Source: Methanomicrobiales archaeon (lineage in GTDB: Archaea; Halobacteriota; Methanomicrobia; Methanomicrobiales; Methanomicrobiaceae). Taken from it: a DNA stretch of 36,158 bases. The notes under the pieces were generated by a model. It did not search any database. It saw nothing but the letters and a program-made list of their open reading frames with translations, and had not been told where the DNA came from. Position 1 is the first letter of the stretch. Each line of letters begins with the position of its first letter. Positions 1 through 36,158 of the stretch are shown here, piece by piece. Location of the stretch: the NCBI GenBank assembly GCA_013415665.1, contig JAAEEQ010000003.1, positions 1 through 36,158 on the forward strand, given 5' to 3'. Position numbers and translations under genes: made by a program.

Positions 1-612
1 GGAAGCGGGATGCACACGAACTGCTCGCTTTTTAAAGACGGCGAGAATGCGTTCTTCGACCCGAACGGCCCGCAGCAGCTCTCAGAGACCGCCCATTACT
101 TCATCGGCGGCCTGTTAAAGCATGTCAAGGCCATCACCCGAGTCGCCAACCCGACCGTCAACTCGTACAAGCGCCTCGTCCCGGGCTATGAGGCACCGGT
201 CTACATCAGCTGGTCCGCCTCCAACAGGAGTGCACTCTGCCGGGTGCCCGCACCCCGCGGCAAGAGCACCCGTGTCGAGTACCGCAGCCCCGATCCCACC
301 TGCAACCCCTACCTGACGTTCGCCGCGATCCTCGCCGCCGGCCTTGACGGCATCCGCAACAGGATTGCGCCGCCCGCGAGCCTCAACCGCAACATCTTCC
401 ACCTGACGAAGGAGGAGTCGAAGGAACTCGGCATCGAAACGCTGCCCGGCGATCTTATCACCGCCAACCGGTACCTCCTCGAAGATCCGGTCATTTCTTC
501 CGCCCTCGGCCCGCACGTCATCAACAGTCTCGACGAGATTGCGCAGGCAGAGTGGGATGCCTTCCGCACTGCCGTGCACCCCTGGGAAGTCGACCGCTAT
601 ATCAACTACTGA
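1..612 (+). CDS. glnA: Glutamine synthetase, C-terminal 203 residues (5' end outside window)
   Basis: C-terminal catalytic domain of a type I glutamine synthetase, which makes glutamine from glutamate, ammonium and ATP in the cytoplasm. The frame is open from base 1 and begins inside the conserved GSGMHTN segment, so the real start lies upstream; the ATG at position 10 is internal. Visible landmarks are the flap Glu in VPGYEAPVY, the Arg residues of [13 protein letters not shown] and the metal/ATP segment ending in [13 protein letters not shown]. The segment that carries the adenylylated Tyr in bacterial GSI-beta reads NIFHL, so adenylylation is not expected. It resembles the following complete glnA closely (roughly 70% by eye over this segment), so the two are tandem paralogues. 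Confidence 0.95.
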
Positions 613-624
613 CCCCCATATTCC

Positions 625-643
625 TCCTTTTATCTGTTTTTTC
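625..643 (+). terminator. T-rich terminator after first glnA
   Basis: Starting 13 bases after the stop codon is a T-rich run ending in TTTTTT. Archaeal transcription often ends at such U-rich tracts without a hairpin. This would separate the two glnA genes, but no termination data are available. Confidence 0.4.
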
Positions 644-694
644 CGGCGGCATCCCCGGCAGGCAGCCCCCCGGTACTTTGCAAGAGTTAATGTA

Positions 695-709
695 GGTGCA
701 GCAAGCACC
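695..709 (+). promoter_or_regulatory. Small hairpin before the second glnA start
   Basis: GGTGC (695-699) and GCACC (705-709) are a perfect 5-bp inverted repeat with the 5-nt loop AGCAA, ending 7 nt before the preferred ATG at 717. The left arm contains the only GGTG resembling a ribosome-binding core, so pairing could limit initiation. It also contains the alternative GTG start at 696. Confidence 0.3.
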
Positions 710-716
710 ACCCAGT

Positions 717-2042
717 ATGCCACAGAAGGAGATCACCCGGACACTCGACCGTCTTGAAGCGGACGAGGTAAAATTTATCCGCCTCCAGTTCTCTGACATC
801 CAGGGAATGCCGAAAAACGTTGCCATCCCGGTAAAACAGGCAGAAAAGGCATTGACAGACGGCATTGGTTTTGATGGATCCTCGATCGAGGGTTTTGCCC
901 GGATCGAGGAATCCGACATGGTGCTCCGTCCCGATCCCGCAACGTACTGCATTCTCCCGTGGAGAAGGGGCGATTCTGCGGTGGCCCGCTTTATCTGCGA
1001 TGTTCATAAACCCGGAGGGAAGGCGTTTGAAGGCGACCCGCGCTTCGTTCTTCGCAAAGTGATTGCAGAAGCGGATAAAATGGGATATGTCTTTAATACC
1101 GGGCCCGAACTGGAGTTTTTCCTCTTCAAGATGCTTGACGGCAAACCGAGTATCGAGTTCCAGGATACCGGCGGCTACTTCGATCTCGCGCCCACCGATC
1201 TTGCGGAGAATGTCAGGCGCGACATCGTCCTCGCACTCACCGAGATGGGATTCGATATCGAAGCATCGCACCACGAGGTCGCGGAAAGCCAGCACGAGAT
1301 CGACTTCAAGTACAGCGACGCCCTGACGACGGCGGACAATGTCATCACCTTTAAATTCGCAACCAAAACCATCGCCCTGCAGAACGGCCTGCACGCATCA
1401 TTCATGGCCAAGCCGATTTACGGCATCAACGGCAGCGGCATGCATACGAACGCTTCCCTTGCGAGAGACGGCGTCAATGCTTTCTTCGATCCCGAGGGCC
1501 CCCGGCAGCTCTCCGAGACGGCGCTCCAGTTCATCGCAGGAGTCCTCGCCCATATCAAAGGCATCACCCGGATTGCAAACCCCACCATCAATTCCTATAA
1601 GCGCCTCGTTCCCGGGTACGAAGCGCCGGTGTATGTTTCCTGGAGCGCGTCGAACCGGACGGCGCTCATCCGGGTTCCCGCGCCGCGGGGGAACTCGACC
1701 CGCATCGAGCTTCGGAGCCCGGATCCCACCTGCAACCCCTACCTGACATTTGCCGCCATTCTCGCTGCCGGACTCGACGGCATTAAAAACGGGATGGAAG
1801 TGCCCGCCAGCGCGGACAAGAACATCTTCAAGATGACACCCGCCGAGCGCACCGCCGCCGGCATCGAAACGCTCCCCGGCGATCTCTTCACGGCAAACCG
1901 GTACCTGCTCGAGGATGAGGTGCTCGTCAGCGCCCTCGGCGACCATGTGATCGAAGGCCTGACCAACATCACCGAGCTCGAGTGGGACGCGTTCCGCACC
2001 GCGGTGCACCCCTGGGAAGTCGACCGGTATTTCAATTATTGA
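717..2042 (+). CDS. glnA: Glutamine synthetase, type I
   Basis: Complete 441-residue GSI enzyme. Residues 51-60 (GFDGSSIEGF) are the beta-grasp loop that reaches into the neighbouring subunit's active site. Glu131 and Glu133 (GPELEFFLF) are metal ligands, followed by HHEVAESQHEIDF, GSGMHTN and the VPGYEAPVY flap. The region equivalent to the bacterial adenylylation site reads NIFKMTPAER, with Phe in place of Tyr and no GSI-beta insertion, so this is a GSI-alpha-like enzyme. Control by PII and 2-oxoglutarate, as known in methanogens, is more likely than adenylylation. I prefer ATG 717 because it gives the usual family length; an in-frame GTG at 696 would add seven residues. It is followed by an eight-T run. 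I see no GGAA-N6-TTCC operator in its 5' gap. Confidence 0.97.
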   Translation: MPQKEITRTLDRLEADEVKFIRLQFSDIQGMPKNVAIPVKQAEKALTDGIGFDGSSIEGFARIEESDMVLRPDPATYCILPWRRGDSAVARFICDVHKPGGKAFEGDPRFVLRKVIAEADKMGYVFNTGPELEFFLFKMLDGKPSIEFQDTGGYFDLAPTDLAENVRRDIVLALTEMGFDIEASHHEVAESQHEIDFKYSDALTTADNVITFKFATKTIALQNGLHASFMAKPIYGINGSGMHTNASLARDGVNAFFDPEGPRQLSETALQFIAGVLAHIKGITRIANPTINSYKRLVPGYEAPVYVSWSASNRTALIRVPAPRGNSTRIELRSPDPTCNPYLTFAAILAAGLDGIKNGMEVPASADKNIFKMTPAERTAAGIETLPGDLFTANRYLLEDEVLVSALGDHVIEGLTNITELEWDAFRTAVHPWEVDRYFNY

Positions 2043-2050
2043 GGCTTAAA

Positions 2051-2060
2051 ATTTTTTTTG
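2051..2060 (+). terminator. Poly-T terminator after second glnA
   Basis: Eight consecutive T (2052-2059) begin 9 bases after the glnA stop codon, a typical archaeal U-tract terminator placed before the amtB promoter. Confidence 0.55.
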
Positions 2061-2069
2061 TGAGTTAAC

Positions 2070-2080
2070 TTTATATAAGG
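2070..2080 (+). promoter_or_regulatory. TATA box of first amtB-glnK unit
   Basis: The sequence TTTATATAAGG fits an archaeal TATA element. Transcription would be expected to begin about 25 bases downstream, near 2100, leaving a leader of about 95 nt before the ATG at 2195. The NrpR-like operator directly follows. Confidence 0.7.
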
Positions 2081-2081
2081 T

Positions 2082-2095
2082 GGAAGACAACTTCC
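2082..2095 (+). promoter_or_regulatory. NrpR-type operator of first amtB
   Basis: GGAA (2082-2085), six bases, TTCC (2092-2095) match the known NrpR consensus GGAA-N6-TTCC exactly. NrpR represses nitrogen genes of methanogens when ammonium is plentiful and is released by 2-oxoglutarate. The site sits two bases after the TATA box, where bound protein would block polymerase. The same arrangement recurs at 3782-3795. nrpR itself is not in this window. Confidence 0.75.
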
Positions 2096-2101
2096 TTCTA
2101 A

Positions 2102-2161
2102 CAAAGGTTAAGTAACAACCTTTGCACACATCAGCTTCCCGGACAGGTGCCAGGACACCTG
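2102..2161 (+). promoter_or_regulatory. Two hairpins in the amtB leader
   Basis: CAAAGGTT (2102-2109) and AACCTTTG (2117-2124) form a perfect 8-bp stem with a 7-nt loop. CAGGTG (2144-2149) and CACCTG (2156-2161) form a perfect 6-bp stem with a 6-nt loop. Both lie between the predicted transcription start and the ribosome-binding site GAGGT (2182-2186). The second amtB has almost no leader, so this structure is not part of the shared promoter. Confidence 0.4.
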
Positions 2162-2194
2162 CAGGCGGGAACGCTCTCTATGAGGTATGAAAAA

Positions 2195-3391
2195 ATGGCA
2201 ATTGACAGCGGGGATACCGCATTTATCCTGATATGCACCGCCATGGTGATGCTCATGACACCGGGTGTCGGGCTGTTCTACGGTGGCATGGTGCGGCGCA
2301 AGAACCTGATTTCCATGATCGCGCTGGCGTTCATCGCCTTTGCAGTCGTAACCCTTCAGTGGGTTGTTGCAGGCTACAGCCTGGCATTCGGCCCCGACAT
2401 CGGCGGATTCATCGGGGGGCTTGATTATATCGGGCTTGCCGGTGTCGGCATGGACGGCGAGGGGATACCCGATCTGCTCTTCATGGCCTTCCAGCTGGTC
2501 TTCGCCGGATTGACGCTTGCTATCATGACGTCGGGCGTTGCAGAGCGGATCAAGCTGTCGTCGTTCATCATCTTCGGAATCCTCTGGACTACGCTGGTCT
2601 ACGATCCCCTTGCGCACTGGGCATGGGGCGGCGGCTGGGCGGCGTCCCTGGGAGCGCTCGACTTTGCCGGCGGCACGGTCGTGCACATCAGCTCCGGGTT
2701 TGGTGCGCTGGCGCTTGCGCTGGTCATCGGCAAGCGTGCCGGATTCGGCCAGTACAGCATGGAGCCCCATAACATCCCCATGACGCTGCTCGGTGGCGCA
2801 CTCCTCTGGTTCGGCTGGTTCGGGTTCAACGCGGGAAGCGCACTGGCCGCAAACGGCCTCGCGGCAAGTGCCTTCGTGGTCACCAACATTGCCGCGGCGG
2901 CGGGCGCCATTGCATGGATGGGCGCCTCGTGGATCAACGGCAAACCGAGTTCGCTGGGGATGATCAGCGGTGCGATTGCCGGCCTTGTCGCCATCACGCC
3001 CGCTGCAGGGTTCGTTAACCCGCTCGCGGCCATCATCATCGGGCTCGTCGCCGGGCTGCTCTGTTACGGCGCTCTGCTCTTCCGGGTGCGGAAGGGCCTG
3101 GACGAGAGCCTTGACGCATGGGCGATTCACGGCATGGGCGGCCTCTGGGGGGCGCTTGCGACCGGTATCTTCGCAGTCGCGGCAGTCGGCGGTGTCGACG
3201 GGCTGATTGCGGGCAACCCGGGTCAGTTCGTCATCCAGGCAATCGACGCCATCGTTGCGCTGGCGTATGCGTTCGGGGTGACGTTCGTGCTCGCGAAAAT
3301 TGTTGACGCCCTCTTCGGGCTCCGCGTTACCGAAGAAGAAGAATATGTCGGCCTGGATATCGCCCAGCACGGCGAATCCCTGAGTGCGTGA
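2195..3391 (+). CDS. amtB: Ammonium transporter Amt
   Basis: 398-residue Amt/Mep/Rh channel that takes up ammonium across the membrane, with about 11 hydrophobic segments. Visible hallmarks are the pore twin histidines His164 (VVHISSG) and His312 ([11 protein letters not shown]), Asp156 before the first of them, and the GVAERIK loop. I chose ATG 2195: it has a GAGGT ribosome-binding site eight bases upstream and gives exactly the length of the second Amt in this window. In-frame starts at 2147 (GTG) and 2180 (ATG) would add non-conserved residues. It is followed after 11 bases by glnK, the usual Amt-PII pairing in which GlnK plugs the channel when nitrogen is sufficient. NrpR-like control is suggested by the operator at 2082. 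Confidence 0.97.
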
Positions 3392-3396
3392 GGTGA

Positions 3397-3735
<339 letters not shown>

Positions 3736-3769
3736 GGATGGCCGGCCCCTGCAGACCATTTAGTAAAAG

Positions 3770-3780
3770 TTAAATATAGA
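3770..3780 (+). promoter_or_regulatory. TATA box of second amtB-glnK unit
   Basis: The TTAAATATA segment has the same spacing to the operator as at the first amtB. The predicted transcription start near 3800 leaves a very short leader before ATG 3813. Confidence 0.65.
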
Positions 3781-3781
3781 A

Positions 3782-3795
3782 GGAAAACCACTTCC
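3782..3795 (+). promoter_or_regulatory. NrpR-type operator of second amtB
   Basis: GGAA (3782-3785), six bases, TTCC (3792-3795) match the NrpR consensus exactly. The spacer differs from that of the first operator, but both are followed by the same TTCTA, so the half-sites and downstream bases are conserved while the centre has drifted. That is the pattern expected of a functional site. Confidence 0.75.
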
Positions 3796-3800
3796 TTCTA

Positions 3801-3807
3801 GTGATCC
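3801..3807 (+). promoter_or_regulatory. Ribosome-binding site deciding the second amtB start
   Basis: GTGATCC is complementary to the conserved 3' end of archaeal 16S rRNA (anti-SD of GGAGGTGATCC) and ends five bases before ATG 3813. The GTG that could be read as a start at 3801 is therefore better explained as part of the binding site. Confidence 0.55.
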
Positions 3808-3812
3808 GGAGT

Positions 3813-5009
3813 ATGGTTCTCGACAGCGGGGATACCGCATTCATTCTCATCTGTACCGCACTGGTGATGCTGATGACGCCCGGCGTGGGGCTCTTCTACG
3901 GCGGGCTTGTACGGCGGAAAAACCTGATCTCGATGTTCGCGCTCTCCTTCGTGGCATTCGCGGTCGTCAGCATCCAGTGGGTGCTGTTCGGGTACAGCCT
4001 TGCATTCGGCCCGGACATCGGCGGCGTCATCGGTGGCCTCGACCATGCGATGCTTGCCGGTGTCGGGTTTGACGGCGACGGCATACCCGACCTCCTGTTC
4101 ATGGCCTTTCAGATGGTTTTCGCGGCAGTGACCCTCGCCATCATCACCTCTGCGGTGGCGGAACGGATCAAGCTGTCTTCGTTTATCGTCTTCGGGTTTC
4201 TCTGGACGACACTGGTCTACGATCCCCTTGCGCACTGGATATGGGGCGGCGGATGGGCGTCGGCGCTCGGCATCCTCGATTTTGCCGGCGGCATCGTCGT
4301 CCATATCAGCGCAGGCTGGGGTGCGCTCGCCCTTGCACTCGTCATCGGAAAACGTGCGGGATTCGGGCAGTACGGCATGGAGCCCCACAACATTCCCATG
4401 ACGCTCCTTGGGGGCGCCCTCCTCTGGTTCGGCTGGTTCGGATTCAACGCGGGCAGCGCTCTTGCGGCAGACGGCATAGCGGCCAATGCACTGGTTGTCA
4501 CGAACACCGCTGCGGCGGCAGGCGCCCTTGCCTGGATGGGCGCCTCGTGGATCAACGGCAAACCCAGCTCGATCGGCATGATCAGCGGTGCGATTGCCGG
4601 CCTCGGTGCAATAACGCCGGCTGCAGGCTTCGTTGATCCTGCGTCCGCCGTCATCATCGGCGTCGTTTCAGGCCTCATATGCTACTACGCGCTCCTCTGG
4701 CGCCTGAGCAGAAACCTCGACGAAAGCCTCGATGCATGGGCGATCCACGGCGTGGGAGGGCTCTGGGGAACGCTGGCTCTCGGCATCTTTGCGGTCGCCG
4801 GGATTGGCGGTGTTGCCGGCGTCATCACCGGATCGCCGGCCCAGTTCGGCCTTCAGCTGATCGGCGCGGCAGCGGCACTCGGCTATGCCTTTGCAGTCAC
4901 CTGGATCTGCGCAAAGGCTGTCGACCTGACGCTTGGCCTCCGCGTATCCGAGGATGAAGAGTATGTCGGGCTCGATATCTCACAGCATGGAGAGTCTATC
5001 AATGCCTGA
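3813..5009 (+). CDS. amtB: Ammonium transporter Amt, second copy
   Basis: 398 residues, exactly the same length as the upstream Amt and gaplessly alignable with it over most of the protein. The pore histidines are His164 (VVHISAG) and His312 ([11 protein letters not shown]), and the C-terminal tail [19 protein letters not shown] closely matches the first copy's tail. It arose by tandem duplication of the amtB-glnK unit. I take ATG 3813, with GTGATCC as the ribosome-binding site; GTG 3801 would add four residues. Its last eight bases overlap the start of the second glnK. The promoter carries its own TATA box and NrpR-like operator, so the two units can be controlled independently but by the same regulator. 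Confidence 0.97.
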
Positions 5010-5355
5010 AACGGAACTGAAAAAAATCGAGGCGATTATTCGCCCGGAAAAACTGCAGCAGGTAAAACTCGCGCTCGCCGAAGCGGACCTCTTTCCCATG
5101 ACAGTGACGGAAGTGCGGGGCAGGGGCGCCCAGAAGGGCATTTGCCTGCAGTACCGCGGTAAGAAAATGGAGGTCGATCTCATCCCGAAAGTAAAAATCG
5201 AAATGGTCATCCGTAATGACGATGTCCCCCGGGCAATCGGGGCCATCCGAGCGGCGGCACGAACCGGAAAATTCGGGGATGGCAGGATATTCGTTCTCCC
5301 CGTGGAACAATCCGCCAATGTGCGGATTGCCGACAGCGTGACCGAAGACGGGTGA
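5002..5355 (+). CDS. glnK: PII nitrogen regulatory protein GlnK, second copy
   Basis: 117-residue PII protein. It begins at ATG 5002 inside the end of amtB (overlap ATGCCTGA), with GGAGAG (4989-4994) as ribosome-binding site; starts further upstream would only translate amtB in another frame. It has a five-residue N-terminal extension before the common [12 protein letters not shown]. The T-loop is nearly the same as in the first GlnK, but the residue at the Tyr51 position is Met. The C-terminal third ([21 protein letters not shown]) differs more, which could alter nucleotide or Amt specificity. Presumably it regulates the adjacent Amt. Confidence 0.96.
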
Positions 5356-5412
5356 AAAACCTGCAGGATGATTGGCTGTCTGCCTGCAGGCACTCTCTCC
5401 TCACCGTATGAA

Positions 5413-5442
5413 CGGGCAGGGCATGATTCTCGCCCCTGCCCG
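5413..5442 (+). terminator. Hairpin terminator after amtB-glnK block
   Basis: CGGGCAGGG (5413-5421) pairs perfectly with CCCTGCCCG (5434-5442), a 9-bp GC-rich stem with a 12-nt loop, in the gap after the last glnK. There is no T-run behind it, so it may be a terminator or an mRNA 3'-end stabiliser. Confidence 0.45.
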
Positions 5443-5491
5443 ATCATGCATCGTCATCTCAGGCGAATAAACCTATCCGGATGTAAAATCC

Positions 5492-5968
5492 ATGAATTTC
5501 CCTTCTCAGATAAAAAAGGATCTCAGGGATCCGCACTGGCAGGTCCGGTGCTCGGCCGTTGATCGGATCGGGGATCTGGAGCGGCCGGAAGAGGTGGCGG
5601 AGCTGATCGACAGTGTCCGCGAAGAAAAGTGGTATATCCGTGACGCCGTTGCCCTGGGCCTCGGGCGCCTCTCAAGCCAGGCTGCAATAGAAGCCCTTGA
5701 AACTGCGCTGGAAAACCGCCGCTGGTTTATTCCGGAAGCGGTTTCGGCACTTATCCGCATCGGCAGGCGCGTTCCTGTTGAACCGCTCGCTGCTGCGCTT
5801 TCCGATCCCGACCCGGCGATCCGGGCATCGGCTGCGCGGGCGCTGGGAACATGCGGCGGAACAGCGGCCGTTCCCGCGCTCGGAGAGGCATTGCTCGATC
5901 CAGACGTCTCCGTCAGGCGGCACGCGGCTGTGGCGCTCCGATACGCAAAAAAACGGGACGAACCATAA
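5492..5968 (+). CDS. HEAT-repeat protein
   Basis: 158-residue protein made almost entirely of short PBS-lyase/HEAT-like helical repeats of about 31 residues, e.g. DPHWQVRCSAVDRIGDL, KWYIRDAVALGLGRL and DPAIRASAARALGTCG. Such alpha-solenoids serve as protein-interaction scaffolds; no catalytic residues are visible. There is no signal peptide or membrane segment, so it is cytoplasmic. The gene lies between the ammonium-transport block and a HAD phosphatase gene and is separated from the former by the hairpin at 5413. The partner is unknown. A second HEAT protein of the same style is encoded at 19833. Confidence 0.85.
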   Translation: MNFPSQIKKDLRDPHWQVRCSAVDRIGDLERPEEVAELIDSVREEKWYIRDAVALGLGRLSSQAAIEALETALENRRWFIPEAVSALIRIGRRVPVEPLAAALSDPDPAIRASAARALGTCGGTAAVPALGEALLDPDVSVRRHAAVALRYAKKRDEP

Positions 5969-6001
5969 TATGGTCCGTAATGCAACCAGAAACAAGCGAC
6001 C

Positions 6002-6772
6002 ATGAACGCCATTCACGCAGTCCTGTTCGATATAGACGGTGTGCTGCTCACCGGCGGCAGGGCCGTCCCGGGAGCGGCGGAAACGCTCGGGATCCTTGAC
6101 GACCGCGGCATCCCCTACCGGTGCATATCAAACACGACGAGAAAATCGCGCGATTCTATCGCGGCCATGCTGCATGCAGCGGGGCTCTTCGTCCCGGCAA
6201 ACGCGATCATCACCCCTGCCGTCGCTGCGGCATCGCTGCTCGCACAACGCGGGCTTCTGCGGTGCTACCTGCTGACGACCGCCGATCTGCACTCCGATTT
6301 TGCCGGTGCCGGCATCGTTTATGCGGAGGCATCTGCCGACGCAGTGGTCATCGGGGATGCCGGGGACAACTTCACCTATGCATCGCTGAACCTGGCGTTT
6401 CGTGCCGTTCTGAACGGCGCTCCCTGCATCGCCCTGGAAAAAGATCGCTACTGGATGGATGCCGACGGCATGTCCCTCTCAGCGGGGCCATTCGTGAAAG
6501 CAATCGAGTACGCAACCGGCAGGGAGGCGGAACTCGTCGGAAAACCATCGGCGGCGTTTTTTGCCCGGGCACTTGCCGACCTTGGGGCGGCCGCGTCCGA
6601 AACGGTCATGATCGGGGATGACATCCGGAGCGACATCGGCGGGGCAAGGCAATCGGGCATGCAGGCGTTTCTCGTTCAGACGGGCAAATACCGGAGCGCG
6701 GATGTGCAACAGGCCGCAATACAGCCGGACCGCATCATCCCGTCCGTTGCCGGCCTTTCCGCTTATCTTTAA
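6002..6772 (+). CDS. HAD-superfamily phosphatase (subclass IIA, NagD/LHPP-like)
   Basis: 256-residue haloacid-dehalogenase hydrolase. Motif I is FDIDGVL with nucleophile Asp10 and acid/base Asp12, motif II is in ISNTTRKS, the Lys motif is GKPSAAFF, and motif IV is MIGDDIRSDIGGA. The insertion between motifs II and III is the size of a C2 cap, placing it in subclass IIA with NagD and LHPP-type enzymes. The substrate cannot be read from sequence; sugar phosphates or phosphoramide/pyrophosphate compounds are typical. It starts 33 bases after the HEAT gene, so they may be co-transcribed. Its 3' end overlaps that of the convergent radical SAM gene by 38 bases. Confidence 0.9.
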   Translation: MNAIHAVLFDIDGVLLTGGRAVPGAAETLGILDDRGIPYRCISNTTRKSRDSIAAMLHAAGLFVPANAIITPAVAAASLLAQRGLLRCYLLTTADLHSDFAGAGIVYAEASADAVVIGDAGDNFTYASLNLAFRAVLNGAPCIALEKDRYWMDADGMSLSAGPFVKAIEYATGREAELVGKPSAAFFARALADLGAAASETVMIGDDIRSDIGGARQSGMQAFLVQTGKYRSADVQQAAIQPDRIIPSVAGLSAYL

Positions 6773-8465
6773 TTCCCCCGGTACCGGGCAGCAGAGTATT
6801 TTTTCGGTCTTCGAGGACATTCATCCGCTTTTCCACCGTGACCGGGGCGCCCGTGCAGGGATCGAAGCCAAGGTAGTAGATGGCCGTCGCACGGGTGAGC
6901 GGCGTCGGCGTAAAGATCTGGAACTGGCTGCCGGCCAGCCGGTGGCGGCGAAGAAACGCCCTGGTTTCTTCGGATTCGGCCGCCCCCTCGCCGGGATGCC
7001 CGACAATGATGTAGGGAATCAGGTACCGCCTGAGGTTTTCGTCCCTGCATGCCGTGAAAAACCGCTCCCTGAACTGTTCAAAGACTGCAGTCCCGGGTTT
7101 GTTCATGACCGCAAGCACCGCGTCGCAACCCGATTCGGGGGCCACTTTCATCTGGCCGGGGACATGATGCCGGACAAGGCACCGCAGGAGAGCGTCATCC
7201 AGCAGCACCGGATCGAACCGGACGCCCGACGATACAAAAACATGCTTTATCCCGGGTATGGTTCTCATGGCAGCGAGCAGATCCGCATAGGCAGCGGATC
7301 CCGGGACCAGGTTCGGGCAGGGAGTCCCGCGCCCGAGACAGTCGGGGCGCTCGCATCCTCCCGTCCTGCAGCCGCATGCGTACATATTGGCCGACGGCCC
7401 CCCGACATCGGTGATGGTCCCTGAAAACGACGGATCCGCCGCGAGCGCGGCAGCTTCGCGCAGCACCGATCCGGGACTCCGCGACACGATACGGGTTCCC
7501 TGGTGGGCTGCGATGGCGCAGAAGGCACACTGCCCGAAACACCCGCGGTGCGCGGTAATCGAGTCGCGGATCATGGTAAATGCGGGAATTTCCCCGCGAT
7601 ACCGCGGGTGCGGACGCCGGAGATAGGGGAGATCGTATACGGCATCAAGTTCGGGCGTGGAAAGATGCCGCCGCGGGTACTGGACGAGGTACCGGCTGTC
7701 CTGCTGCTGAGCGAGGACCCGGGCGTCGTTGTTTTCAAAAAAGCTGCAGAAGGCACGGGCAAACGCTCCCCTGTCCGAGGCCGTTTCTGCAAAGGAGGGG
7801 AGGACAAGCGGATCGGGAAGCCCGTCGAGCGACGGTTGTATGCAGGCCGTCCCCGGTATCGCAAGATCCGGCGGCGCCACCCCCGCCTGGAGCCCCCGCA
7901 CGGCATCCCGTAACGCATACTCGCCGGGCCCGTAGACCAGCAGGTCGGCTTTCGCATCGAACAGGATGCTCCGCCGCACGGCATTGCTCCAGACATCGTA
8001 ATGCGCGATTCTCCGGAGCGACGCCTCGATACCGCCGATGATGACCGGCACCCCCCGGCAGACCGAGCGTATCTGGCTGCAGTACACCGTGACCGTCCGG
8101 TCGGGCCGGATCCGGTATTTTTTTCCCTCTCCGCGGACCGAAAAGAACGGGTCGCCGTTTTCAGAGAAGAGATCGGTTTTTCGCGGCCGCCGATTCGCCG
8201 TATAATTCAGGACCATCGAATCCATGTTCCCCCCGGAGACGGCGAACGCCACCTCCGGGACGCCGAGGGCAAGGAAGCTTTCCGGATCGCGCCACCGCGG
8301 CTGCGACAGGATCCCGACACGAAAGCCGTGCGATTCGAGGAATCTCCCCAGCACCGCCATCGCAAAGGACGGGTGGTCGACATAGGCATCGGGGGTGACG
8401 ATGATCACGTCGCAGCAATCCCAGCCGCGATCGTTCATTTCCTCGCTGCTTGCCGGAAGGAACAT
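6735..8465 (-). CDS. YgiQ-family radical SAM protein
   Basis: 576-residue YgiQ-type protein with an N-terminal YgiQ domain (MFLPASSEEMNDRGWD, DAYVDHPSF), the central radical SAM core with CxxxCxxC at Cys309, Cys313 and Cys316 (HRGCFGQCAFC), and a Cys-rich segment CGCRTGGCERPDC further on. The family binds a 4Fe-4S cluster and SAM; its physiological reaction is unknown. I start at ATG 8465 because MFLP is the family N-terminus and AGGA precedes it; an in-frame TTG at 8504 would add 13 unmatched residues. The last 38 bases overlap the HAD gene tail to tail. Confidence 0.92.
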   Translation of the reverse strand: MFLPASSEEMNDRGWDCCDVIIVTPDAYVDHPSFAMAVLGRFLESHGFRVGILSQPRWRDPESFLALGVPEVAFAVSGGNMDSMVLNYTANRRPRKTDLFSENGDPFFSVRGEGKKYRIRPDRTVTVYCSQIRSVCRGVPVIIGGIEASLRRIAHYDVWSNAVRRSILFDAKADLLVYGPGEYALRDAVRGLQAGVAPPDLAIPGTACIQPSLDGLPDPLVLPSFAETASDRGAFARAFCSFFENNDARVLAQQQDSRYLVQYPRRHLSTPELDAVYDLPYLRRPHPRYRGEIPAFTMIRDSITAHRGCFGQCAFCAIAAHQGTRIVSRSPGSVLREAAALAADPSFSGTITDVGGPSANMYACGCRTGGCERPDCLGRGTPCPNLVPGSAAYADLLAAMRTIPGIKHVFVSSGVRFDPVLLDDALLRCLVRHHVPGQMKVAPESGCDAVLAVMNKPGTAVFEQFRERFFTACRDENLRRYLIPYIIVGHPGEGAAESEETRAFLRRHRLAGSQFQIFTPTPLTRATAIYYLGFDPCTGAPVTVEKRMNVLEDRKNTLLPGTGGIKDKRKGRQRTG

Positions 8466-8549
8466 GGGATGTCCTGCATACCGAAAGCCGGTACGCGTAC
8501 CCAAGGTAGGGCTGCGCCGCCAGAAAAAAGGATGGATTGGGGAGCGGAC

Positions 8550-10139
8550 TTACCCGTCGAGGATCTCGAGCGCCTCGTCGCGGTACGCTTCCATGACGTA
8601 GGGGATGCCGGAGATCTTTGCAGCCTCTTCGGTCAGCGCCATCACGTCGTTTCTGGACACGGACTTTAAGCTGAAGTTGCGGCTGCCGGCCATGATCTGC
8701 TGCAGGCCGGTCTTGAACCGCTGCGAATAGGTGTACAGGCCGATGGCCCCCAGCGGGATCTCCTTGGTGCGTTCGCCGAACTTCTCCTTGATCTCCTCGT
8801 ACGAGACGAAGATCTCCTCGACGTTGCTGCCGTACTTGGAGACGGTCTTGGGAAGATCGCCGGCTTCGAGCCATTTCCCGATGTTCTTGCCGACCATGCC
8901 GGGGATCATGAGGGCACGGCCCATGCAGACCGCCTTGATGTAAGGGGCGCCCATGGCAAGTGCCTTGAACACGTTTGCCTCATCCGCAAAACCACCCGCG
9001 ATTGCAATATCGGGGACCCGCATGCCTTTCTGCTCGAGGATCTTGCAGAACTGGTACGTGAGCGACTGCAGGTAGAAGGTGGGCACACCCCACTCGTTCA
9101 TCATGGGCCACGGGCTCATGCCCGTGCCGCCGGGAGCGCCGTCGATGGTCAGGAGGTCGATCTTCGCCTCGGAACTGAACCGGAGAGCCATCGCAAGCTC
9201 TTTCATCGAATAGGCGCCGGTCTTGAGCGTCACGCGCTTGAAGCCGATATCGCGCAGACGGTCGACCTCGTCGAGGAATCCTTCCTTGGATACGAACCCG
9301 AGGCGGGAGTGGCGCTCGAACTCCTTGATCGCGCCGTCTTCAAAAGCCTTCTGGATGTCGGGGCGCGTCGGGTCGGGCAGGACGATGTAGCCGCGGTTTT
9401 TCAGTTCGGTTGCACGGGAAAGCGAGCCGACCTTGATTTCGCCGCCGATACACTTCGCGCCCTGGCCCCACTTGAGTTCGATGGTCTGCAGTTCGTGCTT
9501 CGAGGAGACATATTCCGCGGTTCCAAGCCGGGTGTCCTCAACATTCATCTGCACGAGAATTTCGCCGTAACCCTCATGGAAACGGCGGTAGGTCTCGATA
9601 CGGCGGTCCATCTCGGGCGATTCCGTGACCTTTTTGTTGTGATCGAGCTTGAGGCCGGGATCGATACCGCAGACGTTCTCACCGCACACCAGCGTAATGC
9701 CGGAGATGGCTGCACCGATTGCGAACTCTTCCCAGTTCTTCCGGGCGATCTCGGTGGAACCGAGTGCTCCGGTAAAGATCGGGATGCGCATGGGCACTTT
9801 CAGGTCCCATCCGTACGACGTTTCGGTGTTCACATCGTCAAAGACTGCGGTGTCCGGACCGATCTCAACGCCGTCAGGCATGCCGCGTGCTCCGACGGCA
9901 TAGCCCTGAATGTTGATGTGCGAGTAGTCAACCGGATAGTTCTTGTCGGCGCCTGCCGTGATGTCGCCGAAGGGCCCCGGGTAGAGGACTTCCCTGCCGC
10001 GGAATGTGGATAACCAGATTTCACAGCTTCCCTTACACCCGTCAACGCAGCGGGTGCAGATACCCGATACGGGGGCGACATTCCGGGATCGGTTCGACGT
10101 CCCGATTGCTTCGTTTGCATTTGGCTGTCTAAGATTCAT
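8550..10139 (-). CDS. Stand-alone glutamate-synthase-like FMN protein with N-terminal Cys cluster
   Basis: 529-residue member of the glutamate synthase alpha-subunit (FMN-binding, COG0069) family as found alone in archaea. An N-terminal CxxCxxxCxxxC motif (Cys28, Cys31, Cys35, Cys39) could bind a 4Fe-4S cluster. The TIM-barrel part shows TIDGAPGGTGMSPWP and IAIAGGFADEANVFKALAMGA, the FMN/substrate loops of the family. The 3Fe-4S motif CxxxxxCPVG of classical GltB is absent, unlike in the second paralogue at 21388. The amidotransferase domain is also absent, so ammonia or another partner must supply nitrogen if it makes glutamate. ATG 10139 has GGAGAG just upstream. It is transcribed from a TATA-rich region and has a leader hairpin. 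Confidence 0.9.
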   Translation of the reverse strand: MNLRQPNANEAIGTSNRSRNVAPVSGICTRCVDGCKGSCEIWLSTFRGREVLYPGPFGDITAGADKNYPVDYSHINIQGYAVGARGMPDGVEIGPDTAVFDDVNTETSYGWDLKVPMRIPIFTGALGSTEIARKNWEEFAIGAAISGITLVCGENVCGIDPGLKLDHNKKVTESPEMDRRIETYRRFHEGYGEILVQMNVEDTRLGTAEYVSSKHELQTIELKWGQGAKCIGGEIKVGSLSRATELKNRGYIVLPDPTRPDIQKAFEDGAIKEFERHSRLGFVSKEGFLDEVDRLRDIGFKRVTLKTGAYSMKELAMALRFSSEAKIDLLTIDGAPGGTGMSPWPMMNEWGVPTFYLQSLTYQFCKILEQKGMRVPDIAIAGGFADEANVFKALAMGAPYIKAVCMGRALMIPGMVGKNIGKWLEAGDLPKTVSKYGSNVEEIFVSYEEIKEKFGERTKEIPLGAIGLYTYSQRFKTGLQQIMAGSRNFSLKSVSRNDVMALTEEAAKISGIPYVMEAYRDEALEILDG

Positions 10140-10153
10140 GGTTCTCTCCTCGT

Positions 10154-10174
10154 TTCAGGTTTTTATCACCTGAA
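10154..10174 (-). promoter_or_regulatory. Leader hairpin before the glutamate-synthase-like gene
   Basis: TTCAGGT (10154-10160) and ACCTGAA (10168-10174) form a perfect 7-bp stem with a 7-nt A/T-rich loop. In the transcript it ends four bases before the GGAGAG ribosome-binding site (10144-10149). A further imperfect hairpin lies around 10198-10219. Both could tune translation. Confidence 0.35.
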
Positions 10175-10231
10175 GGATTGAAAAACGTTGTCCAGGGCTG
10201 GCATGCGGCATGCATCCAGACCGTACTATTT

Positions 10232-10285
10232 CGTATAAAAGTGATGATTTATAAGCGCTTTCCTTCTATCCCTATATAAATATAT
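10232..10285 (-). promoter_or_regulatory. TATA-rich promoter region of the glutamate-synthase-like gene
   Basis: Three TATA-like elements read on the minus strand: CTTTTATACG (10232-10241), CTTATAAATC (10246-10255) and an A/T block TATATTTATATA (10273-10284). The gap 10140-10406 contains no gene that I can support. No exact GGAA-N6-TTCC site was found here, so NrpR control is not evident. Confidence 0.55.
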
Positions 10286-10406
10286 CCAGAGGTTCCCCAA
10301 AACCATCCAGCATATCCGGGATTTCACGGCGAACACGGTGTATCGCACTGCCGGTGAATGCTACAGGTGTGGTCCGGCGGATGAAAGGCCTGCGCTCTGT
10401 ACCCGG

Positions 10407-10718
10407 CTATTCCATGCCGGTTTCGGGCTGTTCCCCGAGCATCAGGCCGCCAAAAATGACTTTTTCGAGTACCTGGGCGACGTATTTGATCTTCTGCGTC
10501 TGCTCCATGTCCTCGTACCGGTGGATATCCGCGTAGACCTGCAGGCGGACCAGGGCAAACCGGAGCCGGTCCGGATTCTCGTCGCCGAGGGCCAGCGCCT
10601 GCCGGTAGATGGGCTCGATATAGAGGGGGAATGCCCCGAAATTCTCGATACAGCGCACGATATCCGAATAAATACCCAACGGCTCCCCCTGGCCCTTGAG
10701 TATTTCGAGATAGTCCAT
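10407..10718 (-). CDS. Unknown 103-residue protein coupled to Mrp
   Basis: I do not recognise this family. The protein is soluble and mostly helical by composition, with no Cys, no signal peptide and a Pro/Glu-rich tail. It begins one base after the Mrp stop codon (TGA-T-ATG), so its translation is almost certainly coupled to Mrp, and codon choice resembles that of real genes nearby. The coupling suggests a role beside Mrp in iron-sulfur cluster delivery, perhaps as an adaptor, but that is inference from position only. Confidence 0.75.
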   Translation of the reverse strand: MDYLEILKGQGEPLGIYSDIVRCIENFGAFPLYIEPIYRQALALGDENPDRLRFALVRLQVYADIHRYEDMEQTQKIKYVAQVLEKVIFGGLMLGEQPETGME

Positions 10719-10719
10719 A

Positions 10720-11613
10720 TCAGCCCTGTATCTGTCCGAGAAGGTTATTTAATACTTCGTCGACATGTTTCCACGTCGTATTTTCTCCCGAAGACCCCTG
10801 TTTCCGGATGATGAACGGCCTTCCTTCGTCGCCCGCCTTGCGCATTTCGGGATCCATCGGGATTCCGCCGAGGAACGGCACGCCGAGCTCCTCTGCAGCC
10901 TTTTTCCCGCCGCCTTTGCCGAAGAGGTCGATCTCCTCACCGCAGTGCGGGCAGATCATGCCGCTCATGTTCTCGATGACGCCCAGGACCCGGAGACCAA
11001 TCTTTTCCACGAAGTTGATCGCTTTGCCGGAGTCGAGAACGGCAACATCCTGCGGCGTTGTGACGATGACGGCACCCTCGATGTTGGGTGCAAGCTGGGC
11101 GACCGTCAGGACTTCGTCCCCGGTGCCGGGAGGCAGATCCACGACGAGATAATCCAGCGATCCCCAGGTGACATCCTCGAGGAACTGCCGGATTGCCGTG
11201 ATCTTCATCGGGCCCCGCCAGATCACCGGCGTGTTGCGGTCGGGAAGGAGGAACGCCATCGAAACGACGCCGAGCGTCCCGGTAATGCGCACCGGATCGA
11301 TATGCTTTCCGTCGAGAGACGAGAGTTTTTTGTCCTCGATGCCCATCATCTTCGCAATGCTCGGTCCGTGAATGTCGAGATCAAGAAGTCCCGTGTTGTA
11401 TCCCCGGTTCGAGAGTGACATTGCAAGGTTCGCAGCGACGGTACTCTTTCCGACGCCGCCCTTTCCGCTCAGGACAAGGATAACGTGCCTGACATCCATA
11501 TTCACCTTTTCCGGGAGGCCTGCTGCCGCCTTGCGCGGATCCTCGCAGTTGTTTGCGGTCGCGCAGGATGCACATTTACCGTTGCATTCCTGATTCGGGG
11601 TTTTTCCTGCCAT
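10720..11613 (-). CDS. Mrp/NBP35-type iron-sulfur carrier ATPase
   Basis: 297-residue P-loop protein that assembles or carries Fe-S clusters in the cytoplasm. The deviant Walker A is GKGGVGKST (50-58), Walker B-like DLPPGTGDE lies near 159-167, and a C-terminal CPHC (Cys221, Cys224) is the bridging-cluster site of the dimer. An N-terminal C-x3-C-x2-C-x5-C (Cys10, 14, 17, 23) resembles the extra cluster site of NBP35. AGGAG (11622-11626) precedes ATG 11613. It is followed directly by the coupled small gene. Confidence 0.93.
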   Translation of the reverse strand: MAGKTPNQECNGKCASCATANNCEDPRKAAAGLPEKVNMDVRHVILVLSGKGGVGKSTVAANLAMSLSNRGYNTGLLDLDIHGPSIAKMMGIEDKKLSSLDGKHIDPVRITGTLGVVSMAFLLPDRNTPVIWRGPMKITAIRQFLEDVTWGSLDYLVVDLPPGTGDEVLTVAQLAPNIEGAVIVTTPQDVAVLDSGKAINFVEKIGLRVLGVIENMSGMICPHCGEEIDLFGKGGGKKAAEELGVPFLGGIPMDPEMRKAGDEGRPFIIRKQGSSGENTTWKHVDEVLNNLLGQIQG

Positions 11614-11733
11614 GTATAGAACTCCTGCAATAGGTACGATGTACCGTTATATGTCCCTCCGGGCGATAGTAAAGGTAATGATTGGAACACCGCCCTGCCA
11701 TGGCGGCATACGTCGGCTTCCTGCGGGTTCGCG

Positions 11734-12198
11734 CTATTCTTTTTGCCGGGACGGGGGGATGCGATCCTCCCTTTCGGAGCGGGCGTGAGCGTCCAGTATT
11801 TCATTGCAGAGGCGATCGGCGGCGGCGATCAGCGGGTGGGTACGGGGGACGGCGGTAAACCTGCCGGCATGGAACCGCTGCTGCAGCTCCCTCACCCGGG
11901 CCATTAAGGGGGCAAGCGCCGGGGACCTGACGGCATACTCTCCCCGGATCTGCCGGATCACCAGTTCGCTGTCCGAATAGAGCGTAAAGGAAGAGCACCC
12001 CGCCTTATGCGCCGCTGCAAGGGCATGGATCACCGCATGGTACTCCGCCTGGTTGTTGGTGGTCCTGCCCAGAAATCCGCCGTCGCTGCCGACAATTTTC
12101 CCGTCCCTGCAGAAGATATAGGCCCATGCGGCATCGCCGGGATTGCCCCGTGATGCTCCATCGGTGTAGATCTCGAGGATCTCCTGTTCCGTACGCAT
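11734..12198 (-). CDS. rnhA: Ribonuclease HI
   Basis: 154-residue RNase H type 1 that cuts the RNA strand of RNA:DNA hybrids. The four catalytic acids are visible in order: YTDGASRGNPG, NNQAEYHAVI, SDSELVIRQI and AADRLCNE. There is no N-terminal hybrid-binding domain. I place the start at ATG 12198 with AGGT five to six bases upstream; in-frame ATG 12225 or GTG 12231 would add 9 or 11 residues. The gene diverges from the YbhB/PEBP gene. Confidence 0.93.
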   Translation of the reverse strand: MRTEQEILEIYTDGASRGNPGDAAWAYIFCRDGKIVGSDGGFLGRTTNNQAEYHAVIHALAAAHKAGCSSFTLYSDSELVIRQIRGEYAVRSPALAPLMARVRELQQRFHAGRFTAVPRTHPLIAAADRLCNEILDAHARSEREDRIPPSRQKE

Positions 12199-12274
12199 CC
12201 GGTACCTTTCGGCATGCGGGGACATAAGCACCGGCGGTGGGCGGCTGGGGGCAATCCCCGATCGATACGCACCA

Positions 12275-12283
12275 TTATTATAT
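12275..12283 (+). promoter_or_regulatory. TATA box of the YbhB/PEBP gene
   Basis: TTATTATAT lies about 42-50 bases before ATG 12325, so transcription would begin near 12305 with a short leader. The 126-base gap 12199-12324 also has to hold the RNase HI promoter, which I cannot locate. Confidence 0.45.
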
Positions 12284-12324
12284 CAGGGTCCTTATGAATC
12301 CCCGTACCAGGAGTGGATGGTATC

Positions 12325-12777
12325 ATGCAACGACTTGGCGTAACCCTGACCGTGGAAAAGCTTCCCTGGAACTATACCTGCGACGGGGAAGATATTTCCC
12401 CGGAGATCGGGATCAGCGGCGTGGAGGCCCCCCGGCTCGCCCTGATCATGCTGGATGCGAATTCGCCCGGCGGAGGCGGATTCGTCCACTGGCTGATGTG
12501 GAATATCGAATCGGTTTCGATCGTTCCCGAAAATATCCCGAAGGAACCGATCGTCACCTTCCCGGTGTCCGCCGTCCAGGGAACGAATGGTTTTGGGCGC
12601 ATCGGCTATGCTGGGCCCTGCCCGCCGCCGGGAGAGAATCACCGGTACGACATTAAGCTATACGGCCTCGACCGTGAACTGGACCTCCCGCCCGGTTCCC
12701 GCAGGGAGGCGTTGTTTGCCGCGATGAACGGCCACGTCATCCAGTTCGGCGAAACCCACGTACGCTACGGCCGGTGA
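12325..12777 (+). CDS. YbhB/YbcL-type phosphatidylethanolamine-binding-like protein
   Basis: 150-residue PEBP-family protein. Conserved landmarks are YTCDGEDISPEI, FVHWLMWNI and AGPCPPPGENHRY, which form the ligand pocket of the YbhB/RKIP fold. The cellular ligand is unknown in prokaryotes. There is no signal peptide, so it is cytoplasmic. ATG 12325 gives the family N-terminus; GTG 12313 would add four residues. Confidence 0.92.
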   Translation: MQRLGVTLTVEKLPWNYTCDGEDISPEIGISGVEAPRLALIMLDANSPGGGGFVHWLMWNIESVSIVPENIPKEPIVTFPVSAVQGTNGFGRIGYAGPCPPPGENHRYDIKLYGLDRELDLPPGSRREALFAAMNGHVIQFGETHVRYGR

Positions 12778-12799
12778 CCATGCGCACCGGGCAGGGGGA

Positions 12800-12836
12800 G
12801 GGCATGCCCCGGAATAACCGGTTCTCTTTTTTTTAA
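12800..12836 (+). terminator. Terminator after YbhB/PEBP gene
   Basis: GGGCATGCCC palindrome (12800-12809), a CCGG-5-CCGG stem and then an eight-T run (12827-12834) lie between the PEBP stop and the next gene. Confidence 0.5.
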
Positions 12837-12909
12837 AAACAGGTGTTATTAAGTTTCATCAGGTGCAGGATTTACTGATCACACACTGGGTACGTACGGG
12901 GACTTCGCA

Positions 12910-14931
12910 ATGAAACCGGTTATTCTGTTATTCTGGAGTATGCTATTTATCCTGCTTGTTCTGCCGCTGCCGGCAGCAGCCGAAACCAGTCCTGCATGGA
13001 GCTTTCATACGGGAAACGATGTCATCTGCGCAGACATGGCGCCTGACGGCCGATATGGCGTCGTGGGAAGCCTCGATGACATGGTTACCGTCTTTGCCAC
13101 GGAGGGCACCATACTCTGGAACAAACAGCTCGGGGGGGACGTTTTTGCGGTAGCGTTATCTCCTGACAGCGAATCCGTCGCTGTCGGGTCTGCCGACAAT
13201 ACCATCTCGGTCTTTTCACGAAGTGACGGCACGCTTTCGTGGTCCGCGACAAACGGAGACGATGTTGTCTCCCTCTCCTATTCCGAAGAGGGCGATTACC
13301 TTGGCGTCGGAAGCCTCGATAATACGGTCAGCCTGTATGATCGTTCAGGGACCCGTCTCTGGTCCGTTCAGGGGGATTCGGATGTGCTCGCCGTGAGCAC
13401 AACTGCAAACGGCGGGTATGTGGCGGCAGGATTCCGCGACGGCACCGTCATGCTGATTGACAATCTCGGGCAACAGCGATGGACGTACCAGACCGGCGAT
13501 GCCGTGGTAAGTATCGCCGCATCCCGCTATGGAGGGTATATCACTGCAGGAAGCCTGGACAACGCCGTATATCTTATCGACCGGAACGGCGGACTTATCT
13601 GGAAGTACAATACCGGTTCCGATGTGCTCTCCGTGGCTATTTCGCGTGACGGCGACCGTATTGCGGCAGGCAGCACGAATGCCCAGATCTATCTTTTCAA
13701 CCGTGACAAAACGCTCACGTGGAAATATGCGACCGCGGGCGAAGTCTTTCTGGTCGGTTTCCTTGCCGGCGACACGCGCATCCACGCCGGCAGCACCGAC
13801 AATACCGTTCTCGTTTTCGACGACGCAGGCAGGGTCATCTCCACCATACCGGCCCCGGGCGGGAGCCTGACCTACTATGCCCTCGCCGATGATCTCTCCG
13901 CTGCTGTCATTTCCACCAGCGATGTCGTATCATCCGTGTACACGCACATCGCAATCGACGGGGCCCCCGCCGTTGCCGGCACGGCGGCGCTGCCAACGGT
14001 AACGCAGGCGCCATCGCCGGTGCAGACATCCGCGCCGGCAACGGAAATCACCCCGTCAGCTGATGGCACACCGGCTGCCGATGCCGGAGAATTTCCCGTC
14101 GTTCCTGCAGCGCTTATCCTCCTGATCATCGCAGGCGGTGCAGGATATGCCCTTACCCGGAAAAAAGGGCCGGAAGCCGCGCCGCCGGAACGCCCCGCCT
14201 TCCTTGAGGTAAACCTCGGCGATGACGAAGAGGAGGAACTGGGAGAAGAAGGGGAGTTGAAAGAAGCACAGGAAGCGGAAGAGGAGGAAGCGGAAGAGGA
14301 GGAAGCGGAAGAGGAGGAAGCGGAAGAGGAAGGCGAAGTGAAAGAGGCACAGCAAGCCGGAAAAGAAGGGGAAGGGGCGGCGGTGGAAGTCGTTCACGAA
14401 GAGCCTGCCTTCACCTCCCCTGCTCCTCCGGCTGCCGCAGTAAAACCTGAGATTGAGGTAATTGCCCGGAAGGAGCCCTCGACTGCCGAAGACTGGTACA
14501 ACCTCGGAAGGAAGCTCTCCCGCGAGGAACGGTTCGGGGAGGCGATAGAGGCGTATGACAGCGCGCTTGCGCTCGATGACGCCGACGCCGATACCTGGTA
14601 CAACAAGGGCTACGCACTCGACAGCATCGGCAGGTTCGAAGAAGCAGTCACGGCGTACGACAGGTCCATCGCGATCAATCCCAATGATATCGACAGCTGG
14701 AATAACCGGGGGACCGCACTGATGGAACTGCAACGGTACGAGGAGGCTATCGGCTCTTTTTATAAGGCGCTGAAGATAAACCCCCGTTTTGCCGTCGGGT
14801 GGGATAACAAGGGAACCGCCCTCCTCGCACTGGGGCGCATCGATGAGGCGCGGGAATGCTTCGAAAAAGCGCTCGGCCTCGACCCGAAAAACGACACGTT
14901 CCGGGCGCACAAGCACCTTACGGATGTATAA
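12910..14931 (+). CDS. Membrane protein: extracellular seven-bladed propeller, TM helix, acidic linker, cytoplasmic TPRs
   Basis: 673 residues. Residues 1-24 are a signal peptide ending in PAAA. GSLDN-type motifs recur at 53, 93, 134, 174, 214, 254 and 294, a 40-41-residue period that predicts a seven-bladed WD40/PQQ-like beta-propeller. A Pro/Thr/Ala linker (352-393) leads to one membrane helix (about 395-416) ending in RKK. Then follow an acidic segment with EEEEA repeats (about 439-480) and four TPRs (about 525-673). The positive-inside rule puts the propeller outside and the TPRs inside. This fits a receptor or scaffold that links a surface signal to a cytoplasmic partner; no enzyme domain is present and the ligand is unknown. 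Confidence 0.88.
   Translation: MKPVILLFWSMLFILLVLPLPAAAETSPAWSFHTGNDVICADMAPDGRYGVVGSLDDMVTVFATEGTILWNKQLGGDVFAVALSPDSESVAVGSADNTISVFSRSDGTLSWSATNGDDVVSLSYSEEGDYLGVGSLDNTVSLYDRSGTRLWSVQGDSDVLAVSTTANGGYVAAGFRDGTVMLIDNLGQQRWTYQTGDAVVSIAASRYGGYITAGSLDNAVYLIDRNGGLIWKYNTGSDVLSVAISRDGDRIAAGSTNAQIYLFNRDKTLTWKYATAGEVFLVGFLAGDTRIHAGSTDNTVLVFDDAGRVISTIPAPGGSLTYYALADDLSAAVISTSDVVSSVYTHIAIDGAPAVAGTAALPTVTQAPSPVQTSAPATEITPSADGTPAADAGEFPVVPAALILLIIAGGAGYALTRKKGPEAAPPERPAFLEVNLGDDEEEELGEEGELKEAQEAEEEEAEEEEAEEEEAEEEGEVKEAQQAGKEGEGAAVEVVHEEPAFTSPAPPAAAVKPEIEVIARKEPSTAEDWYNLGRKLSREERFGEAIEAYDSALALDDADADTWYNKGYALDSIGRFEEAVTAYDRSIAINPNDIDSWNNRGTALMELQRYEEAIGSFYKALKINPRFAVGWDNKGTALLALGRIDEARECFEKALGLDPKNDTFRAHKHLTDV
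14281..14325 (+). repeat. 15-bp coding minisatellite (three units)
   Basis: Three perfect tandem copies of GAGGAGGAAGCGGAA, flanked by partial copies on both sides, encode EEEAE units in the acidic linker. Perfect identity suggests recent expansion or contraction by slippage, so linker length may vary between strains. Confidence 0.9.
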
Positions 14932-14938
14932 ACAACCC

Positions 14939-16162
14939 TCACGCCTTTTCGTGCCGTGAAAACCTCCCCTCAATCTTTTCGGGGAGGATGATCTCCTTGA
15001 AACATTTTTCAAAATACCGGTCGGTCATTCCCGCAATGAAGTCCCTGACCAGCACCACAGGGTCCGTGCCCTCACGGTACCGCGGTGAAACCCACGGCTG
15101 CCTGATAAAATCCTGATATATCAAGGAAGGTTCCCTGCCGGTCTCGATATCCCCGAGAAACGTTGTGAAAAGGGTGCGATACATCCCAACAATTTTGCCC
15201 CGCTCGGCGGTAAGGGCGGGATGCTCGTAGATATGATCGTTGCTGAACCGGCGGAGATCGAAAAGCGCCCGTGCCACTTCGGCAGAATACCGAATCTGCG
15301 GCTCTTCACCGCAATCGCTCGAGCAGAGGAGGTCCCAGATAAGGGTGTCGACTATCTCGCGGTTGGTATGCCCCAGCACGGCAGCCCAGCCGGCACCGGC
15401 AATATCCTCGCTCCCGATAAGCCCGACCTCGCGGGCGTCCTCCAGATCCCTGCCGATATAGGCAATCGTGTCGGCAAACCGGACGACGCACCCCTCGAGG
15501 GTCATCGGGTGGATATCGCCGCCCGCGGCGACCGTATCGAATCGCCTGTCGAACGATGCGAAATCCTCGCAGGGTTCCGGCTCCAGGACATTTTTTAACG
15601 ATTCGCCGTTGTGGCAGAGGATCCCGTCGAGCACCTGGAGGGTCAGATCCGTCTCTTCGATGCGGTCGAGGAATGCAACGCTCTGGGCATTGTGAAAGAA
15701 CGGGCCGCATCCATGCTCCATGCAGAGCGAAGAGAGGCATTGCTCGCCAAAATGGCCGTACGGCGCGTGGCCGATATCATGGCCGAGGGCAATGGCCTCG
15801 ATGCAGTCTTCATTCAGGCCGAATACCCGACCGATGGTCCGTGCAATCTTCGAAACGAGCTGCACATGCAGGACCCGGTGGGTGATGTGGTCATTCTTCA
15901 CCAGATAAAACACCTGGGTCTTGTCGATATAGCGGGTATATGCCCTGCTGTGAAGAATGCGATCCGCATCACGCGTATACGGCGACCGGATATCCTCGGG
16001 TTTGCTGTTATGGCGGCGCATGGCCATTGCGGCCGTCTGGGCACACGGGGCAAGGAGCCGTTCCGTCCGCTTCAGCCGTTCCCGGACACGCCGCTCGATA
16101 TGCTGCCGTGCCATGCAGCCCCCGGATTCCATATGGTAAAAGGTCTGCAAGGGCTGTGGCAT
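14939..16162 (-). CDS. dGTPase-like HD-domain triphosphohydrolase
   Basis: 407-residue HD-superfamily protein of the dGTPase type, which removes triphosphate from dNTPs. The segment RSPYTRDADRILHSRAYTR and the metal ligands His95, His128-Asp129 (ALGHDIGHAPYGHFGE) and a later Asp (RFADTIAYIGRD) match the family. It lies 24 bases behind an HTH regulator gene and probably shares its transcript. ATG 16162 is used; ATG 16114 with GGGGG upstream would give a 391-residue form starting MARQHIERR and is a real alternative. The role may be dNTP pool control or, as for bacterial dGTPases, antiviral nucleotide depletion; the latter is speculation. Confidence 0.88.
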   Translation of the reverse strand: MPQPLQTFYHMESGGCMARQHIERRVRERLKRTERLLAPCAQTAAMAMRRHNSKPEDIRSPYTRDADRILHSRAYTRYIDKTQVFYLVKNDHITHRVLHVQLVSKIARTIGRVFGLNEDCIEAIALGHDIGHAPYGHFGEQCLSSLCMEHGCGPFFHNAQSVAFLDRIEETDLTLQVLDGILCHNGESLKNVLEPEPCEDFASFDRRFDTVAAGGDIHPMTLEGCVVRFADTIAYIGRDLEDAREVGLIGSEDIAGAGWAAVLGHTNREIVDTLIWDLLCSSDCGEEPQIRYSAEVARALFDLRRFSNDHIYEHPALTAERGKIVGMYRTLFTTFLGDIETGREPSLIYQDFIRQPWVSPRYREGTDPVVLVRDFIAGMTDRYFEKCFKEIILPEKIEGRFSRHEKA

Positions 16163-16186
16163 AAGGTTGTCGTCGCTGCCGCTTCC

Positions 16187-16459
16187 TCAGGGGTACACGG
16201 CCGCTTCGTCAATGGGTGCGGAAACATCCCGGATCTGGTATAAGACCTGCCGGGCGTCACGGAAATTGAATTTTTCCACAATCAGGCCGTGTTTCTTCAG
16301 GCGACCGATGGCAAAACGTATTGTCCGGGGAGCTATGTCCGCCTGCTGGGCGACTTCCTTGAATGTCCGGGAACGCCCGTCTTCCAATACATCCAATACA
16401 AGCCGTGCCGACGGCGGAATGGAACCCGGCCCATCGTTCACAGTGTTAACGGGGCGCAT
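16187..16459 (-). CDS. Winged-helix transcriptional regulator
   Basis: 90-residue MarR/ArsR-like winged-helix protein. The helix-turn-helix is about residues 32-60 (TFKEVAQQADIAPRTIRFAI, then GRLKKHGLIV), followed by a short wing. No ligand domain or metal-binding Cys is visible, so it may act as a simple repressor. It precedes the dGTPase-like gene on the same strand. Two similar 15-bp palindromes cover its start codon region, so autoregulation is likely. A TATA-like TTAATC (16483-16489) would make the transcript nearly leaderless. Confidence 0.85.
   Translation of the reverse strand: MRPVNTVNDGPGSIPPSARLVLDVLEDGRSRTFKEVAQQADIAPRTIRFAIGRLKKHGLIVEKFNFRDARQVLYQIRDVSAPIDEAAVYP
16436..16450. 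promoter_or_regulatory. Candidate operator, copy 1
   Basis: GTTCACAGTGTTAAC, an imperfect palindrome (GTT-AC/GT-AAC half-sites), lies just inside the HTH coding sequence. It matches copy 2 at 13 of 15 positions, with start positions 32 bp (about three helical turns) apart. Confidence 0.55.
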
Positions 16460-16467
16460 GAGAAATT

Positions 16468-16482
16468 GTTCACGGGGTTAAC
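16468..16482. promoter_or_regulatory. Candidate operator, copy 2
   Basis: GTTCACGGGGTTAAC lies between the HTH start codon and its TATA-like element, where a bound repressor would block transcription. It also sits in the short gap upstream of the divergent MBL-fold gene, so both directions may be controlled. Confidence 0.55.
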
Positions 16483-16555
16483 GATTAAGGTGCCGGTTTT
16501 GTCCTTGCTGCCATCAAACCAAGGACTATCAGCCATTCGTGCATACGGCTGTACC

Positions 16556-17395
16556 ATGCGCTATACCGTTCTCGTTGACAACACCGCCCTCATCGATCGG
16601 TATTTTCATGCCGAACCGGGCTTTTCGCTCTGGCTCGAAGACGGCGACACCCGGATTCTCTTTGACACGGGCTATTCGGACATATGCATCACAAATGCGG
16701 CAAAAATGGGAATCCCACTCACCACTGCCGAGTATGTTGTTCTCTCCCACGGGCATGTCGATCACACGGGCGGGTTGGCCCCGCTCCTCCGGCTCTTTGC
16801 CGAAACGGCACGGGAAACGGGAAATCAAGCCCGCCCGGCTCTCCTGGCCCATCCGTATGCCATATCCCGGAGAGTGCTCGCAAAGGTAGGGGACGTCGGC
16901 TGCGAACTGCCCCCCGCTCTCCTTGCCGCGCAGACCAACCTGACGCTCTCCGAAAAGCCGGTCTGGATCACGGACAACTGTGTTTTTCTCGGAGAAATCC
17001 CGCGTATTTTTCCTTTCGAGGCATGGGAGCCCCGGAGCATGCTGCTTACAGAGAACGGCTGGGTGCCGGACACGGTTCCGGATGACAGCGCAATCGCCTG
17101 CCTGACCGGCGACGGCATGGTGCTCATCACCGGGTGCGCCCATGCGGGCATCTGTGCGACGGTGGCATATGCAACCGAGATCTGCGGCGAGGACCGGATC
17201 GCCGATATCATCGGTGGATTTCACCTGTACCGGGCGGGCGCCGAACGCATCGCAAAGACAGCGGCGTACCTTGCCGAAATACGACCCGCGGCCGTCCATG
17301 CCTGCCATTGTACGGGCTTTGCGGCGCTGCAGGCACTTGCAGGCCGGGTGAACCTGGCGGAGACCGGCGTCGGAATGCACTGCAGTTTTTCCTGA
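16556..17395 (+). CDS. MBL-fold hydrolase, COG1237 type (methanopterin-pathway synthase-like)
   Basis: 279-residue metallo-beta-lactamase-fold protein. The metal motif is SHGHVDHTGG (His65, His67, Asp69, His70), followed by ITGCAHAGIC and a C-terminal HACHCTGFAA. This pattern is that of COG1237, whose M. jannaschii member MJ0301 makes the 7,8-dihydropterin-ribofuranosylaminobenzene phosphate precursor of methanopterin. The same activity is plausible here but not provable, since COG1237 paralogues are numerous. ATG 16556 starts exactly at the conserved beta-strand. It diverges from the HTH-dGTPase operon. Confidence 0.85.
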   Translation: MRYTVLVDNTALIDRYFHAEPGFSLWLEDGDTRILFDTGYSDICITNAAKMGIPLTTAEYVVLSHGHVDHTGGLAPLLRLFAETARETGNQARPALLAHPYAISRRVLAKVGDVGCELPPALLAAQTNLTLSEKPVWITDNCVFLGEIPRIFPFEAWEPRSMLLTENGWVPDTVPDDSAIACLTGDGMVLITGCAHAGICATVAYATEICGEDRIADIIGGFHLYRAGAERIAKTAAYLAEIRPAAVHACHCTGFAALQALAGRVNLAETGVGMHCSFS

Positions 17396-17401
17396 AAAAC
17401 G

Positions 17402-17430
17402 CCCGGGATCCGGCAGGGCAGGATCCGGGG
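17402..17430 (+). terminator. GC-rich hairpin after MBL gene
   Basis: CCCGGGATCC (17402-17411) and GGATCCGGGG (17421-17430) pair at 9 of 10 positions around a 9-nt loop. There is no T-run, and a TATA box follows at 17436, so it may terminate the MBL transcript or act in the VOC promoter. Confidence 0.4.
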
Positions 17431-17435
17431 CAACG

Positions 17436-17443
17436 TTTATATG
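17436..17443 (+). promoter_or_regulatory. TATA box of the VOC gene
   Basis: TTTATATG, with transcription expected near 17465, gives a leader of about 40 nt containing the strong AGGAGATGA site (17492-17500). Confidence 0.55.
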
Positions 17444-17504
17444 AGAGGGAATCCGTTGTCATCTCTGTCCCGGGGGAGCGAACCGGACCACAGGAGATGA
17501 GCAT

Positions 17505-17876
17505 ATGCCACGCGTTGTCCATTTTGAGATAGCGGCCGATGATCCCGATGCAATCGGCCGGTTTTACCGGACGGTATTCGGGTGGGGCGTCGAGACCTGG
17601 AAGGGGCCCGTCGATTACTGGCTCATAACAACCGGAAACGAGGACGAGCCCGGTATCAACGGTGCGATAGTCCGGCGTGAAGATGCCGTTGCCAGGAACT
17701 GCATCTGCCCGACGATTGACGTGCCCTCCATCGAGCGCTACATCGAATCGGTCGCCCAAAACGGCGGAAAAGTCGTCAGGCCCGTGACCGCCGTCCCGGG
17801 GGTCGGGTTCCTTGCGTACTGCGCTGATCCCGAAGGCACGGTCTTCGGCATCATGGAGCGGGATCCCTCGGCATAG
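17505..17876 (+). CDS. VOC (glyoxalase/bleomycin resistance) family protein
   Basis: 123-residue single-domain vicinal-oxygen-chelate protein. The N-terminal VVHFEIAADDPDAIGRFYRTVFGW and C-terminal PVTAVPGVGFLAYCADPEG with a closing FGIMER are typical of the small archaeal/actinobacterial VOC group that dimerises to form two metal sites. The substrate is unknown. The start is fixed by AGGAGATGA four bases upstream. Confidence 0.9.
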   Translation: MPRVVHFEIAADDPDAIGRFYRTVFGWGVETWKGPVDYWLITTGNEDEPGINGAIVRREDAVARNCICPTIDVPSIERYIESVAQNGGKVVRPVTAVPGVGFLAYCADPEGTVFGIMERDPSA

Positions 17877-17912
17877 TCCTATGTAGTGCCGACCCCCTAC
17901 TGATCAGGGATC

Positions 17913-18527
17913 ATGTCCGCGCTTGCCGACACCCTCATCCTGTCCTGTGCCATCGGCCTCACCGGGGCCCTCGCCCCGGGACCGACCCTTGTCGCGACCG
18001 TCGGGGCGGCCGTTGCGCACGGCTGGACGGCAGGGCCGCGGGTGACGGCCGGACACATGGCTGTGGAGGCGGGAATATTCCTTCTCATTCTCTCCGGCGC
18101 GGCATACGGGGCTGCGGAGCATACCGGTGCGATTGCCTGCATCGGGGGGGCGGCATTGCTCGGGTTCGGGGCCATGACGGTCAGGGAAAGCCGCACCGCC
18201 GTTATCGCCACCGCAGGTTCGGGGCTTTCCGGGAGTCCCGTATTTGCCGGCGCACTGACCAGCGCATCGAACCCCTATTTCTGGCTCTGGTGGATCACCA
18301 TCGGGAGTGCGCTGCTCCTCCAGGCATCGGAGGCAGGCATTGCTATCGCGGTTGCTTTTATGGCCGGCCACTGGGCGGCGGATATGGGATGGTTCACCGT
18401 GGTCGCCTCCGTGATTGCACGGGGCGGCACGGTGCTTTCCGATAGGACATACCGCATGCTGCTCGCGGCCTGCGGCCTGTTCCTTGCGGCGTTCGGCATC
18501 TGGTACATGGCATCGGCCTTTGCGTGA
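17913..18527 (+). CDS. LysE/RhtB-family amino-acid exporter
   Basis: 204-residue membrane protein with about six hydrophobic helices. The family signature GALAPGPTLVAT is in the first helix, and the SASNPYFWLWW segment matches the central loop. Members export amino acids or other small metabolites; the substrate is not predictable. It follows the VOC gene after 36 bases and is closed by an intrinsic terminator, so the two may form an operon. Confidence 0.9.
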   Translation: MSALADTLILSCAIGLTGALAPGPTLVATVGAAVAHGWTAGPRVTAGHMAVEAGIFLLILSGAAYGAAEHTGAIACIGGAALLGFGAMTVRESRTAVIATAGSGLSGSPVFAGALTSASNPYFWLWWITIGSALLLQASEAGIAIAVAFMAGHWAADMGWFTVVASVIARGGTVLSDRTYRMLLAACGLFLAAFGIWYMASAFA

Positions 18528-18550
18528 CTGCGGCAGCGCAGGGTTTTTTT
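18528..18550 (+). terminator. Intrinsic terminator after LysE gene
   Basis: CTGCG (18528-18532), loop GCAG, CGCAG (18537-18541), then GG and seven T. It starts at the base after the stop codon, and its T-run supplies the stop codon of the convergent radical SAM gene. Confidence 0.7.
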
Positions 18551-19673
18551 AGGGGATGACCTCGCACCCCTGGAATTTTTCATGGAAAAAATCGCGGGCT
18601 TCGATGCGCCCTTCATCGATAAGCGCCCTGATCTCGGGCAGCACCGCCGTCAGGGCGGCATGAAGGTGACAGACCGTGCTCCTCACAAGGCTCCGGCCTT
18701 CAGGAGGCCACGGACGGATGATATTGGAATACAGGCACCTGCCGCCGCAGAAATCGCGGATATCACAGCTCGTGCACTCCCCGCCGACCGGCACTACCCG
18801 GATGTTGCGGGGATCGGCCGAAGCGATATGCCCGACATACCAGTCACGCATTCCCACCATGCAGGGGCAGGGAGCGATGCTGCCATCCGTCATGATAGTG
18901 TAATTCGCATGGCCGGAACCGCACCGCAGGGGGCTTGGCCGGTCATGGAGAAGATCGTCGACCGGGACGAGGAACGGGTACCAGCGCAGCACCCGCCCCT
19001 CCCGGCGCATCGCTCCGACCCAGGCGTCGACGAGGCGTGAAATGCCGGGATTGTAGGAGCCGTGCACCCATGGGGCGAAAGCCCGGGCATAATAGTCCTC
19101 GGCAAAGTTCGCATCGATCTGCCAGTGTATCGACGAAAAGGGGAAGAGATCGTTGCCCGAGAGGTACCGCACCGATGCTTCGATATCCGTCGCTTCCGCC
19201 ACCGTCATCCGGGCGATAAGTTCTCCTGAAAAACCGGCCCCGGCGCAATGGCGTGCACCGGCGATGACCTTTTTGAAGGTGCCCGATCCCCGGTACCGGT
19301 CGGTGACGGCTTCAGGGCCGTCGACTGACAGGAATATCGTGTCAAACCGGCGCACCAGATCGGGGTCGAGCCCGGAAAGAAGCGTCCCGTTTGTCTGAAG
19401 GAGGAACCGCCGGACAGGCGCTTCTTCGAGGATCTGCTCGACAAGATCCATCCGCAGGAGCGGTTCCCCGCCGTAGAACATCAGCGCGGCATCGGGATCC
19501 CGTGCGAGAAATGCATACAGCAGGTCGGGATCAACGGCCAGGTCGGAGGGGAGGGTGTCGTCCACCGCTACCGCGACTGCCGTGGTGTCGCATCCGCCGC
19601 CGCTCATGTCCTTGCCCCTGCAGTAGGTGCAGCAGAGATTGCAGCTGTCGGTCAGTATCAGATTCCAGAACAC
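18549..19673 (-). CDS. Radical SAM/SPASM enzyme, putative peptide-modifying (AF1059-like)
   Basis: 374-residue radical SAM protein with the CxxxCxxC cluster motif at Cys11, Cys15 and Cys18 (DSCNLCCTYC), the MFYGGEPLL SAM-binding motif, and a C-terminal SPASM domain (RCGSGHANYTIMTDGSIAPC, then CTSCDIRDFCGGRCLY) that can hold two auxiliary 4Fe-4S clusters. This architecture is used to modify peptides or proteins. The length and N-terminus recall the archaeal AF1059 family, but I could not run a profile to confirm it. The start is GTG 19673, since no ATG fits before the first strand. A small Cys-containing reading frame diverges from it at 19678. Confidence 0.9.
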   Translation of the reverse strand: MFWNLILTDSCNLCCTYCRGKDMSGGGCDTTAVAVAVDDTLPSDLAVDPDLLYAFLARDPDAALMFYGGEPLLRMDLVEQILEEAPVRRFLLQTNGTLLSGLDPDLVRRFDTIFLSVDGPEAVTDRYRGSGTFKKVIAGARHCAGAGFSGELIARMTVAEATDIEASVRYLSGNDLFPFSSIHWQIDANFAEDYYARAFAPWVHGSYNPGISRLVDAWVGAMRREGRVLRWYPFLVPVDDLLHDRPSPLRCGSGHANYTIMTDGSIAPCPCMVGMRDWYVGHIASADPRNIRVVPVGGECTSCDIRDFCGGRCLYSNIIRPWPPEGRSLVRSTVCHLHAALTAVLPEIRALIDEGRIEARDFFHEKFQGCEVIP

Positions 19674-19677
19674 TGTG

Positions 19678-19836
19678 ATGCCGTACCAGTATCATGGCCG
19701 CGAAAGGATTAAGGAAACGGATGCGACGCCGGGATGCAGGCCCTGCAGGCCAGTCTGCCGGATCCCCGGCACGCCCCGCGCACCCCCCGGCCCGGACAAC
19801 AGGTTGATGCCCCCCGCGGGCTATGATGGGGTATGA
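19678..19836 (+). CDS. Possible 52-residue Cys-containing peptide
   Basis: Speculative small gene. The frame starts 5 bases from the radical SAM start on the other strand. It carries Cys20, Cys23 and Cys27 in GCRPCRPVCRIPG, is rich in Pro and Arg, and ends in an ATGA overlap with the next gene's start. The position and cysteines suggest a candidate substrate for the radical SAM enzyme. Against it: no ribosome-binding site, and GC-rich non-coding DNA readily gives Pro/Arg-rich frames. Confidence 0.25.
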   Translation: MPYQYHGRERIKETDATPGCRPCRPVCRIPGTPRAPPGPDNRLMPPAGYDGV

Positions 19837-20375
19837 ATCGCGGGAGCGGAGATCCCGTGGCACGTGTTGCCATGGAACGGGAACGCCGCAGAAAAGAGAA
19901 TTTCGGTATTCTCCTCGCCCAGCTCCGGCATGAGTCAATCCCCTACCGCGTAAAGGCAGCAGAAGCGCTCGGCCGGATCGGCAACCCCGAAGCAGTGGGC
20001 GGCCTGATCGACGCCCTCGGTGATCCCGAACCGGAAGTGCGGTGGGTGACCGCCCGCGCGCTCGGGGCATTACGCGACATACGGGCATCGCCGGCACTGA
20101 TAGCCCGCCTTGCCGATGCCGACCCGTGGGTGCGGCAGGGATCCGCATGGGCGCTTGGCGAGATGCGGGAGGCCGGGGCATGGGAACCGCTGGCCGGACT
20201 GCTCGCGGACCGGAAAAAGGGCGTCCGCGCGGCGGCTGCAGAGGCGCTCGGCAAAATCGGCGACCCGGGTGCGACCGCTGCTCTTCTTGGGGCATGCAAC
20301 GACGAAGAGCCGGATGTGCGTGCCGCCGCACGGAAAGCACTCCGTGCCGCAGGGCTTTCCCCCCCTGAACCCTGA
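19833..20375 (+). CDS. HEAT-repeat protein
   Basis: 180-residue alpha-solenoid of PBS-lyase/HEAT-like repeats: IPYRVKAAEALGRIGN, EPEVRWVTARALGAL, DPWVRQGSAWALGEM, KKGVRAAAAEALGKIG and EPDVRAAARKALRAA, each about 31 residues. It has a charged N-terminal helix (MERERRRKENFG); ATG 19872 would start at that helix and is an alternative to 19833. It is likely a binding scaffold. It precedes the Clp1-like kinase gene by only 8 bases, so the two are surely co-transcribed, and the HEAT protein may be a partner of the kinase. Confidence 0.87.
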   Translation: MNRGSGDPVARVAMERERRRKENFGILLAQLRHESIPYRVKAAEALGRIGNPEAVGGLIDALGDPEPEVRWVTARALGALRDIRASPALIARLADADPWVRQGSAWALGEMREAGAWEPLAGLLADRKKGVRAAAAEALGKIGDPGATAALLGACNDEEPDVRAAARKALRAAGLSPPEP

Positions 20376-20383
20376 GGAAAACC

Positions 20384-21247
20384 ATGCAGATCCTGCCTGA
20401 ATGGGAGGCCCTGGCATCATTGCTTGAACAATCAGGCGGGGGATGCGTCTACGTCGCAGGCGCAACCGATCGCGGCAAGAGCACCCTGTGCCGGTACCTT
20501 ACGGAAACACTGGCGGATTCCCTGCCGGCGGCGTTCATCGACACCGATACCGGCCAGTCATCGATCGGCCCCCCGGCGACCATCGGGATGGCGTGGCATC
20601 CTGCCACTGCAACCCGCCCTGCTGCCGTATTCCTCCGCTTCACGGGATCAACTTCACCGCGCCGGCAGATTCCCGCATACTTCGCTGCTGCGCGGCGCCT
20701 GCTCGATCATGCCCGGATGCTCGGCGCCCGAGCCGTTATTATCGATACGCCCGGCTATGTGACCGGGCCGGCCGCGGAAGCGTTTCATATCGCACTGATC
20801 GACCTCGTCCGCCCCGATCATATCGTTGCCTGCGAACACGGGCACGAGATCGACCCGATACTGAGGACCTTTTCATCGGGCAGGGCGATCAGGATACACC
20901 GCTTCCCCGTATCCCCGGCGGTGCGGGTGCGATCGCGAATCGACCGCGCCCGGAACCGCGAAATGAAGTTTAAGGAGTATTTCCTCAACGCAAAAGTGCA
21001 GGACATCACCCTTGCCGGATGCGGCATCTTCGGCGACCTTCCCGAAACGCTCTTTCCCGGTGCGTGGGAGGGGCGGCTTTGCGCGCTCTGCGACACGGAT
21101 TTTTTCGTGCTCGCCCTTGGCGTCGTTGAAACGCTCGATCCGGAGCGAGGGTGCATGCGGATGCTCGCACCGCCGTTTGATGCGGGGAGGATCGCTGCCG
21201 TCCATATCGGGTCACTCTCGCTCCGGGAGCAGAAATGCCCTCCGTAA
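20384..21247 (+). CDS. Clp1/Grc3-type polynucleotide 5'-hydroxyl kinase
   Basis: 287-residue P-loop protein. Walker A is GATDRGKST (26-34), followed by the family-specific DTDTGQSSIGPPATIGMA, and a Walker B-like AVIIDTPGYVTG. Archaeal Clp1/Grc3 homologues phosphorylate 5'-OH ends of RNA or DNA, relevant to tRNA-intron or RNA repair pathways. At 287 residues it is shorter than many characterised Clp1 proteins, with only a modest C-terminal domain after the kinase core. GAGGA precedes ATG 20384. Confidence 0.85.
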   Translation: MQILPEWEALASLLEQSGGGCVYVAGATDRGKSTLCRYLTETLADSLPAAFIDTDTGQSSIGPPATIGMAWHPATATRPAAVFLRFTGSTSPRRQIPAYFAAARRLLDHARMLGARAVIIDTPGYVTGPAAEAFHIALIDLVRPDHIVACEHGHEIDPILRTFSSGRAIRIHRFPVSPAVRVRSRIDRARNREMKFKEYFLNAKVQDITLAGCGIFGDLPETLFPGAWEGRLCALCDTDFFVLALGVVETLDPERGCMRMLAPPFDAGRIAAVHIGSLSLREQKCPP

Positions 21248-21279
21248 GGCCGGGGATTGCCCGCGGGAGGAACCCATAT

Positions 21280-21289
21280 GCATATATGC
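21280..21289 (+). promoter_or_regulatory. TATA-like palindrome upstream of rubredoxin-glutamate-synthase gene
   Basis: GCATATATGC is a perfect 10-bp palindrome with a TATA core. Transcription would begin about 21311, giving a leader of roughly 75 nt before ATG 21388. The same decamer occurs at 33170-33179. The gap 21248-21387 has no gene. Confidence 0.45.
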
Positions 21290-21387
21290 GAGGAATCCCG
21301 GATGCAATACATGGCAGCCGGATACCGGGAACGGGGGATTTTCGACAATAGCCCGGAAACCCGGTGCCGGGGGAGGATGATGATCAG

Positions 21388-22869
21388 ATGAAATACCGGT
21401 GCGAGGTCTGCAATGTTTTTGAGTACGAAACGGAACGCGGAAATTCCCTGACCGGGATCCTGCCGGGAACCCAGCCGCCGGCGTTCCCCGAAGGGTGGGT
21501 ATGCCCGATCTGCGGATCCGGCAGGATGCATCTCAAACCGGTCATCGAAAAACTGCACACGAGCGCCACCCAGGAGATCACCTGCCCGGTCTGCGGTTCG
21601 AGGCACACGATCACCGTCGCCCACCGGGATGTCTCGGAAGTCCCCGGCTATCTTGGAACGTGGGAACGGCCCTCCGACACGATCGAAACCGCGATGTCGC
21701 TCATCCACACCGTCGCCGCCACCAGGGAACCGGTTATCGAACCGATGCGCACACGGCGGCCGGTTGTCGGGTGGGAGGACATCCTCATCAAAGGGGCCCA
21801 GCTTGCAAAATTGCCCTTAAATCCCGATGAACCGGTGGCAACCAGGACCGTCATCGGCCCTGCCGCGGCGCAGCCGCTGGTGCTGGAGACCCCGGTTTTT
21901 GTCACCCATATGTCGTTCGGGGCGCTCTCCCGTGAAGTAAAGATTGCGCTCGCGCAGGGGAGCGCAGCCGTGAAAACCGCCATAGGATCCGGCGAGGGCG
22001 GCATTCTTCAGGAGGAGCGGGAGGCTGCCTATCGCTATATCTTCGAGTACGTTCCGAACCGCTACTCGGCGACGCCGGAAAACCTGCGTGCCGCCGATGC
22101 CGTCGAGATAAAAATCGGCCAGTCGACCAAACCCGGTATGGGGGGCCATCTGCCCGCCGAAAAAGTGACCGCGGAGATTGCAGCTATCCGGGGCTTTCCG
22201 GAAGGGCAGGACATTGTCAGCCCTGCACGGTTCGACGAGATACGCGAACCCCGCGATCTCGCGACCATGGTGCAGCGGCTCCGCACCGAATCCGGCGGAA
22301 GGCCAATCGGCATAAAGATCGCCGCGGGATCCGTCGAGGCGGATATGGCGGTGGCGGTTGCCGCCGGCCCGGATTTCATCACCATCGACGGCCGGCCCGG
22401 CGGCACGGCGGCATCACCGAAAGCGGTCAAGGACGCCGCGTCCGTTCCCACGCCCTTTGCCCTGTACCGGGCACGCCGCTATCTCAACGAGCGCGGCATC
22501 CGCACCATCACCCTTGTCGCCACCGGCGGATTTCGGGGGTCGTCGGACATCGCCAAGGCGCTCGCACTCGGCGCCGATGCCGTTGCGCTCGGCACGGCGG
22601 CGCTGATGGCATGCGCCTGCCAGCAGTACCGCCTCTGCGACACGGGGACCTGCCCCGTCGGGGTCACGACCCACGATCCGGAACTCAGGAAACGCTTCGT
22701 GATTGAATTATCGGCGAAAAAACTCGAAAACTTCCTCGCGGTGACCACCGAAGAGCTGCGGGACTTCGCGCGCTTAACCGGCAATGCCGATGTGCACGGC
22801 CTTGCGATAACGGATCTCTGTACGACAGACTCCGAGATCTCCGGCCATACCGCTATCGAACACGTATAG
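21388..22869 (+). CDS. Rubredoxin-like domain fused to FMN-binding glutamate-synthase-like protein
   Basis: 493 residues. The N-terminus is rubredoxin-like: CxxC (Cys5, Cys8) and GWVCPIC (Cys39, Cys42). A third CxxC (Cys66, Cys69) follows. Then comes the glutamate synthase FMN barrel, with THMSFGALS, KIGQSTKPGMGGHLP, TIDGRPGGTAASP and a C-terminal CDTGTCPVGVTTHDPELRKR that in GltB holds the 3Fe-4S cluster. The fused rubredoxin probably passes electrons to the FMN. No amidotransferase domain is present. GGAGG (21372-21376) precedes ATG 21388; GTG 21364 is an in-frame alternative. It is clearly a different type from the paralogue at 8550. Confidence 0.92.
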   Translation: MKYRCEVCNVFEYETERGNSLTGILPGTQPPAFPEGWVCPICGSGRMHLKPVIEKLHTSATQEITCPVCGSRHTITVAHRDVSEVPGYLGTWERPSDTIETAMSLIHTVAATREPVIEPMRTRRPVVGWEDILIKGAQLAKLPLNPDEPVATRTVIGPAAAQPLVLETPVFVTHMSFGALSREVKIALAQGSAAVKTAIGSGEGGILQEEREAAYRYIFEYVPNRYSATPENLRAADAVEIKIGQSTKPGMGGHLPAEKVTAEIAAIRGFPEGQDIVSPARFDEIREPRDLATMVQRLRTESGGRPIGIKIAAGSVEADMAVAVAAGPDFITIDGRPGGTAASPKAVKDAASVPTPFALYRARRYLNERGIRTITLVATGGFRGSSDIAKALALGADAVALGTAALMACACQQYRLCDTGTCPVGVTTHDPELRKRFVIELSAKKLENFLAVTTEELRDFARLTGNADVHGLAITDLCTTDSEISGHTAIEHV

Positions 22870-22899
22870 AAAAGCAGGCCGAGAGCGGGCGATCGGCAC

Positions 22900-23310
22900 T
22901 CAGTCGTGCCCTTCGACCCAGCGGGTCCCGCTCTTTGTGTATTCCTTCTTCCAGATCGGCACGAATTCCTTGATCCGGTCGATGATGTATTCGCAGCCTG
23001 AAAATGCCTCTTTCCGGTGGCCGGCGCCCGCGATGATAAGCACGATGGTCTCGCCGACGGCCAGTTTTCCGTGGCGGTGCACGATATCCACCGACCGAAG
23101 GCCGAATTTCGCCACCGCTTCGTCCGCGATTGCGCGGAGGTCTGCGGACGCCGCATCCTCGAACGTTTCGAGTTCGAGGCACTCGATCCCGTCGTCCCTG
23201 ACCGTGCCGACAAACGAGACCAGCGCTCCTGTCTCCGGCTGTTTTGCCGCTTCGATCATCGCTCCGACGTCAATCGGACCCGTTGTCATCCCAATTACCG
23301 CCATAGTCAC
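22900..23310 (-). CDS. moaE: Molybdopterin synthase catalytic subunit MoaE
   Basis: 136-residue large subunit of molybdopterin synthase, which inserts two sulfurs into precursor Z. Conserved segments are VSFVGTVRD, HRHGKLAVGE and AGHRKEAFSGCEYIIDRIKE followed by PIWKKE with the catalytic lysines. It follows moaD by three bases. GTG 23310 has GGAGG seven bases upstream and suits coupling; ATG 23304 two codons later is an alternative. In a methanogen the cofactor (Mo or W form) serves formylmethanofuran and formate dehydrogenases. Confidence 0.95.
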   Translation of the reverse strand: MTMAVIGMTTGPIDVGAMIEAAKQPETGALVSFVGTVRDDGIECLELETFEDAASADLRAIADEAVAKFGLRSVDIVHRHGKLAVGETIVLIIAGAGHRKEAFSGCEYIIDRIKEFVPIWKKEYTKSGTRWVEGHD

Positions 23311-23313
23311 CCC

Positions 23314-23592
23314 TTATCCTCCCGCCACCGGCGGGTATATGACAACCTCGTCTCCGTCGTGCAGCTCCGCAGACATCGCGGCACCGGCGCCGATCCTTTT
23401 GCCGTTGAGCATGACGACGACATACCGGTGCAGGTTCCCCTCCCGGTCAAAGAGTGCCGCCGTGCCCCCGGCGACCGGCCCCGCCATCGCCGCCAGCGCC
23501 CCGGCGACGGTCATGCCTTCCGGGAGTGCGAGCATGCTCTGCTCCCCGAATATCTCACGAAACCTGGCAAACGCCCGAATTCCAATCTTCAT
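23314..23592 (-). CDS. moaD: Molybdopterin synthase sulfur carrier MoaD
   Basis: 92-residue ubiquitin-fold protein ending in VAGG; the terminal Gly-Gly is adenylated by the E1-like partner and carries the thiocarboxylate to MoaE. Its start overlaps the moeB stop as ATGA, indicating translational coupling. Confidence 0.95.
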   Translation of the reverse strand: MKIGIRAFARFREIFGEQSMLALPEGMTVAGALAAMAGPVAGGTAALFDREGNLHRYVVVMLNGKRIGAGAAMSAELHDGDEVVIYPPVAGG

Positions 23593-24344
23593 TCCGAATC
23601 AGTCTCCCGTAGGTAGTCCCCCGGCAGTCCCGCACAGTCGGGGCATGCGCCGTCGCGGGTGACGGGCAGTTCGTGCAAGGCCGCCCTGCACCCGTTCCAG
23701 AGAACGAGGCGGTTGGCGAGCAGCGGGCCCGCCCCGGTCAGGTATTTGATGACCTCGTTCGCCTGCATCAGCCCGATAATGCCCGCCGTCGTCCCGAGGA
23801 CGGGTGTTGCCTCTGCAGGCGGCGGTTCGGGGAAGATGCAGCGCAGACAGGCGGTCTCTCCCGGCACAACGGTCGTCACCTGCCCGTCGAAGCCCCGGAT
23901 GGCCCCGTGCACCAGCGGGATGCCGTGCCGGCAGACCGCCCGGTTCAGGGCGTACCTGACCGGGAAGTTATCGGTGGCATCCACGACGATGTCCGCGCCG
24001 GCTATCAGTTCGCAGGCGTTGTCGGCGGTGATGGCGCATGCCAGCGCCTCGATCCCGATGCTGCTGTTGACGGAGCGGAGTTTTTCACCGGCGGAGACGA
24101 CCTTTTCCCTGCCGACGTCCCGTTCCCAGTGCAGGACCTGCCGGTTGAGGTTGGTTGCGTCGACCGCGTCACGGTCGATGATGCGCATGGTCCCCACGCC
24201 CGCTGCGGCGAGGTAGAGCGCCACCGGCGAACCCAGCCCTCCGATGCCGGCGATCACCACCGTTGATTCGGAGAGGCGGTCCTGCCCCTCTCTTCCCACC
24301 ACGGGAATCTGCCGCAGATACCGGTCGTCATATGCTGGCGCCAT
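23589..24344 (-). CDS. moeB: E1-like adenylyltransferase MoeB/ThiF
   Basis: 251-residue E1-like enzyme that activates the MoaD C-terminus. Visible are the nucleotide loop GIGGLGSPVALYLAAAGVG, the Arg finger in TNLNRQVLH, the conserved Asp of VDATDNFPVRY, and two zinc-binding pairs (CLRC and CPDC). No Cys is seen at the usual TTAGIIG position. It is first gene of the moeB-moaD-moaE operon, so MoaD is the expected partner, though a dual ThiS role is possible. Confidence 0.93.
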   Translation of the reverse strand: MAPAYDDRYLRQIPVVGREGQDRLSESTVVIAGIGGLGSPVALYLAAAGVGTMRIIDRDAVDATNLNRQVLHWERDVGREKVVSAGEKLRSVNSSIGIEALACAITADNACELIAGADIVVDATDNFPVRYALNRAVCRHGIPLVHGAIRGFDGQVTTVVPGETACLRCIFPEPPPAEATPVLGTTAGIIGLMQANEVIKYLTGAGPLLANRLVLWNGCRAALHELPVTRDGACPDCAGLPGDYLRETDSE

Positions 24345-24365
24345 GCGAATGTGCTGCTCCCTAAA

Positions 24366-24425
24366 ATGCCTGCAGGCATGGCTGCGTCCTTTTTAGCACG
24401 TGTGCCGCGCCCTGTACGTATACAG
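24366..24425 (-). promoter_or_regulatory. Palindromes and promoter before moeB operon
   Basis: ATGCCTGCAGGCAT (24366-24379) is a perfect 14-bp palindrome, 22 bases upstream of the moeB start. CTGTA (24412-24416) and TACAG (24421-24425) flank CGTA and contain a TATA-like GTATAC on either strand. The first may be an operator or a leader hairpin. Confidence 0.4.
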
Positions 24426-24474
24426 TCTCCTGCGGCATGTGTTAAGCGTTATGATAGGGGACGGGGAGGGCATG

Positions 24475-25143
24475 CTACGGATCGGCATCGATGCCCTGCT
24501 CGCGTGCGATGGCCCGAATGCGGCGTAATGCCGCCTCTGCATCCTCTTTTTTCTGGTCCACCGCATAATCGGCGGCATAGGCGCAGAAACGGTCCACCAC
24601 CGCATCCGGAAGGATCCCGCGTGCGCCCTCCCCCACGGCTTCATAGGTCCGCTCCGGGAAGTACAGCGAGGATGCGGCCGCTACCAGCACTTTTGCCGCT
24701 GTACGGTCGATAACTCCCTCATCTTCGGCACGGGCGACGGTGTAGCGGATATTGACCAGTGTTTCTGAGAGGGGAACGAAGCTCTCGGGATCGAAGACCA
24801 GCGCCACCTCGTCGTCGGACACCAGCTCCCCGCTTTTGTACGCCTCATAAATGCGCCCCACGCCTTCCATCCCGAGGGTGTCGAGTTCGGCGGCACGAAG
24901 CGCCCCCATGCTCGAGGCCCCGACAACGATGACGCCCGCCCTGAGTGCCGCAAGGATTTCCCGGTGGCCGACCGCACAGTCCTGGAAAAAAACGCCGTCG
25001 ATGATGCCGATGATCCGAGCGCCGGCGGCAACGGCCCTGGTGACATCGCCGCGGCTGGCGGGGGGCAGGTACCGGGCGCGCAGCAGGCTGCGTGCCCGCT
25101 CAGGGCTGCAGCTCGGCCCGAGAAAGACGACCACGTCGTGCAT
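24475..25143 (-). CDS. tfuA: TfuA, partner in McrA thioamidation
   Basis: 222-residue TfuA-like protein. The N-terminal VVVFLGPSCSPERAR and the central GVIVVGASSMGALRAAEL match the family. With YcaO it converts a glycine in the active-site region of methyl-coenzyme M reductase alpha subunit to thioglycine; TfuA is thought to help sulfur delivery or recruit YcaO. ATG 25143 starts at the family N-terminus and overlaps ycaO by 44 bases; a start at 25182 would add 13 unmatched residues. Confidence 0.92.
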   Translation of the reverse strand: MHDVVVFLGPSCSPERARSLLRARYLPPASRGDVTRAVAAGARIIGIIDGVFFQDCAVGHREILAALRAGVIVVGASSMGALRAAELDTLGMEGVGRIYEAYKSGELVSDDEVALVFDPESFVPLSETLVNIRYTVARAEDEGVIDRTAAKVLVAAASSLYFPERTYEAVGEGARGILPDAVVDRFCAYAADYAVDQKKEDAEAALRRIRAIAREQGIDADP

Positions 25144-26314
25144 CCCTGCACCGCTGTCCCACGCGTTCCTGGTCAACCGCAAACACCTCGAGCCCCGGCA
25201 CGATGACCCGCACGACCGGGATGCCGATCTCCTCCCGCGTCAGGTCGACCGCAATCACCCGGTCAAGCCCGGCACGCCCGAGCAGCGCAAGGACATGCCG
25301 GATATCGGTGAGGAAATCGTCACTGTCAAAGGACGCAATCGAGGAGAACGCCACCTCACCCCTGCCGTCGAACCAGTACCGGTTCAGGCGTTTCGTCCGT
25401 TCGTACCCGAGCTTTTTGCGGAAATCCGCCTCGGTCGTGTCTTCCCGCGCCCCGTGGATCTGGGTCAGCCGGCTCTGGGCGACCTCGGTGAGCGCCCGGA
25501 GAAGCGCAATGGCGGCGTTGGTATGGCTCCCCATGCCGATCGTCAGCAGTGCCGGGTCCTGCAGGAGCACATCGTCGGCAACCGCGGCAATCGTGGGGAT
25601 GCCGATGTCGCTGGTGATGTCCTTGATCACGACATCGACCGAGGCGTCCCGGAACCGGCGCAGGAGATCCGCACCGATCCCTTCGTCGATGCTGTCAACC
25701 CGGGGACCGGTGTTTCGGGTTGCCTCCACGAGCGACCATGCGTCACGCTCGATGACCTCCATCAGTGCATGAAAAACCGCCTCTTCACGGGTATTGCCTG
25801 AAGCCAGCCCGTTGGTGTTTGTCCGGAACAGCCGCGACGGGTGGCCGAGAGGGTGAAAGACGGCGTGCGCGGGCACGGCTATCTCCTCGTCGGCGACGAT
25901 GTCCCATCCGCTCACCCAGGGGAGTTCCTGCCCCCGATCGGATGCGGCGGGGAGGATCAGGTCGGCGGGATCCAGCGCATTCCGGTCGCCGGCGATATCG
26001 TCGTAGCTGCCGGTGAAGACGGGGTGGTCCCGCACCTCGCCGCAATAGCGCTCGATGCCCTCCATGACCGCGGAAACCCGGGCCTCAAGCGGTGTCGCCC
26101 CTTTCCCGTTATACACGGATATCGCACCGTTTTCGGCAGTCGGGCGGATGCTCGAAAAGACCGGGATCCCGATCCGGTCGAGGTTCGTGATATCCGCAAC
26201 CCGGGTGATGCCTGCCCGCGGCAGTACCGCCTCGGCGCGGGCGAGGGTGGTTTCAGGGGCGACGGCGCGCTGGGTTTCCACGCAGTAATGTTTCTTGCAT
26301 TCAGCCAGTTTCAT
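25100..26314 (-). CDS. ycaO: YcaO, McrA-glycine thioamidation enzyme
   Basis: 404-residue YcaO-fold ATP-dependent enzyme that phosphorylates a backbone amide before sulfur transfer. ATP-site segments are visible: GKGATPLEARVSAVMEGIERY, NTNGLASGN, AVFHALMEVIERDA and LLRALTEVAQSRLTQIHGAR. Its pairing with TfuA identifies the McrA-modifying type found in methanogens and related archaea and is the strongest taxonomic marker here. I start at ATG 26314 with GGGGA nine bases upstream; ATG 26323 would add three residues. Confidence 0.95.
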   Translation of the reverse strand: MKLAECKKHYCVETQRAVAPETTLARAEAVLPRAGITRVADITNLDRIGIPVFSSIRPTAENGAISVYNGKGATPLEARVSAVMEGIERYCGEVRDHPVFTGSYDDIAGDRNALDPADLILPAASDRGQELPWVSGWDIVADEEIAVPAHAVFHPLGHPSRLFRTNTNGLASGNTREEAVFHALMEVIERDAWSLVEATRNTGPRVDSIDEGIGADLLRRFRDASVDVVIKDITSDIGIPTIAAVADDVLLQDPALLTIGMGSHTNAAIALLRALTEVAQSRLTQIHGAREDTTEADFRKKLGYERTKRLNRYWFDGRGEVAFSSIASFDSDDFLTDIRHVLALLGRAGLDRVIAVDLTREEIGIPVVRVIVPGLEVFAVDQERVGQRCRDARRGRLSRAELQP

Positions 26315-26374
26315 GCACGGCATTCCCCGGTTGCTCTCTCCTTTTCCCTTTCTCGCCAATCGGTATTAACCCTA

Positions 26375-26764
26375 TCACCCCCCGTTTTTCCGGATTTTAT
26401 ATCCGGTTCCGTGAAAAACGGCCACAAGCCGTTCCTCTTCCCAGACTTCGACCCGGTAGAGCGATGTTGCCGGCGTATCCGCCACCCGGGCGGCGACTGC
26501 CGTCAGCGTCCCGGTCGCGGGCGCAAGGTACTGGATGGACGCCGAGACCGCCACCTGCGGCACGGGCCCCAGGTTTGCAGCGATGCCGAAGGCCTGGTCG
26601 GCAAGCGCAAAGACGGCGCCCCCGTGGATAACGCCTGCGGGATTGCGTTTCCCGCCGGGATCCATCTCCACCGACACGATACCGCCCTCCGCACGCTGCA
26701 GGCGCATTCCCATCAGCTGTGCATATTCACAGGCATCAAAAGCTCTGGTTATCTTCTCCGGCAT
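26375..26764 (-). CDS. PaaI-type hotdog thioesterase
   Basis: 129-residue hotdog-fold protein. The catalytic helix region NPAGVIHGGAVFALADQAFG matches the PaaI/YdiI family, which hydrolyses acyl-CoA thioesters. GGGAG precedes ATG 26764. It is upstream of ycaO on the same strand, but a TATA-like GGGTTAATACC (26363-26373) just after its stop suggests ycaO has its own promoter. Confidence 0.9.
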   Translation of the reverse strand: MPEKITRAFDACEYAQLMGMRLQRAEGGIVSVEMDPGGKRNPAGVIHGGAVFALADQAFGIAANLGPVPQVAVSASIQYLAPATGTLTAVAARVADTPATSLYRVEVWEEERLVAVFHGTGYKIRKNGG

Positions 26765-26844
26765 GCCGCTGCTCCCGCTCTAGTACCTGGATCCTGCCGG
26801 AAGAAAAAATGCGGGCAGCACCCCCCGGTGACCGTGGCATTATC

Positions 26845-27315
26845 ATGGCATACTGCCTACCCGCCCTCATGCAGTATGCGGAATGCAGGATCGGACGGGT
26901 GTTTGCAGTCCGGATCGACGATGGGGAGGAGCTGCACGCGGCGCTCCGCACATTTTTCGAAGAGCACCGGATAGCCGCTGCCACAATCCAGATCCTGGGC
27001 GCCCTGCGCGACGGAACAATGGTGACCGGCCCTCTGGAAGCGGTCATGCCCCCGACCCCGCACTATGAGGAGGTCACCGGGGGATGGGAGGTCATCGGTT
27101 TCGGCACCGTCTTTCCCGGCGGCGACGGCCCCGCCCTCCACCTCCACGCGGCCGTAGGGCGGGGGCGGGAGAGCCGTGCGGGGTGCCTCCGCGGGGAGGC
27201 GCACCCCTACCTCGTCGTGGAGGCCGTTATCATGGAACTGGATGGCATCAGGGCTGCACGAAAACCCGATTCCCGCACGGGTGTCGTGCTCCCGGTCTTT
27301 CAGGGCAGGAGCTGA
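26845..27315 (+). CDS. PPC/DUF296 domain protein
   Basis: 156-residue protein consisting of one PPC (DUF296) domain, known from plant AT-hook proteins and prokaryotic stand-alone forms. Landmarks are RIGRVFAVRIDDGEELHAAL, ATIQILGALRDGTMV, GPALHLHAAVGRG and EAHPYLVVEAVIMEL; the His-rich strand may bind metal. The function of prokaryotic members is uncertain. The start could be ATG 26845 or ATG 26869; neither has a good ribosome-binding site. UPF0282 follows after 13 bases. Confidence 0.85.
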   Translation: MAYCLPALMQYAECRIGRVFAVRIDDGEELHAALRTFFEEHRIAAATIQILGALRDGTMVTGPLEAVMPPTPHYEEVTGGWEVIGFGTVFPGGDGPALHLHAAVGRGRESRAGCLRGEAHPYLVVEAVIMELDGIRAARKPDSRTGVVLPVFQGRS

Positions 27316-27328
27316 AAGGATCGTTGGC

Positions 27329-28201
27329 ATGCGGATTCTGGTGCTCGGGGCGGAGTCTTTCGGCGCCCGCTCGACGGCATGCCTCGTCGAAACGGCCTCG
27401 CGCCGTATCCTCATCGATCCCGGCGTTGCGCTCGCCCCACGGCGTTTCGGGCTCCCGCCCCACCCCCGCGAACGGGCGGCGGCCCTCGCGATCCGGTCCG
27501 CGATCGAAGCGGCAGCAGCCACGGCGACGGATATCGTGGTCACCCATTACCACGGGGATCATATTCCGCTCGCCCGCCCGGATCCCGCCCAGATCCCCCT
27601 TGCACGCTTTTCCCTCCAAAAAGGCGTGCGCTTCTGGTGCAAAGGCCCGGATGGGCTCTCCCGCACCTCCCTTTCCCGCAGAAACGACCTGATCCGGGCA
27701 TGGGGTGATGCCGCGGCGCTGCCCGCCGAGGAACGCCATGACCCCTGCATCTGCTGTTCTCCCCCGGTTGCCCACGGCGCAGCGCGGGAACCCGGCGGAT
27801 TGGTACTGATGGTCTGCATCAGGGACGGCGAGGAACGGTTTGCATATGCCTCCGACACGCAGTGCGTAAACGGGGATGCCGTCGAGTGGATACGGGCACG
27901 CCGCCCGGGGGTGGTGCTGAGCTCGGGGCCGTCCCTCCACCGCGCCGGAGCGTCAGGCACCGAAGCCGTCCGTGCCGCGGTGCAGGTGCAGCGCCTGCTT
28001 GCAGACACCGGCACCCTGATTCTCGACCACCATCTCCTCCGATCGCTTGAAGGATACGAATGGCTCAGGGCATTTGCCCGGACTACCGGGAAACGTGTGC
28101 TTTCCGCCGCAGAGTATGCGGGGCGATCCCCCCTGCTGCTCGAAGCGATGCGGGATCGGCTGTATGCGGAAGATGAGAAAAATAGTGCCGTCCGGCCCTG
28201 A
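27329..28201 (+). CDS. UPF0282 family MBL-fold hydrolase
   Basis: 290-residue archaeal MBL-fold protein. The N-terminus (LGAESFGARSTACLVET, ILIDPGVALAPRRFGLPPHP) is characteristic of UPF0282, and the metal motif is VVTHYHGDH (His73, His75, Asp77, His78). A later DHHLLRS is also conserved. Substrate unknown. AGGAT precedes ATG 27329. Its TGA stop abuts that of the convergent flavoprotein gene. Confidence 0.9.
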   Translation: MRILVLGAESFGARSTACLVETASRRILIDPGVALAPRRFGLPPHPRERAAALAIRSAIEAAAATATDIVVTHYHGDHIPLARPDPAQIPLARFSLQKGVRFWCKGPDGLSRTSLSRRNDLIRAWGDAAALPAEERHDPCICCSPPVAHGAAREPGGLVLMVCIRDGEERFAYASDTQCVNGDAVEWIRARRPGVVLSSGPSLHRAGASGTEAVRAAVQVQRLLADTGTLILDHHLLRSLEGYEWLRAFARTTGKRVLSAAEYAGRSPLLLEAMRDRLYAEDEKNSAVRP

Positions 28202-28867
28202 TCAGAGCCAGCCCATCGCGCTCCAGTACTCGTAGTCGTGGGCCCATTCATCCTTCCGGAAGGTTACCAGGTTGCGGAAGTGCTCCCGGAGGGGAGCGCG
28301 TGTCGCCTCCTGATCCGGATCCGTCATCCCGCTCCGGACCGCATCGGCAAGCATGCCCCCGAGGCGGTGCGCCTCGGCGACCGCATGCTCGAAGGAATCC
28401 GGGCCGTCGGCCATGATCTCCCCCACACCGCCGACGATGGTCGCCCCCATCAGGAAGAGCGTCTCGTTCATGTACGTCACCACCTCATCGGCACGGGATC
28501 CGCCGGCGGTACAGACGGCAGCGCCATACTTCCCGGAAAGCACCTGGCAGTGGACACAATCCCCCATCCGGTCGAAGAGCGTCTTTAACTGCGCTGTGAC
28601 GGAGTTGATGTAATTCGGCGAACCGAGCACGATCGCGTCTGCATCACGCATGCGATCGATGAGGGCGTCGGCATCGTCGGAGAGCGGGCAGTCGCCGGTG
28701 GCGTAGCAGGTGCCGCACGCCGTGCAATAGCCGATGTCAAGCTCGCAGAGGTCCACGAACTCAACCTCGGCTCCCTTCTCCCGCGCACCCGCAAGCACCG
28801 CCTCGACCAGTTTCCGTGTCATGCTCCCGCTGCCGCGGGGGCTGGCATTCATCGCGATAATCTTCAT
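28202..28867 (-). CDS. Iron-sulfur flavoprotein (Isf-like)
   Basis: 221-residue flavodoxin-like protein. NASPRGSGSMTRKL binds FMN phosphate, and Cys48-x2-Cys51-x2-Cys54-x5-Cys60 is the compact 4Fe-4S motif of archaeal Isf proteins, which move electrons between ferredoxin and acceptors such as O2 or H2O2. GSPNYINSVTAQLKTLFDR is the second FMN loop. ATG 28867 has AGGTGA six bases upstream, and that site lies in a predicted hairpin. Confidence 0.92.
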   Translation of the reverse strand: MKIIAMNASPRGSGSMTRKLVEAVLAGAREKGAEVEFVDLCELDIGYCTACGTCYATGDCPLSDDADALIDRMRDADAIVLGSPNYINSVTAQLKTLFDRMGDCVHCQVLSGKYGAAVCTAGGSRADEVVTYMNETLFLMGATIVGGVGEIMADGPDSFEHAVAEAHRLGGMLADAVRSGMTDPDQEATRAPLREHFRNLVTFRKDEWAHDYEYWSAMGWL

Positions 28868-28874
28868 TCCAGTC

Positions 28875-28916
28875 ACCTGTACTGCAGGTAGGAACGTTAC
28901 CGCATATCCACGTTCC
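28875..28916 (-). promoter_or_regulatory. Structured leader with hidden ribosome-binding site (Isf-like gene)
   Basis: On the minus strand GGAACGT/ACGTTCC (28910-28916 with 28891-28897) form a perfect 7-bp stem with a 12-nt loop. It is followed by ACCTG/CAGGT (28885-28889 with 28875-28879) around a 5-nt loop. The right arm of the second stem overlaps the AGGTGA ribosome-binding site, so folding would hide it. Confidence 0.45.
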
Positions 28917-28947
28917 CATTTTCACGGGCCGTTCTGCCGGTCATCCG

Positions 28948-29637
28948 CTACTCCCCGATGCCCTGCGGGCGGAGCAGGTGGACGGCCTCTGCGACCCGTG
29001 CGAGCCCCCCTTCAAGGAAGAGGATGGCGTATACCGACTCGACAAGCGTCCCTTTCAGATGATCGCGCTCGCCTGCCGCAGTATCGTTTTCGAGCCGGAT
29101 GCGATGCTCGTACAGATGCCACCGGTCACAGAGGCGCGCCATATTCGCATTGCTTTCGTACCGCTTCCGGCGCTCTGTCAGCAGTCCCGCATCCCTCACA
29201 TCGGGATTCCAGATCTCGCGGAGGACCCCGATTTTCAGCGCGGCATCGCCTATCCATGCAAGCGCCGCGGCAGCATCGGAGAGGCCCGCCAGCCGCTCCA
29301 GGTCGGCATCGGAAAGGGCACACGCTCCCGTGCCCCTGAAATGGTCGCCAATTTCTGCAAAGAGATTGCGGGTGCTGGGCTGAAACAATGCAAGGATGAC
29401 GAGATCGGGGCGGGAAAACGGGATGCCCGTGTCGGCCTCGATTGCCGGAACCACGTTCGCCCGGACGACCCGAATTGCATCCGCAACGGCGGCGAGCTGA
29501 TCGAGCCAGCGCCGCATTTTCGACCGATCATGCGCGCGGTCCGGCGGAAGGGACCTGCAATGCCTTGAAATACCCTCCTGTAGAACGGCAATATTTTCGG
29601 AAATTGGAACCTGTTCCCACGTAATCGACCTGTGCAT
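28948..29637 (-). CDS. RNase III-fold-like protein lacking two catalytic acids
   Basis: 229 residues. The C-terminal half resembles an RNase III nuclease domain: ALAWIGDAALKIGVLREIW corresponds to the LEFLGDAVL signature, and TLVESVYAILFLEGGLARV to the LADAFEALIGALYLDGG segment. Of the four usual metal-binding acids, Asp131 and Glu200 are kept, but the first Glu is Ala127 and the second Asp is Thr197. The N-terminal ~110 residues are helical with no family I know, and no dsRNA-binding domain follows. Cleavage is doubtful; RNA binding or a scaffold role is more likely. ATG 29637 follows GGAGAGG. Confidence 0.75.
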   Translation of the reverse strand: MHRSITWEQVPISENIAVLQEGISRHCRSLPPDRAHDRSKMRRWLDQLAAVADAIRVVRANVVPAIEADTGIPFSRPDLVILALFQPSTRNLFAEIGDHFRGTGACALSDADLERLAGLSDAAAALAWIGDAALKIGVLREIWNPDVRDAGLLTERRKRYESNANMARLCDRWHLYEHRIRLENDTAAGERDHLKGTLVESVYAILFLEGGLARVAEAVHLLRPQGIGE

Positions 29638-29675
29638 CGCCCTTTTCCTCTCCAATCACGTATGCGCGCGTACCG

Positions 29676-29683
29676 TTTATAAT
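29676..29683 (-). promoter_or_regulatory. TATA box of the RNase III-like gene
   Basis: ATTATAAA on the minus strand. Transcription would begin near 29653, giving a leader of about 16 nt that contains GGAGAGG. Confidence 0.6.
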
Positions 29684-29893
29684 ACGATGTCCCTTCGCCG
29701 CCCGATCCGGGTGAGAGGAAACATATATGTATGATAAGTGCATATCGGGATACGCCTCAGGAGGGGGAACCGCCTGACGGGCATGGCCACCGGTGCGGGC
29801 AGTCAGAGGCACCACCGGCGAGAGGCCTTGGCGCCGCATTGGTGGCACATTTGTTTCGTTTGCAATGCTGCCATAGGGTGGCGGGTACGCGGG

Positions 29894-29901
29894 ATATAAA
29901 A
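29894..29901 (+). promoter_or_regulatory. TATA box inside the gene-poor region
   Basis: ATATAAAA preceded by GGG; a start near 29923 is expected. No gene begins here that I can support. Confidence 0.5.
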
Positions 29902-30014
29902 CCGGCAATCATCCCGTGGACATGAACAACGCCATACGCATGGTGCCGGCAGGGCATGCAGGCAGAAACACAGAGCCATGATACATACCGGCCGAACCGG
30001 TCGGAAAACGGCAT

Positions 30015-30155
30015 ATGACCGGCAAGGAGAAGGTATGCATCACGGTGCCGGAGTACCATGTCGTCGGAAGCGGCAATAATCCTTCTGGGGCACCCGTCAT
30101 TTTCCGGGGTGCTTCTCTTTTTTGCAGTTTCTCCGCATTCAGCCGGGGGCCATGA
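30015..30155 (+). CDS. Possible 46-residue peptide
   Basis: Very tentative. The frame reads MTGKEKVCITVPEYHVVGSG at its start, with a plausible strand-like composition, but a strong terminator hairpin lies inside it and there is no ribosome-binding site. It is listed so that it is not lost. Confidence 0.15.
   Translation: MTGKEKVCITVPEYHVVGSGNNPSGAPVIFRGASLFCSFSAFSRGP
30090..30120 (+). terminator. Intrinsic terminator in gene-poor region
   Basis: GCACCC (30090-30095) pairs with GGGTGC (30107-30112) across an 11-nt loop and is followed by TTCTCTTTTTT. It has no annotated gene in front of it, which supports an unannotated transcript. Confidence 0.65.
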
Positions 30156-30344
30156 CCGCGAGGCAGACCGCCGGAGGGATGGCCAGGGCGTCATCCAGCG
30201 GCGAGAGAGCTCCACCATGCCCACGACACCGGCAGCGATGCATGCCGTGCCATGCCTGAAATGCCCGCCGGCTGCCCGGCGCTGCCCGGGATACGAAGCT
30301 ACTTCATACCGGCAGGAAAACATACGGCGAAGAGGAATGCGCGT

Positions 30345-31178
30345 ATGATCGATTCGTTTACCCTGCTCCTGCTCCTGTTCCTGCTGCTGTCCTTCCTCCC
30401 GATGGTGCAGCAGCGCCTGATCCAGGGAAAGCGCCTCCGGGTGATACGGGCGCTTGAGGTGAAACGCGGCACCCGCGTCATCACCCTGATCCACCGCCAG
30501 GAGACGATGAACCTGCTCGGCATCCCGATTGTGCGGTATATCGATATCAACGATTCCGAGGAAGTGCTCCGGGCAATCAGGCTGACACCGGAATCCATGC
30601 CGATCGATGTCGTCGTCCACACTCCCGGCGGCCTCGTGCTCTCCGCAGAACAGATTGCCATGGCGCTTGCCCGGCATGCAGCCCGGGTGACCATCTTCGT
30701 GCCGCATTATGCAATGTCAGGCGGAACCCTCCTCTGCCTGACCGCCGACGAAGTCGTCATGGATGAAAATGCCGTGCTCGGCCCCGTCGATCCCCAGCTC
30801 GGCGAATATCCGGCAGCATCCCTGCTCCGGGTCGTCGAACAGAAGGAATTCAAGGATATCGACGATAAAACGCTCATTCTTGCCGATATCGCCGCGAAAG
30901 CGCAGGTCCAGATGAAGGCGTTCGTCGCAAAGATGCTTCGCGACCGGATGGGGCAGGACGAGGCGGAGCGCATCGCCGGCGTGCTGACGGGAGGGCAGTG
31001 GACCCACGACTACCCCATCACCTGCGAAGAGGCGGCCGGCATCGGGCTGCCGGTCCGGACCGATCTCCCCGCCGAGATCTACGCGCTGATGGAGCTCTTC
31101 CCGCAGGCGATGCAGCGGCGGCCCTCGGTGGAATACATCCCGGTGCCGTACCGCAAGAACGGCACGAAAAAAGAGTAG
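30345..31178 (+). CDS. Membrane-anchored ClpP/SDH-type serine protease
   Basis: 277-residue protein of the serine dehydrogenase proteinase (SDH/ClpP-crotonase fold) family. Residues 3-20 are a membrane anchor. HTPGGLVLSAEQIAMALA is the oxyanion-hole loop, and Ser125 in HYAMSGGTLLCL is the expected nucleophile; AVLGPVDPQLGEYPA follows. The family likely degrades membrane or hydrophobic proteins. ATG 30345 has AGAGGA eight bases upstream; longer readings lack a membrane start. It is convergent with acsA. Confidence 0.9.
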   Translation: MIDSFTLLLLLFLLLSFLPMVQQRLIQGKRLRVIRALEVKRGTRVITLIHRQETMNLLGIPIVRYIDINDSEEVLRAIRLTPESMPIDVVVHTPGGLVLSAEQIAMALARHAARVTIFVPHYAMSGGTLLCLTADEVVMDENAVLGPVDPQLGEYPAASLLRVVEQKEFKDIDDKTLILADIAAKAQVQMKAFVAKMLRDRMGQDEAERIAGVLTGGQWTHDYPITCEEAAGIGLPVRTDLPAEIYALMELFPQAMQRRPSVEYIPVPYRKNGTKKE

Positions 31179-31185
31179 GCCGGAG

Positions 31186-31206
31186 ATCCCCCGTGCGGAG
31201 GGGGAT
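31186..31206. terminator. Bidirectional terminator between protease gene and acsA
   Basis: ATCCCCC (31186-31192) and GGGGGAT (31200-31206) form a perfect 7-bp stem with a 7-nt loop between the two convergent stop codons. Confidence 0.5.
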
Positions 31207-33098
31207 TACTCCTCGAGGGTCGAAATATCGCCCGGATCGATGCCCATTTCCTGCGCTTTCAGGACACGGCGCATGATCTTGCCGCTCCGCGTCTTGGGCA
31301 GCGACGGGACGAACTCGATCGCCGCGGGCATGGCGATGGGGCCGAGGCTCATGCGGACATGGTAGGTCAGGTCCGACTTGAGCTTCTCGGACGGCTGGTA
31401 ACCGATTTTTAAGATGACGAATGCCTTGACCGCCTGCCCTTTGACGACATCGGGCACGCCGATGACCGCCGCTTCGGCGACCGCCTCGTGCGAGACGAGC
31501 GCGCTCTCCACCTCGGCCGTCCCGAGGTTATGCCCCGACACGATGATGATGTCGTCGGCCCGCCCGAGCACCATGATGTACCCGTCCTCGTCTTTGACCG
31601 CGAGGTCGCCGGCGGTGTAGTACGGGGGGATCTTCTCCCAGTACTGGCGGTAGCGCTCGTCATTGTTGTATACCGTCCGCAGCATCGCCGGCCACGGTTC
31701 CTTGATGACCAGCAGGCCGCCGATCTTCGGCGGGACGGGATTGCCCTGCTTGTCCACGACATCCGCCACGATTCCCGGGATGGGGCGCCCGGCAAACCCC
31801 GGCTTCATCGGTTCGCCGACGGTGGTGGTGATCATGTGCATGCCCGTCTCGGTCTGCCACCAGGTGTCGAGGATGGGGCAGGCGGACTTGCCGATGACGC
31901 GGTAGTACCACTCGAACGCCTCCGGGTTGAGGGGTTCGCCGACCGAGCCGATGATCCTGAGCGATTCGAGGTTGTACTTTTCCGGCCACTCCTCGCCGAA
32001 CTTCATGAACATCCGGATCGCCGTCGGTGCCGTGTAAAAGATCGTCACCCCGAAATCCTCGATGATGCGCCACCAGATGCCGGGGTCAGGGTAATCGGGC
32101 GTCGTCTCCGTAATCAGAACCGTCGCACCCGCAAGGAGCGGGCCGTAGACAATGTACGAATGCCCGGTAATCCATCCCGGATCCGCCGTGCACCAGTGGA
32201 CGTCGTGCTCCTTCATGTCGAAAATGTACTTCGTGGTATAGTACGTCCCGACCATGTACCCGCCGCAGGTATGCACAATCCCTTTCGGCGTTCCGGTCGT
32301 CCCGCTCGTATAGAGGATGAAGAGCGGATCTTCGGCGTCCATGACCTCGGGCTCGCAGACGGGTTCGACATTTTCCATGATCTCGTAAAAATCAAGCTCC
32401 ATCTCGGAATAGAGCTCGAGCTGCGGTTTTGTCCGGCGCAGCACGATGATGTGGTCGACGGAGGGGGCGTTCACCACCGCTTCGTCCACGATCGTTTTCA
32501 GCGCAACCCGCTTGCCGCGCCTGATGCCGACATCGGCAGTGATGACGATCTTCGCTTTCGCGTCGCGGATGCGGGTATTGAGTGCAGCGGCCCCGAAGCC
32601 GCCGTAGACGATGCTATGCACGGCACCGATCCGGGCGCAGGCAAGGATGGCAACCACATGCTCCGGGACCAGCGGCATGTAAATGCAGACCGCATCGCCC
32701 TTTGCAACCCCGAGCTTTTTTAACGCGTTGGCAAACCGGAGGACCTGGCGGGAAAGCTGCCGGTACGTCAGCACCCGTTCGTCGCCCTCTTCCTCGCCGC
32801 GCCAGATCAGTGCCACCTTGTTCCGGTGAATGCCGTTGATATGCCGGTCGAGACAGTTATGGGTGATGTTGCATTTTGCTCCCGTAAACCATCGAGCGTA
32901 GGGGTGCTTCCATTCCCTGACCCGCTCCCACGGGCGGTACCATTCCAGCTCGCCGGCGATATCCGCCCAGAACGCTTCGGGATCGTTCAAAAATCGCTGG
33001 TAGGCGGGATCGTATCCCCCCAGCCATGAGTTTTCCTGGTAGGATTTCTCGGGGGTATACCGGGTGTCCTCGAGTTTCACATTGAATGATTCTGCCAT
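31206..33098 (-). CDS. acsA: Acetyl-CoA synthetase, AMP-forming
   Basis: 630-residue enzyme that activates acetate to acetyl-CoA with ATP via acetyl-AMP. The P-loop ILYTSGTTGTPKGIVHT, WWQTETGMHM, TAGDLAVKDEDGY and the C-terminal catalytic Lys607 in PKTRSGKIMRR are all present, as is the N-terminal NITHNCLDRH of acetate-type members. It supports acetate assimilation, which hydrogenotrophic methanogens often need. AGGTGA precedes ATG 33098. The divergent PAS-HTH gene is a candidate regulator. Confidence 0.97.
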   Translation of the reverse strand: MAESFNVKLEDTRYTPEKSYQENSWLGGYDPAYQRFLNDPEAFWADIAGELEWYRPWERVREWKHPYARWFTGAKCNITHNCLDRHINGIHRNKVALIWRGEEEGDERVLTYRQLSRQVLRFANALKKLGVAKGDAVCIYMPLVPEHVVAILACARIGAVHSIVYGGFGAAALNTRIRDAKAKIVITADVGIRRGKRVALKTIVDEAVVNAPSVDHIIVLRRTKPQLELYSEMELDFYEIMENVEPVCEPEVMDAEDPLFILYTSGTTGTPKGIVHTCGGYMVGTYYTTKYIFDMKEHDVHWCTADPGWITGHSYIVYGPLLAGATVLITETTPDYPDPGIWWRIIEDFGVTIFYTAPTAIRMFMKFGEEWPEKYNLESLRIIGSVGEPLNPEAFEWYYRVIGKSACPILDTWWQTETGMHMITTTVGEPMKPGFAGRPIPGIVADVVDKQGNPVPPKIGGLLVIKEPWPAMLRTVYNNDERYRQYWEKIPPYYTAGDLAVKDEDGYIMVLGRADDIIIVSGHNLGTAEVESALVSHEAVAEAAVIGVPDVVKGQAVKAFVILKIGYQPSEKLKSDLTYHVRMSLGPIAMPAAIEFVPSLPKTRSGKIMRRVLKAQEMGIDPGDISTLEE

Positions 33099-33136
33099 TG
33101 TGTCACCTCTTTGCCATGCATATACACCAATACATC

Positions 33137-33192
33137 ATGATAAATAATGATAAATATTCCCTATGCATAGCATATATGCAGTGCATAATGCA
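33137..33192. promoter_or_regulatory. Divergent acsA/regulator promoter with tandem repeat and palindromes
   Basis: Two perfect tandem copies of ATGATAAATA (33137-33156) contain TATA-like elements for both directions. They are followed by the perfect palindromes CTATGCATAG (33161-33170) and GCATATATGC (33170-33179) and the symmetric TGCATAATGCA (33182-33192), which includes the regulator's ATG. The palindromes lie at the regulator's expected transcription start, so autorepression is plausible. Confidence 0.6.
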
Positions 33193-34573
33193 GCCGATCG
33201 CCCGTATCAAAGAGGCCCTTGCCCTGAACCCGAAAGGGCTGTCCATCACCGAGCTTTCCGACCTGCTCGGCCTTCACCGGAACGCAACCGCACATTACCT
33301 CGAGATCCTGCAGCTCCGGGGCGACGCAGACGCGAAAAAATCCGGCACGGCGAAGAACTTCTTTCCCGTGCACCGCATGCCGGTTTCGGCACTCCTGCAT
33401 TTCTGCCTGTTCCCGGCGGTCGTCCTCGACAACCGGCTCGATGTCGCCATGGTCAACGATCCCGCTCTCGAACTGCTCGGGTGCACGCTCGATGTCCTGT
33501 ACGGCGAGCCCGCAACCCGCGTCCCCATCCCCCTGTTCACGGCACCGGCGCTTGCCGGCAGGTACCATGAGACGCTGCACGGAAAGCCCGGAACGGCGAC
33601 CGTGCGCACGCTCCTGAAAGGCAGGATGCGGAGCCTGAACGTCCACCTGCTGCCGGTGGTGTTCGACACGGGCAGGGAGGGGTGCGCTCTCGTCATCATG
33701 GACGAAACCGAGCGGCAGAACGCAGATGCCGAGGTGCACCGCTGGCAGAAGCGCTACGAGGCGCTTGCAGGCGGCATGCGGGAATGGGCGGTGCGCCTGC
33801 TGCCGGATATGACCATCCTTTCCGCAAGCGAGAGCTATGCAGCGCATGTGGGCAGGACGATCGGTGAACTGGCGGGATTCCGGTTTACCCCCATTCTCTC
33901 ACCCGAGGACCGGATCAGGATCCGGCAGGTCATTGCCACGCTTGCGCCGGAGCGGCCCGCGGCCATGCTCGAGGTCAGGACGTTCGATGCCGAAGGGCGC
34001 GTCCGGCGGGAGGAGTGGGAATTTACCGGCATCTTTTCCGGCGCGGGCACCTGCAAGGAGGTGCATGCTACGGGACGGGATGTGACCTATCTCCGCCAGC
34101 TGGAAGCGGAGCTCGGGCGGCACCGTGCACACCTCGAAGCCATGATCCAGGAGCGCACCTGCGAGATGCAGGACGCCAACCGGGATCTCCTGCGGGTCAT
34201 CGCCGAGAAAGAGGAGATCGAGCGTGAACTGACGTTTACGCAATTCGCCTTCGATCATGCATCCGACTCCATTCTCCTCTTTGATCGTGCAGGGTTCGTG
34301 TACAAGGCAAATACAACGGCGAGCGAGATCCTCGGGTATTCCGCCGAGGCGTTCCGCACGACTACGGTCTTTACGATCAATCCCTCGATCACCCGCACGG
34401 CATGGGAGCGGATGTGGGAAGATGCCGTGCCCGGCAAAAAGGAACGGGTCGCCTCCATTCACCGTACAAAGAGCGGGATAATCATCGATGTGGAGGTATC
34501 CCGCACGTTTGTCCGGTTCGGCGACACGATGTACTTCTGCTCGATAGCGAGGGAGCGCTCACCGGAATCCTGA
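33188..34573 (+). CDS. PAS-domain sensor with N-terminal HTH
   Basis: 461 residues. The N-terminal helix-turn-helix is about residues 1-60 (IARIKEALALNPKGLSITEL, then SDLLGLHRNATAHYLEILQL). PAS-like modules follow near 70-185, 195-310 and 345-455; the last has DSILLFDRAGFVYKANTTAS and a typical GYSAEAF. A coiled coil (about 310-345, ending REL) links the last two. No kinase or output enzyme domain is present, so signal sensing probably acts directly on DNA binding. Earlier in-frame starts run into acsA, and ATG 33188 directly precedes the HTH. Confidence 0.85.
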   Translation: MQPIARIKEALALNPKGLSITELSDLLGLHRNATAHYLEILQLRGDADAKKSGTAKNFFPVHRMPVSALLHFCLFPAVVLDNRLDVAMVNDPALELLGCTLDVLYGEPATRVPIPLFTAPALAGRYHETLHGKPGTATVRTLLKGRMRSLNVHLLPVVFDTGREGCALVIMDETERQNADAEVHRWQKRYEALAGGMREWAVRLLPDMTILSASESYAAHVGRTIGELAGFRFTPILSPEDRIRIRQVIATLAPERPAAMLEVRTFDAEGRVRREEWEFTGIFSGAGTCKEVHATGRDVTYLRQLEAELGRHRAHLEAMIQERTCEMQDANRDLLRVIAEKEEIERELTFTQFAFDHASDSILLFDRAGFVYKANTTASEILGYSAEAFRTTTVFTINPSITRTAWERMWEDAVPGKKERVASIHRTKSGIIIDVEVSRTFVRFGDTMYFCSIARERSPES

Positions 34574-34587
34574 CCCGCAAAACCGCG

Positions 34588-35262
34588 TCAGCCGGTGCCG
34601 GGCAGGCCGTACATCCCGTCTCGGCGCTCCACCATGCCCCGGCGGGCAAGATCGGCTGCCATGGCGGAGAGGTCCTCCTCCCCGACAGGCAGGGAAAACC
34701 GGTCGTACAGTTCCGCCCGGATCTCCGCCCGGGATCGCGGGCCGCTCCTGAGCACCCGGAGCATGAACCCGCAGAGGTCCTCGTACACCGCCCACGGGTA
34801 GATGATCCAGCGCCATTCGGCGATCGTTTCGGCATAATAATCCGGCACGAAAGCAGAGCAGGTCTTGTGCTGGAGCACGGCGGTCCGGATCTCCGCGGGA
34901 TCGAATCCCGCCAGATAGTCGTCCGCAGCGGTGAGCGTTCCCCCGGTATCGGTGACGTCATCGACCACCAGCAGGCGTGCCCCGGCCACGTCGGCGGAGA
35001 GTGGAAACACGACGGAAGCCTCCGGTTTTTTTTCGGCAGCAACCCCCCAGTGCTCGATTTTGATGCTGGTGAGCATGTCGTGCAGCAGAAAATCGCAGAC
35101 GACCCGCGCGGGGACGTACCCTCCCCGTCCAATCGCGATGACGATGTCGGGCCGGTACCCTGACGCGAGAATGGCGCCTGCCAGCGTTTTTGCCAGCATA
35201 TAGGACCGTTCCCAGGAGATCAGTTCACAGGGAAAGGACTCCTGCATCGCCTGATGGTACAT
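34588..35262 (-). CDS. Phosphoribosyltransferase with C-terminal winged-helix-like extension
   Basis: 224 residues. The PRPP-binding loop is LLVVDDVTDTGGTL (97-110), with IAIGRGGYVPARVV (43-56) as the pyrophosphate loop, typical of Gpt-like purine phosphoribosyltransferases (COG2236). Residues about 165-224 (RSRAEIRAELYDRF, then MAADLARRGMVERRDGMYGL) look like a small winged helix, so the enzyme may double as a regulator. GGTGATCC directly abuts ATG 35262. Base specificity cannot be read from sequence. Confidence 0.85.
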   Translation of the reverse strand: MYHQAMQESFPCELISWERSYMLAKTLAGAILASGYRPDIVIAIGRGGYVPARVVCDFLLHDMLTSIKIEHWGVAAEKKPEASVVFPLSADVAGARLLVVDDVTDTGGTLTAADDYLAGFDPAEIRTAVLQHKTCSAFVPDYYAETIAEWRWIIYPWAVYEDLCGFMLRVLRSGPRSRAEIRAELYDRFSLPVGEEDLSAMAADLARRGMVERRDGMYGLPGTG

Positions 35263-35453
35263 GGATCACCCCCGTATCCTCCTTCCCGGCATGGCCGGCA
35301 GCGGGCAGGCACGCCCTGTGCATCCCGCAGGATCCGAGACGATGCAGGCGATCCGGCCGTATCGCCATGGCCTGCAGTCCTGTGCACCGGTGTTATTCTG
35401 GCGGACTTCCAGAGCATGCTTCGTATTTCCCGGATAATTCCCTTTGTTGTCCA

Positions 35454-35469
35454 CCGCATGTTCATGCGG
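35454..35469. promoter_or_regulatory. 16-bp palindrome upstream of the amidotransferase TATA box
   Basis: CCGCATG-TT-CATGCGG is a perfect 7-bp inverted repeat with a 2-base centre, seven bases upstream of CATATATATCC (35476-35486). That is an activator-like position next to the TFB recognition element. The rest of the gap 35263-35534 holds nothing else I can support. Confidence 0.5.
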
Positions 35470-35475
35470 CATCCT

Positions 35476-35486
35476 CATATATATCC
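35476..35486 (+). promoter_or_regulatory. TATA box of the amidotransferase gene
   Basis: CATATATATCC; transcription would begin near 35505, about 30 bases before GTG 35535. Confidence 0.6.
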
Positions 35487-35534
35487 ATTTTTCAGCGGGG
35501 AAAAAGCAATGCGCTCCTGCATCCCATCCCTGTT

Positions 35535-36158
35535 GTGCGAGCCGTCATTGTCAGGAATTCAAGCCGCGAAGGCGCCGGGCGCATCACCGGGATCCTCAGG
35601 GAAGCAGGGATTGGATGGGACACCGTTGATCTCGAGGCGGGCGGGGCGATGCCCGATCCTGCAGGCTACGACATGGTTTTCGTACTCGGCGGGCCGGACA
35701 GTGCGAACGACGATACCGAAACGATGCGGCAGGAGCGTCGTGCGGTACGCGCCGCACTGGACCGCGGCATCCCGTTTTTCGGCATCTGTCTCGGTATGCA
35801 GGTGCTCGGCAGGGTCGCCGGGGGCGAGGTCGTCCGGTGCCCGCAGCAGGAGACCGGCGTCGCGGATCCGGCCGGCAGGGCGTACGCGATGCGGCTGACG
35901 GAGGCGGGATTGGCCGATCCCCTCTGTGCCGGACTTCCGCCGGAGATCCCCGTCTTTCAGCTGCACGGGGAGATGGTCGTGCCGTCCCCCGAAATCATCG
36001 TGCTTGCGGAGGGATTGTGGTGCCCGGTACAGCTGATCAGGGCCGGCAGGAATGCGTACGGCATCCAGGGGCACCTCGAAGCGGACCGCGGCATGATCAC
36101 GGCCTGGGCAGGAGAAGACCCGGCGCTTGCACTGCTCGACAAACAGGCGCTCATGGAT
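35535..36158 (+). CDS. Class I glutamine amidotransferase (GMP-synthase-like), 3' end outside window
   Basis: 208 residues visible with no stop before the window edge. Landmarks are VFVLGGPDSAND, the nucleophile elbow FFGICLGMQVLG with its Cys, and GIQGHLEADRGM with the His-x-Glu of the triad, so it should release ammonia from glutamine. It resembles the stand-alone GATases of COG0518 rather than GuaA. No in-frame ATG precedes the first strand, so GTG 35535 (RAVIVRNSSREGAGRI follows) is the best start. The acceptor substrate is unknown. Confidence 0.88.
   Translation, partial: MRAVIVRNSSREGAGRITGILREAGIGWDTVDLEAGGAMPDPAGYDMVFVLGGPDSANDDTETMRQERRAVRAALDRGIPFFGICLGMQVLGRVAGGEVVRCPQQETGVADPAGRAYAMRLTEAGLADPLCAGLPPEIPVFQLHGEMVVPSPEIIVLAEGLWCPVQLIRAGRNAYGIQGHLEADRGMITAWAGEDPALALLDKQALMD

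Follow-up and report, generated by a model that had tools for sequence, protein, structure and literature searches.

ZitR and AdcR are zinc-responsive repressors of the MarR family from lactococci and streptococci. According to the excerpted text of PMC6372160, they recognize one or two TTAACYRGTTAA palindromes within their own operon's promoter, and ZitR binds two imperfect TTAACYRGTTAA palindromes overlapping its own -35 and -10 boxes. Here, we report a pair of palindromes at the start of a short helix-turn-helix (HTH) gene in a Methanomicrobiales archaeon (GenBank assembly GCA_013415665.1, contig JAAEEQ010000003.1); the window, by which we mean the whole stretch of DNA analyzed, is 36,158 nucleotides long. 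We put a probability of about three in four on the reading that the pair serves the HTH gene as its autoregulatory operator and that, in the window's genus, a dGTPase-like gene was rearranged behind it and is probably partly co-repressed. No published description of this regulator was found in the literature, judged by titles and the opening lines of abstracts. The locus comprises the following features (window coordinates).

16483-16491, minus strand: TATA-like ACCTTAATC, abutting the upstream operator, probably part of a leaderless-type promoter
16468-16482, minus strand: upstream operator GTTAACCCCGTGAAC, at -23 to -9 relative to the HTH ATG at 16459
16436-16450, minus strand: in-ORF operator GTTAACACTGTGAAC, in frame, codons 4-8 of the HTH gene, encoding VNTVN
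16187-16459, minus strand: MarR-like mini winged-HTH protein, 90 amino acids, proposed autorepressor (Pfam, AlphaFold, and solved relatives)
14939-16129, minus strand: dGTPase-like dNTP triphosphohydrolase (frame open to 16162; start probably near 16129)
16556-17395, plus strand: divergent metallo-beta-lactamase (MBL)-fold gene (Lactamase_B, 1.2e-10)
18549-19673: radical SAM/SPASM protein (TIGR04084, over cut-off); the genus-mate has a homologue in a comparable position
10720-11613: Mrp-like gene

Much of what the first-pass annotation had described at this locus stands: two 15-bp palindromes that agree at 13/15 bases (GTTAACCCCGTGAAC versus GTTAACACTGTGAAC), starts 32 bp apart (16436 and 16468), and a small HTH gene (16187-16459) ahead of a dGTPase-like reading frame (14939-16162), both on the minus strand. 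Its placement of the palindromes over the start and promoter held for the upstream copy; the copy at 16436-16450 falls within the coding frame of the HTH gene and not in the promoter. The arms of each 15-mer pair at 5/6 positions around a 3-bp spacer. The window contains two exact GTTAACNNNGTKAAC matches, which are the two palindromes themselves, and five matches with up to two mismatches (1.35 expected from shuffling; 3/100 shuffles reached five), with a single match, at two mismatches, lying outside both palindromes. Exact matches across the whole draft genome (1.71 Mb, ~89% completeness) were the same two only. With up to one mismatch to GTTAACNNNGTTAAC, a single extra place was found genome-wide, on contig C109 5' of an HTH paralogue. 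Nine more places carry two mismatches each and were treated as background, because a reversed control pattern, searched equally loosely, yielded 15 per strand. Since the ~89% complete draft has no site at up to one mismatch beyond that of the HTH paralogue, it gives no evidence of a genome-wide regulon.

The HTH protein matched HTH_20 and HTH_24 in Pfam at sub-threshold scores. Its AlphaFold model (mean pLDDT, 80.2) has helices at 16-27, 33-40, and 44-56 and a two-strand wing, and is predicted to hold the winged-HTH fold of the MarR family. The N-terminal tail is modeled at low confidence, no helix of at least four residues lies beyond the wing, and the N- and C-terminal outer helices that form the dimer in full-length MarR members appear to be missing. 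By profile and by fold, the closest solved relatives are ZitR/AdcR and other MarR proteins; ZitR came first in the fold comparison, tied with many MarR rows (MarR rows at Z 10 to 12).

Conservation was assessed in two sets of HTH loci that have some records in common. The first, of 60 loci, joined 39 of the 43 places of one search with 21 picked by hand from a longer list; the second comprised the best 80 of 174 relatives in a scan of named genomes with the HTH alignment, where a motif required at least 10/12 letters near the HTH start. The motif was found at the HTH start at 49/60 hand-collected loci and at 78 of these best 80, and such a site occurred in 44/10,492 and 92/13,321 control windows of 160 bp from the same loci. 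The HTH group spans Methanomicrobiales (Methanogenium, Methanoculleus, Methanoregula, Methanocalculus, and others), the window's family grouping with Methanomicrobiaceae. A script permitting a gap of 7 to 10 nt recovered the upstream copy ahead of an in-frame ATG at 43/60 loci, window included; the gap measured 8 nt at 33 loci and 9 nt at 10. The nine bases 5' of the upstream copy include 6 to 9 A/T, often as TATATAT and in relatives also as TTTAATA and similar words; this A/T-rich stretch and an operator 8 to 9 nt before the ATG fit a leaderless promoter whose TATA box and start flank the operator. The 11/60 loci without a site are those of 10 more distant HTH homologues (L128-L137) and L154, a locus of a Methanocorpusculum-type genome where two HTH genes stand in tandem without an operator. 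In a tree of 77 columns, the window's copy and its clade fall on one side of a branch (support, 100/99), together with seven long-branched homologues without sites (L128-L134).

Within the window's HTH clade (24 loci, L099-L122), an in-ORF copy occupies +9 to +23 of the ORF at 22 loci. Both copies occur at 17/24, spaced 32 bp apart at 14 and 33 bp apart at three; another 5/24 have the in-ORF site only, and 2/24 have the upstream site only. One locus (L104) has both sites though its HTH frame seems broken. A duplicated operator tied to the HTH gene at a set spacing, as proposed from the window alone, is thus borne out by the motif at HTH starts and by the conserved 32-bp spacing. Asparagine in the 22 in-ORF copies is encoded by AAC at 42/42 codons (20/47 elsewhere in these genes) and valine by GTT or GTG at 40/40 (66/127 elsewhere), in rows that are related by descent and so are not independent events. 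This bias indicates that the DNA word, and not the protein only, has been under selection; the codon counts show an in-ORF palindrome apparently constrained as DNA and limiting codon choice. Genomes of the Methanomicrobium mobile genus carry arrays of two to five exact operator words spaced by 9 to 99 bp (L175 1501-1649, which is G018 C4:165253-165401; L181; L174), together with numerous single copies (12 in G018, 8 in G020, and 3 in G021). Two genomes of that genus have lost the upstream operator at their HTH genes (L121 and L122).

The usual operon partner downstream of the HTH gene is a cysteine-rich second HTH protein of 102 to 118 amino acids, here called c0, which adjoins the HTH gene at 77 of the best 80 of 174 loci. 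The c0 protein may belong to COG2522, for which no papers were found in the literature. Of the 40 c0 rows beside an HTH gene, 38 have two N-terminal cysteines and 37 have two C-terminal ones; two of the rows are degenerate, and another is truncated at the end of its contig. The four near-invariant cysteines lie in the motifs CDIxxCD and TICDIC. At L124 and L126, a degenerate c0 without the conserved cysteines has stayed next to an HTH copy whose operator is intact. No c0 was found beside the HTH gene at 20/60 loci, and the operator is kept at nine of these, including the window (L099, L100, L125, L141, L142, L151, L153, L156, and L158); the HTH is therefore the common factor, and the operator goes with the HTH gene.

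Other neighbors vary with lineage. In other families (L138-L157), the HTH-c0 pair is flanked by a divergent membrane-anchored OB-fold protein and by a convergent secreted protein that by eye looks phospholipase-D-type nuclease-like and is found at 65 of the best 80 of 174 loci. At five Methanoculleus-type loci (L043, L048, L049, L265, and L266), an extra exact operator lies ~100 to 150 nt 5' of an Mrp/ApbC-type Fe-S carrier gene; at L052, the sixth such locus, a comparable site is present, but no Mrp was detected. An Mrp gene lies downstream of the HTH gene at 8 of the best 80 of 174 loci. Three genomes of the same genus have another extra operator copy with similar flanks (L267 1604, L268 1585, and L270 660), downstream of which, by eye, a hydrophobic reading frame starts.

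The dGTPase-like protein matches HD and HD_assoc above gathering thresholds, and its best solved relative is PDB 2dqb (E = 5.5e-37). By-eye comparison with the start in the genus-mate makes a Met at ~16129 its likelier start. The motifs HRVLH (95-99), HDIGH (128-132), and HNAQ (157-160) and D231 are present, and the HD set H...HD...D (H99, H128-D129, and D231) aligns with 2dqb; we take these residues to be metal ligands, and from its motifs the enzyme looks catalytically intact. It falls narrowly under the curated TIGR01353 cut-off (149.6 versus 152.35 bits). A dGTPase gene match, weak in some cases, was found in 88/150 genomes of the order and 21/35 genera, and most genomes possessing the gene carry it away from the HTH gene. 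A contig scan with dGTPase peptides found no relatives, the chosen peptides probably being poorly conserved.

A dGTPase gene lies in the ~10-kb HTH locus at 8/60 loci, all within the window's family, and follows the HTH gene on the same strand at only two, those of the window genome (G000) and its one genus-mate (G005); it is convergent near the HTH gene in G002, G004, G006, G017, G023, and G024. In the second set, 3 of the best 80 of 174 loci have a dGTPase gene nearby and one, the G005 record, has it on the same strand, so most operator-bearing HTH loci are without a nearby dGTPase gene. The only other same-strand genome keeps both palindromes (L100/L185), whereas the first-pass annotation had named their absence from relatives keeping the pair as evidence against its proposal. 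On a parsimonious reading, the convergent order would be the older one, and the window's genus would have inverted the dGTPase gene and lost c0.

We propose that the mini-HTH probably switches off its own gene via the palindrome at the gene start, and autorepression by this MarR-like protein appears well supported by the conserved sites. An HTH dimer would bind each GTTAACNNNGTKAAC copy. The upstream one is flanked by the TATA-like element and, on its other side, by the probable start of transcription from a leaderless-type promoter; the in-ORF one follows three helical turns downstream, presumably on the same DNA face. Given this placement, two dimers would cover the initiation region and shut the gene down, a negative feedback loop in which binding might be cooperative. 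In the window's genus, the inversion of a formerly convergent dGTPase gene and the loss of c0 would have set the dGTPase gene behind the HTH gene, with which it is probably at least partly co-transcribed; it would thus come under the same repression. Such control of the dGTPase gene by the HTH is plausible and would be specific to this genus. Counting against the proposal are the missing outer helices of MarR dimers, the seven clade loci with a single site, the site-free homologues (L128-L137 and L154), and the limitation of the same-strand pair to two genomes.

How far repression extends to the dGTPase gene is where the readings diverge. That this gene has a promoter of its own, leaving the operator to control just the HTH gene, with the adjacency of the two being neutral, is possible but doubtful: the gap between the two genes in G005 holds, by eye, a TATA-like TTTTAAT ~32 nt before the dGTPase start, so the dGTPase gene may have its own promoter there, and the six convergent relatives presumably use independent promoters, but both genus members have the same-strand order with a short gap, and by eye the window's gap has no comparable TATA-like element at that distance. 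The opposite extreme, a purpose-built switch in which dNTPs or infection, sensed by the HTH, would unleash a toxic dNTP hydrolase, we regard as very unlikely. The intact catalytic motifs, a score of 169.8 bits against the PADLOC dGTPase model, and the two genomes in which the same-strand pair comes with both operators speak for it; yet the HTH and operator mostly occur without a dGTPase gene (3 nearby and 1 same-strand among the best 80 of 174), most genomes with a dGTPase gene carry it elsewhere, and the protein is widely under the cut-off of the NCBIfam antiphage_dGTPase model (NF041026; 111.7 versus 400 bits). Nor did PADLOC find a convincing defense gene among the seven other window proteins scanned (eight including the dGTPase). 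The HTH weakly matched Csa3/CARF models, and a radical SAM protein weakly matched viperin models; both were taken as generic domain matches. The idea of a nucleotide-pool or antiviral switch, put forward in the first-pass annotation, was accordingly set aside: the palindromes follow the HTH across the order, and its usual partner is c0, not the dGTPase. A local rearrangement seems a better description of the adjacency than an antiviral switch built for the purpose.

Two further readings concern who reads the operator and for which gene. The MBL-fold gene shares its upstream region with the HTH gene, and G005 has a divergent homologue (64% identical) in the same position, as would be expected if the operator served mainly that gene and HTH autoregulation were secondary; we consider this highly improbable, given that the upstream neighbors vary between genera while the distance from operator to HTH ATG is constant, and that the upstream site is 73 bp from the MBL ATG. 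It is also unlikely that c0 reads the operator in place of the winged HTH. Its adjacency at 77 of the best 80 of 174 loci favors such a role, but at nine of the 60 loci, with the window among them, the site persists although no neighboring c0 was detected. The window genome does retain a c0 on C109, which could act in trans there.

HTH autorepression, as preferred here, would give a clean putative regulator-operator pair across a whole methanogen order, with a motif precise enough for regulon searches. It also offers a well-sampled case of an operator word preserved within coding sequence via codon choice, and it shows a route by which an enzyme gene could come under an existing autorepressor through one local rearrangement; an antiviral system is not revealed by the HTH-operator finding alone. 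More speculatively, and unlikely on present evidence, HTH and c0 may together form a Methanomicrobiales switch, so far undescribed, that senses metals or redox state and was rewired onto a dNTP triphosphohydrolase in the window's genus. The four cysteines of c0 could hold an Fe-S cluster or zinc, and the operator before Mrp/ApbC genes, the Mrp genes downstream of the HTH, and the window's Mrp-like gene lend themselves to an Fe-S or metal reading; were it true, the nucleotide pool of the window's genus would be coupled to that signal.

The enzyme resembles the bacterial dGTPase family (2dqb, TIGR01353, and PRK01286) in its HD fold and motifs, HNAQ, and C-terminal associated domain and differs in being under curated NCBIfam cut-offs, as a divergent methanogen branch. 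Among archaeal regulators, MsvR and Lrp-type proteins gave NCBIfam matches in the HTH only, at 20.9 bits each, far under the curated cut-offs (220 and 250 bits). The likeness to ZitR/AdcR is closer: the winged-HTH core aligns (5yi0, E = 7.9e-5; 5yi1, Z 11.9, rmsd 4.3 over 70 aligned residues, tied with many MarR rows), and TTAAC-N3-GTTAA resembles TTAACYRGTTAA and is likewise doubled at its own gene start, a putative paired palindromic operator at its own promoter. The spacer here, however, is 3 bp versus 2 bp, the promoter is probably of an archaeal leaderless type, one site is within the ORF, and there is no evidence for zinc. HTH proteins of this group have ~76 to 91 amino acids (90 in the window, versus 146 for ZitR) and are without the flanking dimerization helices. 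The window's HTH has no Cys and one His and therefore cannot supply the zinc set of ZitR, to which C30 and H42 belong (residue names from the title of 5yi0). On dimerization helices and zinc ligands, the HTH thus falls outside ZitR/AdcR, and its resemblance to them, as judged by comparison, is a functional analogy.

Follow-up and report, generated by a model that had tools for sequence, protein, structure and literature searches.

Several similar modules are combined in one RNA by tandem-aptamer riboswitches, of which the glycine riboswitch is an example, and by protein-sponge RNAs such as CsrB and RsmZ. Apart from rRNA, SRP RNA and RNase P RNA, the large structured RNAs known from archaea are few. 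Among bacteria, the large ornate RNAs OLE, ROOL and GOLLD have been shown to be RNA-only oligomers (PMC12286853). We analysed a 36,158-nucleotide stretch of DNA from a Methanomicrobiales archaeon (the window), in which a sequence-only reading had pointed to a candidate small RNA in an intergenic gap. An RNA gene with conserved structure is borne out by our analysis, but its boundaries and its division into two RNAs are not; nor does the RNA appear to be merely a small one, since it belongs to a modular family spread across the order. The comparison with Rfam proposed in that reading yielded no model: the window had no match in Rfam 15 at the gathering threshold, with only two chance matches in the gap (E = 1.1 and 1.8), and homologues from other genomes of the order had none either, at E <= 1 for families f1 and f3 and at E <= 0.5 for f5 (families within the order are labelled f1 to f6). 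No description of the RNA was found in the open-licence literature. We therefore rate the family as a putative new class, with neither an Rfam model nor a description found in the searchable literature.

The gap and its predicted RNA gene

The gap is bordered by a minus-strand gene for an RNase III-domain protein, whose conserved start codon lies at ~29637, and by a plus-strand gene for an SDH/ClpP-class protease that begins at 30345. Only one genome, that of a same-genus sister species (G001), gave a strong DNA match, in which positions 29718-30093 align in one piece with 65% identity (E = 1e-33). The part 3' of position 29851 is significant by itself in this comparison, with a score of 32, whereas none of 150 shuffles scored above 15. 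An exact 20-mer from the RNA matched only the sister species among GTDB contigs, and with three mismatches allowed the search performed no better than its reversed control. The segment 29747-30095 folds with z = -4.59, a stability reached by none of 100 shuffles, and its minimum-energy structure includes P1, the helix that joins the two ends of the RNA.

The family context helps to place both ends of the gene. In 26 of 29 homologues, a TATA-like box, itself usually preceded by an A-rich BRE-like stretch, stands 27-32 nt ahead of a conserved GCC, and the window has the same arrangement ahead of its GCC(U)C with a distance of 31 nt; this element (29718-29731) is the likely promoter of the RNA. 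From the TATA distance, the start was set 6-8 nt before GCCUC; at the 3' side, the RNA would end somewhere from P1 (30091) to the T-run (30123). Runs of at least four T occur within 45 nt after P1 in 21 of the 29 homologues. The terminator read earlier at 30090-30120 was confirmed as a G+C hairpin with a 6-bp stem and a subsequent T6 at 30090-30123; its 11-nt loop exceeds the limit of the hairpin scanner, and hence it was not in the scan list. On sequence evidence, we conclude that the gap holds one noncoding RNA gene of ~345-375 nt, not two units (Table 1).

The remaining parts of the gap contain other elements. A second TATA-like site, noticed in the earlier reading upstream of the RNA, is present as TATTATAAA at 29676-29684 on the minus strand, ~40 nt ahead of the RNase III-like gene's conserved start codon, and is likely to be that gene's promoter. 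What is left of a membrane-protein gene, a piece of its C-terminus (LSPLDDALAIPPAVCLAVMAPG), lies on the minus strand at 30142-30207; the gene is presumably of a dolichol-kinase-like family and has an intact relative in another genome (G014, L047:4963-5574). This remnant accounts for the gap's 3' part as well as for a DNA match with the same genome at 30161-30207, which was accordingly rejected as RNA homology. A tRNA search of the gap found none.

Table 1. Coordinates of the features at the locus, with the evidence for each.
Feature	Position	Strand	Evidence or remark
RNase III-domain gene	28951-29637	-	PF00636, E = 9e-10; Mini-III-like active-site pattern; diverges from the RNA
Likely promoter: A-rich BRE-like GAAA and TATA-like ACATATATGT	29718-29731	+	spacing in homologues; same distance in sister species
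Predicted noncoding RNA gene	29747-30123	+	conservation in sister species; folding stability; match to 3'-module covariance model (R2)
P1, 5' strand (GCCUCAGGAGG)	29754-29764	+	pairs with 30081-30091; end swapping; minimum-energy fold
Local hairpin, alternative to P1	29755-29780	+	pairs kept in sister species, one compensatory change
5' module, degenerate in the window genus	29786-29846	+	position of module 1 of f1 (genus g8), f3 and f5 RNAs
Central long stem between modules	29852-29970	+	compensatory pairs relative to sister species
3' module	29976-30050	+	16-sequence alignment
P1, 3' strand (CCUUCUGGGGC)	30081-30091	+	end swapping; minimum-energy fold
Terminator: hairpin 30090-30095/30107-30112 and T6 30118-30123	30090-30123	+	sequence

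Modular architecture and covariation

Pairing of the two ends is common to the family, and P1 amounts to 11 bp in the window. Across 29 homologues, the two ends of one RNA pair better with each other than with ends exchanged between RNAs (0 of 2000 permutations), the difference being small within f5. The G+C-rich stem that had been placed at 29757-29777 is real, although it extends over 29755-29780; it is 100% paired in the sister species and would compete with P1. The f5 RNAs have a comparable alternative to P1, and the local hairpin may represent a folding intermediate.

The predicted RNA is built from modules of ~100 nt, each with an outer helix, an inner hairpin and a CGGC loop that pairs with a GCCG receptor just 3' of the outer helix. 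In the 3' module, the outer helix is formed by 29976-29989/30032-30045 and the inner helix by 29997-30002/30017-30022, while the loop CGGCA (30009-30013) pairs with the receptor UGCCG (30046-30050). The 5' module consists of an outer helix (29786-29792/29840-29846), in which two compensatory changes are seen relative to the sister species, and an inner hairpin (29802-29810/29825-29832) with the loop ACCACCGGCGAGAG; its receptor has been lost, there being no GCCG 3' of the outer helix. Compensatory pairs in the central stem include 29860/29961, 29862/29959 and 29881/29932.

Covariation among homologues, named as a check in the sequence-only reading, proved massive. In an alignment of 16 full-length f5 RNAs, the structure comprises 117 pairs including three pseudoknots and is 91% paired. 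Changes on both sides affect 64 pairs and 184 cells, against 36 and 57 after shuffling and at most 28 and 46 in slid controls; because RNAalifold derived the structure from this very alignment, the comparison with the slid controls is biased in its favour, and relatedness inflates the shuffle test. For the 3' module, 16 sequences from f1, f3 and f5 gave 45 two-sided changes against 18 shuffled, a count that is if anything an underestimate, as one inner stem is partly misaligned by MAFFT. Loop-receptor cells are 97.5% paired in this alignment. Because this pairing is nearly invariant, its support comes from three lineages in which loop and receptor have changed together: the window genus with U.G to A-U, one RNA with CAGC/GCUG in module 3 only (L130), and an f4 RNA with CGGU/ACCG (L132). 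The change confined to module 3 shows that the loop and receptor of one module belong together.

The family, its RNase III-like neighbour and other readings of the gap

R2, a covariance model built on the 3' module, matched the window at 29959-30091 (E = 6.2e-8) and, at E <= 0.01, 47 of 232 Methanomicrobiales genomes, or 46 without the marginal G011 (E = 0.0086). The matches fall in f1 (5, G011 among them), f3 (10) and f5 (32). Within a sample of 393 genomes of the phylum, the RNA was found only in Methanomicrobiales and none elsewhere; the plasmids and phages searched gave no match. A one-module form of 100-150 nt occurs in three genomes of a fourth family, f4 (G126, G087 and G060). These matches are individually weak (E = 0.005-0.017), and the RNAs (L132, L134 and L135) agree with the family in P1, module layout and loop-receptor pairing, with L135 also having the promoter context of other members. 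Copies carry one, two or three modules depending on lineage, the three-module versions having been found in f5 by pattern scan. Many genomes of the order, most of f1 included, have no detectable copy, so that the RNA is either not essential to the order or has diverged beyond the model.

Several further matches were discarded. Another f4 match (L133) overlaps long ORFs, while viral pattern matches (L098-L101) and three genome matches (L081, L091 and L092) look like coding sequence or chance. R1, a model built from two sequences of the 5' part, found no convincing homologue outside the genus, and its weak match in its own genome lies within an apparent truA coding gene.

In other genera, the RNAs that lie in divergent gaps beside orthologues of the RNase III-like gene begin with GCCUC and are made of the same parts: two hairpins with the loop AAACGGCUGA, ~200 nt apart and each followed by GGGGCCGAAC, and a CUGGGGC end that pairs with the start. 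RNase III-domain proteins are unusual in archaea, and an active site with two acidic residues, one Asp and one Glu, distinguishes Mini-III from classical RNase III. NCBIfam gave no match for the window protein, and its counterpart in the sister species scores far below the RNase III cut-off. The motifs LAWIGD and KG(T/S)LVES, with the two acidic residues of Mini-III, are kept in all four aligned proteins, pointing to a resemblance to Mini-III. Orthologues were found in five families of the order in an order-wide search.

It is possible, though on balance doubtful, that the RNA partners this protein or serves as its substrate, either processed by it or controlling its level, so that the two make one functional unit. 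RNA and gene are adjacent and divergent in f1 (genera g1 and g8) and in f3, and the protein keeps its two acidic residues. Both are present in the same 10 of 12 f3 genomes and neither in the other two, and in f1 the gene adjoins all four of the convincing RNAs (4 of 28 genomes). Shared descent, however, explains part of this co-occurrence and inflates it. Moreover, the RNA is not next to the gene in f5, where almost none of the 32 genomes with the RNA has a close orthologue and the genes beside the RNA vary, and in f4 no recognisable RNA adjoins the gene. Only for f1 and f3 is the RNase III-like neighbour a candidate partner or processing enzyme. Since the neighbours in f5 differ from those in f1 and f3, the RNA is independent and probably trans-acting. 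One f1 genome (G002) has a distant RNase III-like gene without the RNA; that gene directly adjoins one for archaeal RNase P RNA, in convergent orientation (L049, 6677-6996).

The sequence-only reading envisaged a transcript of ~200 nt running from a TATA box at 29894-29901 to the terminator, with a separate second RNA upstream, which we now consider very improbable. The box itself is there: ATATAAAA is a good archaeal TATA and is rare in the window (three occurrences in 36 kb against 0.32 expected), the terminator lies downstream, and a T-rich stretch follows the 5' module. In the consensus fold with the sister species, however, it lies in the hairpin loop of the conserved central stem, inside the longer RNA. 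The similarity between the two species spans the box, and its counterpart is ACATAAAC, a poor TATA; in the homologues, the promoter precedes GCCUC. The 206-nt unit then proposed (29920-30125) is unremarkable in stability (z = -0.98), folding no better than its shuffles, whereas the full RNA does. P1 joins the 5' and 3' ends of a single molecule, of which the supposed second RNA makes up the 5' part.

Two readings retain still less credit. The RNA lies ~220 nt upstream of the protease gene on the same strand, and its pseudoknots recall those of ligand aptamers, as would suit a riboswitch or 5' leader, but a terminator intervenes and the genes downstream of homologues differ and are often on the opposite strand. 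In the sister species, the protease gene is absent at this place and acs lies downstream instead, so the conserved unit is not a protease-gene leader. An H/ACA-type guide RNA, suggested by the ACA that follows the 5' module (29847-29849), by GCCGAACA after many modules and by the presence of one to three hairpin units, is just as hard to sustain. No guide pocket with an ACA directly 3' of the lower stem is found in the modules, where the receptor GCCG intervenes and the strand ahead of the ACA is occupied by the loop-receptor pairing. All modules have similar single strands, although guides to different targets should differ; the spacing of the ACA differs between sister species, and Rfam gave no match.

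A missed protein gene can be dismissed: the G+C-rich gap does contain ORFs of 60-126 aa, but, in keeping with the earlier verdict of no credible gene, those tested had no Pfam match, each frame has stops in some homologue so that none stays open across the family, indels relative to the sister species are not multiples of three, and translated similarity is indifferent to frame.

Archaeal RNase P RNA was also ruled out, being found elsewhere in the sister species and other relatives. The window's own assembly, which is 89% complete, yielded none, the gene probably being in the missing part.

Proposed working and known systems

Taken as a whole, we are confident that the locus is best explained as a single noncoding RNA of ~345-375 nt, from a modular archaeal family without an Rfam model, that would act in trans as a scaffold or sponge. 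To judge from its architecture, the RNA would most likely serve as a multivalent scaffold for binding protein or ligand. The helices of a module are similar in length (outer ~11-13 bp, inner ~10-12 bp), and a purine-rich strand of ~9 nt (GACARAGA-like) is present on one side only; together with the pairing of the loop at the module base, this suggests that the hairpin is folded back. Each inner hairpin would bend at the purine-rich hinge and dock its loop at the base of the module. With its modules docked, a closed RNA would present as many as three equivalent binding sites and could then act in trans on a protein or ligand, as a scaffold or sponge. More tentatively, and with the odds against it, these may be RNAs of exchangeable modules that assemble either with the RNase III-like protein into a multi-subunit RNP or, by way of their identical loop-receptor contacts, into an RNA-only homo-oligomer.

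Covariation supports the family at the level of an established one, and it spans four families of one methanogen order. Lineages differ in module number and so form a natural series of use to RNA structural biology, and the alignment, model and exact pairs make both the structure and the partner directly testable.

The predicted RNA resembles archaeal RNase P and SRP RNAs in its comparable length and paired ends, but no homologue has an RNase P or SRP match. With archaeal H/ACA guide RNAs it shares one to three hairpin units, some followed by ACA-like trinucleotides, and it differs from them in its loop-receptor pseudoknot, its end-closing helix, the lack of variable guide pockets and of an Rfam match. 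Like tandem-aptamer riboswitches and protein-sponge RNAs, it places several similar modules of a binding type in one molecule; unlike these and CsrB/RsmZ, it has no constant downstream gene and no family match, and its modules are far larger than CsrA sites. OLE, ROOL and GOLLD differ in that the present RNA is archaeal, shorter (150-375 nt) and made of repeated, near-equivalent modules, with no sequence match in Rfam and no prophage link seen. It is nevertheless akin to them in being large, stand-alone and pseudoknotted, with loop pairings and no obvious protein partner (PMC12286853).
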